Shown: piece after piece, positions 1 through 64,000 of the stretch
Layout of the letters: the number at the start of each line of letters is the position of its first letter
Numbering within the stretch: the first letter of the stretch is position 1
Assembly: GCF_014303395.1 (NCBI RefSeq)
Contig: NZ_CP060298.1
Location: 4,421,001-4,485,000 of the forward strand
DNA: 64,000 nt
Direction of reading: 5' to 3'
From: Nakamurella sp. PAMC28650
Lineage (GTDB): Bacteria > Actinomycetota > Actinomycetes > Mycobacteriales > Nakamurellaceae
Notes under the pieces: generated by a model
What the model was told of the DNA's origin: nothing
Seen by the model: the letters and a program-made list of their open reading frames with translations, nothing else
Database searches by the model: none
Program-made: the position numbers and the translations under genes

Positions 1-2
1 CC

Positions 3-260
3 CTCAACTGCGATCCCGATCTGAGTGCCTACGACCGGATCGTGCCGTGCGGGATCCGTGACGCCGGCGTCACATCGTTGACGGCCGAACTGGGCCGGCC
101 GGTCGGCGTGCCGGACGCGCTCCCGGCGATGCGGCAGCGGCTTGAACAGGCGCTGAACGGGGTATTACGTCTGGACGCCGGTACTCTTCAAGCCCCACCG
201 TCACCGGCCGTACCGTCCCGCCGGCCCGGGATCGACTGGCACCTCGACCCGGTTCTCTAG
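3..260 (+). CDS. lipB: Octanoyltransferase LipB, C-terminal end (partial)
   Basis: The 5' part lies outside the window; the frame is open from base 3 to the TAG at 258-260. The visible 85 residues contain [16 protein letters not shown], which matches the conserved C-terminal core of LipB where a cysteine and nearby residues form the octanoyl-thioester active site, followed by TAELGRPV. LipB moves octanoate from acyl carrier protein to the lipoyl domains of 2-oxoacid dehydrogenases. LipA, the next step, is encoded 1.1 kb downstream on the same strand, the usual actinobacterial order. The tail after about residue 60 is low in conservation and proline-rich. Recognition rests on motif memory and on the neighbour, not on a search. 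Confidence 0.9.
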
Positions 261-374
261 TTCGACCGCAGCATCGGGCAGGATGGTGACAGGCCGGGGT
301 GGGCAGCACCGTTCGAGCTTTTTTCCCGACAGCCACAGCAAGTCCCGACAGCCACAGAAGTCAAGGAGCTCACC

Positions 375-1373
375 ATGAGCAAGTCCACAGCGTCCACCAC
401 CACCCATGACCTCGCGGTCAAGGCCGGAGATGCCGCGGAGAAGGTGGTCGACCAGGCCCATGACGTGGCCGGCAAGGTCGCCGACGAGGCCAAGGAGGTC
501 GCGGGCAAGGTGGCGACCATGGCCAACAGCGCCGCCCACGACCTGGCCACCAAGGCCGGAGACGTGGCCGAGAAGGTCGCGCAGTCGCTCGGCGATTCGG
601 CCCAGAAACTGTCCCGTCAGGCACGCAAGGCCAGCGCCAAGACCGTGAAGAAGGCTGAGAAGGCCGCCAAGCGCCAGCAGGGCAAGGCCGCCATCCAGGC
701 CAAGACGCTCGCGGCCCGCGGCAAGTCCGACGCCGCCGAGGCCACCACGCTCGCCGCCGGCAAGGCCACCAAGCTGACGGGCAAGGCTGCCGCCGCCGCT
801 GCCTCGTTGGCCGCCGCCGCCGCGAAGGTCGACAAGAAAACGGTCAAGGCTGCCAAGGGCAAGAAGAAGCACCCGGTTCGCAAGATCGTCCTCCTGGGCG
901 CGCTGGCCGCCGGCGGTGTCGCGATCGCGAAGGCGCTGAAGGCGCCGTCCTACCCGGCTCCGGACAGCCCGCCGGCGCCGGTGGCATCCGCCAAGCCGGC
1001 GGGCGGGAGCAAGGTCGACGAGGTCAAGGCCGAGGTCAAGAACGCCGCGGCCCACGCAGGCGCGCTCGTCAAGGACACCGCCGCAAACGTCAGCGACACC
1101 GCCAAGGACGTTGCCGACAAGGTCGCCGACAAGGCGAAGGACGTCGTCGACGATGCGAAGGACGCCGCCGCCAAGCTGACCGACGCGGCCAAGGACAAGG
1201 CCGACGACCTCAAGGACGCCGCCTCCGACGCCAAGGACGCAGCCAAGGACAAGGCAGAGGACGTCAAGGACCAGGCTGCGGACGCGGCCGACAAGGTGAG
1301 CTCCGCGGCCAAGAGCGCGACCAAGGCTGCGCAGACCAAGGTCGACGAGGTCAAGGACGGCGAATCGAAGTGA
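375..1373 (+). CDS. Ala/Lys-rich LEA- or apolipoprotein-like repeat protein with one membrane segment
   Basis: The 332-residue product is dominated by A, K, D and V. AAGGAG at 363-368 sits 6 bases before the ATG. Residues 10-95 and 213-332 are irregular amphipathic repeats of the A-x-D-x-A-K-D-x-A/V type (e.g. [20 protein letters not shown]), as in LEA group 3 or apolipoprotein-like helices. Residues 95-165 are strongly basic and Ala-rich. Residues 171-187 form a short hydrophobic helix after a KKKHPVRK basic stretch, followed by a Pro-rich hinge (190-210). It may be a membrane-anchored protein with two long helical or disordered arms. It lies between lipB and lipA, and its TGA overlaps the lipA GTG by 4 bases (GTGA), so it is probably co-translated with lipA. 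A role in stress protection or as a membrane-associated stalk is inference; no enzyme motif is seen. Confidence 0.85.
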
Positions 1374-2299
1374 CCATTGCCCCTGAAGGGCGCAAGCTGC
1401 TCCGTCTCGAAGTGCGCAATGCCGCCGTCCCGATCGAGCGCAAGCCCGAATGGATCAAGACCAAGCTGCGCACCGGTCCGGAGTTCACCGCGCTGCAGGC
1501 CCTCGTCAAGCGCGAGGGCCTGCACACGGTGTGCCAGGAGGCCGGTTGCCCCAACATCTACGAATGCTGGGAGGACCGCGAGGCGACGTTCCTGATCGGC
1601 GGCGATCAGTGCACGCGGCGTTGCGACTTCTGCCTGATCGACACCGGCAAACCCGGTCCACTCGACCGGGACGAGCCCAGACGGGTCGCGGAATCCATCG
1701 CCACCATGGATTTGCGCTATGCCACCATCACCGGGGTGACCAGGGACGATCTTCCCGACGAGGGAGCCTGGCTCTACGCCGAGACGGTCCGCAAGGTGCA
1801 CGAGTTCGCCCCCAGCACGGGCGTCGAGATCCTGACGCCGGACTTCTCCGGCAAGCCGGAACTGCTCGGTCAGATCTTCGACGCGGCTCCGGAGGTCTTC
1901 GCGCACAACCTGGAGACCGTGCCGCGCATCTTCAAGCGCATCCGGCCGGCCTTCACCTACGAGAAGTCGCTCGACGTCCTCTCGCAGGGCAGGGCCGCTG
2001 GCATGGTCACCAAGTCGAACCTGATCCTGGGCATGGGCGAGACCCGCGAGGAGATCTCCCGGGCCCTCGCCGACATGCGGGAGGCCGGTACCGACCTGGT
2101 GACGATCACCCAGTACCTGCGGCCGACACCGAGGCATCACCCGATCGACCGCTGGGTGAAGCCGGCCGAGTTCGTCGAGCTCAAGCAGGAGGCAGAGGAG
2201 CTCGGGTTCGTCGGCGTCATGTCCGGTCCGCTGGTGCGTTCGTCCTACCGGGCCGGGACGCTCTACCAGCAGGCGGTCGCGGCCAGAGCCGCCAAGTAG
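1370..2299 (+). CDS. lipA: Lipoyl synthase LipA (radical SAM)
   Basis: LipA inserts two sulfurs into protein-bound octanoyl groups, giving the lipoyl cofactor of pyruvate and 2-oxoglutarate dehydrogenases and of GcvH. The 309-residue product carries both iron-sulfur cluster signatures. The auxiliary cluster is [12 protein letters not shown] (C55, C60, C66) and the radical-SAM cluster is CTRRCDFC (C81, C85, C88). The C-terminal RSSYRAGTL, whose serine ligates the auxiliary cluster in LipA, is present. Length is normal. The GTG start at 1370 overlaps the stop of the upstream gene (GTGA). A target of this enzyme, the lipoylated E2 with two lipoyl domains, is encoded at 38738. Confidence 0.97.
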
Positions 2300-2374
2300 T
2301 TCTCGGTCGGAACGCTGCCGGCAGCGATGTCAGCGGCGTTCCGATCAACCTCGGCAGAGTCGTATCCTGTGGAC

Positions 2375-3133
2375 ATGGCCAAGACCTCCTCCCCCAGCAG
2401 CAGTCTCTCCAAAGAGGAGAAGAAGGCCGCCAAGATCGTCGCCAGGGCAGCCAAGAAGGAACGCCGCGGGCAGATCTGGCAGGCGTTCCAGACGCAACGC
2501 AAGGAAGACAAGCGGCTGCTGCCGTACATGATCGCCTGCCTGCTGGGCTCGGCGATCGTGTTCACCGGTCTGGGCCTGCTGCTGGCCACCTGGTGGGCCG
2601 GTCTGGTGTTCGGTCTCATCATCGGCGTGCTGATCGCGATGATCTTCTTCGCCAGGCGTGTGCAGTCCAACGTCTACAAGCAGGCCGACGGGACGCCTGG
2701 CGCCGCGGCCTGGTCCCTGCAGAACAACCAGCTCCGCGGCAAGTGGCGGATCACCCCCGCGATCGCCGGTACCTCTCATCTGGATGCCGTGCACCGGGTG
2801 GTCGGGCGTCCCGGCATCATCCTGATCGGCGAGGGGGCCACCCACCGCGTCAAGCCGCTGCTCGCGCAGGAGAAGAAGAAGATCGCGCGGATCGTCGGCG
2901 AGACCCCGATCTACGACATCGTCGTCGGTAACGAAGAGGGCCAGACACCGCTCCGGAAGCTCAACGCATCGCTGATGAAGTTGCCCCGCAACATCACGGC
3001 AGCCCAGGTGACCGACCTGGACGGTCGGCTGTCCGCGCTCAGCTCGCGTGTCGGTCAGGCCGGCATGCCGAAGGGGCCGCTGCCCGCCGGAGCCAAGACC
3101 CGCAACGTCCAGCGGGCCGCACGCCGCCGCTGA
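2375..3133 (+). CDS. DUF4191 family membrane protein
   Basis: A 252-residue protein read from the ATG at 2375. An in-frame upstream ATG at 2327 would add 16 residues lacking family character. Residues 10-48 are very basic and probably cytoplasmic (SLSKEEKKAAKIVARAAKKE). Two adjacent membrane segments lie at about 51-72 and 74-94. The soluble C-terminal part includes RPGIILIGEG and ends in a basic tail. The gene holds the position of the DUF4191 gene (Rv2219 in M. tuberculosis) between lipA and the RDD/glnA pair. Function is unknown; the family assignment comes from architecture and synteny. Confidence 0.85.
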   Translation: MAKTSSPSSSLSKEEKKAAKIVARAAKKERRGQIWQAFQTQRKEDKRLLPYMIACLLGSAIVFTGLGLLLATWWAGLVFGLIIGVLIAMIFFARRVQSNVYKQADGTPGAAAWSLQNNQLRGKWRITPAIAGTSHLDAVHRVVGRPGIILIGEGATHRVKPLLAQEKKKIARIVGETPIYDIVVGNEEGQTPLRKLNASLMKLPRNITAAQVTDLDGRLSALSSRVGQAGMPKGPLPAGAKTRNVQRAARRR

Positions 3134-3241
3134 CGCAGTCGAAGTTGTCGGCCGTGCACTGGCACCGAGATCCCCAGCCGCGCGTGCAGACGCCCGTTGC
3201 GCACTCCCATCGACGGCGACGGACGCAGATCCAGGCCCGGC

Positions 3242-3649
3242 CTAGCGCGTCCGGATGACGACGGTCCGGCAGAGGCGGTCGTGCAGGCCGCGGCCGTCGA
3301 CGTCGGTCAGCAGCGGCGGGACGATCACGAACGTGAGCGCGACCCGCGGGATGACCCACAGGCCGACCAGCGCGCGCCCGCCCAGCGGTGCCACCCGGAT
3401 GCCGCAGATGGCCTGACCCGGTGTGAAACCGAAGATCCCGACGGCGATCACCGTCATGAGCACCCAGACCAGGAGGCTCCAGTTCCTCGGCAGCTCCGGC
3501 CGGGTGAACAGCAACGCGATCAGGCCCGAGAGCAACAGGTCGATGACGAACGCCCCGATCCGGACGCCCAGCGGTGCAACGGATCCCACCCCGGTCCTCG
3601 GCAGACCGAGTCGACTGCCGGGGTACGCCTGATCCTGCGCTGATGCCAT
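3242..3649 (-). CDS. RDD family small membrane protein
   Basis: A 135-residue product on the minus strand, convergent with the DUF4191 gene and divergent from glnA. It has an RDD-type pattern: an arginine at residue 30 and an aspartate at 37 at the start of the first membrane segment (GVRIGAFVIDLLLSG), then hydrophobic segments near 33-50, 57-75 and 91-112, with GFTPGQAICGIRV between the second and third, and a late DxDGRGLHDRL. The same gene sits next to glnA in mycobacteria (Rv2219A). RDD proteins are linked to small-molecule or ion transport, but no substrate can be assigned here. Confidence 0.85.
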   Translation of the reverse strand: MASAQDQAYPGSRLGLPRTGVGSVAPLGVRIGAFVIDLLLSGLIALLFTRPELPRNWSLLVWVLMTVIAVGIFGFTPGQAICGIRVAPLGGRALVGLWVIPRVALTFVIVPPLLTDVDGRGLHDRLCRTVVIRTR

Positions 3650-3703
3650 GACTCCAGAGTAGGTCGCGGAGCCCTCGCACGTCGGCGCCGACCCCGCGGT
3701 GCG

Positions 3704-3741
3704 TTAACGCTCGCGAAACAAGTCCGAGACGGAAGGGCAAC
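3704..3741 (+). promoter_or_regulatory. GlnR-like operator upstream of glnA
   Basis: Four 5-base half sites are spaced exactly 11 bp apart: TTAAC (3704-3708), GAAAC (3715-3719), GAGAC (3726-3730) and GCAAC (3737-3741), each separated by 6 bases. This matches the actinobacterial GlnR arrangement (GTnAC-n6-GAAAC repeated) at most key positions, and the gene it precedes is a standard GlnR target. A possible extended -10 (TGC then TATCGT at 3800-3805) lies about 60 bp downstream. The operator reading is inference from spacing and context. Confidence 0.5.
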
Positions 3742-3894
3742 ACACCCTGCCTAACTTCGTACATGGCAAGGTGAACGCGTTGTGCCCGAACCTGTTTGCT
3801 ATCGTGGTCGGGTTTCATCCGTCTTGTCCGGAGTTGGTCGCCGTACTCGGTGCGGTTCAGTCCTGGCAAGTCCCCGACACGAAGGAGTGCGTGA

Positions 3895-5313
3895 GTGTTC
3901 TCCACCCCCGAAGAACTGGTCGCCTACATCAAGGACAATGATGTCGAAGTCTTCGACATCCGGTTCTGCGATCTGCCCGGCCTGATGAACCACCTGACCG
4001 TTCCTGCGGCGACCGTGTCCGCCGAGTCGCTGGCGGCCGGCATGGCCTTCGACGGTTCGTCGATCAAAGGTTTCCAGTCGATCCACGAGTCGGACATGAC
4101 GCTGCTCCCGGACGTCACCACCGCACGGGTGGACCCCTTCCGCCGTCGCAAGACCATGACCTGCAACTTCTTCGTCCACGACCCGCTCACGCTGCAGCCC
4201 TACTCGCGCGACCCGCGCAACGTGGCCCGCAAGGCCGAGGAGTACCTGGCCAGCACCGGCATCGCCGACACCTGCTACTTCGGTGCCGAGGCCGAGTTCT
4301 ACGTCTTCGACAACGTGCGCTTCGAGACCAAGATGAACGGCTCCTTCTACGAGGTCGACGCCAACGAGGGCTGGTGGAACACCGGTCGCGAGGAAGTGGG
4401 CGGCAACCTCGGCTACAAGACCCGCGTCAAGGGCGGTTACTTCCCGGTCCCGCCGTACGACCAGCAGGCTGATCTTCGCGAGGACATGACCGCGAACCTG
4501 ATCAGCATGGGCTTCGACATCGAGCGGGGGCACCACGAGGTCGGTGGCGGCCAGGCCGAGATCAACTACAAGTTCAACACCCTGCTGGCCTCGGCCGACG
4601 AGGTGATGCTGTTCAAGTACATCGTCAAGAACACCGCATGGGCGGCAGGCAAGTCGGCGACGTTCATGCCCAAGCCGCTCTTCGGAGACAACGGTTCCGG
4701 CATGCACGCCCACCAGTCGCTGTGGGCCGGCGGGAAGCCGCTCTTCTACGACGAGGCCGGCTACGGCGGGCTCTCGGACATGGCCCGCTACTACATCGGT
4801 GGCCTGCTGCACCACGCACCGTCCCTGCTGGCCTTCACCAACCCGACGGTGAACTCCTACCACCGACTGGTGCCGGGCTACGAGGCCCCTGTCAACCTGG
4901 TCTACTCGGCCCGCAACCGCTCCGCCTGCATCCGGATCCCGTTGACCGGCACGAACGCCAAGGCCAAGCGTCTGGAGTTCCGTTGTCCCGATCCATCGGC
5001 CAACCCGTACCTGGCGTTCGCCGCCATGATGATGGCCGGTCTCGACGGCATCAAGAACAAGATCGAGCCGCCGGCGCCTGTCGACAAGGACCTCTACGAG
5101 CTGCCGCCGGACGAGGCGGCGAACATCCCGCAGGTGCCGTCCTCGCTCGAAGCCGTCATCAACCGGCTCGAGGAAGACCATGACTACCTGCTCGAGGGTG
5201 GTGTCTTCACCCCCGACCTGATCGACATGTGGATCAAGCTCAAGCGTGAGGAGATCGACGCCATCCGTCTGCGCCCGCACCCGCACGAGTTCGCGATGTA
5301 CTACGACATCTGA
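3895..5313 (+). CDS. glnA: Glutamine synthetase type I (GlnA1)
   Basis: The enzyme makes glutamine from glutamate, ammonia and ATP. The 472-residue product has the type I beta-grasp N-domain (residues 1-100) with FDGSSIKGF, then the catalytic barrel with the glutamate-metal motif [21 protein letters not shown], and [19 protein letters not shown] near residue 320. Tyr401 in [12 protein letters not shown] is the adenylylation site typical of the GlnE-regulated beta subtype. The GTG start is supported by AAGGAG at 3882-3887. A GlnR-like operator lies upstream and a strong hairpin terminator downstream, so it appears to be a single-gene unit. A second, type III synthetase is encoded at 30617. Confidence 0.98.
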
Positions 5314-5328
5314 GCCACCCGCGTCAGC

Positions 5329-5363
5329 AAAGGGCCCCCATCGCCTCGGCATGGGGGCCCTTT
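5329..5363 (+). terminator. Strong hairpin terminator after glnA
   Basis: A perfect 13-bp inverted repeat (AAAGGGCCCCCAT at 5329-5341, ATGGGGGCCCTTT at 5351-5363) with a 9-base loop starts 16 bases past the glnA stop. The A and T ends make it usable in both directions, so it may also end metH transcripts arriving from the minus strand. Confidence 0.85.
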
Positions 5364-5386
5364 CCTGTTGGCTGGGCCGGGGTTTC

Positions 5387-5523
5387 GCATGGATCAATCC
5401 CCACTTCGTGGAGGGCTCGGCCAGGCATGGACGAACCTGACGACTCCTGTCACTCCAGTCCCAAATGCTCGATGTTGATCCTTGCCTGCGATGTTGATCC
5501 ATGCCTGCGATGTTGATCCATGC
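5387..5523 (-). repeat. Intergenic structured repeat, copy A (variant arms)
   Basis: Lies between the glnA terminator and the metH stop. Read on the minus strand it shows three units starting GATCAACATCG, then the core TTTGGGACTGGAGTGAC, then GTTCGTCCATGCC, and ends in ATTGATCCATGC. The outer arms GCATGGATCAA (5387-5397 on plus) and TTGATCCATGC (5513-5523) are perfect inverted repeats of 11 bp. On the plus strand the right part is a 19-bp tandem unit (GATGTTGATCCATGCCTGC) repeated three times at 5471-5527. It aligns with copies B, C and D through the core, but with different, self-complementary arms. Confidence 0.75.
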
Positions 5524-5550
5524 AGGCCCGGGCGGTCGGTCGACCGGGGG

Positions 5551-9195
<3,645 letters not shown>

Positions 9196-9200
9196 CGATT

Positions 9201-9220
9201 CGCCTCCTCATCGGGAGGCG
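9201..9220 (-). promoter_or_regulatory. Hairpin covering the metH ribosome-binding site
   Basis: A 7-bp inverted repeat (CGCCTCC at 9201-9207, GGAGGCG at 9214-9220 on plus) with a 6-base loop. On the minus-strand mRNA the second arm contains the GGAGG that precedes the metH ATG (9195) by about 7 bases, so the hairpin would hide the Shine-Dalgarno sequence. Control by this hairpin is inference. Confidence 0.45.
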
Positions 9221-9358
9221 CCCTTACATGAAGCCGGCGGCCGAGCGTGGCGGACCCGTTCGTCCGTCGCAGCGCCTCTCGACCTCGATGGTCAAGAGTA
9301 CGGCAATCCGGGTCGGGATCGGGGAGATCCTGGGGTGACGTGTACGGCAGGTCCCCCA

Positions 9359-9496
9359 CCCGCGCTGGTCAACATCTCCGGCACGCTCCCTGGCGCGCTG
9401 ATCAACATCGTCGGCGCTCACGAACGTCGACGAATTGGGACGGAAGTGACGCAAATGGACCCGATGATGAGCGCTGTCGATGTTGATAAGCGCGGG
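9359..9496 (+). repeat. Intergenic structured repeat, copy B (metH upstream region)
   Basis: Fills much of the 380-bp gap between metH and the cysteine hydrolase gene. The outer arms CCCGCGCTGGTCAACATC (9359-9376) and GATGTTGATAAGCGCGGG (9479-9496) pair at 16 of 18 positions. A second internal GCGCTGATCAACATCG (9395-9410) is also present. The core ATTGGGACGGAAGTGACGC (9433-9451) matches copies A, C and D. An inner pair GCGCTCA / TGAGCGC flanks the core. The rest of the gap (9221-9358) shows no gene that I can support. Confidence 0.75.
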
Positions 9497-9592
9497 AGGG
9501 TGGTGGGAGCAGCCAGAACCCGGAGCCGAGCAAGGTTGAATGACAGCAATGACAGCAATGACAGCAATGACGGCATGACAGCAGGGACAGAT

Positions 9593-10156
9593 ATGACACC
9601 AGGGACGGGCCAACCACCGTGGCTCGCCGTGATCGACATGCAGCGGATCTTCGGCGCGCCGGAGAGCGCGTGGGCCGCACCGGGCTTCGACGCGATCGTG
9701 GGGCCGGTCAACCGGCTGGTGGCGGCCGCCGGGGAGCGGGTGAGCTTCACCCGGTTCATCGCCCCCACGACCCCGGCCGGCGCCTGGATCCCGTACTACG
9801 AGCTGTGGCCGTTCGCGTTGCAGTCACCCGACGCGCCGATCTACCAGCTGGCCGATGGCCTCCACCACGACGGCCGGCCGACCCTGGACGCCACCACCTT
9901 CGGCAAGTGGACGCCGGCCCTGGCCGACGCCGTCGGTGCGGGCGGGCGACTGGTCCTGGCCGGTGTCTCCACCGACTGCTGCGTGATGTCGACCGCGGTC
10001 GCCGCAGCCGACGCCGGAGTGTTCGTCCAGGTGGTCGCCGACGCCTGCGCCGGCCTCGACGCCACCACCCACCAGCAGGCGCTGAACACCCTGGCGCTCT
10101 ACGGGCCCATCATCGAGATCGTCACCACCGATGACGTCCTCGCAGGCTGGGCGTGA
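9593..10156 (+). CDS. Isochorismatase-family cysteine hydrolase
   Basis: A 187-residue hydrolase of the isochorismatase/nicotinamidase fold. The expected triad is visible: Asp15 in AVIDMQRIFG, a lysine in FGKWTPAL, and the nucleophile cysteine in AGVSTDCCVMSTA near residue 125. Preferred start is the ATG at 9593 with AGGGA 5 bases upstream; an in-frame ATG at 9575 and a TTG at 9536 are also possible. The TTG route would read through a 9-base repeat giving N-D-S units. The stop overlaps the next gene's GTG by 4 bases, so the two are probably made together. The substrate cannot be told; the ADP-ribosyl partner gene points to nucleotide or NAD-related turnover, which is inference. Confidence 0.9.
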   Translation: MTPGTGQPPWLAVIDMQRIFGAPESAWAAPGFDAIVGPVNRLVAAAGERVSFTRFIAPTTPAGAWIPYYELWPFALQSPDAPIYQLADGLHHDGRPTLDATTFGKWTPALADAVGAGGRLVLAGVSTDCCVMSTAVAAADAGVFVQVVADACAGLDATTHQQALNTLALYGPIIEIVTTDDVLAGWA

Positions 10157-11163
10157 CGCGGCCGGGCACGACGGACCTCGAGTCACGAGGGTTGGGCGCC
10201 CTCACCGGCCTGGCCCTCGGCGACGCGCTGGGAATGCCGACGCAGTCGCTGCCGCGAGAACTGATCGTGGCCCGGTACGGCAGCGTCATCGATGGCTTCC
10301 GGACCGCTCCGGCCGATCACCCCCTCGCCGCCGGCATGCCGGCCGGATCGATCACCGACGACACCGAGCAGGCTCTGCTGCTCGCGCAGTTGCTCATCGA
10401 CGACCACGGCCGGATCGACCCCGCCGAGTTGGGCCGCCGACTCCTGGCCTGGGAGGACGACATGCGGGTGCGTGGTTCGCTGGATCTGCTCGGCCCGTCC
10501 ACCAAGCTGGCCATCACCCATCTGCTCGCCGGCGAGGACCCGAGCCGGACCGGGACCCGCGGCACCACCAACGGGGCCGCCATGCGGATCACGCGCGTCG
10601 GCATTGCCGTGCCCCCTGACGATCTGACCCAGCTCGTCGACCGGGTGACCGCAGCGAGCTCCCTGACCCACCACACCGGTCTGGCCCTGGCCGGTGCATC
10701 AGCGGTGGCAGCCGCGGTCAGCGCGGGGCTGGCCGGCGCCGACGTCCCTGCCGCCATCGAGATCGCCGTGGCAGCAGCAGAACTGGGCCAGGCCCGTGGT
10801 CACTGGGTGGCCGGCGGGAACGTCGCATCGCGGATCCGCTGGGCCGTCGATCTGGTCACCGGCGCGGAGGACGACAGGCTGATCGACACCCTCTTCCGGG
10901 TGGTCGGCACCAGTCTGGCCAGTCAGGAGTCGATTCCGGCCGCGTTCGCCGTGTTCGGTGCGCGGCGCGACGACCCGTGGCCGGCCCTCCGCATCGCGGC
11001 CTCGCTCGGTGGGGACACCGACACCATCGCCGCGATCGTCGGGGCGATGTGCGGAGCCGTGCACGGAGTGGGCGCTTTCCCGACCGACGCGGTCAGGCAG
11101 GTCAACGAGGTCAATCACCTTGTGCTGGAACCCATCGTGGCCGGCCTGCTCGCGCTGCGCTGA
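10153..11163 (+). CDS. ADP-ribosylglycohydrolase family protein
   Basis: A 336-residue all-helical hydrolase of the DraG/ARH type. The paired magnesium-binding motifs are present: SITDDTEQ near residue 70 and GGDTDTIAA near residue 295, with GALTGLALGDALGMP at the N-terminus. Such enzymes remove ADP-ribose from proteins or small molecules, or cleave related nucleoside bonds. The GTG start overlaps the stop of the isochorismatase-like gene (GTGA), indicating translational coupling. Fusion of function with a cysteine hydrolase suggests a salvage or detoxification route for a ribosylated compound, but the substrate is unknown. Confidence 0.93.
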   Translation: MTRPGTTDLESRGLGALTGLALGDALGMPTQSLPRELIVARYGSVIDGFRTAPADHPLAAGMPAGSITDDTEQALLLAQLLIDDHGRIDPAELGRRLLAWEDDMRVRGSLDLLGPSTKLAITHLLAGEDPSRTGTRGTTNGAAMRITRVGIAVPPDDLTQLVDRVTAASSLTHHTGLALAGASAVAAAVSAGLAGADVPAAIEIAVAAAELGQARGHWVAGGNVASRIRWAVDLVTGAEDDRLIDTLFRVVGTSLASQESIPAAFAVFGARRDDPWPALRIAASLGGDTDTIAAIVGAMCGAVHGVGAFPTDAVRQVNEVNHLVLEPIVAGLLALR

Positions 11164-11394
11164 CGCGCTGACCCCTGCGCTGACCCCTTCGGTGACCAAT
11201 GCAGGGCCTGCCAAAAACTGCATCGCCTACTGCTGAGCCCTGGCCAGCAACGCTCGCACCTGGTCGGCAGCGCCGCAGCTTCGGACCGGAAGGGATCCGG
11301 CAGAGGGAACTTCGGTGCGTTGCGATCCACCCATCATCCCTCGCGTAGATTCAGCCCGGTCAGAGCAAAGGGTAGCCAACCAGGAGGTTCGAAC

Positions 11395-11679
11395 ATGCCG
11401 GTTTTCGCGGTCCTGTGCGACTACGCAGAGGATTTCGTCGCCGCCAGGGACGAGCACCGTCCCGCGCACCGCGCCTTTCTGGCTACCCTGACCGGCCCGG
11501 TGACCGCTCTGGCGACGGGCCCGTTCGCCGACGAACCCGCGGGTGCTCTGCTGGTCATCGAAGGTGAATCGGCGGCGGCAGTCGCGTCGAAGCTGGACGA
11601 GGACCCGTTCCACAGCGAGCACCTGATCTCCCGGCGCAGCATCCGTGAGTGGACGCAGGTCAAAGGCCCCTGGGCCTGA
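11395..11679 (+). CDS. YciI family protein
   Basis: A 94-residue ferredoxin-like-fold protein. The ATG at 11395 follows AGGAGG by about 7 bases; the open frame extends upstream but without a plausible start. It shows DEHRPAHRAFL (YciI active-site His/Asp region) and a C-terminal DPFHSEHLISRRSIREW. Members are small enzymes or accessory proteins of uncertain chemistry, sometimes dehalogenase- or muconolactone-isomerase-like. It is convergent with smc, whose stop is 58 bp away. Confidence 0.85.
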   Translation: MPVFAVLCDYAEDFVAARDEHRPAHRAFLATLTGPVTALATGPFADEPAGALLVIEGESAAAVASKLDEDPFHSEHLISRRSIREWTQVKGPWA

Positions 11680-11736
11680 GTCGCAGCGCGCCGGCCGCGG
11701 CCGGCGTCGGACGACGGCGGCCGCCACGTTGCAGGA

Positions 11737-14700
11737 TCAGGACAACGAAGGCTCGGCGACCTCGACGTCTTCGGCTACCCCGACCGCACCAGCAGACCCG
11801 GCCGAATCGACCGCACCCGGCGCATCCACCACCACCGGCGTCTCCGCGTTCCGGATGCGCTGACTGATCACCTGGGTGATGCCATCGCCGCGCATGGAGA
11901 CTCCGTAGAGGGCGTCCGCCGACTCCATGGTGAACTTCTGGTGGGTGATGATGATCAACTGCGAGGAGTCCCGCAACAGCGTCAGCAGCCCGACCAATCG
12001 CGTCAGGTTGACCTCGTCCAGGGCCGCCTCGACCTCGTCCATGATGTAGAACGGGCTGGGCCTGGCCCGGAAGATCGAGACCAGCAGGGCGACCGCCGTC
12101 AGCGAACGCTCTCCACCGGACAGCAGCGACAACCTTTTCACCTTCTTGCCCGGCGGGCGGGCGTGCACCTCGATGCCGGTGGTCAGCATGTCCGACGGGT
12201 CGGTGAGGATCAGCTCGCCCTCGCCGCCCGGGAAGAGTTCGGCGAACACTGCAACGAACTCGCGAGCGACGTCGTGGTAGGCGGCGGTGAAGACCTCGAG
12301 GATCTTCTCGTCCACCTCACCGACCACCGTCAGCAGATCCTTGCGGGTGGACTTGAGGTCCTCCAGCTGCGTCGAGAGGAACGAATGCCGTTCCTCCAGC
12401 GCCGCAAACTCCTCCAGCGCCAACGGGTTCACCTTGCCGAGCAGGTTCAGGTCGCGCTCGGCGCGCTTGGCCCGCCGTTCCTGCGTGTCACGGTCGAACG
12501 CCATCGGCGCAGGTGCGGTCACCTCCTCGCCGCGCTCCTTGGCCGCCTCGTACTCCCCCGTCTCCAACGCGGTGGGCGGGATCGGCATCTCGGGTCCGAA
12601 CTCGGTGACCAGATCGTCCGGACCGAGCCCGAATTCGTTGGCCGCACGGTCGACCAGTTGCTCGACCCGCAGCATCTGCTGCGCCCGTTGCACCTCGTCC
12701 TTGTGGACCGCATCCGTCAGCGCATCCCACTGGGTCTGCAGCTCCCGGGCCGTCGACCTGGCCCGGGACATGGCCGCATCGGCCCGCTCCCGGTCGGCGG
12801 CCGCCTGCTCGCGGGCACTCGTGGCGACGGCCAGCGAGACCTCCAGCACGGACAGCGCCCGCCGGCCGACCTCGGCCACCCTGGTGGCGACCTCGGCTGC
12901 TGCCGCCCGCCTCGCCACCGCGGCCTGGGCCCTGGACCTGGCCTCCCGTTCCTGACGGGCAGAGCGCCGCAGTCCTTCGGCGACACCCGCGCCGGCCCTG
13001 GCGCGCTCCTCGGCCGTCCGCAGCGCCAGCCTGGCCTCGACCTCGACCTGACGCGCGCCGGCCGTCAGGTCCATCAGGGAGTCCCGGACCTCGGTGTCCA
13101 CCTCCTCCGGGGCATCCTCCGACTCCGCCGCATAGAGCCTGGCCTCGAGATCGGCCACCGCGAGCCGGGTCTGCTCGGACGACGTCTCGGCGGCCTGTCG
13201 CTGCCGTTCCAGCCGTTCGGCCTCGGCGGTCGCCGATCGCACCGCCTCACCGAGACGCCCGAGCTGCTCGGACACCGCGGACAGTCGTGCGTCGGATTCG
13301 TGCAGGGCCGAGAGCGTCGCCTGGCTCTGCCGGGCACGTGTCTCGGCCTCGGACCTCGCACCGGACAGCGCTGCTTCCAGCTCTGCGATGGCATCCGTCA
13401 CCCTGGCCAGCGAGGAGTCGGCCTCGTCCACGGCGGCCTGGATCTCGATCACCGACTGCTTGCCGGCGCTACCGCCGAACGCCCAGCCGGAACCGAGCAG
13501 ATCTCCCTCCCGGGTGACGGCTCGGACCTGGGGCAGCTGCGTCACCAGCGCGACCGCGGCCGGCAGATCGGCGACAACGGCCACCCGATCGAGGGCGGCA
13601 CCCACGGCGGCCCGCAGCAGCGCCGGCAGCCTCACGTGCGGCAGGACCCAGACGGCATCGGACGGCAGGGTCGGCCAGCCGGAGAGATCCTCGTGGCCGG
13701 GTCCACCGATCAACAGGCCGGCGCGGCCGGCGTTGCCCTCCTGCAGGAGGGCCAGTGCCGCGGCGGCATCGGCCACTCCGGAGACGGCCACCGCGTCGGC
13801 GGCCGGACCGAGCGCCGCCGCCACCGCGCCTTCGAAGCCGGGGTCGACCTCGAGCACGGCTGCGACTGATCCCAGCACCCCGGCCAGTTCGGACCCGGCC
13901 GCCAACAGGGCTCCCGCGCCGTCCCGACGGTCGAGTCCCAGCGAGAGCGCCTCGACTCGGGCACGCAGGCCGGTCTGCTCACTTCTGGCTTCCCGCAACG
14001 CATCCGTCAGATCACCGACACGTTGCCGGGCGGCCTCGGTCGCCTCCTCTGCGGATTCGTGGTCCTCGTCGAGTCCGACCTCGGAGGAGTCCAGATCGCC
14101 GACCGAGTCCTGGAGTTCGGTGAACCGGGCCTGCGCCGCGGCGGCCCGATCCCTGGCGTCCGCGACCGACGTGGCCAGTCGGGCGACCTCGTCACCGCCG
14201 GCCGCCTGACGTGACCGGGCCGCATCGACCTGGCCGCTCAGCCGGGCCAGTCCCTCCCGGCGATCGGCGATCGCCCTGGTCGCCGACAGCAGCTGGTTCT
14301 CCGCACCCTTGAGCGCGTTCTCGCTCTCGGTGCGTTGGGCGACGGCCTCGTCCAGCTCGGTCCGGGCACCGGCGACGGCCTCGTCCTTCTCGGCCTGGGC
14401 CTCTTCGGCGGCCTCGGCCGCGGCGTCGAGTTCGTCCGGATCTCGCCCGGGACGCGGGGCATCGACCGGCGCGGTGAGATTGCGCAGGCGCTCGTCGGCG
14501 AGTGAGACGGTGCCGCGGAAGCGCTCGGCCAGCGCTGACAGCGCGAACCAGGTCTCCTGCGCAGCAGCGAGTCTCGGTGTTGCGCCGGCCGCCGACTCGG
14601 ATGCTGCCTCCGCCTGTTCGGAGGCCTCGGCGAGCGCGCGCTGGACTGCCGTCCGATGCTCGAGCGCCGCGGCCTCGTCGGCGGACTCGGCGGCGATGCG

Positions 14701-15417
14701 GGTGGTCAGGACCACGTAGTCGTCGGCGAGCAGCCGAAGCCGGGAATCACGAAGATCGGCCTGCACACCGGCGGCCCGGCGTGCGACCTCGGCCTGCCGG
14801 CCCAACGGCTTGAGCTGTCGGCGGAGCTCGCCGGTCAGGTCGTTCAGTCGAGTCAGGTTGGCCTGCATGGCATCGAGTTTGCGAAGCGCCTTCTCCTTGC
14901 GCTTGCGATGCTTGAGGACACCGGCCGCCTCCTCGATGAAGGCGCGGCGGTCCTCGGGTCTGGCCTGCAACACGGCGTCCAGCTGGCCCTGACCGACGAT
15001 GACGTGCATCTCCCGGCCGATCCCGGAATCCGAGAGCAGTTCCTGGATGTCCAGCAGCCGGCACGTGCGCCCGTTGATCTCGTATTCGCCGGCACCGTCG
15101 CGGAACATCCGGCGGGTGATCGAGACCTCGCTGAAATCGATGGGCAGGGCGCCGTCGGAGTTGTCGATGGTCAGCGTGACCTCGGCGCGTCCGAGCGGCG
15201 GCCGGTCGGCCGTGCCGGCGAAGATGACGTCTTCCATCTTGCCGCCGCGGAGCGCCTTAGCGCCCTGCTCGCCCAGCACCCAGGCGATGGCGTCGACGAC
15301 GTTGGACTTGCCCGACCCGTTGGGCCCGACGACCGCAGTGATGCCCTTCTCGAAGTGCAACGTGGTGGCCGAGGCGAACGACTTGAAACCCTTGAGGGTC
15401 AGGGACTTCAGATACAC
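11737..15417 (-). CDS. smc: Chromosome segregation ATPase SMC
   Basis: Condensin ATPase that folds and segregates the chromosome. The 1226-residue product has the standard plan: N-terminal Walker A GPNGSGKSN at residues 32-40, a long coiled coil rich in A, E and R, a globular hinge around 500-660 (AGVLGSVAAVLEVDPGFE, LLGSGWAFGGSAGKQ), a second coiled coil, then the signature LSGGERSLTAVALL and Walker B FYIMDEVEAALDE in the C-terminal head. The QGQLDAVL Q-loop region is present. The C-terminal 40 residues are acidic and Ala/Val-rich. The gene is followed in the transcription sense by the YciI gap and preceded by acyP, the usual actinobacterial order. Confidence 0.98.
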   Translation of the reverse strand: MYLKSLTLKGFKSFASATTLHFEKGITAVVGPNGSGKSNVVDAIAWVLGEQGAKALRGGKMEDVIFAGTADRPPLGRAEVTLTIDNSDGALPIDFSEVSITRRMFRDGAGEYEINGRTCRLLDIQELLSDSGIGREMHVIVGQGQLDAVLQARPEDRRAFIEEAAGVLKHRKRKEKALRKLDAMQANLTRLNDLTGELRRQLKPLGRQAEVARRAAGVQADLRDSRLRLLADDYVVLTTRIAAESADEAAALEHRTAVQRALAEASEQAEAASESAAGATPRLAAAQETWFALSALAERFRGTVSLADERLRNLTAPVDAPRPGRDPDELDAAAEAAEEAQAEKDEAVAGARTELDEAVAQRTESENALKGAENQLLSATRAIADRREGLARLSGQVDAARSRQAAGGDEVARLATSVADARDRAAAAQARFTELQDSVGDLDSSEVGLDEDHESAEEATEAARQRVGDLTDALREARSEQTGLRARVEALSLGLDRRDGAGALLAAGSELAGVLGSVAAVLEVDPGFEGAVAAALGPAADAVAVSGVADAAAALALLQEGNAGRAGLLIGGPGHEDLSGWPTLPSDAVWVLPHVRLPALLRAAVGAALDRVAVVADLPAAVALVTQLPQVRAVTREGDLLGSGWAFGGSAGKQSVIEIQAAVDEADSSLARVTDAIAELEAALSGARSEAETRARQSQATLSALHESDARLSAVSEQLGRLGEAVRSATAEAERLERQRQAAETSSEQTRLAVADLEARLYAAESEDAPEEVDTEVRDSLMDLTAGARQVEVEARLALRTAEERARAGAGVAEGLRRSARQEREARSRAQAAVARRAAAAEVATRVAEVGRRALSVLEVSLAVATSAREQAAADRERADAAMSRARSTARELQTQWDALTDAVHKDEVQRAQQMLRVEQLVDRAANEFGLGPDDLVTEFGPEMPIPPTALETGEYEAAKERGEEVTAPAPMAFDRDTQERRAKRAERDLNLLGKVNPLALEEFAALEERHSFLSTQLEDLKSTRKDLLTVVGEVDEKILEVFTAAYHDVAREFVAVFAELFPGGEGELILTDPSDMLTTGIEVHARPPGKKVKRLSLLSGGERSLTAVALLVSIFRARPSPFYIMDEVEAALDEVNLTRLVGLLTLLRDSSQLIIITHQKFTMESADALYGVSMRGDGITQVISQRIRNAETPVVVDAPGAVDSAGSAGAVGVAEDVEVAEPSLS

Positions 15418-15503
15418 GAGTAGGAAGTCCCTCCGGGTGGACGTTCGTGGTCGGCGTCGAATTCGTGGTCGGCGGTGCTCAGATTACCCGGGCCGCGGAG
15501 CCA

Positions 15504-15761
15504 TCAACGCTCCACGAAGCCGGTTTCGCCCCGTGGTTCGGCGAACTGCTCGACGACCAGGGTGACCACTCCGGGCGTGTGACCGCCGCGCAGCAGCCCG
15601 AGGAGTTGCCGGCAGCCTGCCTCCGGTCCTTCCGCAATGACCTGGACCCGACCCCCGGGCAGATTGGTCGCGCTACCGGTCAGACCTCTTTCCAGAGCCC
15701 GCGCCCTGGTCCACCATCGGAACCCCACCCCTTGCACCTGGCCGTGGACGAACGCCGTCAT
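15504..15761 (-). CDS. acyP: Acylphosphatase
   Basis: An 85-residue protein with the acylphosphatase motif VHGQVQGVGFRWWT (arginine as phosphate binder) and GRVQVIAEG with the region of the catalytic asparagine (SATNLPGG). It hydrolyses acyl phosphates such as 1,3-bisphosphoglycerate. The ATG at 15761 is preferred because GGAG lies 9 bases upstream; a GTG at 15788 would add 9 residues. It lies 86 bp upstream of smc on the same strand, as in many actinobacteria between mutM and smc. Confidence 0.93.
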   Translation of the reverse strand: MTAFVHGQVQGVGFRWWTRARALERGLTGSATNLPGGRVQVIAEGPEAGCRQLLGLLRGGHTPGVVTLVVEQFAEPRGETGFVER

Positions 15762-15873
15762 CCGGATGATCTCCGACCCCGTATCCACCCTTTCAACCTA
15801 GTCGGCAGGTTCATTCGTTCGAGTTCCGCCGAGCCCCTGGACAACCCCGGGCGACAAGTTGCAGCATGCAGTG

Positions 15874-17178
15874 ATGAGACGGACGCTGACTGTCATCTTT
15901 GCCGCTGTCGTGCTGGTCGTCACCTGTGGGGCGGGGTGGCCGACCGACCACGGCGACAACCTCAGATCTGGCAACGCCACGTCCGCTTCCACCTTCAGGA
16001 GCCTCCACTTCACGTTCAGCCGTGTGCTGGACGGTGCGGTCTACGCATCCCCGATCATGGTCGGGTCGACGCTGATCGTGGCCACCGAGAACAACTCGGT
16101 GTACGGGCTGGATCCGAACAGTGGTGCGATCCGATGGAGCAGGCACCTGCGCTCGTCGATCAGCGACACCTCGGTGCTGGCGTGTGCCGGCAACATCAGC
16201 CCGACCGGCATCACCGGGACGCCAGCCTACGATCCGGTGACGAACCGCGTCTTCCTGGTGACCGTGACCTACAACGGCTCGACCGGCGTCACCCACGAGC
16301 TCTGGGGTCTGAACCCGGCCAACGGGGCGATCGGACTGGACAAGCGGGTCGAGGTTCCGGGGACCGACACCAAGGCCGAGCAGCAGCGTCCGGCGCTCGC
16401 CGTTGACCGCGGGAACGTCTACATCGCCTTCGGGGGCCTGGACGGGGACTGCGGGAACTACAAGGGTGCAGTGCTGGCCATCAAGGCGAACGGGGCGGCC
16501 GGTGGAGTTGCCTACGTCGTTCCGACCCCGCGAGAGGGCGCCATCTGGGCGGCCGGCGGTCCGGTGGTCGCGCCGAACGGCAACCTGTTCGTCGCGGTCG
16601 GCAACGGTGCGTCGACCACCACCTACGACTACAGCGACTCGGTCACCGAGATCAGCCCGTCCATGCAACGACTGGACTACTTCGCCCCGAGGTCCTGGGC
16701 CAACGACAACGCGCAGGATCTCGACCTCGGATCGATGACCCCCGCCTACACATCGATCGGCTACATCCTGCAGGCCGGCAAGTCCGGGAACGGTTACACC
16801 GTGAAGATCGGCCATCTGGGCGGGATCGGCGGTCAGGTCTACTCCGCACCGCTCTGCCGGGCCTTCGGTGTCTCCGCCGTGACCAATGCCAGCGTCTACA
16901 TGCCGTGCACCAACGGCGTCACCCGGGTGGATGTGGGGCCGAAGGGCAACTTCGTCGCGCGGTGGACCGCCGCGAACATCCCCGGCTCGCCCGTCGCCGG
17001 GCCCGGCGCGATCTATGCCATCGGCAACCGGAACCTCTACGCCCTCGACCGCAACTCCGGGAAGATCCTGGGCAGCACCCCGGTCGGCGCCACCAAACGG
17101 TTCGCCACCCCGATGCTCGTCGGCAGCAAGATCTACGTCGGCACCAGTGCCGGCATCCTGGCCGCCACGGTGGGCTGA
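15874..17178 (+). CDS. Secreted PQQ-type beta-propeller repeat protein
   Basis: A 434-residue product with an N-terminal signal peptide (MRRTLTVIFAAVVLVVTCGAG), followed by repeats of the propeller type: VYGLDPNSGAIRW, ELWGLNPANGAIGL, AIKANGAAGG, LYALDRNSGKILGS, each with a tryptophan- or glycine-centred turn. The cysteine at about residue 18 (VVTCGAG) only weakly resembles a lipobox. No quinone ligand set or catalytic domain is seen, so it is probably a structural or binding propeller, not a dehydrogenase. It runs against its neighbours acyP and mutM, breaking an otherwise collinear minus-strand block, so it may be a later insertion. Start: ATG at 15874; TTG 15859 and GTG 15871 are alternatives. 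Confidence 0.8.
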   Translation: MRRTLTVIFAAVVLVVTCGAGWPTDHGDNLRSGNATSASTFRSLHFTFSRVLDGAVYASPIMVGSTLIVATENNSVYGLDPNSGAIRWSRHLRSSISDTSVLACAGNISPTGITGTPAYDPVTNRVFLVTVTYNGSTGVTHELWGLNPANGAIGLDKRVEVPGTDTKAEQQRPALAVDRGNVYIAFGGLDGDCGNYKGAVLAIKANGAAGGVAYVVPTPREGAIWAAGGPVVAPNGNLFVAVGNGASTTTYDYSDSVTEISPSMQRLDYFAPRSWANDNAQDLDLGSMTPAYTSIGYILQAGKSGNGYTVKIGHLGGIGGQVYSAPLCRAFGVSAVTNASVYMPCTNGVTRVDVGPKGNFVARWTAANIPGSPVAGPGAIYAIGNRNLYALDRNSGKILGSTPVGATKRFATPMLVGSKIYVGTSAGILAATVG

Positions 17179-17203
17179 TCGGCCGTACGTGCGACGTTCG
17201 ACG

Positions 17204-18052
17204 TCAGCGGGTACGCGGCTTCGGCTGGCACTTCGGGCAGAAGAACGACGAGCGGTTCATGAAGGCCTCACGGCGGATCGCGGTTGCGCACCGCGGGCAC
17301 GGCCGGTCCTGCTGCCCGTAGGCAGCCAGAGACCGCTCGAAGTAGCCCGAATCCCCGTTGACGTTCACGTAGAGCGCGTCGAACGAGGTACCCCCGACGG
17401 CGAGCGCTTCCGTCATCACGTCCTTCGCGGACTCCAGCACCCTGCGGACGACGGGTCGGCTCAGGGCCGCGGTCGAGCGGGTGTAGTTGACCCGGGCCCG
17501 CCAGAGAGATTCGTCTGCGTAGATGTTGCCGATCCCGGAGACCACGGTCTGATCCAGCAGGGCCCGTTTGATCTCGGTGTTCTTCCCGCGGATCTTCGCG
17601 ACGGTGGCGTCGAGGTCGTAGGCGTCGTCCAGGGGGTCGAGGGCGATGTGGGCGATCGGATCCGGCAACTGGGCCTGGCCCGGGAGGAACGCCATGCCGC
17701 CGAACGTCCGCTGGTCCAGAAAATCGACGTCCGGCCCTCCGTCGGCGAAGGCGAACCGCACCCGGAGATGGGGGTGACGGGCGGCCCCCGCGGCACCGAT
17801 GCGGAACTGGCCGCTCATGCCGAGGTGGGCCATCAACGCGTCACCGTCGTCCAGCACCCACCACAGGTACTTCCCGCGTCGTCGGATGTCGACCACCCGG
17901 TGCCCGGCGACCGAGGCCTCGAAATGGGCGCGACCCGCAAGATGACGCCTGACGGCACGGTCGTTGAACACGGTGACCTGGGAGATCTGACGACCGACGG
18001 TGTGCTCGAGCAGGCCCTGGCGGACCACCTCGACCTCGGGAAGCTCAGGCAC
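17204..18052 (-). CDS. mutM: Formamidopyrimidine-DNA glycosylase (Fpg/MutM)
   Basis: Base-excision repair enzyme that removes 8-oxoguanine and formamidopyrimidines. The GTG start at 18052 gives (M)[10 protein letters not shown], placing the catalytic Pro2 and Glu3 correctly; the longer open frame upstream is rejected. The 282-residue product includes the beta-sandwich domain, [10 protein letters not shown], the H2TH region [18 protein letters not shown] (catalytic lysine in the preceding strand), and the C-terminal zinc finger with CPRC and CPKC pairs. The start overlaps the rnc stop by 8 bases, implying coupling with RNase III. Confidence 0.97.
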
Positions 18053-18848
18053 CGCGGCGGTCGGTGCCGTCCCGGGCCTCGCGGTCACCGTTGGTCGACT
18101 CTTCGCCGCTGGACTCGATGGCCAAGAACGCAGCAGACGCGGCCTGCTGCTCGGCTTCCTTCTTGGTGCGCCCGGTACCGGTGCCGTGCGACGCGCCGCC
18201 GAGCAACACCCTGGCGGCGAACATCTTGGCGTGGTCGGGGCCCTGTTCGGTGACCTGGTACTCGGGTACACCGAGGCCCCTGGCGGCGGACAGCTCCTGC
18301 AACGAGGTCTTCCAGTCGAGGCCGGCCCCGAGTCGGGGCGCGTCCGCCATCAGATCGGCGAACAGGTGGTGGACCACCGTCCGCGCAACCTCCAGGCCGT
18401 GCTCGAGGTAGACGGCACCCAGCACGGCCTCGACCGCGTCGGCCACGATCGAGGCCTTGTCGCGCCCGCCGGTCAGTTCCTCGCCGCGCCCCAGGCGCAG
18501 CATGTCGCCCAGCCCCATGGTGCGACCCACGCCCGCGAGGGCGTGCATGTTGACGATCGAGGCACGCAGCTTGGCCAGCCGACCCTCGGGCAGGTCCGGA
18601 TGGTTGCGGTAGAGCGCATCGGTGACGACGATGCCGAGCACCGAGTCGCCCAGGAACTCCAGGCGCTCGTTGGTCGGCAGACCACCGTGCTCGTAGGCGA
18701 ACGACCGATGGGTCAGGGCGAGGACGGCGAGTTCGGCGTCCAGTTCGACACCGATCTCGGCGAACAGCTTCCGGGGGTCCGGGACGTTGCTCGCCGTGAC
18801 CACGGCACGGGATCCCGGATTGCCCGTCGAGCCTGTCCCTTCGGTCAC
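18045..18848 (-). CDS. rnc: Ribonuclease III
   Basis: Double-strand RNA endonuclease for rRNA and mRNA processing. The 267-residue product (GTG 18848) has the signature [13 protein letters not shown] (acidic metal ligands E64 and D68), a second acidic site in [13 protein letters not shown], and a C-terminal double-stranded RNA-binding domain from about residue 180 ([25 protein letters not shown]). The start is uncertain: a second in-frame GTG lies at 18803, nearer the usual N-terminus. It lies 8 bp after rpmF and overlaps mutM, giving a yceD-rpmF-rnc-mutM unit. Confidence 0.96.
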
Positions 18849-18856
18849 CGTGAGGG

Positions 18857-19036
18857 TCAGACCCCGACGATCTGGCGGCCCCGGTACTGGCCACAGTTGG
18901 AGCACGCCTGGTGAGGGGGCGTGAGCGCGCCACAGGCGCGGTTGGGGCAGGTCGCCAACGTCGGAACGGTGGTCTTCCACTGCGAGCGACGCGCATGGGT
19001 GTTGGCGCGCGACAGTCTCCGCTTCGGAACGGCCAT
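18857..19036 (-). CDS. rpmF: 50S ribosomal protein L32
   Basis: A 59-residue protein beginning [20 protein letters not shown], the hallmark L32 N-terminus, followed by two CxxC-type pairs (TCPNRACG and CSNCGQY) that form a zinc ribbon. AAGGAG precedes the ATG by 7 bases. The gene is between yceD and rnc as in most bacteria with this cluster. The zinc-binding C+ form suggests that a C- paralogue may exist elsewhere under zinc control, which is inference. Confidence 0.97.
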
Positions 19037-19120
19037 GATGAGTTCTCCTTGATTTCGTCGAACGGGCCGGTGTCGGGATCTCCGGCTCAGCTACTGCTGG
19101 GGGCTGATTCAGGTCGAGGG

Positions 19121-19732
19121 CTAGTTCGGGTTGAAAGCGCCACTACCGGGAACTGCCGGCTTCGTACCAGGGGTCACGCTGCCGGGCACGCCGAACTTGG
19201 CGGCCAGATCGGCCCACCGAGGGTCCAGTATCTCATGAGAATGACCTGGCTCGAGGTCATCGAAACGCTCCCCGCACTCCGAGCACAGACCGGGGCAGTC
19301 CGGCCGACAGAGGGGGGCCAGTGGAAGGGTGAGCACGATCTCGTCACGGACCAGCGGTTCGAGATCGATGAGGTCGTCGATCAGCCGCGGGTATTCGTCG
19401 TCGTCGGTGGTCGCGGCGGTGGTCGAGTCGGGGTAGGCGTAGAGCTCGCGGAGGTCGGCGCTGACCGGGACGCTGATGTCCCGCAGGCATCGCGCGCACT
19501 CGCCGTCCGCCGTGCCCGTCGCACTACCGGAGACCAGAACGCCCTCGGCGACTGATTCCAACCGCACGTCCAAGTCGATGTCAGCGCCCTTGGGGACGGC
19601 GATCACCTCGATCCCCATCGGCTCGCCGACCGGGGCGGACACCCGATAGGGCTTCATGGTGCCCGGACGACGGCCCATCGGGCGGGTATCGAATACCCAG
19701 GGCGAGGCGTGGTTGGGGCGTGTGGAGGTCAT
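19121..19732 (-). CDS. YceD family (DUF177) protein
   Basis: A 203-residue protein of the YceD family, which is linked to 23S rRNA accumulation and normally precedes rpmF. It shows [13 protein letters not shown] in the middle and a second cysteine cluster [13 protein letters not shown] that would form a zinc knuckle, then [11 protein letters not shown] at the C-terminus. The extra C-terminal tail is Gly/Pro-rich. Start ATG at 19732; M26 (MKPYRVSAP) is a possible later start closer to the conserved domain. Confidence 0.9.
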
Positions 19733-19910
19733 CGGTCGATTCTCGAGTCGGTATCAGAGCTGGGAGCAACCACTCCAGAGTAGTCGAAGATCAGCCGGCT
19801 CCCAATTCGCCGGCGGTTTCCAGTTCCACCGGAGGCAGGGCGGCGAAGGCAGCCGGTGCCGCCCTCGTACCGGCAACGAGCGCCGCAGACGGAGTGACCG
19901 GGAGCCGCCG

Positions 19911-20642
19911 TCAGTCGCGGTAGTCGGCGACGGAACCAGACCGGAGCGCGGTCCGACCTCGACCCACTGTGCGCAGCGTCTTGGTCAGGGTCTCCTCGAG
20001 GCCGGCCAGCTTCGAGTCGACGTAGGAGTCGCAGTCGGCCCGCATCCGGTCGACGTCGCCGTGGGCGGCGTCCAGGATCTTGGCCGACTCCCCACGAGCG
20101 GCCTGGACGACCTCGGACTGCGAGACCAATCTGCCCTGCTCCGACCGACCGTCGGCGACCGCCCGTTCGTAGGTGGCGCGACCTGCCGACACCAGCCGCT
20201 CTGCCTCGCCGTGGCCGCGGGACACCAGGGCATCGTGTTGGTCCTGCCCGTTCTGCACGGTGCGGTCGGCATCGGCCTGCGCCCTGGCCAGAATCGCTTC
20301 GGCACGGGCGGTCGCCTCGTCGATCAGACGGTCGGCCTCCGACTGCGCACCGGCGACCGTCGCCTGCGCCTCGGACCTGGCTGCGTGGACCAGCCTCCCC
20401 GCCTCCGCCTCGGCGTCCGCGACATTCTTCTCCGCACTGGCCTTGGCCTCGTTGACCATCTGGTCCCGGTGGTCCAGGACGTCCTGCGCATCGTCCATCT
20501 CTCCCGGCAGCGCGTCACGCACGTCGTCGAGCAGTTCCAGGACATCGCCTCTGGGCACCACACACGACGCCGTCATCGGCAGACCTCGTGCCTCCTCGAC
20601 GATGGTGACGAGCTCGTCGAGGGCTTCGAATACCCGATACAC
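19911..20642 (-). CDS. DivIVA-like coiled-coil septation protein (SepIVA-like)
   Basis: A 243-residue, mostly helical protein. The first 20 residues (MYRVFEALDELVTIVEEARG) and VPRGDVLELLDDVRDALP resemble the N-terminal domain of mycobacterial SepIVA (Rv2927c), and residues 65-220 form a long charged coiled coil (AEKNVADAEAEAGRLVH and following). It sits upstream of yceD-rpmF-rnc, the same relative place as in mycobacteria, where the protein takes part in septum and polar cell-wall control. The role here is inferred from architecture and synteny. Start GTG at 20642. Confidence 0.82.
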   Translation of the reverse strand: MYRVFEALDELVTIVEEARGLPMTASCVVPRGDVLELLDDVRDALPGEMDDAQDVLDHRDQMVNEAKASAEKNVADAEAEAGRLVHAARSEAQATVAGAQSEADRLIDEATARAEAILARAQADADRTVQNGQDQHDALVSRGHGEAERLVSAGRATYERAVADGRSEQGRLVSQSEVVQAARGESAKILDAAHGDVDRMRADCDSYVDSKLAGLEETLTKTLRTVGRGRTALRSGSVADYRD

Positions 20643-20770
20643 GCTGGTCCGACCTCTCGTTGTGCGCTGCTGCTTCGTTTCGACCCGGGCCCTGCCCGGT
20701 CAGTGTGCCAAGGGATCGGCGGTTCGCCCGGCAGGCACGCCCGGAGGGGCGGATCCGACCCCCCGGTGTC

Positions 20771-21256
20771 CTACCGGTCCCGTGGCGCGACGGTGGCCTG
20801 CACGGCGGCCAGGACGACCGGCGGCAGGAAGGCCGAGACGTCTCCACCGTACGAGGCGACCTGCTTGACCAGCGACGACGAGACGAATGCATGCTGGGGG
20901 GCGGTCGGCAGGAACAAGGTATCGACGCCGGTCAGGCTCCGGTTCATCTGCGCCATCTGGATTTCGTAGTCGAAATCGGAGACACCGCGCAGTCCCTTGA
21001 CGATCGTGGTGATGCCGCCGGCGGCGCAGTACTCGACCAGCAGCCCGGAGAACGAATCGATCCTGATGTTCGGCCACGGGGAAGTGACGGCCCGCAGCAG
21101 TTCGAGCCGGTCCGGGATGCTGAACAGGCCGTTCTTGCCGGGATTGACCAGGACCGCCACGGTCACCTCGTCGAACATCGCCGAGGCCCGGGCGAAGATG
21201 TCCAGGTGCCCGAGGGTGGGCGGGTCGAAGGAGCCAGGACACACGGCGCGGGTCAT
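20771..21256 (-). CDS. coaD: Phosphopantetheine adenylyltransferase CoaD
   Basis: Fourth step of coenzyme A synthesis: 4'-phosphopantetheine plus ATP to dephospho-CoA. The 161-residue product has the nucleotidyltransferase motif TLGH at residues 14-17 (FDPPTLGHLDIFARA), VKGLRGVSDFDYEIQMAQMNR, and the C-terminal SSSLVKQVASYGGDVS. The ATG at 21256 overlaps the rsmD stop as ATGA, so the two are translationally coupled. The longer open frame upstream belongs to a shadow of rsmD. Confidence 0.97.
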   Translation of the reverse strand: MTRAVCPGSFDPPTLGHLDIFARASAMFDEVTVAVLVNPGKNGLFSIPDRLELLRAVTSPWPNIRIDSFSGLLVEYCAAGGITTIVKGLRGVSDFDYEIQMAQMNRSLTGVDTLFLPTAPQHAFVSSSLVKQVASYGGDVSAFLPPVVLAAVQATVAPRDR

Positions 21257-21810
21257 GGGGCGCGACCGTAGCAGAGGCGGGTGTCGCCGTAGTTCTTCGT
21301 CCTGACCCCGACGAGCGGGTCCGGCCACTGCATCTCGCCCGAGCGCCTGCTGCGCTCCACGATCAGGTCGGCATCGGGATTGAGATGTCCGTTCGCCGCG
21401 AGCGCGGCGAAGATCGTGCCCAGTTCTGAGGTCGGCAGGTCGTACGGCGGGTCGGCCACCACGAAGTCGAACCGCCGTCCACCCGGCGAACCGGCCCACG
21501 ACTTGACGTCCGCGCCGACCACCACCGCGTCGGGCACCTGCAGCGTGGCCACGTTCGCCCGCAGCGCGACCAGCGCCGCCCTGTCCTGTTCCACGCTGAC
21601 CAACGAGTCGGCGCCACGGGAGATCAGTTCCAGCCCGAGGGCGCCGGTGCCCGCATACAGGTCGAGGACCCTGGCCCCGTTCAGGCCGCCCGCGGCGACG
21701 AGGGCGTTCCCCAGGGCCTCCCGCACCCGCTCGCTGGTCGGGCGGGTGGTTTCCCCGGCCGGTGTCTGCAGCCGGCGTCCCCGGTAGAGCCCTGCGGTGA
21801 TCCGCGTCAT
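21253..21810 (-). CDS. rsmD: 16S rRNA (guanine966-N2)-methyltransferase RsmD
   Basis: Rossmann-fold methyltransferase acting on 16S rRNA G966. The 185-residue product begins MTRITAGLYRGRRL, has TRPTSERVREALGNAL, the SAM-binding GARVLDLYAGTGALGLE, and the catalytic motif ADPPYDLP of N2-guanine methyltransferases. It lies between pyc (23 bp upstream) and coaD (4-base overlap), the usual actinobacterial arrangement. Confidence 0.96.
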   Translation of the reverse strand: MTRITAGLYRGRRLQTPAGETTRPTSERVREALGNALVAAGGLNGARVLDLYAGTGALGLELISRGADSLVSVEQDRAALVALRANVATLQVPDAVVVGADVKSWAGSPGGRRFDFVVADPPYDLPTSELGTIFAALAANGHLNPDADLIVERSRRSGEMQWPDPLVGVRTKNYGDTRLCYGRAP

Positions 21811-21832
21811 TTCCGTCGCTTTCGAATGAGGG

Positions 21833-24800
21833 TCAGGATTGCGCCTTGATCACCAGGACCAGATCGCCGCCCTCCACCTGCTGCACCGAGTTGATGGCGG
21901 CGCGGACCACGGTACCGGCGACCGGCGAGGTGATGGAGGCTTCCATCTTCATCGCCTCGATCGTCGCCACGGTCTGACCGGCGGCCAGCTCGTCGCCCTC
22001 CGCGACGCCGAGCGTCACCACACCGGCGAAGGGTGACGCGATGTGCGAGGGGTTGGCCGGGTCCGCGCGTTCGGCGACGGGCACATCGACGGTGATGGTC
22101 CGGTCACGGATCTGCAGGGGGCGCAACTGCCCGTTGAGGGTTGTCACCACCATCCGGAGACCTCGCTCGTCGGCCTCGCCGATGGCCTCGAGACCGATGG
22201 TCAGCTGCACGCCGGGCTGCAGTTCCACCAGATGCTCGGTGCCGCGCTGCAGTCCGTAGAGGTAGTCGGAGGTCGGCAGCAACGAGACGTCGCCGAATTC
22301 CTCCCTGGCCGCCTGGAAGTCCTTGTCCGGCCCCGGGAAGAGCAATCGGTTCAACGTCTTTCGAGGAGATGTCGACAGTTCGGCTGCGTCCTCGGGGGTC
22401 AGTTCGGCGACCGGCGGTTTGATCTTCCGCCCGGCCAGCGCCTTGCTGCGGAAGGGCTCCGGCCACCCGCCGGGGGGATCACCCAGTTCACCGGACAGGA
22501 AGCCGATGACGGAGTCCGGGATGTCGAACCGCGCCGGATCGGCCTCGAACTCGGCCGGGTCGACCCCGGAGCCGACCAGGTGCAGCGCCAGATCACCCAC
22601 CACCTTCGACGAGGGGGTCACCTTGACCAGCCGGCCGAGCATGGCATCGGCGGCAGCGTAGGTGGTCTCGATCGCCTCGAACCGCCCGCCCAGACCCAGC
22701 GCGATGGCCTGCTGACGCAGGTTGGACAGCTGGCCGCCGGGGATCTCGTGCGAGTAGACCCGACCGGTCGGCGCGCGGAGACCCGATTCGAACGGTGCGT
22801 AGATCGCCCGGACGGCCTCCCAGTAGGGCTCCAGATCTGCGACCGCGCGGAGCGAGAGCCCGGTCGAGCGATCGGTGTTGTCGAAGGCGGCGACCAGGGC
22901 CGACAGCGACGGCTGCGAGGTCGTCCCGGACATCGGGGCACTGGCCGCGTCCACCGCGTCCACCCCGGCCTCGGCGGCGGCCAGGTAGGTGGCCAGTTGC
23001 CCGCCCGCGGTGTCGTGGGTGTGCAGATGGATCGGCAGGTCGAAGCGCTCGCGCAGGGCGGTGACCAGGGTGCGGGCGGCGGGTGCGCGGAGCAGACCGG
23101 CCATGTCCTTGATGGCCAGCACGTGCGCGCCCGCCTCGACGATCTCCTCGGCCAGCCGGAGGTAGTAGTCCAGGGTGTAGAGCTTCTCGGCCGGGTTGCT
23201 CAGATCGGCCGTGTAGCAGAGGGCGACCTCGGCGACGGCGGTGCCACCCGCACGGACCGCGTCGATGGCCGGCCGCATCTGCGACACGTCGTTCAACGCG
23301 TCGAAGATCCGGAAGATGTCGATGCCGGCCGCCACGGCCTGTTCGACGAAGGCGTCGGTCACCGCGGCCGGGTACGGGGTGTAGCCGACGGTGTTGCGGC
23401 CGCGCAGCAGCATCTGCAACGCGATGTTCGGCACTGCGGCCCGCAGCGCGACGAGCCGCTCCCAGGGGTCCTCGGCCAGGAACCGGAGTGCGACGTCGTA
23501 GGTGGCGCCGCCCCAGGCCTCGACCGACAGCAGCTCCGGCGTGGTCCGCGCGACCGCCGGGCCGACGGCGAGCAGATCCCTGGTGCGAACCCGGGTGGCC
23601 AGCAGGGACTGGTGCGCGTCGCGGAACGTCGTGTCGGTGACGCCCAGCGAGGTGCGGTGACGCAACCAGCGGGCGAAGCCCTCCGGACCGAGTTCGGCCA
23701 GCAGCTGCCGGGTGCCCGCCGGGGGCTCGCCCGGGTCGATCGGTGGAAGTTTGGACTCCGGTTCGATCAGGTCGTCCGGCCGCTTCCCGTACGGCCGGTT
23801 CACCGTGACGTCGGCCAGGTAGGTCAGCAGTTTGGTGCCGCGGTCGGCGGAGTGCCGGGCGGTGAGCAGCTGCGGATGGGTCTCGATGAACGAGGTGGTC
23901 ACCCCGCCCGCCGCGAAGTCCGGGTCGTCCAGCACGGCCTGCAGGAACGGGATGTTGGTCGACACACCCCGGATCCGGAATTCGGCAAGCGCCCGGCGGG
24001 CCCTGGACACCGCCTGGCCCCAATCGCGCCCGCGGCAGGTGAGCTTGACCAGCAGCGAGTCGAAGTGCGCGCTGACCTCGGCCCCCGAGTGCACGGTGCC
24101 GCCGTCGACCCGTACGCCGCCGCCGCCCGGCGATCGATAGGTGATGATCCGGCCGGTGTCCGGACGAAAGCCGTTCGTCGGGTCCTCGGTGGTGATGCGG
24201 CACTGCAGGGCGGCGCCGTGGATCTGGATGTCGTCCTGGGTGAGACCGAGGTCGGCGAGCGTCTCCCCCGCCGCGATCCTGATCTGCGAGGAGACCAGAT
24301 CGATGTCGGTGATCTCCTCGGTGACCGTGTGCTCCACCTGGATCCGGGGGTTCATCTCGATGAAGACATGCCGGCCGTCCCGGTCCAGGAGGAACTCGAC
24401 GGTGCCGGCGTTGACGTAGCCGATGTGGCGGGCGAAGGCGACCGCGTCGGCCGTCATGGCCGCCCGGATCTCCGGGGCCAGACCGACCGCCGGGGCCACC
24501 TCGATGACCTTCTGATGACGACGCTGGACCGAGCAGTCCCGCTCGAACAGGTGCACCGCGGCGCCGGTGTGGTCGGCCAGCACCTGCACCTCGATGTGCC
24601 GCGGCTCGATGACCGCCCGCTCCAGGAAGACGGTGTCGTCGCCGAAGGCGGACTCGGCCTCCCGCATCGCGGTGCCCATCGCCTCCTCGAGGTCTTCGGC
24701 CCGGTCGACACGCCGCATGCCGCGGCCACCGCCACCGGCGACGGCCTTGACGAACAGCGGGAACCCGACGACCTGCGCGGCCTCCAGCAACCACGGGATG

Positions 24801-25219
24801 TCCCGGGACGGCTCCGAGGATTCCAGCACGGGGAGACCGGCGGCCCTGGCCGCGGCGATCGCGCGGGACTTGTTGCCGGCGAGTTCCAGCACCTCGGCCG
24901 GCGGTCCGATGAAGGTGATCCCCGCATCCTCCAGGGCCTGCGCCAACTGCGGGTTCTCGGACAGGAATCCGTAACCCGGGTAGACCGCATCCGCTCCGGA
25001 ATCCCTTGCTGCTCTGACGATCTCCTCGACATCGAGGTAGGCACGGACCGGATGCCCGAGCTCGCCGATCTGGTACGACTCGTCCGCCTTCTGACGGTGC
25101 AGCGAGTTGCGGTCCTCGTACGGGAACACCGCCACCGAGGCGACGCCGAGTTCGTAGGCCGCCCGGAAGGCGCGGATCGCGATCTCGCCACGGTTGGCGA
25201 CCAGGATCTTCGAGAACAT
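21833..25219 (-). CDS. pyc: Pyruvate carboxylase
   Basis: Biotin enzyme converting pyruvate and bicarbonate to oxaloacetate. The 1128-residue single chain contains, in order: biotin carboxylase (1-450; KILVANRGEIAIRAFRAA, the GGGGRGMR ATP loop, ERDCSVQRRHQKVIE, FIEMNPRIQVEHTVTE), carboxyltransferase (about 530-830; TDTTFRDAHQSLLATR metal site, RIFDALNDVSQM, and the HLHTHDTAGG metal-binding His pair), the PYC tetramerisation region, and a C-terminal biotinyl domain with EAMKMEASI. All parts needed for a full enzyme are present. It is followed by rsmD and preceded by recG. Confidence 0.98.
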   Translation of the reverse strand: MFSKILVANRGEIAIRAFRAAYELGVASVAVFPYEDRNSLHRQKADESYQIGELGHPVRAYLDVEEIVRAARDSGADAVYPGYGFLSENPQLAQALEDAGITFIGPPAEVLELAGNKSRAIAAARAAGLPVLESSEPSRDIPWLLEAAQVVGFPLFVKAVAGGGGRGMRRVDRAEDLEEAMGTAMREAESAFGDDTVFLERAVIEPRHIEVQVLADHTGAAVHLFERDCSVQRRHQKVIEVAPAVGLAPEIRAAMTADAVAFARHIGYVNAGTVEFLLDRDGRHVFIEMNPRIQVEHTVTEEITDIDLVSSQIRIAAGETLADLGLTQDDIQIHGAALQCRITTEDPTNGFRPDTGRIITYRSPGGGGVRVDGGTVHSGAEVSAHFDSLLVKLTCRGRDWGQAVSRARRALAEFRIRGVSTNIPFLQAVLDDPDFAAGGVTTSFIETHPQLLTARHSADRGTKLLTYLADVTVNRPYGKRPDDLIEPESKLPPIDPGEPPAGTRQLLAELGPEGFARWLRHRTSLGVTDTTFRDAHQSLLATRVRTRDLLAVGPAVARTTPELLSVEAWGGATYDVALRFLAEDPWERLVALRAAVPNIALQMLLRGRNTVGYTPYPAAVTDAFVEQAVAAGIDIFRIFDALNDVSQMRPAIDAVRAGGTAVAEVALCYTADLSNPAEKLYTLDYYLRLAEEIVEAGAHVLAIKDMAGLLRAPAARTLVTALRERFDLPIHLHTHDTAGGQLATYLAAAEAGVDAVDAASAPMSGTTSQPSLSALVAAFDNTDRSTGLSLRAVADLEPYWEAVRAIYAPFESGLRAPTGRVYSHEIPGGQLSNLRQQAIALGLGGRFEAIETTYAAADAMLGRLVKVTPSSKVVGDLALHLVGSGVDPAEFEADPARFDIPDSVIGFLSGELGDPPGGWPEPFRSKALAGRKIKPPVAELTPEDAAELSTSPRKTLNRLLFPGPDKDFQAAREEFGDVSLLPTSDYLYGLQRGTEHLVELQPGVQLTIGLEAIGEADERGLRMVVTTLNGQLRPLQIRDRTITVDVPVAERADPANPSHIASPFAGVVTLGVAEGDELAAGQTVATIEAMKMEASITSPVAGTVVRAAINSVQQVEGGDLVLVIKAQS

Positions 25220-25385
25220 CTTTGTTGACTCCTCGGGTCGGCGGACCCGTCACGCAGGACGGCTGTTCCACACGTTGATGCAGGCGTGACGCACGGATGA
25301 CGATGGCCCGGCGGCGCGGACGGGCTGCTCGCCGAGGCAGAACCTATCGCGAGCGGTGTTCCCCGCCCCCGGGGTGGGTGCCCTC

Positions 25386-27752
25386 TCAACCTTTCTCCAG
25401 GAACTCCTGTCCTTCCTCGTCGATCACTTCCGCGATCATCGCGGCCAGCGCCGGATGGGTCAGCAGCAGCGGATCCTTCTCGACCACCTCGATGGCATCG
25501 GCCCTGGCGTGCCCGATGGTCTCCGTGTCGCGCAGCAGGGACAGCTGCTTGAGCCCCGAGGACTTCCCGGCCTGCGAGGTACCGAGGACATCCCCTTCCC
25601 GGCGCAGGGCAAGGTCGGCCTCGGCCAGCTCGAATCCGTCGTTGGTGGCCGCCACCGCCGCCAGACGGGTGCGGCCGAGCGAGTTCTCCGGCGACTCGGT
25701 GACCAGCAGGCAGACACCGGGGGCGGATCCGCGGCCCACCCGACCGCGCAGCTGGTGCAACTGCGACATCCCGAAACGTTCGGCGTCGAGGATGATCATC
25801 ATGGTGGCGTTCGGCACGTCGACCCCGACCTCGATGACGGTGGTGGCGACCAGGACGTCGATGCGTGCGGCCGCGAACGACGTCATCACCTCGTCCTTCT
25901 CCGCCGGCGGCAGGCGTCCGTGCAGGATGCCCATCCGCAGACCTTTCAATGCGCCCCGGGTCAGCTGTTCGGCCACCTCGAGGACTGCCAGGGGTGGCCG
26001 CTTGGCGTCGTCCTGGTCGGTTCCTTCCTCGGGATCGTCGAACCCGGGATCGTCCCCAGCCTGCCCGACGTCATCGAGCGACGCCGCCTTCTTCACCCTC
26101 GTCCGGTCCGCCGGGTCGAGCTGATCACCGATCTTCGGGCAGACGATGTAGACCTGGTGACCGGCGGCCACCTCCTCGCGCACCCGGGCCCAGGCCCGCT
26201 CGAGCCAGGCCGGCCGTTCGGCGGCGGCCACCACCGTGGTGGAGATCGGCGATCGGCCCTGGGGCAGCTCGCGCAGTGTCGAGGTGTCGAGATCGCCGTA
26301 GACCGTCATCGCGACGGTGCGCGGGATGGGCGTGGCCGTCATCACCAGGACATGCGGCGGGTTGCCCTGGGGATGCTTGTTGCGCAGGGCATTGCGCTGT
26401 TCGACGCCGAAGCGGTGCTGCTCGTCGATGACGATCAGGCCCAGTCCCGCGAAGAACACCCCGTCGGAGAGCAGGGCGTGCGTACCGACGGCGATACCGG
26501 CCTGCCCGGAAGCGATGTCCAGCAGGGCTTCCCGCCGGGCGGCGGTGTTCATCGAGCCGGTCAACAGGGTGATCTTGACGGCTCCGGGCAGCGCTCCGAG
26601 CTCGCCGCCGATGCCGAGCGGACCGAGCACGGACCGCAGTGACCGGGCATGCTGGGCCGCCAGCACCTCGGTCGGTGCGAGCATCACCGCCTGCCGTCCG
26701 GAGTCGATGACCTGCAGCATCGCCCGCAGGGCCACGACGGTCTTGCCGGACCCGACCTCGCCCTGCAGCAGACGGTTCATTGGGTGGATGGTGGACAGAT
26801 CGTTGGAGATCACCTCACCGACCTCCACCTGCCCGGCGGTCAGCGTGAACGGCAGGTCGGCGTCGAAATTGCCGAGCAGCCCGCCGGCGATCCTGGGGCA
26901 CGGCTCGGCCGGGAAGTTCCGCATCTGCGCCCGCCGTCGCGCCAGCACCAGCTGGATGGACATCGCCTCGTCGTACCGGAGCCTGGCGATCGCCGCGTCC
27001 AACGCAGTCTCGTCCACCGGCCGGTGGATGTTGTGCAGAGCGATCTTCAGGCCCACCAGACCGCGCTTGGCCAGCAGCGTGTCGGGCAGCGGCTCCTCGA
27101 CGACCTGCAGCACGTCGAGCACCGTGCGGATGCAGCGCTGCAGCAGGGTCCCGGTGATGCCCTCGGTGAGCGGGTACACGGGGATGAGGCCACCGGGGAA
27201 CGACTCGACGACATCGAGCGCGTCCTTGGCCCGCGCGTCGGTGATCTGCGAGCCGAACTCCTGGTCGGCGTGACGGGCCAGGTCCGAACGCGGGGCCGGG
27301 AGCTTCGCCACCTCCTCCGGGCTGACCAGGGCGACCTGCGGGGAGCTGATCTGGGTCTGGCCGTTGAACGTCGAGACCGTACCGGAGAACATCGCGGCCG
27401 TCCCGACGGGTAGTTGCCGCGCGAGGTTCCAGCGGTTGAAGAAGGTGCAGGCCAGATCGGTCCGGCCGTCGGTGATCACCACGTTGCTGATGCTCCTGAC
27501 CTTCCGGCCGGGGCCGAGCTGACGATCCTTGATGGACTTGATGGTGGCCCAGACGGTGACCTTCTCACCCACCCTGACGCCCGCCAGATCGGTGAGCTTG
27601 CCACGCCGGTCGTACTTGCGGGGGTAGTGACGAAGCAGTTCGCCGACGGTGACCAGCGAGAGCTTCTCGTGCAACTGCTTGGCCGCGCGCACGCCGACTA
27701 CGCGCTTGAGCGAGGAACCCAGACCAATCGGGTCGCTCGGCTGCTCGTCCAT
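25386..27752 (-). CDS. recG: ATP-dependent DNA helicase RecG
   Basis: Remodels stalled replication forks and branched DNA. The 788-residue product has the OB-fold wedge domain (about 60-160; KVTVWATIKSIKD), then helicase motifs: Walker A GEVGSGKTVVALRAM, DEQHRFGVEQR, TATPIPRT, and C-terminal QLRGRVGRG. The internal acidic segment around 580-605 (DDVGQAGDDPGFDDPEEGTD) is an insertion seen in actinobacterial forms. ATG 27752 is preferred because GGAGGA lies 9 bases upstream; an ATG at 27770 overlaps that ribosome-binding site. Confidence 0.96.
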   Translation of the reverse strand: MDEQPSDPIGLGSSLKRVVGVRAAKQLHEKLSLVTVGELLRHYPRKYDRRGKLTDLAGVRVGEKVTVWATIKSIKDRQLGPGRKVRSISNVVITDGRTDLACTFFNRWNLARQLPVGTAAMFSGTVSTFNGQTQISSPQVALVSPEEVAKLPAPRSDLARHADQEFGSQITDARAKDALDVVESFPGGLIPVYPLTEGITGTLLQRCIRTVLDVLQVVEEPLPDTLLAKRGLVGLKIALHNIHRPVDETALDAAIARLRYDEAMSIQLVLARRRAQMRNFPAEPCPRIAGGLLGNFDADLPFTLTAGQVEVGEVISNDLSTIHPMNRLLQGEVGSGKTVVALRAMLQVIDSGRQAVMLAPTEVLAAQHARSLRSVLGPLGIGGELGALPGAVKITLLTGSMNTAARREALLDIASGQAGIAVGTHALLSDGVFFAGLGLIVIDEQHRFGVEQRNALRNKHPQGNPPHVLVMTATPIPRTVAMTVYGDLDTSTLRELPQGRSPISTTVVAAAERPAWLERAWARVREEVAAGHQVYIVCPKIGDQLDPADRTRVKKAASLDDVGQAGDDPGFDDPEEGTDQDDAKRPPLAVLEVAEQLTRGALKGLRMGILHGRLPPAEKDEVMTSFAAARIDVLVATTVIEVGVDVPNATMMIILDAERFGMSQLHQLRGRVGRGSAPGVCLLVTESPENSLGRTRLAAVAATNDGFELAEADLALRREGDVLGTSQAGKSSGLKQLSLLRDTETIGHARADAIEVVEKDPLLLTHPALAAMIAEVIDEEGQEFLEKG

Positions 27753-27827
27753 GCCCTGGGTTCCTCCCATCCTCTGCGCCCATCGTGCCCGGACGCCCCG
27801 ACAGCCGACGCACGGCTGTCGGCATTC

Positions 27828-28706
27828 TCAGCCCAGACGACCGATGACCAGCGAAAACACCGTCCCGACGGCGTAGGACTCCGCGATCACCTCACCTGCG
27901 GCCATGGTGTGGACGTGGAAGTACCGGCGATCGCCCTCGGACCAGACGACCACTTCCTCGGACAGGCCGCGGACCACCCGCTCCAGACGGTCGCTGTCCT
28001 CCTGCGGCATGAACATGGTGAACGTCACCTCGGCGAGCAGTTCGGCCCCACCGTTCACCCCGGGCCGGGCGCCGCAACTCGGTGGACGGATCGGGTCTCC
28101 CGCCGGCGCCGTGCTCCGCTGGAGCCCGACCAACACGAGTCCGATCAATGCTCTGGCCCGGTAGCCGGGGTCCCGGTTGGCGCCGTCCGGAGGGCCGGTG
28201 ACGAGGGCGGCCGCAGCCGCCGCGCCGGCGATCGAGTGCAGGTCGGCCCCGTCGACGACCAGTTCGGCCGCTGCCGTGCCGGCGGCCCTGGCCAGGTCGG
28301 CCGCTGTCGGCCGACCATCGACGGCCAGGCGATCCTGCGGATCGACCGCTACGGCGGCTCCGCCTGCGATCAGACCCGCCACCAGGCACAACCGGTCGGC
28401 GACGGCGACCTCGTCGAGGTCCCCACTCCGTTGCATCGTCTGTCGGGCGCCGGCCACCCCGGTGGCCAAGCCGGTCAGATAGATCTGCAGCACGGCCGCG
28501 GCGGGTTGCGACGGTGGCGGGAGCGGTGCCGGAAGTTCTGACCACTGCAACGCCGCGGTGATCGCCCGACCGCCGCTCGCGAGCACCTCGCGTTCCTCCT
28601 CGCCGGTGTCCAGCCACGCGGAGTGGTGCGCGGAGCCGTTCGGATCGAGCAGGCCGCTGAACCACTGGCCCACCAGATCCGGGTCGAAGGTCTTCATGCC
28701 GACCAT
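27828..28706 (-). CDS. DAK2/FakA-like protein, shortened and lacking the nucleotide/Mg motif
   Basis: A 292-residue protein in the place where actinobacteria carry a DAK2-domain (FakA-like) gene between recG and rpmB. The C-terminal 80 residues (AELLAEVTFTMF, then LSEEVVVWSEGDRRYFHVHT and AAGEVIAESYAVG) resemble the FakA middle domain, including its HVHT motif. The Ala-rich residues 60-210 look like a helical DhaL-type domain. The DhaL motif normally near the N-terminus (PDGDTGTN type, three Mg-binding Asp) is absent, and no DegV-like C-terminal domain follows. It may be a degenerate paralogue or a divergent scaffold. The longer upstream frame is not used because it runs antisense into rpmB. 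Starts 28706 and 28697 are both possible. Confidence 0.7.
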   Translation of the reverse strand: MVGMKTFDPDLVGQWFSGLLDPNGSAHHSAWLDTGEEEREVLASGGRAITAALQWSELPAPLPPPSQPAAAVLQIYLTGLATGVAGARQTMQRSGDLDEVAVADRLCLVAGLIAGGAAVAVDPQDRLAVDGRPTAADLARAAGTAAAELVVDGADLHSIAGAAAAAALVTGPPDGANRDPGYRARALIGLVLVGLQRSTAPAGDPIRPPSCGARPGVNGGAELLAEVTFTMFMPQEDSDRLERVVRGLSEEVVVWSEGDRRYFHVHTMAAGEVIAESYAVGTVFSLVIGRLG

Positions 28707-28782
28707 CTTGCCGTCCGTGGATCTGGCAAGCTGAGGGGCGTCGGTTGGCTCGGTCCGCTTCCGTCCGGTGGGACGTTCCGAT

Positions 28783-28811
28783 TTGGCCGACCGGACATCC
28801 CTGGATACTCT
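28783..28811 (+). promoter_or_regulatory. Candidate promoter of rpmB
   Basis: TTGGCC (28783-28788) and TACTCT (28806-28811) are separated by exactly 17 bp and lie about 100 bp before the rpmB start, in the divergent gap with the DAK-like gene. Spacing is ideal for a vegetative sigma factor; sequence match is partial. Confidence 0.45.
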
Positions 28812-28908
28812 TGTAGGGTTGCCCGGCTCGCGCTGGGTGCGATCATCATTCCGCAACTTTCTGATCCGGCTGTTCGTCGGGTCGTTCTCCGATAGGGGTT
28901 GAGCCTCA

Positions 28909-29100
28909 GTGGCTGCCGTGTGTGACGTCTGTGGCAAGGGCCCGGGCTTCGGGATGAGCGTTTCCCACTCCCATCGCCGGACCAACCGTCGTTGGAATCC
29001 GAACATCCAGGCCGTCCGCGCCCAGGTTGCTCCCGGCACCGTCAAGCGCGTCAACGCCTGCACGTCTTGCCTGAAGGCCGGCAAGGTCGTCCGGGGCTAG
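28909..29100 (+). CDS. rpmB: 50S ribosomal protein L28
   Basis: A 63-residue L28 of the four-cysteine type: [21 protein letters not shown] then [10 protein letters not shown], forming a zinc ribbon. [10 protein letters not shown] is the central family motif. Start GTG at 28909. It is transcribed divergently from the recG block, as in mycobacteria, and has its own promoter-like sequence and a hairpin downstream. Confidence 0.97.
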
Positions 29101-29170
29101 TCGTCCTGCCGCCCGGTGTTTCGGTACGGGCTCCTGAATGCGCCCGACCCTGATTTCCAGCTGACGAGAA

Positions 29171-29202
29171 GGCGGCCGAACCCCAAAAAGGTTCCCGCCG
29201 CC
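29171..29202 (+). terminator. Hairpin between rpmB and ilvE
   Basis: GGCGGCCGAACC (29171-29182) pairs with GGTTCCCGCCGCC (29190-29202) with one bulge and a loop of A's. It lies 71 bp after the rpmB stop and between convergent genes, so it probably ends rpmB transcripts; no clear T tract follows. Confidence 0.5.
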
Positions 29203-29282
29203 CTCTTGGCGCTCCGCCACCCGCGTTTGCGTCCTGTTCCACTCGCGACCGTGCTGCGGGCACTTCGGAATGAGCCGGGGGG

Positions 29283-30374
29283 TCAGATGAGCGGGACCAT
29301 CCAGCCGTGCGGGTCGGGCAGCTCACCGCGCTGCAGACCGGTGAGGGCCTCCCGAAGCTCCATCGTCACCGCGCCCGGCTTGCCCCCCGCGATCTCGAAG
29401 CCGCCCTCGGCGTGCTTGACCGAGCCCACAGGCGTGATCACCGCTGCGGTGCCGCAGGCGAAGACCTCGGTGAGTTCCTCGGTCTCGACCTTCTTGGCCC
29501 ACTCGTCGGTGGAGACGCGTCGCTCCGCGGTCCGATACCCACGGTCACGCGCCAGCTGCAGCAGGGAATCCCGGGTCACCCCCGGGAGCAGTGAACCGGA
29601 CAGTTCCGGCGTCACGACCTCGGCGTCCGGGCCCGATCCGAAGACGAAGAACAGGTTCATCCCACCCATCTCCTCGACCCACCGGCGCTCGACCGCATCC
29701 AGCCAGACCACCTGGTCGCAGCCCTGCTCGGCCGCCTGGGCCTGAGCGGCCAGCGACGCGGCGTAGTTGCCACCGGTCTTGGCGGCTCCCATCCCTCCGG
29801 GAGCCGCCCGCACGTACTCGGTCGACCACCAGACGCTCACCGGCTTGATGCCGCCGGCGAAGTACGCCCCGGCCGGGGATGCGATCACCGAGTAGACGTA
29901 CTTGTTCGAAGGCCGCACGCCGAGTCCCACCTCGGCCGCGAACATGAACGGCCGGAAGTACAGGGAGGCCTCTTCACCGGTCGGCACCCACGCACGGTCC
30001 GCGTCCGTCAGCTGCCGGAGCGACTCGATGAACATCTCTTCCGAGAGTCGCGGCATGCCCAGTCGGTCGGCCGAACGGTTCAGGCGCGCCGCATTCGCCT
30101 GCGGACGGAACGTCGCCACCGAACCGTCGGGCTGGGCGTAACCCTTCAGTCCCTCGAAGATCTCCTGCGCATAGTGCAGCACCATCGTGGCCGGGTCCAG
30201 TGAGAACGGTCCGTAGGGAACAACTCTCGGGTCGTGCCAGTCGCCGTCGTCGTAGTCGATGACGACCATGTGATCGGTGAAGTACTTGCCGAACCCCGGC
30301 GCACCCAGAATCTTCGCGCGACGCTCGTCGGGCACCGGTGAGGGGTTCGAGGTCCGGGAGAAGGCTGTCGTCAT
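29283..30374 (-). CDS. ilvE: Branched-chain amino acid aminotransferase IlvE
   Basis: PLP enzyme for the last step of Leu/Ile/Val synthesis and the first step of their breakdown. The 363-residue product has the class IV fold: [32 protein letters not shown], the PLP lysine Lys199 in [14 protein letters not shown], and the C-terminal [18 protein letters not shown] phosphate-binding loop. Length and motifs fit the large-form actinobacterial and eukaryotic type. The gene is convergent with rpmB and divergent from the type III glutamine synthetase; gcvT is also nearby, as in mycobacteria. Confidence 0.97.
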
Positions 30375-30578
30375 CGGCCAAATCTACTACGACCATCGGA
30401 CGTCCTAGTATTCGATATTTCCGTGGGCGGACATGGCCTCGTTCGCCGACGTCCTGAGGGGTGCGACGGCCGTCCGGTCTGCGAAGTTCAACGTTCATCG
30501 AGCGGCAATGCTGCTGATACGGCCGCTCCCTACCTTTTCAGGGTCGGTCCCGCCACAGCATGCGTCCCTCGCAGAGCC

Positions 30579-30617
30579 GTTGACAGGAGTAGCTCAAAGT
30601 TGACTGGAGTAACTCAA
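30579..30617 (+). repeat. 19-bp tandem duplication spanning the ribosome-binding site of glnA type III
   Basis: Two 19-bp units, GTTGACAGGAGTAGCTCAA (30579-30597) and GTTGACTGGAGTAACTCAA (30599-30617), differ at two positions. The second supplies GGAG (30606-30609), 7 bases before the ATG at 30617, whose A is its last base. The first copy supplies a duplicate GGAG 20 bases further up. Confidence 0.85.
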
Positions 30618-32791
30618 TGAGTGCAAACAATGTTCGCCTTCAGGCGATCAAGGACGTCGAGGCCTACATCCCGCCGGCGCCGACCTACGCGGCCGAAGAG
30701 GCGCCGGGTGAGATCTGGGGCGAGAACGTCTTCAGCCTGTCGGTGATGCAGAAGCGCCTGCCCAAGCTCGTCTACAAGTCCCTGATCGCCACCATGGAAC
30801 ATTCGGCCAAGCTGGACCAGATGGTGGCCGACTCGGTCGCCTCGGCCATGAAGGACTGGGCGATGGAGAAGGGGTGCACCCACTACTCGCACGTCTTCTA
30901 CCCGCTGACCGGTCTGACGGCCGAGAAGCACGACAGCTTCTTCGAGCCGGCCGGCGGCGGACTATCGCTCGCCGAGTTCGCCGGCAAGACCCTGATCCAG
31001 GGTGAACCGGACGGGTCGAGCTTCCCCAACGGCGGTCTGCGCAACACCTTCGAGGCCCGCGGCTACACCGGCTGGGACCCGACCAGCCCGGCCTACATCC
31101 TGGACAACCCCAACGGCAAGACCCTCTGCATCCCCACCATCTTCGTGTCCATGTTCGGCGACGCCCTCGATCACAAGACGCCGCTGCTGCGCTCGCAGCA
31201 GGCGATGGCCGGACACGCCGAGCGCGTGCTGAAACTGTTCGGGCACAGGAACATCGACCACGTCGTGTCGTTCGCCGGCCCCGAGCAGGAGTACTTCCTG
31301 ATCGACCGGCACTTCTACCTGGCCCGACCCGACCTGATGGCCTCCGGCCGCACCCTGTTCGGCAGCCCACCGCCCAAGGGGCAGGAGTTCGACGACCACT
31401 ACTTCGGCGCGATCCCCGAGCGGGTGCTCGGCTTCATGATGGATTGCGAGCGGGAGCTGTTCAAGCTGGGCATCCCGGCCAAGACCCGGCACCAGGAAGT
31501 GGCGCCGGGCCAGTTCGAGATCGCTCCGATGTTCGAACGCGCGAACATCGCGGCCGACCACCAGCAGTTGCTGATGACGACCTTCAAGCGGCTGGCCAAC
31601 AAGCACGGCATGGAGTGCCTCTTCCACGAGAAGCCCTTCCGCGGCGTCAACGGCTCCGGCAAGCACGTGAACTTCTCGATCGGCAACGCCACCCAGGGCA
31701 ACCTGCTGCTGCCGGGTGACACCCCCCACGACAACGCGCAGTTCCTGGTGTTCTGCGCCGCGATCATCCGCGCCGTGCACCTGTACGGGGGGCTGCTGCG
31801 GGTATCGGTCGCCTCGGCCAGCAACGACCACCGGCTGGGCGCCAACGAGGCCCCGCCGGCGATCATCTCGATCTTCCTCGGCGACCAGCTCGCCGACGTC
31901 TTCGACCAGATCGCCAAGGGCGGGGCGACGTCGTCCAAGGAGAAGGGCCGGCTGCAGATCGGAGTCGACACCCTCCCGGTGCTGCCGACCGACCCCGGCG
32001 ATCGCAACCGGACCAGTCCGTTCGCGTTCACCGGCAACCGGTTCGAGTTCCGCGCCCCCGGCTCGCTGCAGTCCATCGCGACCCCGATGGTCACCATCAA
32101 CACGATCATGGCCGAGGCGCTGGATCACGTCGCCAGCTCGCTCGAGAAGTCGGTGGCCGACGGCGTCGACTTCAACGAGGCGGTGCAGACCCTGCTGGCC
32201 GACATCATCACCGAGCACGGCTCGGTCGTCTTCGGTGGCAACGGTTATTCGCAGGAGTGGCAGGAAGAGGCCGCCTCGCGCGGGCTGAAAAACCTGCGGT
32301 CCACCATCGACGCACTGCCGGAACTGCTGTCCGACGAGGCGATGGCACTGTTCGAGAAGTACAGCGTCTTCAGCCACCGGGAGATGCACAGCCGCTACGA
32401 GATCGGCCTGGAGCAGTACACCCGGAGCATCGGCGTGGAGGCGCGCTCGACCCTGGAGATCGCCACCACTGCGGTGCTCCCGGCGGCCGTCCGCCACCAG
32501 ACGGAGGTAGCGCTCAACATCGGGGCCATCAAGGCCGCCGGCGTGGAGGTCGACATCGCCCCGCTGGCAGCCGTCTCGGCCCCGGTGTCCGATCTCCGAT
32601 CGGCGGTGTCGGTGCTCAAGGACGGTCTCGCCGGCTGGACCGGCACGGCCGAGGAGGAGGCGAAGTACGCCTACGAAGTGCTGATTCCCGCCATGGAATC
32701 GGTGCGCGCAGCCTCGGACACCCTGGAGACCATCGTCGCCGACGATCTCTGGCCGCTCCCGACGTACCAGGAGATGCTCTTCATCCTGTAG
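30617..32791 (+). CDS. Glutamine synthetase type III (GlnN family)
   Basis: A 724-residue synthetase of the large type III class, far longer than the 472-residue GlnA1. It shows the N-terminal GSIII region ([15 protein letters not shown]), the catalytic motifs [60 protein letters not shown] and [13 protein letters not shown], and the helical C-terminal extension. No adenylylation-site tyrosine of the GlnA1 type was recognised, so control should differ from glnA1. It is a single-gene unit with a strong hairpin after it. Its presence beside a GlnA1 suggests a specialised role in nitrogen starvation, which is inference. Confidence 0.95.
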
Positions 32792-32806
32792 GGGCGTGCG
32801 AGTTCT

Positions 32807-32871
32807 CGAGTTGCGGGGAGCTGACACGGGATATTCCGTGAAGGCTGGGGATGCACGCTCCCCGCAACTCG
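32807..32871 (+). terminator. Large nested hairpin after glnA type III
   Basis: A perfect 15-bp inverted repeat (CGAGTTGCGGGGAGC at 32807-32821, GCTCCCCGCAACTCG at 32857-32871) encloses 35 bases that hold a second small hairpin (CACGGG / TTCCGTG at 32824-32839). It starts 16 bp past the glnA stop and faces a convergent gene. It probably ends transcription; a copy elsewhere could mark it as a repeat element, which cannot be tested here. Confidence 0.6.
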
Positions 32872-32917
32872 GTTCCAGAAGAGCAATTGGAGCAACTCGC
32901 GGCGGCGGCAGGGCGGG

Positions 32918-33448
32918 TCAGTCGCCGACGGTGCCGTCGATGCACTCCCTGAGCAGGTCGGCGTGACCGTTGTGACGGGCGTACTCCTCGATCATGTGGA
33001 CGTAGATCCACCGGAGCGAGACGTCCTGGCCGTGGCGCTTGCCGACTCCGACACCGTCGAGGTCCGACGACCGTGACGCCAGCGTCCGTGCTTCGTCGAC
33101 CTCTGCCCGGTAGGTGAGGAGATCATCGACTGCGGAGGCATTCTCGACGAGGTCGAAGTCACCGTCCGGAAATTCCTCGGTGCAGTAGAGACTGGCTGCG
33201 TCCTGGCCCCCCAGCACTCGACGGAACCAGTTCTGCTCCACCTCGGCCATGTGACGCACCAGTCCCAGAAGGCTCAGCGACGAGGGCGGCACGGACCGCA
33301 GCTTGAGCTGATCGCTGTCCAGCCCACCGCATTTGAACAGCAGCGTTGCACGGTGGACCTCCAGCCACGCCTCCAGCTGCGCCCTTTCGGACCCGGTGAA
33401 CGGCGGGTTGATGCGTTCGTCAGTGGTCGGCAGCAGGGGTTCGGTCAT
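32918..33448 (-). CDS. DinB/DUF664 family protein
   Basis: A 176-residue four-helix-bundle protein of the DinB-like superfamily that includes mycothiol-dependent enzymes. Histidines expected to bind a divalent metal are visible in LVRHMAEVEQNWF and HMIEEYARHNGHADLLREC. LEVHRATLLFKCGGL near residue 30 matches the DUF664 start. A thiol-dependent transferase or detoxification role is plausible in an actinobacterium but is not shown by the sequence. It stands alone, facing the type III glutamine synthetase. Confidence 0.88.
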   Translation of the reverse strand: MTEPLLPTTDERINPPFTGSERAQLEAWLEVHRATLLFKCGGLDSDQLKLRSVPPSSLSLLGLVRHMAEVEQNWFRRVLGGQDAASLYCTEEFPDGDFDLVENASAVDDLLTYRAEVDEARTLASRSSDLDGVGVGKRHGQDVSLRWIYVHMIEEYARHNGHADLLRECIDGTVGD

Positions 33449-33523
33449 GCCGCGACCGTAGCCGGATCGACCGCGCAGCGCCTCCTGATATCGCAGCGGG
33501 TGATATGGAACTGCGGTGGCCGG

Positions 33524-34663
33524 CTACCGGACGTGCGAGGGCACGAACGGAGGTTTGACGACCCGGACGCGCAGCGACCTCCCACGGACGTCGACCGCGA
33601 TCTCATCGCCGTCCTGGACGCCGGCCACCGTGTCGATCAGTGCGAGTCCGATGCCCTTGCCCAATGTCGGGGAGAAGGTTCCGGACGTCGTCTCACCGAT
33701 CGTCGTGCCATCGGACGCGAGGACCTGCAGATGCGGTCGCAGCACCCCTCGATCCAGCGCCTCCAGCCCCCGGAGGCGGCGCGCCGGGCCACGCTGCTTC
33801 TCGGCCAGCAACGCCTCACGCCCGAAGAAGGCCGGCTTCTTCCAACCGACGGCCCAGCCCGATCCGGCCTGCACCGGACTGATCGTCGGGCCGAGGTCCT
33901 GCCCGTGCAACGGGTATCCCATCTCGGTGCGCAGGGTGTCGCGAGCCCCCAGACCCGCCGGACGGCCACCGCGCGCTGCGGCCTCCTGCGCAAGGGCGTC
34001 CCACAGGCCCCGGGCCGCACCCCAGGGCGGGATCAGCTCGAAGCCGTACTCCCCGCTGTAGCCGGTGCGGCACACCCTGACCTTGACCGGCAACCCACCG
34101 TGGTTCGACCAGCCGCCGTCGGCCCACGCCATGTAGTCCAGATCGGTCGGCAGCCCCAGTGCGGCGACGACTTCGCCGGCCAATGGACCCTGGACGGCGA
34201 TGACGCCGAAGTCCCGGTGCTGGTTCGTCACCTCGACGCCGTCCGGGGCGACCTGCGCCAGTGCGGCGACGACATCGGCGGTGTTCGCGGCATTGGGGAC
34301 CAGGAACACCTCCTCGTCGGACACCAGGTAGGCGATGAGGTCGTCGATGACACCACCGGAGTCGTTGCAGCACAGTGTGTACTGGGCCTGTCCCGGCTTG
34401 ACCCGACCGAGGTCTGCGGACAGCGTGCTGTTCACGAAATCGGCGGCTCCCGGGCCGGTGACACCGGCCTTGCCCAGGTGCGAGACGTCGAAGATGCCGA
34501 CCGTCCCGCGGACGGCGGTGTGCTCGGCGACCACGCCGCCGCCGGCATAGGAGATGGGCATGTCCCATCCACCGAACGCGCCCATGGTGGCGCCCAGTGC
34601 GACGTGGGCCTCGTGGAGAGGGGAATGGAGCAGTTCGGCGAGGTGATCGGCAGCCATGCTCAT
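33524..34663 (-). CDS. gcvT: Glycine cleavage system T protein (aminomethyltransferase)
   Basis: Transfers the methylene unit from lipoylated GcvH to tetrahydrofolate and releases ammonia. The 379-residue product starts at ATG 34663 (or 34657) and shows [40 protein letters not shown], the folate-site [13 protein letters not shown], and [20 protein letters not shown]. It is divergent from the leucyl aminopeptidase gene with only 67 bp between starts. gcvH and gcvP are not in the window. The ilvE/gcvT/pepA grouping matches mycobacteria. Confidence 0.96.
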
Positions 34664-34730
34664 AGACCGTAGTGCCAACCGGGTTGGCCGGGCGTCTACG
34701 GTGCTGGAGCAGGCCCACCTACGAGGAGCA

Positions 34731-36203
34731 ATGACGATGACGACGCTTTCGCTGACCACCACCGACCCGGCGAAGGCCAGGACCGATGTCCTGGTGATCG
34801 CCGCCTACGCCGGATCAGACGGTCCGGTCCCCGCAGATCCGACCTTCGCCGACGGTGTGGCCGCCGCAGCCATGACCGGGGCCTCCGGCAAGGCGGGAGA
34901 GCTCACCCTGGTGCCCGGCGACGGATCCGTGGCTGCTCACCTGCTGGCCGTGGTCGGGCTCGGCGACCGGGAGAAGTTCACCCCCGAGGTGTTGCGCAAG
35001 GCAGCGGGGATCGCCTCGCGGGCGTTGGCCGGGAAGGTCGCCATCACCTCGACCCTCGGCCTGATCGATCTGTCCGCCGCGGCGCAGGGACATCTCCTCG
35101 GGGCCTACGTCTTCGATCGGTACAAGACCCCGTCGAAGGCCCCGGTCGAGACCATTGCGCTGTCGGTCGCCAAGAACGACAAGGCCGCGAAGGCCCTCCT
35201 GCGTCATGCGGTCGTCACGGCCGAAGGTGTTCTGCTGGCACGTGACCTGATCAACACCGCCCCCAACGACCTCTACCCGGAGTCCTTCGCCGAGCGCGCC
35301 ACCGCTGCTGCTCGGACCGCGGGCCTGTCCGTGGAGGTGTGGGATTCCGAGCAACTGGCCGCGCAGGGTTTCGGCGGGATCGTCGCGGTCGGGTCCGGCT
35401 CGGCCAGGCCACCGCGTCTGGTCCGGATCGGTTACTCCCCCACCGGCGCGAAGAAGTCCGTCGCGTTGGTCGGCAAGGGCATCACCTTCGACTCCGGCGG
35501 ACTGTCCATCAAACCCTCGGTGGGCATGGAGAACATGACCAGCGACATGTCCGGCGCCGCCTGCGTGGTGGCCACGGTCATCGCAGCCTCGGCGTTGCAG
35601 CTGCCGATCGCGGTGACGGCCTGGGCGGCGCTGGCCGAGAACCTGCCGTCGGGATCGTCCTACCGGCCCGGCGACGTGATCCGTCACTACGGCGCCCACG
35701 GTGCACCGGGCAAGACCACGCATGTGCTGAACACCGACGCAGAGGGCCGCCTCGTGCTGGCCGATGCGATGGTCAGAGCCGCCGAGGAAGAGCCCGACTA
35801 CCTGCTGGAGACCTCGACCCTGACGGGCGCGCAGGTGGTGGCTCTCGGGAACCGGACGATGGCCGTCATGGGCACGGACAGCCTCCGGGACCGGGTCGCG
35901 GAACTGGCTCGCGAGGTCGGCGAGGGCGGCTGGGCCATGCCGTTGCCGGAGGAGTTACGGGAGAGCATCGACTCGTCCATCGCCGATCTGCAGAACGTCA
36001 ACTGGGACCGCGTCGCCGGCATGCTGGTCGCCGGACACTTCCTCTCCTGCTTCGTCCCCGACGGTCTGCCCTGGGCTCACCTGGACGTCGCGGGCCCGGC
36101 CTTCAACACCGGAAAGCCCTACGGTTACAACACCTCCGGCGGGACGGGCGTACCGGTCCGCACCCTGCTCGCCGTCATCGCCGACCTCGCCGGCCCGTCC
36201 TGA
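34731..36203 (+). CDS. pepA: Leucyl aminopeptidase (M17 family)
   Basis: Dinuclear-zinc aminopeptidase that trims N-terminal residues from peptides. The 490-residue product has the family signature [12 protein letters not shown] at residues 334-345 (Asp336 and Glu338 are metal ligands), [17 protein letters not shown] with a catalytic lysine and Asp, and [10 protein letters not shown]. The N-terminal domain (1-160) is the regulatory, less conserved half. The ATG at 34731 follows GAGGAG; the upstream frame has no support. The gene ends in a repeat-rich 431-bp gap. Confidence 0.96.
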
Positions 36204-36305
36204 CCGCCGCGCCGCCGTTTCCGCCCGGGCGGATCCGGCGGCGCGGTACCGGCCGCGCGGATCCGGTCGCGCGTCTCGGCCGCGCGGATCAACTAGACCG
36301 TCCCA

Positions 36306-36408
36306 CCGCGCTGATCAACTTCGCCGGCGCTCATCAACTTGCACCCATTGGGACGGGTGGGACGCGAGTCAACGAGTTGATGAGCGCGGTCGATGTTGAT
36401 CAGCGCGG
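36306..36408 (+). repeat. Intergenic structured repeat, copy C
   Basis: Outer arms CCGCGCTGATCAAC (36306-36319) and GTTGATCAGCGCGG (36395-36408) are a perfect 14-bp inverted repeat. Inner arms GCGCTCATCAACT and AGTTGATGAGCGC pair perfectly over 13 bp around the core ATTGGGACGGGTGGGACGC. The remainder of the 36204-36305 gap holds GC-rich direct repeats (GGCCGCGCGGATC twice) and no gene. Confidence 0.8.
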
Positions 36409-36467
36409 GTGGGGCAGGGCGGAGCTGGCACAGGCGCACCGGGGCTCAGCGGTCGCCGTGACCGTCC

Positions 36468-36574
36468 CCCCGCGCTGATCAACTTCGCCGGCGCTGATCA
36501 ACTTGGATCGTTTGGGACGGGTGGGACGCGAGTCGACGAGTTCGTCAGCGCGGTCGATGTTGATAAGCGCGGGG
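36468..36574 (+). repeat. Intergenic structured repeat, copy D
   Basis: Second copy 60 bp after copy C in the same orientation. Outer arms CCCCGCGCTGATCAAC (36468-36483) and GTTGATAAGCGCGGGG (36559-36574) pair at all but one position. The core TTTGGGACGGGTGGGACGCG is nearly identical to copy C. The inner arms GCGCTGATCAAC and GTTCGTCAGCGC are slightly mismatched. Confidence 0.8.
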
Positions 36575-36616
36575 CGGGGGCGGGGGGCCGGGGGTGGGGG
36601 CAGGGGGCGGGGGGCA
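36571..36616 (+). repeat. G-rich tract with quadruplex potential
   Basis: Eight or so runs of four to six G's separated by one or two bases follow copy D directly and end 19 bp before the stop of the minus-strand gene at 36635. The pattern meets the usual G-quadruplex rule (at least four runs of three or more G's). Confidence 0.6.
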
Positions 36617-36634
36617 GCGTGGCGCGAGGGGGGA

Positions 36635-36994
36635 TCAGCGATCGCCGAGGGCGTCCCGTCGGGCTCGCTCCTGCAGGATCTTCTGACGGCGGGAGTAGTC
36701 ACGCATGCGTTGCGGGTAGCCCACGATGGTCGCGTCGTAGATGGGGAGTTGGTTCTCGCGAGCGAACGACTTGGCGGCCTCGGGCGAAGCGACCTGCTTG
36801 CGGGTGAACTCGCCGTCGTGGGCGACCAGCAACATGGTCACGGGCGTCACGGAGGTCTTGGGCTCCACGTAGGCCTCGACGCCATGTCGGGCGCCGACCC
36901 AGGCCACCAGTGCGTCGGCAGCCGCACGGCGTTCCGCGCGTGGACTGTCGCCCTTGGACTTTCGGTGCGGCCTCAACCTGGAGAACAAGCTCAT
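36635..36994 (-). CDS. Conserved hypothetical protein, 119 residues
   Basis: Read from ATG 36994, which has AAAGGGGA 4-5 bases upstream; the longer frame starting near 37255 lacks support. The protein starts with a basic stretch (MSLFSRLRPHRKSKGDSPRA), then a compact alpha/beta region (VAWVGARHGVEAYVEPKTSVTPVTMLLVAHDGEFTRK split over two strands), an ENQLPIYDATIVGYPQRMRDYSRRQK segment and a charged tail. No catalytic motif is recognised. It is divergent from lpdA with 286 bp between starts; similar small genes beside pepA/lpdA are common in actinobacteria, but I cannot name the family. Confidence 0.8.
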   Translation of the reverse strand: MSLFSRLRPHRKSKGDSPRAERRAAADALVAWVGARHGVEAYVEPKTSVTPVTMLLVAHDGEFTRKQVASPEAAKSFARENQLPIYDATIVGYPQRMRDYSRRQKILQERARRDALGDR

Positions 36995-37280
36995 CGTTCC
37001 CCTTTCCGGATCGGTGTTACGCCTACGGCGAATCGTGAGCCCGGCGGCTTCGGCCGGCTTGTTGTGTCCAGTGTCAACCATCTCCCTTGACGGGAACGCC
37101 ATCCGAGGCGGCGGGTCACGCCGGTGCGAGCGGAGCGCCCCGGCTGACGAGCGCCGCAAAGTCGCACCCGCGGGGCAGCCCGCCGACGGAGATGCCAAGA
37201 TGGAAGCCGCACCGGCGGCGGCGTGATCGACGCGCAAGTCGGTACCAGCTTCCACAAGAGCCTGAGGAGTTCGTTTTCAG

Positions 37281-38657
37281 ATGAGCGATACCACCGTCGA
37301 CCTGGTCGTACTCGGTGGAGGATCAGCCGGCTATGCCACCGCCCTGCGCGCGGCCGAGCTCGGGTCCTCCGTCGTCCTGATCGAGAAGGACAAGGTAGGC
37401 GGCACCTGCCTGCACCGCGGATGTGTGCCCACCAAAACTCTGCTGCACGCCGCCGAAGTCGCCGACGACGCTCGTGACGGGGCTGCCTTCGGCCTGCGGA
37501 CCACGTTCGACGGGGTCGACGTCCCCGGCCTGAACAAGTACAAGGACGGCATCGTCAACAAGGCCTACAAGGGTCTCCAGGGGCTCATCAAGTCCCGTGG
37601 GATCACCATGGTGGACGGGGTGGGCGTCTTCGTGGGCCCGAACACGGTCGTCGTCGGCGACGATCGCTACATCGGCACGAACGTGGTGCTGGCCACCGGT
37701 TCCTACTCCCGCTCGCTCCCCGGCCTGGACATCGAGGGCCGGGTGATCACCAGCGAGCAGGCGCTCGGACTGGAGTGGATCCCCGAGTCGGCGATCGTGC
37801 TCGGCGGCGGCGTCATCGGCGTCGAGTTCGCCTCCGTCTGGGCCTCTTTCGGCACCAAGGTGACGATCGTCGAGGCGCTGCCCAGCCTGGTGCCCGCCGA
37901 AGACCCGTGGGCCCAGAAGCTGCTCGAGAGGGCGTTCCGCAAGCGGAAGATCGAGTTCTCCACCGGGGTCCGGTTCGCCGGCGTCACCCAGGACGACAGC
38001 GGGGTCACCGTCACCCTCGAGAACGGCAAGACGTTCACGGCCGACCTGCTCCTGGTCGCCGTCGGCCGTGGTTCGGCCACCGCCGGCTGCGGTTTCGAAG
38101 AGGCCGGCGTGACGATGGACCGCGGCTTCGTCATCACCGACGAGCGGCTGCACACCAACCTGCCCAACGTCTACGCCGTCGGCGACATCGTGCCCGGCCT
38201 GCAGCTGGCCCACCGTGGATTCCAGCACGGCGTGTTCGTGGCCGAGGAGATCGCCGGGCTGAACCCGACCGTCATCCCCGACGTCCTCATCCCCAAGATC
38301 ACCTACTGCGACCCGCAGATCGCATCCGTCGGGTTCAGCGAGGCCAAGGCCGCCGAGCAGTACGGGACGGACGGCATCGAGACGTTCCTCTACGACCTCG
38401 GCGGCAACCCGAAGTCCCAGATCCTGCGCACCGCCGGCGGTGTCAAGGTGATCCGGCAGAAGGACGGTCCGGTCGTCGGCATCCACATGGTCGGAGCGCG
38501 CGTCGGTGACATGCTCGGCGAGGCCCAGCTGATCGTCGGCTGGGAGGCCTACCCGGAGGACGTCGCCCCGTTCGTCCACGCCCACCCGACGCAGTACGAG
38601 GCGATCGGCGAGGCCATGCTGGCCATGGCCGGCAAGCCGCTGCACGTCCACAACTGA
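37281..38657 (+). CDS. lpdA: Dihydrolipoyl dehydrogenase (E3)
   Basis: FAD enzyme that reoxidises dihydrolipoyl groups of 2-oxoacid dehydrogenases and GcvH using NAD+. The 458-residue product has the N-terminal FAD motif [11 protein letters not shown], the redox disulfide C43/C48 in [13 protein letters not shown], the NAD motif [14 protein letters not shown], the second FAD motif [10 protein letters not shown], and the C-terminal [13 protein letters not shown] with the catalytic His-Glu pair. The E2 gene follows 80 bp downstream, so E3 and E2 form an operon. Start ATG at 37281. Confidence 0.97.
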
Positions 38658-38737
38658 CCGCTGCCGCCGACCGAGCGTCGCCGCGCAGACCAACGTTCAC
38701 AGACCGCCGTTCCACAGACCAGGTAGGGAAAGAATTC

Positions 38738-40666
38738 ATGTCGAACTCCGTGCAGATGCCGGCTCTCGGTGAGAGCGTCACCGAAGGCACTGTCACCCGC
38801 TGGCTGAAGCAGGTCGGTGACGAGGTCGCCGTCGACGAACCGTTGGTCGAGATCTCCACCGACAAGGTCGACACCGAGATTCCCTCGCCGTTCGCCGGGA
38901 TTCTCGAGAAGATCTCAGTCGCGGAGGACGAGACCGCCGAGATCGGCGCCGAACTGGCCGTGATCGGCGACGACAGTGGCGCGGCAGCGGAATCGGCCGC
39001 GGCGCCGGAACCCGAGCCGGCACCCGCTGCAGCACCGGCGGCGGCTCCCGAGCCGGCACCCGAGCCCGAAGCAGCACCCGCCGCGGTCGCTCCGGAACCG
39101 TCAGCGCCCTCCACCGAGGTCGAGACGCCCGCCGAGAAGCCTGTCGCGGAAGCGGCGGCACCGACCGCCGCCGGTACACCGATCCTGTTGCCCGCCATGG
39201 GTGAGTCGGTCACCGAGGGCACCGTCACCCGGTGGCTCAAGGCCGTGGGTGATGACGTCGCGGTGGACGAGCCCCTCGTCGAGATCTCCACCGACAAGGT
39301 CGACACCGAGGTCCCGTCCCCGGTGGCAGGCACCCTGCTGCAGATCAGCGTCGGCGAGGACGAGACGGTCGAGGTCGGTGCCCAGTTGGCCCTGATCGGC
39401 GCCAAGGGCGCCGCCCCATCAGCAACCGCCCCATCAGCAACCGCCCCATCACCAACCCCCCCGTCAGCCCCCGCCCCGTCAGCCACCGCCCCGGCCGCAG
39501 CGGCCCCGACCCCTGAGCCACCCACCACCGCGGTGGCAGATTCCGCGCCGGATCCGGCACCGGCCGAGCCGACCACCACTCCCGCCGCCGCCAAGGCCGC
39601 AGCTCCGGCGCCCGCTCCGATCACCACCTCCCCGGACGCCGGCGCTCCGGCCGCCAAGCCGGCCGCCCCCAGCTGGCAGCCGGCCCCGAAGGCCGAGACC
39701 ACGAGCTACGTCACTCCGGTCATCCGCAAGCTGGCCGCCGACCAGGGCGTGGATCTGTCGGCCCTGACCGGCACCGGTGTCGGTGGCCGCATCCGCCGTG
39801 AGGACGTGCTGGCCGCGGGCGAAGCGCTGAAGGCCGCCGCCGAGGCCGCAAAGGCGGCCGCCGCTGCCCCGGCCGCACCGACCCCAGCCCCAGCACCGGC
39901 TGCCCCGGCCACGAAGCCGGTGGCCGACGCCGCCGTCACCGCACTCATCGGCACCACCCAGAAGTTGCCGCGCATCCGGCAGTCGATCGCCAAGAACATG
40001 CTCTACGGCCTGCAGACCGCAGCCCAGCTGACCACCGTCATCGAGGTCGACGTGACCAGGGTGGCCAACGTCAGGGCCAGGGCGAAGTCCGGGTTCGAGG
40101 CACGTGAGGGCGTCAAGCTCTCGTTCCTGCCGTTCTTCGTCAAGGCCGCGGTGGAGGCGCTCAAGCTCTACCCGGTGGTCAACTCCTCGATCTCCGAGGA
40201 CCTGAAGGAGATCACCTACCATGGCTCCGTCAACCTCGGTATCGCGGTCGACACCCCCCGTGGGCTGATCGTCCCGGTGATCAAGGAGGCCGACGATCTG
40301 AACATCGGCGGCCTCGCCCGCAAGATCGCCGATCTGGCCGAACGCACCCGCAGCAACAAGATCGGTCCGGACGATCTGTCCGGCGGCACGTTCACGATCA
40401 CCAACACCGGGTCGGTCGGCGCCCTGTTCGACACCCCGATCTTCGTGCCGCCGCAGTCGGCGATCCTGGGTACCGGGGTCATCGTCAAGCGTCCGGTCGT
40501 GATGACGGACGCCGACGGCGGCGAGGTCATCGCGATCCGCTCGATGATGTACCTCGCGATGTCCTACGACCACCGCAACATCGACGGTGCTGACGCCTCC
40601 CGCTTCCTTGGTGCGGTCAAGAAGCGCATCGAGGCCGGCGAGTACGAAGGCGATCTCGGGCTCTAG
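38738..40666 (+). CDS. sucB: Dihydrolipoyl acyltransferase (E2) with two lipoyl domains
   Basis: Core acyltransferase of 2-oxoacid dehydrogenase complexes; in actinobacteria this E2 often serves the pyruvate complex and, with Kgd, the 2-oxoglutarate complex. The 642-residue product has two lipoyl domains with modified lysines at K43 and K187 ([10 protein letters not shown] in each), two Ala/Pro/Glu-rich linkers, a peripheral subunit-binding domain ([19 protein letters not shown]), and the catalytic domain ending in [17 protein letters not shown] with His612. The second linker is encoded by a 15-bp repeat. GAAAG upstream is a weak ribosome-binding site. It follows lpdA and precedes the TIGR01777 gene, as in mycobacteria. 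The symbol dlaT would also fit. Confidence 0.95.
39411..39480 (+). repeat. Slippage-prone tandem repeat and C tract inside sucB
   Basis: Units of CGCCCCATCAGCAAC (15 bp) repeat with decay, coding the linker run A-P-S-A-T. A homopolymer of seven C's lies at 39456-39462. The 15-bp units keep frame if their number changes, while the C tract would shift it. Confidence 0.7.
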
Positions 40667-40785
40667 CAGCTCGGGATACCCAGGTTCGAAGGAGTCACCG
40701 GAGACCCGATCCACCCAGCACGGCGGATCGGCCTCCGCAGTCCGACGGAAGGATCCGGCGGCACCGGCACGCGACAGCAGGCCCT

Positions 40786-40805
40786 GAGCGTGTCCGGACA
40801 CGCTC
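40786..40805 (+). promoter_or_regulatory. Perfect 20-bp palindrome upstream of the TIGR01777 gene
   Basis: GAGCGTGTCCGGACACGCTC is a perfect palindrome with no spacer, ending 18 bases before the ATG at 40824 and 120 bp after the sucB stop. It could be a protein-binding operator or part of a hairpin. No sequence resembling a known regulator site was recognised. Confidence 0.5.
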
Positions 40806-40823
40806 CAGCGAACAGGAGTCGGA

Positions 40824-41705
40824 ATGCACATCGTCACCGCAGGTGCGAGCGGTTTCCTCGGCCAACGCCTGATCAAGAGACTCAGGTCCGGCGGCCATCG
40901 GATCACCCAGCTGGTCCGCAGCAACCCGCAGGGCGCCGACCAGGCGACCTGGGACCCCGATCATGGCGTGCTGGACCCCAGCCTGCTGGAAGGTGCCGAC
41001 GGCATCGTCAATCTGTGTGGCGTCGGCGTCGGCGACAAGCGGTGGAACGGCGCCTACCGGGACCTGATCCGTACATCGAGGGTCAACCCGTCGAAGCTGC
41101 TCGCCACCACCGGCGCCCGGACCGGGGTACCCGTGCTGGTCAACGCGTCCGGCGTGGGCTACTACGGACCGCGGGGCGACGAGTTCATCGACGAGACCGG
41201 CAACGCCGGCACCTCGTTCCTGGCCGGGGTCTGCGTCGACTGGGAGCGGGCCACCGACGCTGCGGAGAAGGGCGGCGTGCGGGTGGTGCACCTGCGGACC
41301 GGGCTCGTCCTGGGCAAGGAGGCGGGTCTGCTCCCCCAGCTCACGCTGATCACCAAGCTGTTCGCCGGCGGGAAACTCGGATCCGGCAAGCAGTACTACC
41401 CGTGGATCTCCGCGACCGACCACATCGACGCGATGGTGCACCTGCTGACCGCGGACGTGGCCGGCCCGGTCAACATGACCGGCCCGGCGCCGGTGACGAA
41501 CGCCGAGTTCACCAGGGAACTGGGGCACCAGCTGCACCGACCCACCCCGTGGAAGGTGCCGAAGTTCGCGCTCCAACTCGTGGTCGGCGACTTCGCCGAG
41601 GAAATCGTCGGTGGCCAGCGGGCGATCCCCGAGGCGCTGACCGCCTCGGGATTCGTGTTCACCCATGCCACCCTGAGCGAGGCGCTGCACAGCGAGCTGG
41701 GCTGA
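40824..41705 (+). CDS. TIGR01777 family NAD(P)-dependent epimerase/SDR-like protein
   Basis: A 293-residue protein with an N-terminal nucleotide-binding pattern MHIVTAGASGFLGQRLIKRL, ADGIVNLCGVGV, VLVNASGVGYYG, and a C-terminal half typical of the family (WISATDHIDAMVHLL, GPVNMTGPAPVTNAEFTREL, FALQLVVGDFAEEIVGGQRA). It belongs to the SDR-like group called YfcH/TIGR01777, whose function is unknown. In mycobacteria it lies between dlaT and lipB; here the dlaT side is kept, but lipB is 41 kb away at the other end of the window. GGAG precedes the start. Confidence 0.93.
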   Translation: MHIVTAGASGFLGQRLIKRLRSGGHRITQLVRSNPQGADQATWDPDHGVLDPSLLEGADGIVNLCGVGVGDKRWNGAYRDLIRTSRVNPSKLLATTGARTGVPVLVNASGVGYYGPRGDEFIDETGNAGTSFLAGVCVDWERATDAAEKGGVRVVHLRTGLVLGKEAGLLPQLTLITKLFAGGKLGSGKQYYPWISATDHIDAMVHLLTADVAGPVNMTGPAPVTNAEFTRELGHQLHRPTPWKVPKFALQLVVGDFAEEIVGGQRAIPEALTASGFVFTHATLSEALHSELG

Positions 41706-41743
41706 CCCGCGCACCCGGCTTTCAGTGTCCGCACGGGTGGACC

Positions 41744-42700
41744 TCAGTGCTCGTACGGGTCCGCCGGCTGGGAAATCCTGGTCATCGAAGTCAGATCGAC
41801 GGTCGGCACGTAGTCGTTGTCCGCATCGGCGGTACCGGTCTGCGCGCTGATGACGGCGGTCACCCAGGTATTGACGGGGTACTTGGCAGCGCCCTCGACG
41901 TGGACCCGCATCGGGGACGCGTCGGCCGCGCAGCAACTGATCGTCATCCGGGCCAGCGAGTAACCCGTCGAATAGCCGTCACCCGGGCCTGCGATGAACC
42001 CGACCACGGTGATGTCGTTGTCGGACACCGAGTTCGCCCCGTCGTAGAGCGCCCGCATGATGAAGTCCTTCAGGGTGAGCGATGGAGCTCTGCCCGGGGC
42101 CAGGGGCGGGAATGACATCGTCGGCCGTCGCTCGGCGAAGGCCTTGGTGCCGATCCCGTGCCCGCTGCCGTCGTTGGGCGCGTACCCGCCGCTGGTGCCA
42201 CCGGCCCCGACGTCCGACCCGGCGCCGGAGGCTGCGGCGACCCCGCTGAGGCCGGCCAGGGCCTGCGAACCCGCATTGCGGCTCACCGCGTCGGCGCCGA
42301 GCGCCGGCGGTGCGAGCAGGAGCAGCACCAGGATCGGGGCCATGATCAGCCAGGGCGCCTTCGACCGCTCGTGGGAGTGGCCGTGGCCGTGGCCAACATC
42401 GGACCCGTGGTCGGGCGGGGCGGGTACCAAGGATCGACGGTCTCCGGTAGCCGCACCGGCCGCCACGGCCCCGAGAGCCTCAACGGCCGCGACGGCTTCC
42501 AGGGCCTCGTCCTCGCGTCGATCCTGACGGAGCCCGACGACGATCGACAGCACTCCGACCAGGATCAGGATGACGCCGGCTATCACGAGCAGTGGTCCGA
42601 ACCCGGGCTTCACGTAGGAGGTGTAGCGGCCGCTGACGGTGATGGAGATCAGCAGGCCGCCGAGCAGGGTGATCACCGCAGACTGTGTCGTCCTGTTCAT
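41744..42700 (-). CDS. TIGR03943 family membrane protein (permease partner subunit)
   Basis: A 318-residue protein with two N-terminal membrane segments (about 9-30 and 37-58), a His-rich loop HGSDVGHGHGHSH near residue 105, a third segment (118-135), and a long soluble domain containing SLTLKDFIMRALYD, VGFIAGPGDGYSTGYSLARMTISCCAADASP and VNTWVTAVISAQ. The layout matches the TIGR03943/YcgQ family, whose genes pair with an UPF0718-type permease as here (24 bp upstream on the same strand). The His run and the double cysteine suggest metal or thiol chemistry; substrate unknown. Confidence 0.87.
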   Translation of the reverse strand: MNRTTQSAVITLLGGLLISITVSGRYTSYVKPGFGPLLVIAGVILILVGVLSIVVGLRQDRREDEALEAVAAVEALGAVAAGAATGDRRSLVPAPPDHGSDVGHGHGHSHERSKAPWLIMAPILVLLLLAPPALGADAVSRNAGSQALAGLSGVAAASGAGSDVGAGGTSGGYAPNDGSGHGIGTKAFAERRPTMSFPPLAPGRAPSLTLKDFIMRALYDGANSVSDNDITVVGFIAGPGDGYSTGYSLARMTISCCAADASPMRVHVEGAAKYPVNTWVTAVISAQTGTADADNDYVPTVDLTSMTRISQPADPYEH

Positions 42701-42724
42701 CTCGCGGTCAACTCCATCTCTTGA

Positions 42725-43756
42725 TCAACGCCAGCCTCCGAAGAAGAGCAACCCGGTCCCGACGCCGACCACGACGGCCACCACGAACGTCACCGGTGCG
42801 AAACGGACCGCGAACCGGCGGCCGAAGGTCCCCGACTGCATGGCGAAAAGCTTGATGTCCACCGCGGGGCCGACCGTCAGGAAGACGAGCTTGCCGACCA
42901 CCGGGATCGTCGAGAACGAGGCTGCGACGAAGGCGTCGGACTCCGAGCACAGGGCCAGGAAGAACGCCAGGAACCCCATCGTGATGATCGACAGGAAGAC
43001 GGAGGACCCGACGTGCGCCATGAACTGCCGTGGTACCACGGTGTTCAGCGTCGCCGCGGCGGCGGCGCCGATCACCAGGAACCCCGCAGCCTGGGTGAAA
43101 TCACCGCGCACGGTCGGCAGGAAGACCTTCACGCCCATCTCGTCCGCCGGGACACCGGACACGGGCGTGCGCAGCCTCGGCTTCATCCACTCCGGCCGGC
43201 CCAGCCTCTCCCAGATCCACCCGACCAGGACGGCGGTCAGCAGGCCGGCGACCAGTCGTGCCCAGACCATCCTGGGCTCGGCCTGGAAGGCGACGGCGGT
43301 GGCGACCAGCACGATCGGGTTGATGGCGGGGGCGGACAGCAGGAACGCCAACGCCGCCGAGGGACGGACCCCACGGTTGATCAGCCGGTGGGCGATCGGT
43401 ACCGACCCGCACTCGCAGCCGGGCAGAGCAATGCCGCAGACGCCCGCCAGCGGCACGGCGAGTGCGGCGTTGCGCGGCATCACCCTGGTGAAGAAGCTGG
43501 CCGGGACGAACGCCGCGATCGCTCCGGAGACCAGTACGCCGAGCACGAGGAAAGGCGTGGCCTGGACGCAGATCGCCACGAAGACCGTGGCCCATCCGGT
43601 GGGCAGGACGTGACCGAGCCAGCCGGCGAGCTGCGTCCGGAGCAGGATCGCGGTCAGCAGGATCAGCCCGAAGATCTCCAGCGATCCGGGTTGGTATCGC
43701 CGGCGGGCCCCCGTCGGCGGGAGAGCGTGGGCGCGGGGATGCCTGAGGTCGGTCAT
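42725..43756 (-). CDS. Permease of the UPF0718/DUF318 family
   Basis: A 343-residue membrane protein with about eight segments. The conserved [22 protein letters not shown] carries the family's CxC pair, followed by [23 protein letters not shown], repeated in weaker form later ([16 protein letters not shown]), which indicates two halves. The ATG at 43756 overlaps the uppS stop as ATGA. The gene forms a unit with the TIGR03943 partner downstream and with recO-uppS upstream, so it would be co-expressed with cell-wall lipid carrier synthesis. The transported substrate is not known. Confidence 0.88.
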
Positions 43757-44655
43757 CCGGTTCGCCCGTTCTCGGCGGGCCCGGTCCGCCCGGTGGCGGC
43801 CGATACGTCGGCCGGCGGGGCTCCGATCTCCTCCGGCGCGCCGACCGCATCGGGCCCACTGCCGTTGACCCCACCGAAACGACGCTGGCGGGAGGCATAG
43901 ATCTCGCACGCCCGCCACAGGTCACGGCGGTCGAAGTCGGGGAAAAGCGTGTCCAGGAAGACCATCTCGGCGTAGGCGGACTGCCAGAGCAGGAAATTGC
44001 TGGTGCGCTGCTCACCGGAGGAACGCAGGAAGAGATCGACGTCGGGCATGTCGGGCTCGTCCAGGTACTTCGCCAGCATCGTTTCGTCCACCTTCGCCGG
44101 GTTGATCCGGCCGGCCGCCACCTCGAGTGCGATGGCCTTGGCCGCGTCGGCGATCTCGGCCCGGCCTCCGTAGTTGACACACATGGTCAGTGTCAGGACG
44201 TCGTTGGCTGCGGTCAGTTGCTCGGCCACCTCGAGTTCGTGGATGACGCTGCGCCACAGTCGCGGCCGCCGGCCGGCCCACCTGACCCGCACGCCCAGGG
44301 CATGCATGTCGTCGCGGCGCCGGCGGATAACGTCCCGGTTGAACCCCATCAGGAACCGCACCTCCTCCGGTGAACGCTTCCAGTTCTCCGTCGAGAAGGC
44401 ATAGGCCGAAATATGGGTGATGCCGAGCTGGATGCAGCCTTCGACCACGTCGAAGAGGGCGGCCTCGCCACGTTTGTGTCCTTCGGTGCGCGGGAGGCCG
44501 CGGGCCTTGGCCCACCGGCCGTTGCCGTCCATCACCAGGGCGACGTGCCGGGGAACCGCGTCCCGGGGAATGGCAGGCGGTTCGGCGCCGCTGGGATGCG
44601 CGACCGGAGCGCGGGGGACCCGACCCGGCTCGAGGGTGACGCCGCGGCGCCTCAC
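43753..44655 (-). CDS. uppS: Undecaprenyl (polyprenyl) diphosphate synthase, cis type
   Basis: Makes the polyprenyl carrier for peptidoglycan and arabinogalactan precursors. The 300-residue product (GTG 44655) has the catalytic Asp43 in [39 protein letters not shown], and [22 protein letters not shown], all standard for cis-prenyltransferases. A disordered 30-residue N-terminal extension and a similar Gly/Pro-rich tail are odd but common in actinobacteria. The start overlaps the recO stop as GTGA and the end overlaps the permease start as ATGA, so three genes are coupled. Confidence 0.96.
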
Positions 44656-45521
44656 GCCAGAGCTCCCCGGGGCTGTTCGATGCCGATGCCGGCAGCGGTG
44701 CCGATGGCGACATCCGCGTCGGCGCGGGCTCGATCCAGGGCGACGCCGCGGGCGGCCGGGTAACCGCCGAGCTCCGGGGAGACCCCGCCGCCCCCCCGGT
44801 CCACCAGCGGCAGGGACTTGAGCCCCCGTTCGATGTGCCACTGCAGCAGCGCAGCCACCAGACCGGAGGCCTCGCGGCGCATCGACCCGTCCGCGGCTTC
44901 GGCGGTGGGCCAATCCCCGGAGGCCAGCGCCGCCATCAGGCTGATCGCTCCGGGAGCGGGTCTGGCCACCCCGGGCGACCGGCAACCGCCGCACAGCAAG
45001 CCTCCGGAAGGGATGTGGAACGCCGTGTGCGGTCCCGGCTCGCCGCAGCGGGCACACTCCGACAGCGCCGGGGCCCAGCCGGCCAACGACATGGACCTGA
45101 CCAGGAACGCATCCAGCAGCAGGGACGGATCACGGTCGGTCTCGGCCAGCGCACGGAGCACGGAGACGAGCAGGAGATAGAGCTTGAGCGAGGGCTCCCG
45201 CTCCTCTGAGGTCAGCCGTTCGACGGTCTCCACGATGGCCGTCGCAGCGGTGTAGCGCGAGTAGTCGGCGGCGATCGCCGAGCCGAACGAATCAAGGGTG
45301 ACGGCCTGGGTGACGATGTCCAGGCTACGACCGTTGTAGAGCTGCAGATCGACGTGGCTGAACGGTTCCAGCCGCCCACCGAAGCGGCTCCGGGTGCGCC
45401 GCACCCCTTTGGCCACCGCGCGGACCCGACCCTCGCGGCGGGTCAGCAGGGTGACGATCCGGTCCGCTTCACCGAGTTTCGTCACCCGCAGCACCACACC
45501 CGAATCGCGGTAGACGGTCAC
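44652..45521 (-). CDS. recO: DNA repair protein RecO
   Basis: Recombination mediator that loads RecA with RecR. The 289-residue product from GTG 45521 begins [26 protein letters not shown], the OB-fold domain, followed by [17 protein letters not shown], a helical region with [15 protein letters not shown], and a zinc-binding set CARCGEP and CGGCRSPG. It is the first gene of the recO-uppS-permease-TIGR03943 unit. Upstream frame beyond 45521 lacks family similarity. Confidence 0.95.
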
Positions 45522-45854
45522 GGGTCCATCGTGCCAGGTCTGCCCGACAATTCGGCGCTGACGGGCGGTTCGGCCCATCGCCCGGCCGGCCCCGGCCTGC
45601 GGGCGGTCGGCATCCAAGTTTCGCGAAAGGCCCGATGGACGGCGAGATCTTGAACTATTTTCAAGCGATGGGACAGCCGCTGCCGCCGGAACGATTCACG
45701 GCCTACGCACCGCACGAGACTCCCCCCGCCCGTCCCGGACGGGCGTGGGGTGCGGCTGCGATCGGTGTCGTCGTCGGGTTGCTCCTGGCGGTGGCGGCGG
45801 GCGCCGACCTGGCCGGCTTCCAGGACCTGATCGACGTCACCAAGAGCAAGGTGA

Positions 45855-45862
45855 ACACCGGT
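45855..45862 (+). repeat. Left 8-bp target duplication of the IS
   Basis: ACACCGGT at 45855-45862 is repeated at 46894-46901, directly flanking the element. Eight bases is the size expected for IS1595-type transposition. Confidence 0.9.
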
Positions 45863-46893
45863 ACCGGGTAGCTGCTTGAGTAAAGTTCAGAACGGGACGT
45901 CCACTGCTGCAACAGGATTGCGCAGTTCAGCGAGCGGGTGTGGGTCTGTGTTCACGGCCTGCTGCAACAGTCGGTAGAACAAAAGCCCGCGACTCTTCGA
46001 GGTGCGTCGGTTGAACCGGAATGTGTATTCGTCCAGGTAGTAGGCCAGGTGCTCCTGGGAGACCGCGTAATGCAGGGTGCCGGTCAGCCAGCGTTTGAGC
46101 AGCGAGGCGACCATGTGGACGCCGGGGAGGTTGATGTGGGCGGGCTCGGCGCTGTCGGTCCCGACGAACGCGACGTGCTCGTAGCCGGCCGCGGTCAGCT
46201 TCTTCAGGTAGTTGGCGTCATCGGTTCTGACCGTTGATCCTTTGGCGATGACGCGGTCGGCGAAGCCGAGCATGCTGACCGATCGGGCTGTCTCGGCCAG
46301 CTCGATGCGGACCCTGCCCAGCTTGCGGCCGGGGATCGATTCCACTGCGATCATCGCCGCGGTGTGGTCCTTCACGCCGCCTGCGCGGCCGCGAGGCTCG
46401 TTGCCGATGAACACTTCATCTAACTCCACCACACCGGAGAGCAACTCCCGCTCGGGGCGGACCATCGCCCGGCGTAGCTTCTGCAGCCATGCCCACGCTG
46501 TTTCGTAGGATCCGAAACCCAGCACCCGCTGCAGACCTTGCGCGGACATCCCGTTCTTCTGCGAGGTGATGAACCAGATCGCCGCGAACCACGTCGACAG
46601 CGGCGTCCGGAGCCGGTGGAAGATCGTGCCGGCGGTCACCGACGTCTGCCGGCCACACCTGGTGCACATCCATTTCGCCTTCGCCGTACGCCAACCGCCG
46701 GGCGCCCCGCACACCGGACACACAAACCCCTGGGGCCACCGCAGACGCTCCAGATACGCCAGACACGACGAGTCATCCGGGAACCACTCCAGCAACTCCT
46801 GAAAGGTCCGGGGGTAATCGACACCACCGACCGGGTAGGCACACACTGGCTCTGACAAGGCCAAATACTACTTGACTCAAGCAGCTACCCAGT
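45863..46893. mobile_element. IS1595-like insertion sequence, 1031 bp, apparently complete
   Basis: Bounded by ACACCGGT direct repeats and by imperfect 24-bp terminal inverted repeats: the left end reads ACCGGGTAGCTGCTTG (then AGTAAAGT), and the right end, reversed, ACTGGGTAGCTGCTTG (then AGTCAAGT), 22 of 24 identical. It carries one transposase gene on the minus strand that spans nearly its whole length. The exact duplication and intact frame indicate a recent insertion. No passenger gene. Confidence 0.92.
45887..46864 (-). CDS. IS1595 family (ISXO2-like) transposase
   Basis: A 325-residue transposase. The N-terminal zinc ribbon has C49/C52 (FVCPVCGAPG) and C67/C70 (MCTRCGRQT). The catalytic region shows Asp149 in VELDEVFIGNEPRGR, Asp215 in STVRTDDANYL, His250 in INLPGVHMVASLLKRW and Glu279 in YYLDEYTFRFNRRT, the ISXO2-like DDE-type layout. 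The first possible start is TTG 46864; GTG 46846 (VCAYPVGG) is an alternative. No frameshift or stop is present, so the enzyme may be active. Confidence 0.93.
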   Translation of the reverse strand: MALSEPVCAYPVGGVDYPRTFQELLEWFPDDSSCLAYLERLRWPQGFVCPVCGAPGGWRTAKAKWMCTRCGRQTSVTAGTIFHRLRTPLSTWFAAIWFITSQKNGMSAQGLQRVLGFGSYETAWAWLQKLRRAMVRPERELLSGVVELDEVFIGNEPRGRAGGVKDHTAAMIAVESIPGRKLGRVRIELAETARSVSMLGFADRVIAKGSTVRTDDANYLKKLTAAGYEHVAFVGTDSAEPAHINLPGVHMVASLLKRWLTGTLHYAVSQEHLAYYLDEYTFRFNRRTSKSRGLLFYRLLQQAVNTDPHPLAELRNPVAAVDVPF

Positions 46894-47517
46894 ACACCGG
46901 TTCGACCGGGAGCGCCACCATCGTGGCCGCCCAGCAGAAGAACCAGCAGAAGGTGGCCGCGGCGACGATCGCGGCCTACCAGCGGGCCGTCCCCGGCGCC
47001 GCGGTCGGCTACCGGGCCTATGCCGATGCCGGCCTGTTGCAGTTCGCCGGCGTCATCGCCGTCCGCGCGCAGTACGCCGGCCTGACATCGGGTCCGGTGC
47101 CCGATCCCGCCCATCAGGGCCTGGCGGTCGCCCAGCAGCAGGTCAAGATCTTCGGCGACGTGCAGTGCTCGGTGTCGCAGAGCCGGCCGACCCCCACCGG
47201 GACCCCGGTCGATCCCGCCCTCGATCTCACGACGATGTGCCAGCGAACCGGGCCGGGATTGACGGTGCAGGTGTACGGCACCGGGTTCAAGGGGGCAGCC
47301 GGCCAGCAGCAGCTGGTGATGCTGACCAACGCCGGCTGGGCGTCCGTGACCGGCTGATGCGAAGGCCCCCTCCGCGGTCGGACCGAGGCGGCGTCGACGG
47401 TCCATCGGTGTGCACTAGCCTGGCACTGCACCGCGTACTCTCCGTTCGATGATGTCGAGGCATCGACCGGGTGGCATCGACCCGACCTCGCTTGACGGCT
47501 TCGCCGAAGGTGGATAC

Positions 47518-47997
47518 ATGAGCACTCCGACGATCCGCAGCGCCGAGCCCGATGACGCAGAGGCCTTTTCCGCCTGTCATCTTGCGTGCTGGCGCGAGGC
47601 CTACGAAAACCTATGGGGATCAGAACGTTTCGCGGAATTCGATCCCGTCAAGCTGGCCGTCCGCCGGCGGAAGGAGATCGAGAGCGGGATCGCCGATCAC
47701 TTCCTCGCGGAGGTCGACGGCGAGGTGGTCGGCATTGCCATCGCAGGTCCGAGCCGGGACGAGAACCCACCCGCCGAGCGAGAGTTGTACGCGATCTTCG
47801 TCCGTCAGGGGCAGCAGGGATCGGGCGTGGCCGACGACCTGCTCGCGGCGGCCATCAGCGACGGGCCGGCCCTGCTCTGGGTCTACCGCGACAACCCGCG
47901 GGCCAGTGCCTTCTACGTGCACCACGACTTCATCCCCGACGGCAGCGAGAAGATCGACTCCGCCGGCATCCTGGAGATCCGGATGGTGCGCAGGTAG
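47518..47997 (+). CDS. GNAT family N-acetyltransferase
   Basis: A 159-residue GNAT protein starting MSTPTIRSAEPDDAEAFSACH (ATG 47518). The acetyl-CoA loop region is weakened to VRQGQQGSGVADDLLAAAI (expected Q/R-x-x-G-x-G/A), which fits at RQGQQGSG. The C-terminal ALLWVYRDNPRASAFYVHHDF is the usual beta4-alpha4-beta5 region. The substrate is unknown. It lies in a short accessory patch between the interrupted gene and fdhD. Confidence 0.88.
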   Translation: MSTPTIRSAEPDDAEAFSACHLACWREAYENLWGSERFAEFDPVKLAVRRRKEIESGIADHFLAEVDGEVVGIAIAGPSRDENPPAERELYAIFVRQGQQGSGVADDLLAAAISDGPALLWVYRDNPRASAFYVHHDFIPDGSEKIDSAGILEIRMVRR

Positions 47998-48003
47998 GGA
48001 CCG

Positions 48004-48558
48004 TCAGCGCCCCAGGTCGGTCAGGTAGTCGATGAACCTGACCACCTGGGCCCGCGAAGTGAGCCGGACCGCTGGCAGACCTCCGCTCCGCCCGGCCCTC
48101 TCGTCCTCCCGGGCACGCCTGCGGAGCCTTCCGAAGTTCTGGTGGGACCAGAGCAGGATGTTGAGCTCCGGGTCGTACGTCAGCAGATTCCGCCAGTCCT
48201 CACGGTTGCCGTTCCAGAGTTCGGCGCCGGTCAGCATCCGGGTGGCCGTCCGGTGCAGCAGTCGCGTCAACACCACCGGTCGGGAGAGATCCAGCGCCAC
48301 GAGCAGCTCGGCGCGGGCGCGGACGACGTCCGATATGACCGTGTAGTTCCCGTCGATCACCCACGACGGGCCGGACGCCAGCTCGGCGACCCTGGTGCGG
48401 AACTCGGCCGGGCTCGGGTGCGTCCAGTTCGGTCCCTGGTAGATACCGTCCAGTTCGATGTGCGGGATGCCGAGGCGCGCCGACAAGGTGGCCGCCAGCC
48501 GGGTCTTTCCCGCTCCGGACGATCCGGTGATCATCAGACGTCGTGGACCGTCAACCAT
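48004..48558 (-). CDS. P-loop kinase-like protein (adenylate kinase / topology modulation type)
   Basis: A 184-residue P-loop protein: Walker A MITGSSGAGKTRLAATL at residues 9-25, HIELDGIYQGPNW, WVIDGNYTVISDVVRARAELLVALDLSR and RTATRMLTGAELWNGNREDW. These motifs fit the small AAA/adenylate kinase-like group often annotated as DNA topology modulation proteins; the true phosphate acceptor is unknown. It is convergent with the GNAT gene and divergent from fdhD, with only 18 bp to the fdhD start. Confidence 0.85.
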   Translation of the reverse strand: MVDGPRRLMITGSSGAGKTRLAATLSARLGIPHIELDGIYQGPNWTHPSPAEFRTRVAELASGPSWVIDGNYTVISDVVRARAELLVALDLSRPVVLTRLLHRTATRMLTGAELWNGNREDWRNLLTYDPELNILLWSHQNFGRLRRRAREDERAGRSGGLPAVRLTSRAQVVRFIDYLTDLGR

Positions 48559-48576
48559 GACCCCACGCTAGCTGGC

Positions 48577-49416
48577 ATGCTGGAACCCGTGAGCAGAGTG
48601 ACGACACGGGTGCGCGTGCAGAGATTCCGTGACGGTGCCTTCGCGTCCCGGGCCGACGTCGTCGCGGGCGAGGAGCCGTTGGAGATCAGGTTCGGCGGCG
48701 AGTCTTTGTCGGTCACGATGCGGACGGCCGGGAACGACATCGAACTCGTGCACGGGCTGCTGCACTCCGAGGGCATCATCTCCGGTCCCGCCGACGTCGT
48801 CGCGATGCGCTACTGCGACGGTGTCGACGAACAGGGCCGCAACACCTACAACGTCCTGGACGTCCAACTGGCCGGCCCGATCCCGCCGACGGCCAGGTCC
48901 GCCTCCCGCGCCTTCGTCACCAGTTCGGCCTGCGGGGTCTGCGGAAGTGCGTCGATCGATGCGCTGAAGCTGCGGACCCGGCACCCCCTGCCGACGGACC
49001 TGCTCTTCGAACCGACGGTGATCACCGCTGCACCCACCCTGCTGCGCGCCGGGCAGAAGACCTTCGCCGCCACCGGCGGCATCCACGGCGCCGCACTGCT
49101 CTCACCGTCCGGCGGGCTCCGCCACATCAGGGAGGACGTCGGGCGTCACAACGCCGTCGACAAGGTGATCGGTGCGGCACTGATGGCCGACGATCTGCCG
49201 CTGTCGGGCGAGGCGCTGCTCACCTCGTCCCGCGCGTCCTTCGAGCTGGTGCAGAAAGCCGTGATGGCCGGCATCGGCATGCTGATCGCCGTCTCGGCCC
49301 CGTCCTCGTTGGCCGTGGAGCTGGCCACCGAGACCGGACTGACGCTGGTCGGCTTCACCCGGGACCACGGTTTCAACCTGTACGCGGGGGGACAAAGGGT
49401 GCTCGGCGCCGGCTGA
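48577..49416 (+). CDS. fdhD: Formate dehydrogenase accessory sulfurtransferase FdhD
   Basis: Carries sulfur from IscS-type desulfurase to the molybdenum cofactor of formate dehydrogenase. The 279-residue product has the family's sulfur-carrying cysteines in SSACGVCG near residue 113, EEPLEIRFGGESLSVTMRT, HGLLHSEGII, TGGIHGAAL, and REDVGRHNAVDKVIGAAL. ATG 48577 chosen; a GTG at 48589 is possible. No formate dehydrogenase structural gene is in the window, so the target lies elsewhere. Confidence 0.95.
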   Translation: MLEPVSRVTTRVRVQRFRDGAFASRADVVAGEEPLEIRFGGESLSVTMRTAGNDIELVHGLLHSEGIISGPADVVAMRYCDGVDEQGRNTYNVLDVQLAGPIPPTARSASRAFVTSSACGVCGSASIDALKLRTRHPLPTDLLFEPTVITAAPTLLRAGQKTFAATGGIHGAALLSPSGGLRHIREDVGRHNAVDKVIGAALMADDLPLSGEALLTSSRASFELVQKAVMAGIGMLIAVSAPSSLAVELATETGLTLVGFTRDHGFNLYAGGQRVLGAG

Positions 49417-49435
49417 CCGCTTCCGAGGAGACCGA

Positions 49436-49468
49436 CGGCCCGGGACCTGGAGACAGGTCACCGGGCCG
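49436..49468. terminator. Bidirectional terminator between fdhD and clpX
   Basis: CGGCCCGG-GACCTG (49436-49449) pairs with CAGGTC-A-CCGGGCCG (49454-49468): a 14-bp stem with one bulged A and a GAGA tetraloop. It lies between convergent stops (20 bp after fdhD, 16 bp after clpX). Confidence 0.8.
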
Positions 49469-49483
49469 CTGGGTACGGGTGCG

Positions 49484-50752
<1,269 letters not shown>

Positions 50753-50803
50753 GAGCCCTCTCGATCTTGGATAGGGCCAGCTCTGGCCGGTTCCGCTAGT
50801 GGT

Positions 50804-50837
50804 GTGGTGCCGTGTGGTCCGTGGTGCCGTGTGGTCC
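50804..50837 (-). repeat. 17-bp tandem repeat in the clpX leader
   Basis: GTGGTGCCGTGTGGTCC occurs perfectly twice (50804-50820, 50821-50837) and a decayed third unit follows to about 50850. It lies 52-100 bp upstream of the clpX ATG in the clpP2-clpX gap (50753-51046, 294 bp), which otherwise shows no gene. Confidence 0.75.
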
Positions 50838-51046
50838 GTGGTGTCGTGCGTAGTGCCGTCGTCCAACTGACAAGCCGACCGTACCCGGTGCCCCACCGCC
50901 CGGCCGAGGTTTACCGGCCGCGACACGAATCCGGCTGGTGGCCGATCGATTCGCGCTGCAGGATGACCCTGGGCCCGCACCGGGAACGGGCGCCCGTGGC
51001 CGACTCCCCCAAGGGTATCGGCCACGCGCGTTCGTGCCACCCGAAA

Positions 51047-51712
51047 TCAGGTGTCGATCTTGCGGTACTCCAGGACATCGTCGACCAGGCCGTATTCCTT
51101 GGCCTCCACAGCGGTGAGGATCTTGTCGCGCTCGATGTCGATCCTGACCTCTTCCGGGGTCTTGTTCGAGTGGCGGGACAGGATCGTCTCCAGCGAGACG
51201 CGCATCCGCTGGATCTCCTTGGCCTGGATCTCGAGGTCCGACACCTGGCCGTAGACACCCTCGGTGGCCGGCTGGTGGATCAGGATCCGGGAGTTCGGCA
51301 GGGCCATCCGCATGCCCTTCGAGCCGGCCGCCAGGATGACCGCTGCCGCCGAGGCCGCCTGCCCGAGGCAGACCGTCCGGATGTGCGGGCGGACGAACTG
51401 CATGGTGTCGTAGATCGCCGTCATCGACGTGAACGATCCGCCGGGAGAGTTGATGTAGATGACGATCTCGCGATCGGGATCGGTGGACTCCAGCGTCAGC
51501 AGCTGGGCCATCACGTCGTTGGCCGAGGCGTCGTCGATCTGCACACCGAGGAAGATGATGCGCTCCTCGAACAGCTTGTTGTACGGGTTGGACTCCTTCA
51601 TCCCGTAGCTGGTCCGCTCGGTGAACGACGGCAGGATGTAGCGGGCCTGCGGGAGATTGAGCGCGTTGCCGTGAGCGACGCCCAGTGGCATCTGGTGGCC
51701 GGGACGGTTCAT
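51047..51712 (-). CDS. clpP2: ATP-dependent Clp protease proteolytic subunit ClpP2
   Basis: Serine protease subunit of the mixed ClpP1P2 barrel of actinobacteria. The 221-residue product has [19 protein letters not shown], the nucleophile Ser121 in [14 protein letters not shown], His146 in [10 protein letters not shown], and [11 protein letters not shown] near the C-terminus. The N-terminal 15-20 residues would be a processed propeptide. It is 70 bp after clpP1, and clpX follows. Naming as P2 rests on order (tig-P1-P2-X). Confidence 0.95.
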
Positions 51713-51782
51713 CTTGTGGACTTCTCTCTGTTCTCTGGTCTGGGCTCGGGGTCTGCTGAAAAGCCGTGCGGAACCGGTGGGA

Positions 51783-52472
51783 CTACTTGCCCGGCTTGAC
51801 GGGCGCCTCGGCGGCGCGCGCGACGACCTTGTCGATGAACCCGTACTCCAGCGCTTCCTGCGCGGTGAACCAACGGTCGCGGTCGGAGTCCAGCGTGATC
51901 CGCTCCAGCGTCTGGCCGGTGTGCTGGGCGATCAGCTCGGCCATCTCCAGCTTGGACTTGTTGAGCATCTCGGCCTGGATCGCGATGTCGGACGAGGTTC
52001 CACCGACACCGGCACTGGGCTGATGCATCAGAATGCGGGCGTGCGGGAGGGCGGCACGCTTGCCGGGCGCACCGGCAGTCAGCAGGAACTGACCCATCGA
52101 GGCAGCCAGGCCCATCGCCGTGGTGGCGACGTCGGGCTCGATCAGCATCATCGTGTCGTAGATCGCCATGCCGGCCGTGACGCTGCCGCCGGGCGAGTTG
52201 ATGTAGAGGGTGATGTCCTTCTCGGGATCCTCGGCGGCCAGGAGCAGCAACTGCGCGGTGATCTCGTTCGCGTTGGTGTCGCGCACCTCGGAGCCCAGGA
52301 TGATGATGCGCTCGCGGAGCAGCCGCTCCGAGACGGAGTCGGACAGCGAGAGTCCCGGGGTTCCGCGCATCACTGCGGGCAGGATCTCCGGCGCGGCGCT
52401 CTCGATGGCCCTGAGCTGCTGAGCCCTGAGCTGGCTGGCACTGCAGCCCGCGAGGGTGTGACGTTGGCTCAC
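51783..52472 (-). CDS. clpP1: ATP-dependent Clp protease proteolytic subunit ClpP1
   Basis: Partner subunit of ClpP2. The 229-residue frame has [19 protein letters not shown], Ser125 in [11 protein letters not shown], His150 in [12 protein letters not shown], and [11 protein letters not shown]. The conserved part begins at M35 ([20 protein letters not shown]), so the first 34 residues are either a propeptide or show that translation starts later. It lies between tig and clpP2; together they form the essential housekeeping protease of actinobacteria. Confidence 0.95.
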
Positions 52473-52659
52473 TGACGTCTCCTGTCAGAAGTCCGGACCA
52501 GAGCTTTCAAAGCCTGCCGGAGGGGTGGGCGGGTGGTTCGGGTAGCAACTCCCGACAGTAACGACGAAGGAGCCGGCGTGATGCCCGTTGCGTCTGCTGT
52601 TCGCTGACGGCGTGAACCTGGGGCACCGCACCGGCTCCGGCGGGTCGGTCGGGAGAGGA

Positions 52660-54120
52660 CTACTTCGCTTGCTCTGCGGTTTCGGGCTCTTCGGACGCGC
52701 CGTCCTGGGCGGTGACCTCTTCGCTCGAGCCTTCGATGACGCCGGCGGCCTCGTCCTGGGCGTCCTCGATGGCGGCGGCCTCCTCTTCCTCGTCGACGAC
52801 CTCGACACCGAACAGCTCGGCGATGTTGAGGACGTTGCCGGAGGCATCCGTCACCTTGGCGAGCTGGACCGCATTGGCCAGAGCCTTGCCGCGACGGACG
52901 TCGGCGATCACGGCACCCAGCTGGTTGCCTTCCTGCAGACGCTTGAAGTACTCGTCCGGGCTGACACCGAAGCGCTCGGCGTTGTAGATGATCCGCTCGG
53001 TGAACTCCTCCTGCGAGACACCGACGCCCTGCTGCTCCGCGAGGGCGTCCAGCAGCAACTGGGTCCGGACGGCGGTTTCGGCGGATTCGCGGGTCTCGGC
53101 GTCGAACTCCTCGCGGGTCTGGCCCTCACCCTCGAGGTAGGCGTTGAGCTGGGCCTCGTCGTGGTCGAAGGAGTGCACGGCGTCGTGCTGGCGGGCCTCG
53201 TACTCGGAGGTGACGATGCTGGCTGGGGCCGGGATGTCCGTGGCCTCGAGCAGCGCCTCCAGCACCTTGTCCCTGGCCTGGCCGCCCTGCGTCATGTTCT
53301 TCACCCGTCGGATGCGCTCGACCAGGTCGGCCCGCATCTCCGCGACGGTGTCGAACTCGCTGGCCAGCTGAGCGAAGTCGTCGTCGATCTCCGGCAGTGA
53401 GCGCTCGGAGACGCTGTTGACCGTGACCGTGACCTCGGCGGCCTCGCCCGCGTGCTCCCCGGCCACCAGCCCGGTGGTGAAGTTCGCCGTCTCGCCGGCG
53501 GACAGGCCGATCAGCGCGTCGTCCAGACCGTCGACGAGGTCGCCGGTGCCGATCTTGTACGTCAGACCGTCGGTGCTGGCGTCGGGGAGGTCCTCGCCCG
53601 CGACGACGGCGCGGAGGTCGATGGCGACCGAGTCGCCGTCGGCGGCGGCGCGCTCCACAGGGGTCACGGTCGCGAACCGGTCGCGGAGGGCCTCGACCTG
53701 CTCGTCGATGTCGGCCTCGGTGACCTCGACGTCCTCGACCTCCACGGCGATCTCGTCGATGGCAGGCAACACGATCTCGGGGCGGATGTCGACCTCGGCG
53801 GTGAACGCCAGCGTGTCGCCGTCGTCGATGCGGGTGACCTCGATCTCCGGCTGGCCGAGCGGGGTGATGTTCGCTTCGGCGACGGCCTCGCCGTACTTGG
53901 CCGGAACGGCGTCGTTGACGACCTCGGACAGGATGGTGCCGCGGCCCAGGCGTGCGTCGAGAATCTTCGACGGGACCTTGCCGGCCCGGAAGCCGGGAAT
54001 GTTCACCGTGCGGGCGAGGGCGCCGTAGGCCTTGGTGAAGTGCGGCTTCAGTTCGTCGAACGGAACCTCGACGGAGAGTTTGACCCTGGTCGGGTTCAGA
54101 TGTTCGACGGTGCTCTTCAC
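52660..54120 (-). CDS. tig: Trigger factor
   Basis: Ribosome-bound chaperone and prolyl isomerase. The 486-residue product has the ribosome-binding domain with the signature region PGFRAGKVPSKILDARLG near residue 47, the FKBP-type domain (about 150-240; ADGDSVAIDLRAVV, GLSAGETANFTTGLV), and a long helical C-terminal domain. The last 50 residues are acidic (EEEEAAAIEDAQDEA), longer than in E. coli but typical for high-GC Gram-positives. It heads the tig-clpP1-clpP2-clpX run; 187 bp separate it from clpP1. Confidence 0.97.
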   Translation of the reverse strand: MKSTVEHLNPTRVKLSVEVPFDELKPHFTKAYGALARTVNIPGFRAGKVPSKILDARLGRGTILSEVVNDAVPAKYGEAVAEANITPLGQPEIEVTRIDDGDTLAFTAEVDIRPEIVLPAIDEIAVEVEDVEVTEADIDEQVEALRDRFATVTPVERAAADGDSVAIDLRAVVAGEDLPDASTDGLTYKIGTGDLVDGLDDALIGLSAGETANFTTGLVAGEHAGEAAEVTVTVNSVSERSLPEIDDDFAQLASEFDTVAEMRADLVERIRRVKNMTQGGQARDKVLEALLEATDIPAPASIVTSEYEARQHDAVHSFDHDEAQLNAYLEGEGQTREEFDAETRESAETAVRTQLLLDALAEQQGVGVSQEEFTERIIYNAERFGVSPDEYFKRLQEGNQLGAVIADVRRGKALANAVQLAKVTDASGNVLNIAELFGVEVVDEEEEAAAIEDAQDEAAGVIEGSSEEVTAQDGASEEPETAEQAK

Positions 54121-54357
54121 GTGCAGGACTCCTTGAGGTAACGGACGCGGGTTGAGATGAGGACCGGTGACGGATCGCTGTGCCGGCCCGCGGTACGGGC
54201 ACGACGCCGACCGTGCAGGTTCTTCGACCAGGCGATTCTAGGCGACTTCGGAGCCCGGCGTTTCCCGCCTGCCGCAGAGACCGCCCATTGGGTCGGTCGG
54301 GCACCGTCCAACCGATGGGCTCTTCCCGATCGCCCCCCTGACGACCAGGCTGTTGCT

Positions 54358-55455
54358 GTGCCGACATTGCCTGACCACAAGAATCCCGCAGACCCGTCCG
54401 GCGGACGGGGGCTCTCCTTGGCCCCCGACGAGTTCGCCCCGGAGGTCATCTATCTCAACACCGCTTCGCTCGGTCTGCCGCCCCGGAGCGCACTGGGGGC
54501 CCTCAGCGAGGCGACCCGGGCGTGGACAGCCGGTACGGCCAGCCCGCACGACTACGACGTGGCCGTGTCGGCAGCGCGCACTGCCTATGCCGGGCTCGTC
54601 GGCGTCCCACCCTCCGACGTCGCAGTGGGCAGCCAGGTCAGCGTGTTCGCCGGCATGGTCGCCTCCTCGTTGACTGCGGGCAGCGAGGTGCTCACCGTTG
54701 CCGGCGAGTTCACCAGCATGGTGTTCCCATTCCTGGCGCAGCACAGCCGCAGCATCACGGTGCGCAGTGTGCCGCTGGAGCAACTGGCCGCGTCCGTGAC
54801 GGCCAACACGGCCCTGGTCGCGGTGTCTGCGGTGCAGTCGGCGGATGGTCGGGTCACCGACCTGGACGCGCTGACGGCTGTGTGCGCCTCGACAGGAACG
54901 AAGGTGCTGCTGGACACCACTCAGGCGGTCGGGTGGCTCCCGGTGGACGCCGGCCGATTCGCCTACACCTGCTGCGGCGGCTACAAATGGTTGCTCGCCC
55001 CGCGCGGCACCTGCTTTCTCACCGTCTCCCCAGAGTTCCAGGACGACCTGATCCCGAGCGGGGCCGGCTGGTATGCCGGAGATTCGCCGTGGGACAGCAT
55101 CTACGGCCCGATGAGTCTCGCGCCTGACGCGAGGCGGTTCGACCTCTCGCCCGCCTGGCATTCCTGGGTCGGGCAGGCTGCCGCCCTGAAGCTGTTGGCC
55201 GGGATCGGCACCGATGCCCTGCACGCTCACGCGTTGCAACTGGCCGATCGGTTCCGCGCCGGGGTCGACCTATCGCCGGGGAATTCGGCGATCGTCAGCT
55301 TTGCCGTCTCGCCGGCGGCAATGGAACGGCTGGCTTCGGCCCGGATCGCCGGCAGTGTCCGAGCGGGGCGGCTGCGGCTGGCATTTCATCTGTACAACAC
55401 CCTCGCGGACGTCGACGCGACCATCCAGGCCATCACCGGACCGACCGGCGGGTGA
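54358..55455 (+). CDS. Class V aminotransferase
   Basis: A 365-residue PLP enzyme. It shows YLNTASLGLPPRSA at the N-terminus, VAVSAVQSADGRVTDLDAL, LLDTTQAVGWLPVDAG with the PLP Asp, and the lysine in CCGGYKWLLAPRGTCFL. This layout resembles the cysteine desulfurase / kynureninase-like group, but no desulfurase cysteine loop is seen. GTG 54358 is taken as start since homology-like sequence begins near residue 25; the open frame extends to 54157. It is divergent from tig. The substrate is unknown. Confidence 0.87.
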   Translation: MPTLPDHKNPADPSGGRGLSLAPDEFAPEVIYLNTASLGLPPRSALGALSEATRAWTAGTASPHDYDVAVSAARTAYAGLVGVPPSDVAVGSQVSVFAGMVASSLTAGSEVLTVAGEFTSMVFPFLAQHSRSITVRSVPLEQLAASVTANTALVAVSAVQSADGRVTDLDALTAVCASTGTKVLLDTTQAVGWLPVDAGRFAYTCCGGYKWLLAPRGTCFLTVSPEFQDDLIPSGAGWYAGDSPWDSIYGPMSLAPDARRFDLSPAWHSWVGQAAALKLLAGIGTDALHAHALQLADRFRAGVDLSPGNSAIVSFAVSPAAMERLASARIAGSVRAGRLRLAFHLYNTLADVDATIQAITGPTGG

Positions 55456-55520
55456 GGGGTTGAGCATGCTGAGTCGCCCTGTGGTGCAGTGCCGGATCGT
55501 GGCCGCGCCGGCCAGGGGTG

Positions 55521-56312
55521 CTATGCCTTGGTGACGGGTTGTTGGAGTTCGGTAACCCAGTCGGTCTGATCGTCGGATTCGGCCCGGACGTAGAGCTCGC
55601 GGCGCGGGCCAGAAAAGGTGTAGCCGTTCTCGATGAACCATCGGTGAAGATCCTGCCAGGACGGATGAATGCCGGTCATCGCGCCCAGGTGCACTCCGCA
55701 GACTGCCCGCACCTCGGGCAGATCGAGCATCTCGGTTCCGTCGGGCGGCGGCCCGGGGTTCTCGTAGCCGACAACGACGTCCATGCCGGTCTCGGTTTCG
55801 GCGTACGTGGCTATTGGCGTGTCCAACGCCCCACGGGCGTGCCGCAGCGCCGTGGCGACTTCATCGAACATCGGCCCGATGTGCTCACCCAGCCGATCGG
55901 GCTCCAGGGTCGCCCTCGAGGCGACGAGCCGCACGGCCGGGATGGTCTTGACGACGTAGTCGGCTGTCATGGTGTTTTCCTTCTCGATCATCTGCAGACG
56001 GGTTTCGACCGCATTCAGACGGGTGTCCACCGTCCGGGCTTCGTCCTCCAGCTGGGCTCGGCGCAGACGCAACATGCCGCGAAGCTCGGCGGGATCCAGA
56101 TCGTCGTCAAGGAGCCGGCGCACGCGCTCGAGGGTGAATCCGAGGTCCTTGAGCGCCACGATCCTATTCAGCAGGTGCAACTGGTCCGGCGCGTAGGACC
56201 GGTACCCGCTGCCCGCGTGAACCCGATCGGGGACCAGGAGACCGATCAGGTCGTAGTGCCGCAGCATCCGTACCGAGACCTGGCCCAGCCGGGCGAAATC
56301 CGAAATCAACAC
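55521..56312 (-). CDS. MerR family regulator with GyrI-like effector domain
   Basis: A 263-residue transcription factor. The N-terminal MerR winged helix (ISDFARLGQVSVRMLRHYDLIGLL, then GYRSYAPDQLHLLNRIVALKDLGF) is followed by a dimerisation coiled coil (residues 75-112) and a C-terminal GyrI/BmrR-like ligand-binding domain (VVKTIPAVRLVASRAT, WFIENGYTFSGPRRELYV). Such proteins sense bulky hydrophobic compounds and often control multidrug resistance genes. No adjacent efflux gene is seen. Start GTG 56312. Confidence 0.93.
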   Translation of the reverse strand: MLISDFARLGQVSVRMLRHYDLIGLLVPDRVHAGSGYRSYAPDQLHLLNRIVALKDLGFTLERVRRLLDDDLDPAELRGMLRLRRAQLEDEARTVDTRLNAVETRLQMIEKENTMTADYVVKTIPAVRLVASRATLEPDRLGEHIGPMFDEVATALRHARGALDTPIATYAETETGMDVVVGYENPGPPPDGTEMLDLPEVRAVCGVHLGAMTGIHPSWQDLHRWFIENGYTFSGPRRELYVRAESDDQTDWVTELQQPVTKA

Positions 56313-56442
56313 TCGGCCAGTCTGACGGCTGACACCGTGGGAGAGTCAACCGTCACTGCGGCCGGCGGCACAGCACTGAGAACCTCTACGGAGTCCCCAT
56401 CACCGACTGGTGCAGCCCGGCGTAAATCCTCTGCCGGCAGTA

Positions 56443-57048
56443 TCAGGGACCGCTGCCGCCGCCGGCGATGAGCCAGTAGCCGTCGGGCTGGCGGTGCAGA
56501 TCGAGGAACCAAGTCGTCTCACCGCTGGGTATGGTTCCGTCGCTGCTGCCGCTGGTCGTGATCCGCACCGCCACCACCGCCTCCTCCGGCGACGGCGTGG
56601 CCGGCACGCCGACGGTCTGGTAGCCCAGCAGACGCAGCGAGCCGGCATGACACAGGTCGCCATTGCCGAGCTGGGCCTGACCGCCCACGAAGTATCGGTC
56701 TGCGGTAGCGCAGTCGCGGGCCTCGACGGCTTCCAGGTACCCCCTGACGACAGCGTGCTGCGCTGCGGCGCTCCCGGCCCAGGCGCCTGGGCGCTCGGTG
56801 CCTGCGGCGCTGATGGTCGGCGTGGGGGCGGCGGGTCCGGCCGTGCGGTTCGAGATCAGCGACCCGGCGATCCCAGCGCCCCCTGCGAAAAGCACCACCG
56901 CGGCCGCAGCAGCGACCAGGGAGGAAGTGCGCCGACGCCGTACCCGCAGGTCGATGCGGCCGGCCGACGCTCGGCGGACGTCAACGTCCGAAGGCGCCAG
57001 GTCGGCCAGGGCATCGAGTTCGGCATGCAGGTCGGTATCGGTGTTCAT
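56443..57048 (-). CDS. Single-pass membrane protein linked to a sigma-factor remnant
   Basis: A 201-residue protein with an acidic N-terminus, a basic stretch RIDLRVRRRRTSS, one membrane segment at about 44-63 (LVAAAAAVVLFAGGAGIAGS) and an extracytoplasmic domain with two cysteines (ARDCATADRYF, NGDLCHAGS) and WFLDLHRQPDGYWLIAGGG, resembling a SnoaL/NTF2-like or lumen-sensor fold. Its start overlaps the end of the sigma-like frame by 4 bases. Such a pair normally forms an ECF sigma factor with its membrane regulator; here the sigma part is incomplete, so the role is uncertain. Confidence 0.8.
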   Translation of the reverse strand: MNTDTDLHAELDALADLAPSDVDVRRASAGRIDLRVRRRRTSSLVAAAAAVVLFAGGAGIAGSLISNRTAGPAAPTPTISAAGTERPGAWAGSAAAQHAVVRGYLEAVEARDCATADRYFVGGQAQLGNGDLCHAGSLRLLGYQTVGVPATPSPEEAVVAVRITTSGSSDGTIPSGETTWFLDLHRQPDGYWLIAGGGSGP

Positions 57049-57431
57049 GAGTCCTCCTGGGATCGGGCGCGGGTCGGGGACAGGTGGACCACCGCGGGCA
57101 GCCGGGCCGAGCCGGCTGCGGCCGCGGCGACCTCGTCCGCACGGCCAGCTGTGCTCGGTGCTGTTCCGGTGACGGGGTTGTCGTCGGTGTCTGCGAGACG
57201 CATCGCGGCCAGTCCTCGGGAGATCGCGGTCCGCACCGCCCCGGCCGTGATGCCGAGTTCGGCTGCGATCTCCTCGGTGTCATGGCCGAGGTAGTAGCGC
57301 AGCACGATCGCGGCGCGTGGTCGTGGCGCAAGTGCCGCCAGCAGATGTCGCAGCTGCGCGCGGTCATCCGCGGCGATCGAGGGGTCGGGTAGGTGGACAT
57401 CCGGGACCTCCCCCTGCCCGGTACGACGATC
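57045..57431 (-). pseudogene. ECF sigma factor remnant (region 4 only)
   Basis: The open frame from 57431 to 57045 encodes PRAAIVLRYYLGHDTEEIAAELGITAGAVRTAISRGLAAMRL (shown as one region; helix-turn-helix of sigma region 4). Region 2, which contacts core polymerase and the -10 element, is missing. The only in-frame start in the frame is GTG 57305, giving an 86-residue product that begins inside region 4. Only 268 bp separate the frame from the plus-strand gene at 57703, too little for a full region 2, so it is a truncated gene, not just a frameshift. Confidence 0.75.
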
Positions 57432-57702
57432 TCACCTACTCAACGCCGCTCGAGACCGATCCGCACCACCCGGCGCGGCAGAGATCTCCTGGCAGCATCA
57501 CGGCAACCCACGCGTTCGCGGCGTCGGCCGCAGTCGGTCGCGGCCACGCTCCCGAGGTGAGTCGCTCGGCTGTTCCCAGTGCGCCCGCGATGGTCAAGGA
57601 TGGTTCTAGGTATCACGACGTCCTCGAAGCCGTGCCGCGTGCTAGCGCGGCTCCAACGGGCCGGGCATCCACCTGAACCGCAACACACCGAGGAAACCTG
57701 AC

Positions 57703-58350
57703 ATGACACGCGTTCGCATCGACCTGTTCGTCTCGCTGGACGGCTACTGCTCGACGACCGACCAGACCTCGGAGAATCCGATGGGTGAGGACTGGGGGCG
57801 CCTCACAGAGGCTTACTCCGCGACCCGCACGTTCCGCGAGCGCGTCTTCGGCGACACCAGCGGCACCGGCACGACCGGCATCGACGACGCCTACGCAGCC
57901 GCGCACTTCCAGGGCGTCGGCGCCGAGATCATGGGCGCGGCGATGTTCGGCCTGCACTCTTTCCCGGATGATCCGGACTGGAAGGGCTGGTGGGGTGACC
58001 AGCCGCCGTTCGGCACCCCGGTCTACGTCCTCACCCACACCGCACCCCGTCCCTCGATCCCCATGGACGGCGGAACGACGTTCCACTTCCGCAGCGCGAC
58101 AATCCAGAGCGTGCTCGAGGAGGCGACCGAGGCTGCGGGCGGCCTGGACGTGCGCGTCGGAGGTGGGACCGGCACCGCACGCGATTTTTTGCGGGCCGGC
58201 CTGGTCGACGACTTGCACGTGATGATCGCCCCGATCCTGCTCGGCCGAGGCGCTCGGCTGTGGGACGGCCTACGCGGCCTGGAACTCATCCACAAGGTGA
58301 CGACCCAAGTGGCCGACAGTGGCACGACCCACGTCACCTTCACGCGATAG
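57703..58350 (+). CDS. RibD C-terminal / dihydrofolate reductase-like family protein
   Basis: A 215-residue reductase-fold protein. It starts MTRVRIDLFVSLDGYCS and shows GAEIMGAAMFGLHSF, TPVYVLTHTAPRPSI, VRVGGGTGTARDFLRAGLVDDLHVMIAPILLGRGARLWDGL, the standard pattern of the small RibD_C proteins that bind NADPH. The substrate is unknown; these genes often accompany sigma or TetR/MerR regulators, as here. Confidence 0.92.
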   Translation: MTRVRIDLFVSLDGYCSTTDQTSENPMGEDWGRLTEAYSATRTFRERVFGDTSGTGTTGIDDAYAAAHFQGVGAEIMGAAMFGLHSFPDDPDWKGWWGDQPPFGTPVYVLTHTAPRPSIPMDGGTTFHFRSATIQSVLEEATEAAGGLDVRVGGGTGTARDFLRAGLVDDLHVMIAPILLGRGARLWDGLRGLELIHKVTTQVADSGTTHVTFTR

Positions 58351-58512
58351 GGACGTCCCGATGACGACCCGACAACGGCTCATGGGTCGAGCGAGGTCGT
58401 CGCCCACGACGCGATGACCGAGACCGCCCATCTTCTGCGGACCCGTGCAAACCCCGAGCGACTGCTCACGACACTGACTGCGTCGCAGGCCTTGTCGGCC
58501 CGGACACGAAAC

Positions 58513-58545
58513 TCGGCCCGCCCCCGACATGCGAGGACGGGCCGA
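58513..58545 (-). terminator. Hairpin after tRNA-Pro
   Basis: TCGGCCCG (58513-58520) and CGGGCCGA (58538-58545) form a perfect 8-bp stem with a 17-base loop. On the minus strand it lies 8 bases after the tRNA-Pro 3' end. No other gene lies in the 58351-58552 gap. Confidence 0.55.
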
Positions 58546-58552
58546 TTCCGGG

Positions 58553-58626
58553 TCGGGCTGACAGGATTTGAACCTGCGACATCCGCGTCCCAAACGCGGC
58601 GCGCTACCAAGCTGCGCTACAGCCCG
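58553..58626 (-). tRNA. tRNA-Pro (anticodon TGG)
   Basis: On the minus strand: acceptor CGGGCTG / CAGCCCG with discriminator A, D arm GCGCAGCTTGGTAGCGC, anticodon stem CCGCG / CGCGG with loop TTTGGGA (anticodon TGG), 5-base variable loop ATGTC, and T arm GCAGG-TTCAAAT-CCTGT (last pair G-T). 74 nt. CCA is not encoded. Confidence 0.95.
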
Positions 58627-58691
58627 TCGTCCTCGGATCGTAACGGACCTGACGTCACCGAGCTCACCGGCGTGATTGTGCAACCGGTCCG

Positions 58692-58761
58692 GACGAGCGT
58701 TGAACCTGCGACATCCGTGTTCACCGACGCGGCGCGCTACCAAGCTGCGCTGAGGCTCGTC
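58692..58761 (-). pseudogene. Damaged partial copy of tRNA-Pro
   Basis: Two blocks of the neighbouring tRNA-Pro recur in the same order and spacing: TTGAACCTGCGACATCCG (58700-58717) and a 25-bp block from 58727 to 58751 covering the D arm and half the anticodon stem. The anticodon loop has been altered, the 3' half of the T stem is missing, and the ends differ, although GACGAGC and GCTCGTC still pair as an acceptor-like stem. It cannot fold as a working tRNA. Confidence 0.8.
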
Positions 58762-58877
58762 GTGCCCGAATCGTCATGGACATGTCCGATCTGGCCGAAC
58801 AGCGCCACCGGGCGGACACCCGGAACAGCCTCGCGGTTGGGCTATCATTGCCCAGCACGGCAATCATGAAGTGCCCT

Positions 58878-58951
58878 GCGGGCGTAGCACAATGGTAGTG
58901 CCTCAGTCTTCCAAACTGATTACGCGGGTTCGATTCCCGTCGCCCGCTCCA
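58878..58951 (+). tRNA. tRNA-Gly (anticodon TCC), CCA encoded
   Basis: Acceptor GCGGGCG / CGCCCGC with discriminator T, D arm GCACAATGGTAGTGC, anticodon stem TCAGT / ACTGA with loop CTTCCAA (anticodon TCC), variable TTACG, T arm GCGGG-TTCGATT-CCCGT. Body is 71 nt (58878-58948), followed directly by CCA at 58949-58951. Confidence 0.95.
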
Positions 58952-59152
58952 AAATATCCGGCCCGCTTCGATCCTGATCGGTGCCGCACGCGGGACGAGC
59001 CCGGCGTCAGGATCTGCTGCGCGCGCACGTCCTGCCCCGAGACCGGTGCGCATCCAAATCCGTCGTTCCGCAGCGTCGTTCTTCGTCTGGAACGTGGGCG
59101 GGATGTCCGGAACGAACAGACGGCCTGTCCAGGAAGAAGGCGGGACCCACCG

Positions 59153-60409
59153 ATGACCGAACTCCAGCGCCCCGCCGTCGCCGGGGCCACGATCGAACCC
59201 GCCGGCATCGGCCAGGCCGTGGTGGCCGGTGTCGTCACTGCGGTGGTCGGCTTCACCAGTTCCTTCGCGGTCGTGCTGGCGGGTCTGCGGGCGGTGGGCG
59301 CCGATACCGACCAGGCCGCCTCCGGACTGCTGGTGCTGTGCCTGACGATGGGGGCGGGCAGCATCATCTTCTCCTGGCGACTCAAGATCCCGATGACGAT
59401 GGCGTGGTCGACTCCCGGAGCGGCGTTGCTGGCCGGATCATCAGTGCCGGCAGGGGGTTTCGGCGCGGCCGTCACGGCCTTCGCACTCGCCGGCGCACTG
59501 ATCGCCCTGTGCGGTCTGATCCGGCCTCTGGGAGTGGCCGTCTCCGCGATCCCACCCGCCCTGGCCAACGCGATGCTGGCCGGAGTCCTGCTGACGCTCT
59601 GCATCGAACCGTTCAAGGCCCTCGGCATCTCCCCCGGAGCCATCGCCCCGGTGCTGCTGAGCTGGCTGCTGCTGATGCGGGTCGCGCGGCGGTGGGCGGT
59701 ACCCGGCGCCCTCGGGGTGGCGGTCTTGGTGATCTGGATCTCCGGTTCGTTCTCCCACCTGGCCGGCGCCCGGCTGGCTCCGGTGCTGGTCGGCGTGTCG
59801 CCGGTGTGGGCGCCGGCCACGGTCGTCGCGATCGCGCTGCCGCTGTTCCTGGTCACGATGACCAGCCAGAACATCCCCGGGATGGCGGTGCTGGGGTCGT
59901 TCGGCTACCGACCGCCGCTGGCCCCGCCCCTGCTGTACACCGGAGGGGCCACGGTCGTCGGCGCCTTCGCCGGGGCACACGCCGTCAACCTGGCGGCCAT
60001 CTCGGCCGCGTTGGCCGCAGGCCCGAGCGCCCACCCCGATCCGGCCAGGCGGTGGATCGCAGGCGTCACCTGCGGCGTCGTCTACCTGGCGCTCGGGCCG
60101 GCATCCGCGCTGGTGGCAGCCGTGGCGGTGGCCGCTCCGGCCGGCATCATGGCGGCGATCGCCGGGCTCGCACTGATCGGTACCTTCGCCTCCGCCGCGG
60201 GATCGGCGCTGACCGACGTCACCCACCGGGAGGCCGCCGCGATCACCTTCCTGGTGGCCGCGTCCGGGGTGGCGTTCGCCGGGATCGGCGCCGCCTTCTG
60301 GGGACTGCTGGCCGGCGCGACCTATCTGCTGGTGCTGCGTCTCCCCTCTCTCGGCAGCCGCGCGAGCGCCAGCGGCACGAGCCAGGGCCGCAGGGCGCGG
60401 AGCCGCTAA
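59153..60409 (+). CDS. BenE-type benzoate / purine-like H+ symporter
   Basis: A 418-residue integral membrane protein with about 12 hydrophobic segments. It shows AGVVTAVVGFTSSFAVVLAGLRAVGA, RLKIPMTMAWSTPGAALLAGS, MTSQNIPGMAVLGSFGYRPP and FAGAHAVNLAAISAALAAG, the family patterns of BenE transporters. The substrate could be benzoate or another aromatic acid; no aromatic catabolic genes are nearby. ATG 59153 follows a GGAAGAAGG stretch; the frame upstream runs through tRNA-Gly and is rejected. Confidence 0.92.
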   Translation: MTELQRPAVAGATIEPAGIGQAVVAGVVTAVVGFTSSFAVVLAGLRAVGADTDQAASGLLVLCLTMGAGSIIFSWRLKIPMTMAWSTPGAALLAGSSVPAGGFGAAVTAFALAGALIALCGLIRPLGVAVSAIPPALANAMLAGVLLTLCIEPFKALGISPGAIAPVLLSWLLLMRVARRWAVPGALGVAVLVIWISGSFSHLAGARLAPVLVGVSPVWAPATVVAIALPLFLVTMTSQNIPGMAVLGSFGYRPPLAPPLLYTGGATVVGAFAGAHAVNLAAISAALAAGPSAHPDPARRWIAGVTCGVVYLALGPASALVAAVAVAAPAGIMAAIAGLALIGTFASAAGSALTDVTHREAAAITFLVAASGVAFAGIGAAFWGLLAGATYLLVLRLPSLGSRASASGTSQGRRARSR

Positions 60410-60501
60410 AGTGGCCCCGGGCCGAGAACAGGCCAGACCACACGAGCACGCTGCAGATTCACGGTCCCGGAAAGGCCCCACAGAAAAATGACGGTGCAAC
60501 G

Positions 60502-61722
60502 ATGACGGTCCGCAAGGTCGCGCTCCTCACGGCCGGGGGTTTCGCCCCCTGCCTGTCCTCCGCCGTCGGCGGGCTCATCGAGCGCTACACCGAACTGGCA
60601 CCCGAGGTCGAGATCATCGCCTACAAGCACGGCTATCAGGGCCTGCTCGCCGGCGACCACCTCGCCGTCACCCCACAGATCAGGGCGAACGCCGGCCTGC
60701 TGCACCGGTTCGGCGGCTCACCGATCGGCAATTCGCGCGTCAAGCTCACCAACGTCGAGGATCTGATCAAGCGCGGACTCGTCACCGAGGGCGAGAACCC
60801 GTTGAAGGTGGCCGCCGACCGGTTGACCGCCGACGGGGTCGACGTCCTGCACACCATCGGTGGTGACGACACCAACACCACCGCAGCTGATCTCGCCGCT
60901 TTCCTGGCCGAGCACGACTACGCGCTGACGGTCGTCGGGCTGCCCAAGACGATCGACAACGACGTCATCCCGATCAAGCAGTCCCTCGGGGCGTGGACGG
61001 CCGCCGAGCAGGGCGCCGAGTTCGCCCGGAACATCATCGGCGAGCACAATTCCGGCTCCCGGATGCTGATCGTGCACGAGGTCATGGGCCGGCACTGCGG
61101 ATGGCTGACCGCCGCGACGGCCCAGGCCTACCGCAGGTGGCTGGACACGCAGTCCTGGCTTCCGGAGATCGGACTCTCCCGGGAGGCATGGGACGTCCAC
61201 GCGGTCTACGTGCCCGAAGCCGCATTCGATCTCGAGGCCGAGGCCGCCCGTCTGCGCCACATCATGGACACCGTCGGCAATGTCACCATCTTCCTGTCCG
61301 AGGGGGCCGGCCTGGACACCATCGTCGGACAGCTCGAGGCGTCCGGTGCCGACGTTCCCCGGGACCCCTTCGGACACGTCCGGCTGGATGACGTCAACCC
61401 GGGTGCCTGGTTCGCGAAGCAGTTCGCCGAGAAACTCGGCGCCGAGAAGGTGATGGTGCAGAAGTCCGGCTACTACTCACGTGCCGCTGCGGCGAACACC
61501 GAGGACCTGCGACTCATCAAGTCCATGACGGACTACGCGGTCGACTGCGCACTGCGTGGCGAGTCGGGCGTCATCGGCCACGACGAGGAGGCCGGAGATC
61601 GGTTGAGCGCCATCGACTTCACCCGGATCAAGGGCGGCAAGGCCTTCGACCTGACGACGCCGTGGTTCGGCGAGCTGCTCGACGGCATCGGCCAGCCGGC
61701 CGCCGCCGCTACCGGCCACTGA
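60502..61722 (+). CDS. pfp: Pyrophosphate-dependent 6-phosphofructokinase
   Basis: Phosphorylates fructose-6-phosphate, using pyrophosphate in place of ATP, and can run in reverse. The 406-residue product has LLTAGGFAPCLSSAVGG at the start, HTIGGDDTNTTAADLA with the second Asp (GGDD instead of GGDG) that marks the PPi type, GLPKTIDNDVIPI (catalytic Asp and the lysine typical of PPi enzymes), and VMGRHCGWL. ATG 60502 is the start; ATG 60488 opens a 5-codon frame only. It is 92 bp after benE and 58 bp before the Eis-like gene. Confidence 0.93.
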   Translation: MTVRKVALLTAGGFAPCLSSAVGGLIERYTELAPEVEIIAYKHGYQGLLAGDHLAVTPQIRANAGLLHRFGGSPIGNSRVKLTNVEDLIKRGLVTEGENPLKVAADRLTADGVDVLHTIGGDDTNTTAADLAAFLAEHDYALTVVGLPKTIDNDVIPIKQSLGAWTAAEQGAEFARNIIGEHNSGSRMLIVHEVMGRHCGWLTAATAQAYRRWLDTQSWLPEIGLSREAWDVHAVYVPEAAFDLEAEAARLRHIMDTVGNVTIFLSEGAGLDTIVGQLEASGADVPRDPFGHVRLDDVNPGAWFAKQFAEKLGAEKVMVQKSGYYSRAAAANTEDLRLIKSMTDYAVDCALRGESGVIGHDEEAGDRLSAIDFTRIKGGKAFDLTTPWFGELLDGIGQPAAAATGH

Positions 61723-61780
61723 CGGTTCGCCTCCGGTAATCAGCGCGACAGATGCGGCTCCGGCGGGGCAGTCTGTGGCG

Positions 61781-63112
61781 ATGACCGACAACACCATCAC
61801 GATGACGGACAAGAACGTGACGATGACCGACAACCCTGTGACGAGCGCCCGCGATGACACGCACCTGCCCGCCGCGGGTCCCGACCGGTCCGGGACAGGC
61901 CGCTTCGTCGTGCGATCGCTCACCGCAGCCGACTGGCCGGCCGCCAAGGCCGTCGATGCGGCGGCCTTCGGGTATGCCCCCGACGACGATTTCCTGGACA
62001 ACACCACCCTGCCGCAGTACGACCCCGCCCGCTTCACCGGCGTTCTGGACCCGGAGCTGGACGGCATCCTGGTCGGCATCGGGGGAATCCAATCCAGGGC
62101 GATGACCTTCCCCGGTCATGGGCCGGCCCCGGTGGCGGCGGTCACCTGGGTCGCCGTGCGCCCCGACAACCAACGACGCGGGATCCTGCGCGAGGTGATG
62201 ACGCACCAGCTGCACGGACTGCATGACTCGGCCGGTGAGCCGGTCGCCATCCTGACCGCGAGCGAGGCGGGGATCTACGGGCGTTTCGGCTACGGCCTGG
62301 CCACTTTGCGGACCAGCCTGGAGATCCCGGCTCCGACGGCGCTGCGCCCCGATCTCCCGGTGCAGCGTGTGACGGAGTCCGCCCTGCCGGAGGCCCTGCC
62401 CCGGATGAAGGAGATCCACCAGCGCGTCAGGTCGGCGACCGTGGGCTACCTGGACCGGGAGGACGTCGTCTGGAACAACCTGTTCTCGGAGCACCCTTCG
62501 GTCCAGAAGGGCCGTGGTCCCCGCCGCATCGCACTGCACGCCGACGGCTACATCACCTATCGGATCGACCAGGCCTGGAGCGACCGAGGACCCGACTCCA
62601 CGCTCACGGTCGGTGAGCTCTGCGCCACGACGCCGTTGGCCAGAGCGTCACTGTGGCAGCACGTCCTGAGCTACCCGCTGGTGCGGAAGGTCTGCTACCC
62701 GATGGCCTGGGCGGACGAACCGCTCCCGGAGATGCTGACCAACCCGCGCGCCCTGGTCTCGGACGTCGGGGATCACATCTGGGTCCGGCTGGTCGACCTG
62801 GACCGCGCCATCGGGCTCCGTACCTACTCGGCGCCCGCGACCGTCGTCGTCCAGGTGGTGGACAGCTTCTGCCCGTGGAACGACGGCGTCTGGCAACTGG
62901 AACTCGGTCTCGCCGGCGGATCGGCGGCGCGCTCGACGCAACCCGCCCAGATCGTGGCCGGGGTGGCCGACCTCGGAGCGGCGTTCCTGGGCGGCACCCG
63001 CATTGCCCGGCTGGCCGCGGCCGGCCGGGTCACCGGGGACCCTGCAGCCATCTCCCTGCTCGACGCTGCCATGGGGACCGCCCTGCGCCCCACCACCCCG
63101 GAGGGATTCTGA
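61781..63112 (+). CDS. Eis-like GNAT acetyltransferase with N-terminal heptad repeats
   Basis: A 443-residue protein of the Eis type: two GNAT-like domains and a C-terminal SCP2-like domain. Visible parts are DDDFLDNTTLP, VTWVAVRPDNQRRGILREVMTHQL (acetyl-CoA loop QRRGI), ILTASEAGIYGRFGYGLAT, and VVDSFCPWNDGVWQLEL. Eis enzymes acetylate aminoglycosides or lysines. The first 21 residues are three heptapeptides (MTDNTIT, MTDKNVT, MTDNPVT), each offering an ATG. GTG 61775 is a further start. C-terminal end is intact, with the usual PEGF. Confidence 0.92.
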   Translation: MTDNTITMTDKNVTMTDNPVTSARDDTHLPAAGPDRSGTGRFVVRSLTAADWPAAKAVDAAAFGYAPDDDFLDNTTLPQYDPARFTGVLDPELDGILVGIGGIQSRAMTFPGHGPAPVAAVTWVAVRPDNQRRGILREVMTHQLHGLHDSAGEPVAILTASEAGIYGRFGYGLATLRTSLEIPAPTALRPDLPVQRVTESALPEALPRMKEIHQRVRSATVGYLDREDVVWNNLFSEHPSVQKGRGPRRIALHADGYITYRIDQAWSDRGPDSTLTVGELCATTPLARASLWQHVLSYPLVRKVCYPMAWADEPLPEMLTNPRALVSDVGDHIWVRLVDLDRAIGLRTYSAPATVVVQVVDSFCPWNDGVWQLELGLAGGSAARSTQPAQIVAGVADLGAAFLGGTRIARLAAAGRVTGDPAAISLLDAAMGTALRPTTPEGF

Positions 63113-63212
63113 AATCGCCATCTGGATCGAGCGGATACCTAAAACGGGCGAATCGGACGCATTTCGACCATAGATCACCAGTCGATACCGCCTCATGCGG
63201 CATGCTGGCCTG

Positions 63213-63854
63213 ATGGAGAAGCCCCGCCGTCGCGCAGCCGGCCGCCCGGCCGGGCCGCCGGATGCCGCGCCGGAACCCGTCGTCGGATCTTCTGCCGCAC
63301 CGGCGACCGGACCGTCCTCTCCCGCGGCGCCGGACGCCCCCGGCGAGTCCCCCACCGGCCACGGCCCGGCTTCGCAGACCGGGCAACAGCACCGGCGGCG
63401 TCAACGAGCGACTCGTCAGCCCGGCAGCCGCACAGAACCACCGACCGCGCACACCACCCCGGACGCGCCTGAGAAAGCACGCGAAAAAGCACCCGAACCG
63501 ACTCGCGCGCAGGGCAACCGTCAACCGCCACACCCCAGCCGCGACGACCGGCGGCGGGGAGATTCGTCCGTCGAGCGGTCGCTGCGTGCGCTGGTCTCCA
63601 CCCGAACGACGCAGTTGCCCCCCGACATCGCGATGCGGGCACGCGAGGTGGCAGCCCCCACCCACGCCGATCTGGTGGCCGCCGAGCAGGAGTTGGTCAT
63701 CGTTCGCCGCTACTACGTGCCGCCGGCGCCATTGGCCACCGCCGGGAAATCCGCCCATCCGCGAGCGACCGAGAAGCGCCCACCGGAGGGCCGGAGCCGT
63801 GGCACCGAGGCCAAACGGGCTGGACGGCGCCCACCGCAGGGCCGCGCCGACTGA
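63213..63854 (+). CDS. Disordered Pro/Arg-rich protein with a short conserved segment
   Basis: A 213-residue protein. Most of it is low-complexity (P, A, R, T), so disordered, but residues about 118-175 (VERSLRALVSTRTTQLPPDIAMR, then PTHADLVAAEQELVIVRRYYVPP) are ordered in character and probably carry the function. It ends in a basic tail. Start ATG 63213 (MEKPRRRAAG) is preferred over ATG 63195. No family recognised; the acidic/aromatic segment may bind a protein partner. It is convergent with rpiB. Confidence 0.7.
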   Translation: MEKPRRRAAGRPAGPPDAAPEPVVGSSAAPATGPSSPAAPDAPGESPTGHGPASQTGQQHRRRQRATRQPGSRTEPPTAHTTPDAPEKAREKAPEPTRAQGNRQPPHPSRDDRRRGDSSVERSLRALVSTRTTQLPPDIAMRAREVAAPTHADLVAAEQELVIVRRYYVPPAPLATAGKSAHPRATEKRPPEGRSRGTEAKRAGRRPPQGRAD

Positions 63855-63902
63855 GCACCGCAGCACCGACAGGCCGACCGCGGAGGAGCGCACCCTGACG
63901 AC

Positions 63903-64000
63903 TCAGGTCGTCGGGAGGACCTGGGGTCCAGGGGCGGCTTCGTACCCGGCCACCATCTCGATCCGGCGTTGGTGGCGCGCGTCCTTCGAGAACGGCGTCG
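63903..64000 (-). CDS. rpiB: Ribose-5-phosphate isomerase B, C-terminal end (partial)
   Basis: The minus-strand frame enters from beyond the window and ends at TGA 63903-63905. The visible tail FSKDARHQRRIEMVAGYE is the characteristic RpiB C-terminus (ARHQRRI). The enzyme interconverts ribose-5- and ribulose-5-phosphate. In mycobacteria rpiB also lies close to tig. Only about 31 residues are visible, so integrity cannot be judged. Confidence 0.88.
   Translation of the reverse strand, partial: TPFSKDARHQRRIEMVAGYEAAPGPQVLPTT

Follow-up and report, generated by a model that had tools for sequence, protein, structure and literature searches.

Dispersed two-arm inverted-repeat elements of Nakamurella sp. 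PAMC28650, a probable REPIN-like population, and an AbiEi/nuclease-like gene as their candidate partner

To which family do two neighbouring structured repeats of a Nakamurella chromosome belong, and which gene goes with that family? The repeats lie in the window, the stretch of 64,000 nucleotides that was analysed as a whole (G000:C1:4421001-4485000; G000, the source Nakamurella genome, 5.63 Mb, one contig). They are listed with two further copies by window position and strand; CM, covariance model.

36306..36408, + strand: copy C, type I, full two-arm form, 103 positions; CM 111 bits, the best of the genome; among the 36 training rows of the CM
36308..36319, + strand: outer left arm unit of C, GCGCTGATCAAC; from arm-pattern search and window self-comparison
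36327..36338, + strand: inner left arm unit of C, GCGCTCATCAAC; starts 19 bp after the outer unit
36339..36375, + strand: core of C, 37 nt; alignment columns 34-70
36376..36387, - strand: inner right arm of C; reads GTTGATGAGCGC on the + strand
36395..36406, - strand: outer right arm of C; reads GTTGATCAGCGC on the + strand
36470..36572, + strand: copy D, type I, full two-arm form; CM 105.8 bits; training row
9393..9495, + strand: copy B, type I, in a divergent gap; CM 92.7 bits; training row
5413..5506, - strand: copy A, type II arms (GCATGGATCAAC, GCAAGGATCAAC); CM 39 bits; not a training row

Copies C and D are real and lie in the same direction about 60 bp apart, as the preliminary description had it, and the bounds of C (36306-36408) were as given there; D was likewise found on the + strand, with computed bounds of 36470-36572 in place of 36468-36574. 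The arms and core said to be shared are present in both copies (core string GGGACGGGTGGGACGC at 36350 in C and 36514 in D), except for two right-arm details in D, where the outer arm is GTTGATAAGCGC and the inner arm GTTCGTCAGCGC. Within the window, C matches D at 90% identity over 114 nt (E 3e-39) and B at 79% identity over 107 nt (E 6e-17); A, which is adjoined by extra 19-bp arm units, is a more distant copy than B by window comparison and CM. All four copies lie within called gene gaps, in agreement with the earlier count of four. Two other direct repeats were seen in the window: one of 242 nt, 74% identical (38757-38998 / 39189-39430), inside ORF 38738-40666; and one of 58 nt, 83% identical (58594-58651 / 58727-58784), of which one copy overlaps the tRNA gene 58553-58626.

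A genome-wide search for the arm pattern GCGCTBATCAAC gives 131 hits, vs 1 for the reversed control, and the CM gives at least 150 matches in G000 at E <=1 among the best 150 candidates scored. Once 19 opposite-strand duplicates were dropped, at least 131 places remained, a lower bound because the best 150 candidates were scored; the weakest of these has E 0.056, all others <=3.3e-5. Simple codon-based gene calls made in the analysis put 122 of the 131 places in gene gaps (70 tandem, 44 convergent, 8 divergent); for 8 others the core falls within a called ORF, and the last one sits at an edge. Elements are rare in divergent gaps (8, vs 44 in convergent ones); in the window, convergent and divergent junctions are equal in number (10 and 10). 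Orientation in tandem gaps shows little bias (40 opposite to the genes, 30 along them). For the preliminary description, more than about 20 intergenic hits would speak for a mobile or regulatory family; the family has far more, at least 131 CM places, mostly in gaps, with covarying arms and a fixed core.

Five near-identical type II copies (L176, L181, L183, L184, L186) have a common left flank, and in three of them a longer repeat is duplicated with the element. By eye, we take this longer repeat to be a degenerate HNH-type gene (HNH/13E12 label), and these copies look like hitch-hikers. No target duplication was recognised in the flanks read by eye, and in the alignments inspected, G001 intergenic DNA was too diverged for an empty-site comparison.

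In each element, 19-bp units are arrayed symmetrically, in inverted orientation, on the two sides of a 37-nt core; the unit consists of a species-specific hexamer, ATCAACWTCG, and 3 nt, and each side of the core is flanked by two 12-nt arm units spaced 19 bp. The core consensus is roughly T-GGGAC-NNNN-GKGAC-RNRA-GTC; the outer consensus over 103 columns is CCGCGC...GCGCGG. The alignment comprises 36 copies with both outer arms, hand-picked from 67, from five genomes (22 from G000), and is gap-free over 103 columns with column i facing column 104-i, partly by construction, as the windows came from a gapless matrix; when gaps are permitted, 50 of the 131 G000 places still have a length of exactly 103. 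At many loci there is just one arm unit on one side. Head-to-tail expansions of arm units on one side were seen at genome positions 4411807-4411913 (six units; L196) and 2637385-2637453 (four units; L195).

Folded with short flanks, copy C far surpasses its dinucleotide shuffles (z -9.5 as RNA, -10.4 as DNA; 0/200 shuffles as good). In the 36-copy alignment, arm covariation scores 0.191, vs 0.100 (sd 0.009) shuffled and <=0.060 slid; two of five covariation measures are without clear excess over shuffles, namely changes on both sides (16 of 32 stem pairs, a value reached by 60/500 shuffles) and the number of pair types (reached by 149/500). Per copy in G000, covariation is weak for type I (55/2000 shuffles reach the value) and absent for type II (1907/2000), so it lies mostly between subfamilies, as a shared recogniser would give. 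In the 7-nt spacer of the alignment (columns 15-21), conservation is stronger for the sequence TCG than for pairing, as would suit a protein-binding unit. A base-paired GAC-RNRA-GTC tetraloop in the core was considered and rejected: 83% of cells are paired with zero changes on both sides, so that the sequence is conserved and the stem unproven. The structured RNA offered earlier as an alternative is weakly supported: no element matched Rfam at gathering score in the window (two tRNAs only), co-directional bias is small (40 vs 30), and G-T mispairs outnumber A-C ones by little (56 vs 40 among 50 full-length G000 copies).

Among 17 genomes of the genus, six are rich in elements (G000, G001, G002, G008, G013, G016; from at least 60 to at least 149 matches, both strands), three have 1-5 CM matches (G005, 1; G010, 5; G012, 2), and eight have none among the best 150 candidates. 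One of these eight, G015, nevertheless gives a model match (E 1e-7) next to a distant paralog of the partner gene described below (L331). Five of the eight matches in G005, G010, and G012 were inspected; one in G010 has the look of a decayed element and the others resemble other hairpins. Sequence matches outside the genus, in G024 and G028 (26 and 34 nt), were taken as chance.

Each element-rich genome has its own arm types, and G000 has two subfamilies. Hexamers were counted as NNNNNNATCAACWTC in the 131 G000 places with 40-nt flanks, so that neighbours may count twice: type II, GCGTGG 67, GCATGG 54; type I, GCGCTG 59, GCGCTT 21. Elsewhere the counts are: G001, GCGTGG 67, GCATGG 27 (44 loci fetched); G002, GCGCGG, 6 units (8 loci); G008, GCGCGG, 14 units (9 loci); G013, GCGATG 18, GCGAGG 12 (29 loci); G016, GCGCTT 30 (18 loci).

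Of 48 G001 elements, 20 have both flanking genes matching a G000 gap that holds an element, 17 of them in the same orientation as the G000 element, so that inheritance seems likely for many type II elements. The remainder comprise 1 with an empty G000 gap, 16 with one flank matched, and 11 unmatched; empty gaps are under-sampled since G000 loci were fetched around G000 elements, and the comparison bears on 21 of the 48. By these comparisons recent type II movement looks rare. Core identity at shared gaps does not rise above that of random pairs (26.1 vs 25.1, sd 2.7), and fast turnover or homogenisation is possible behind these unalike cores. In-situ conversion, by which a type II element at a shared gap would have become type I, is not supported: in four such pairs the cores are no closer than random.

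The preliminary description had likened the repeats to REP/BIME elements and proposed a search for a REP-associated TnpA/RAYT transposase. The likeness holds for dispersal, mostly intergenic position, fixed core, and covarying arms; it fails for the Y1/RAYT partner, as PF01797 gave 0 matches in G000 (E 0.001) and was positive in 5/14 control genomes. A RAYT was accordingly rejected as partner, with no Y1_Tnp in G000. DUF222/HNH proteins were rejected as well: DUF222 is present in 17/17 genomes of the genus regardless of elements, and 27 DUF222 loci are without a common flank string over 11 nt.

A different gene accompanies the elements. Partner copy 1, a gene of 362 aa (G000 2350029-2351117) with an ortholog in G001, is flanked by two elements of a conserved type II trio and matches AbiEi_4 (PF13338) at E 8.4e-6; this winged-helix family is matched in 11/14 members (best E 1e-8). 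A C-terminal motif, ESPxES/RxD/ExDGxxK, has residues invariant in 14 aligned members. Matches to DUF559 (18.2 bits, E 0.0022; Pfam cut-off 20.6) and MTES_1575 (14.1 bits; cut-off 38.2) are below threshold, and on sequence grounds the C-terminus appears to resemble these PD-(D/E)XK-like nucleases. Around five partner loci, where 10 neighbouring proteins were scanned, an AbiEii (DUF1814) toxin gene is absent.

Of the 17 genomes searched, none but the six element-rich ones has homologs at 46-73% identity (two in G000, 7 genes in total); in the other 11, with all 43 matches considered, the best homolog has 38% (G014; a shorter match in G009). Beside all seven partner genes there is an element 0 to 176 bp away, in some on both sides, and the stop codon lies inside an element in partner copy 1 and in the G002 gene. 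Judged by strict pattern, 4/7 genes have arms of their genome's own type beside them (copy 1, type II; copy 2, type I; G001; G016); looser matches are GCGCGGATCAAC in G002, GCGCGGATCATC in G008, and, by eye, GCGAGGATCTTC in G013. Partner copy 2 (G000 5234476-5235486) has a type I element 2 bp downstream; a type I element upstream is, by eye, split by an IS5-type insertion (L334:260-1430, genome ~5233268-5234440). At a locus common to G000, G001, and G013, the partner diverges faster than its neighbours (G000-G013 50% vs 86% and 72%). The association of element and partner is well supported; co-occurrence across the genus may come through shared descent.

Distant paralogs extend the pattern. 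Among 30 loci, element matches were found beside such paralogs in G015 (E 1e-7), G002 (5e-5; L336), and four others (0.02-0.08). A third G000 paralog (4906610) has its own hairpin, with 10 arm hits vs 0 in the control, three of them beside the gene; this hairpin family was also seen with 19-bp arm spacing at genome positions 1521760 and 1521779 (L395, L396). Seven paralogs at 26-40% identity were inspected, and five are bordered on both sides by another hairpin (by eye). In Phytoactinopolyspora limicola, a 65-bp palindrome lies each side of the gene (98% identical); in P. endophytica, a 64-bp palindrome (70%) flanks a gene whose frame looks interrupted; in Jiangella, a long inverted repeat lies downstream in 2/3 loci.

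In the class, the partner-family profile matches 262/394 genomes at E 1e-10 (best five candidates scored per genome). A string of >=16 nt, a limit chosen after viewing the first set, is common to the upstream and downstream 400 nt in 8/26 loci of that set vs 1/95 control pairs (29 profile-search loci; 3 dropped for short flank), and in 8/20 loci of a fresh set vs 2/110 control pairs. Together this makes 16/46 loci vs 3/205 control pairs, with 30/46 lacking such a repeat; some loci have a genome or a repeat in common, so that full independence does not hold, and a small number of gene calls seem mistaken. DUF222 loci, as control, gave 0/27 with a flank string of >=16 nt and none over 11 nt. Locus L361 (G220) carries the P. 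limicola hairpin at almost the same place on its contig, so that G220 is probably the P. limicola genome itself; the hairpin is dispersed in G220 (35 arm hits at <=2 mismatches vs 2 in the control, most paired 42-43 bp apart), and two more G220 paralogs have different common flank strings. At these loci, different repeat families border one and the same protein family.

Upstream of the partner genes (200 bp, <=1 mismatch) lies TTRTCCACA, which we take to be the high-GC DnaA-box consensus: 14/14 genus members, 5/5 named loci, and 22/29 class loci, in total 41/48 partner loci vs 17/458 G000 control genes (exact motif, 27/48 vs 0/458). The 48 loci are L319-L325, L329, L331, L334-L336, L346, L347, L351-L355, and L357-L385. 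The motif was found upstream in 15/20 fresh-set loci, in 5/27 DUF222 loci, and, in a second control, in 15/65 neighbours in class loci, which may include partner genes.

From these data C and D probably belong to a REPIN-like, non-autonomous population mobilised in trans by the AbiEi-nuclease; mobilisation by the partner, including arm binding, cutting, and copying, is what we infer. The winged helix would bind the arm units, by analogy with AbiEi-family proteins on promoter inverted repeats; the nuclease-like domain would cut or nick the hairpin or target; and replication or repair would copy the element into new gaps. Movement would be at a low rate, as for REPINs moved by RAYTs in the available portions of PMC8049555 and PMC3733652. 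Copies harming promoters or genes would be lost, leaving elements at gene 3' ends, and the TTRTCCACA boxes suggest that partner expression may be tied to replication. Arms and protein specificity would shift in step and so yield species-specific subfamilies, of which G000 has two; host effects (termination, DNA topology) may be secondary.

A smaller but appreciable likelihood is given to the partner being a DNA-binding regulator or genome-policing nuclease, AbiEi-like, with the elements as dispersed operators or recognition sites spread otherwise. Autoregulation of AbiEi proteins by binding inverted repeats, as described in part of PMC7319586, speaks for it, as do the tight element-gene linkage and the 20/48 G001 elements at gaps common with a G000 element; operators would be expected at promoters, yet divergent gaps hold 8/131 elements, and 48 to at least 131 copies per genome (G001, G000) with tandem unit expansions fit proliferation better. 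That the elements serve chiefly to terminate transcription in both directions or to stabilise mRNA 3' ends, and are kept by selection for this, with the nuclease-gene link secondary, we consider improbable: the strong copy C hairpin, the 3'-end location (44 convergent, 70 tandem, 8 divergent), the gaps common with G001, and the little orientation preference would suit such a role, but core and arms are conserved in sequence with species-specific arm hexamers, spacer columns 15-21 conserve sequence over pairing, presence in the genus is patchy, and the elements match the partner gene. Least probable are classical MITEs of a DDE-type insertion sequence, to which inverted terminal arms and multicopy dispersal would point; yet repeat families of several kinds lie beside one protein family, and the sole IS5-type insertion noticed close to an element splits that element (by eye).

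Beyond mobilisation of the Nakamurella elements by their partner, AbiEi-winged-helix nucleases might form a widespread actinobacterial class propagating hairpin families, each paralog with its own hairpin: REPtron-like, with a nuclease unrelated to the HUH transposase, DnaA-box-gated, and with AbiEi antitoxins as domesticated relatives. This wider reading is tentative, its chances close to evenly balanced. For REP-like repeats without RAYT, no mover is so far known to us; the nuclease-like gene, with one copy per arm type in G000, is a direct candidate. With an AbiEi/nuclease-like protein, hairpin repeats would gain a partner of a new kind, and a possible function would be at hand for the large unstudied group of AbiEi/DUF559-type proteins. 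Arm and partner pairs may serve as a natural series of protein-DNA specificity pairs, and if the enzyme were shown to copy hairpins, a new route of DNA mobility would follow.

Among known systems, Vsr-like (EDxHD) homing endonucleases, which reside in introns, are nucleases of the PD-(D/E)XK/Vsr kind driving the spread of DNA, and the partner is like them in that respect; none is known to us that has AbiEi domains or goes with populations of hairpins. Among the open-licence papers listed, nothing in titles or abstract openings joined AbiEi/DUF559 proteins to dispersed palindromes. With AbiE type IV toxin-antitoxin systems (S. agalactiae AbiEi, M. tuberculosis Rv2827c), the partner shares the N-terminal winged-helix family; proteins of that family bind 23-bp tandem inverted repeats in their own promoters and autoregulate [part of PMC7319586]. 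Unlike AbiE, the partner has a nuclease-like C-terminus, no AbiEii nearby, and candidate cognate repeats genome-wide. REPIN/RAYT systems, as far as the available text of PMC3733652 and PMC8049555 describes them, have species- or family-specific palindromes and a vertically kept partner flanked by repeats; short dispersed intergenic palindromes, inverted dimers, and a repeat-specific partner gene are common to both. Here too repeats lie beside the partner gene, in some cases on both sides, but it is AbiEi/nuclease-like, and the elements differ from GTAG REPs in the lack of a Y1/RAYT in G000, of a GTAG tag (neither GTAG nor CGTC stands at the hairpin foot in the 103-column consensus), and in their arms of 19-bp tandem units. 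CGTC-tagged and untagged REP-like families are likewise dispersed palindromes without a dedicated RAYT; for these, the consulted portion of PMC3733652 names no known partner enzyme, and one is proposed here.
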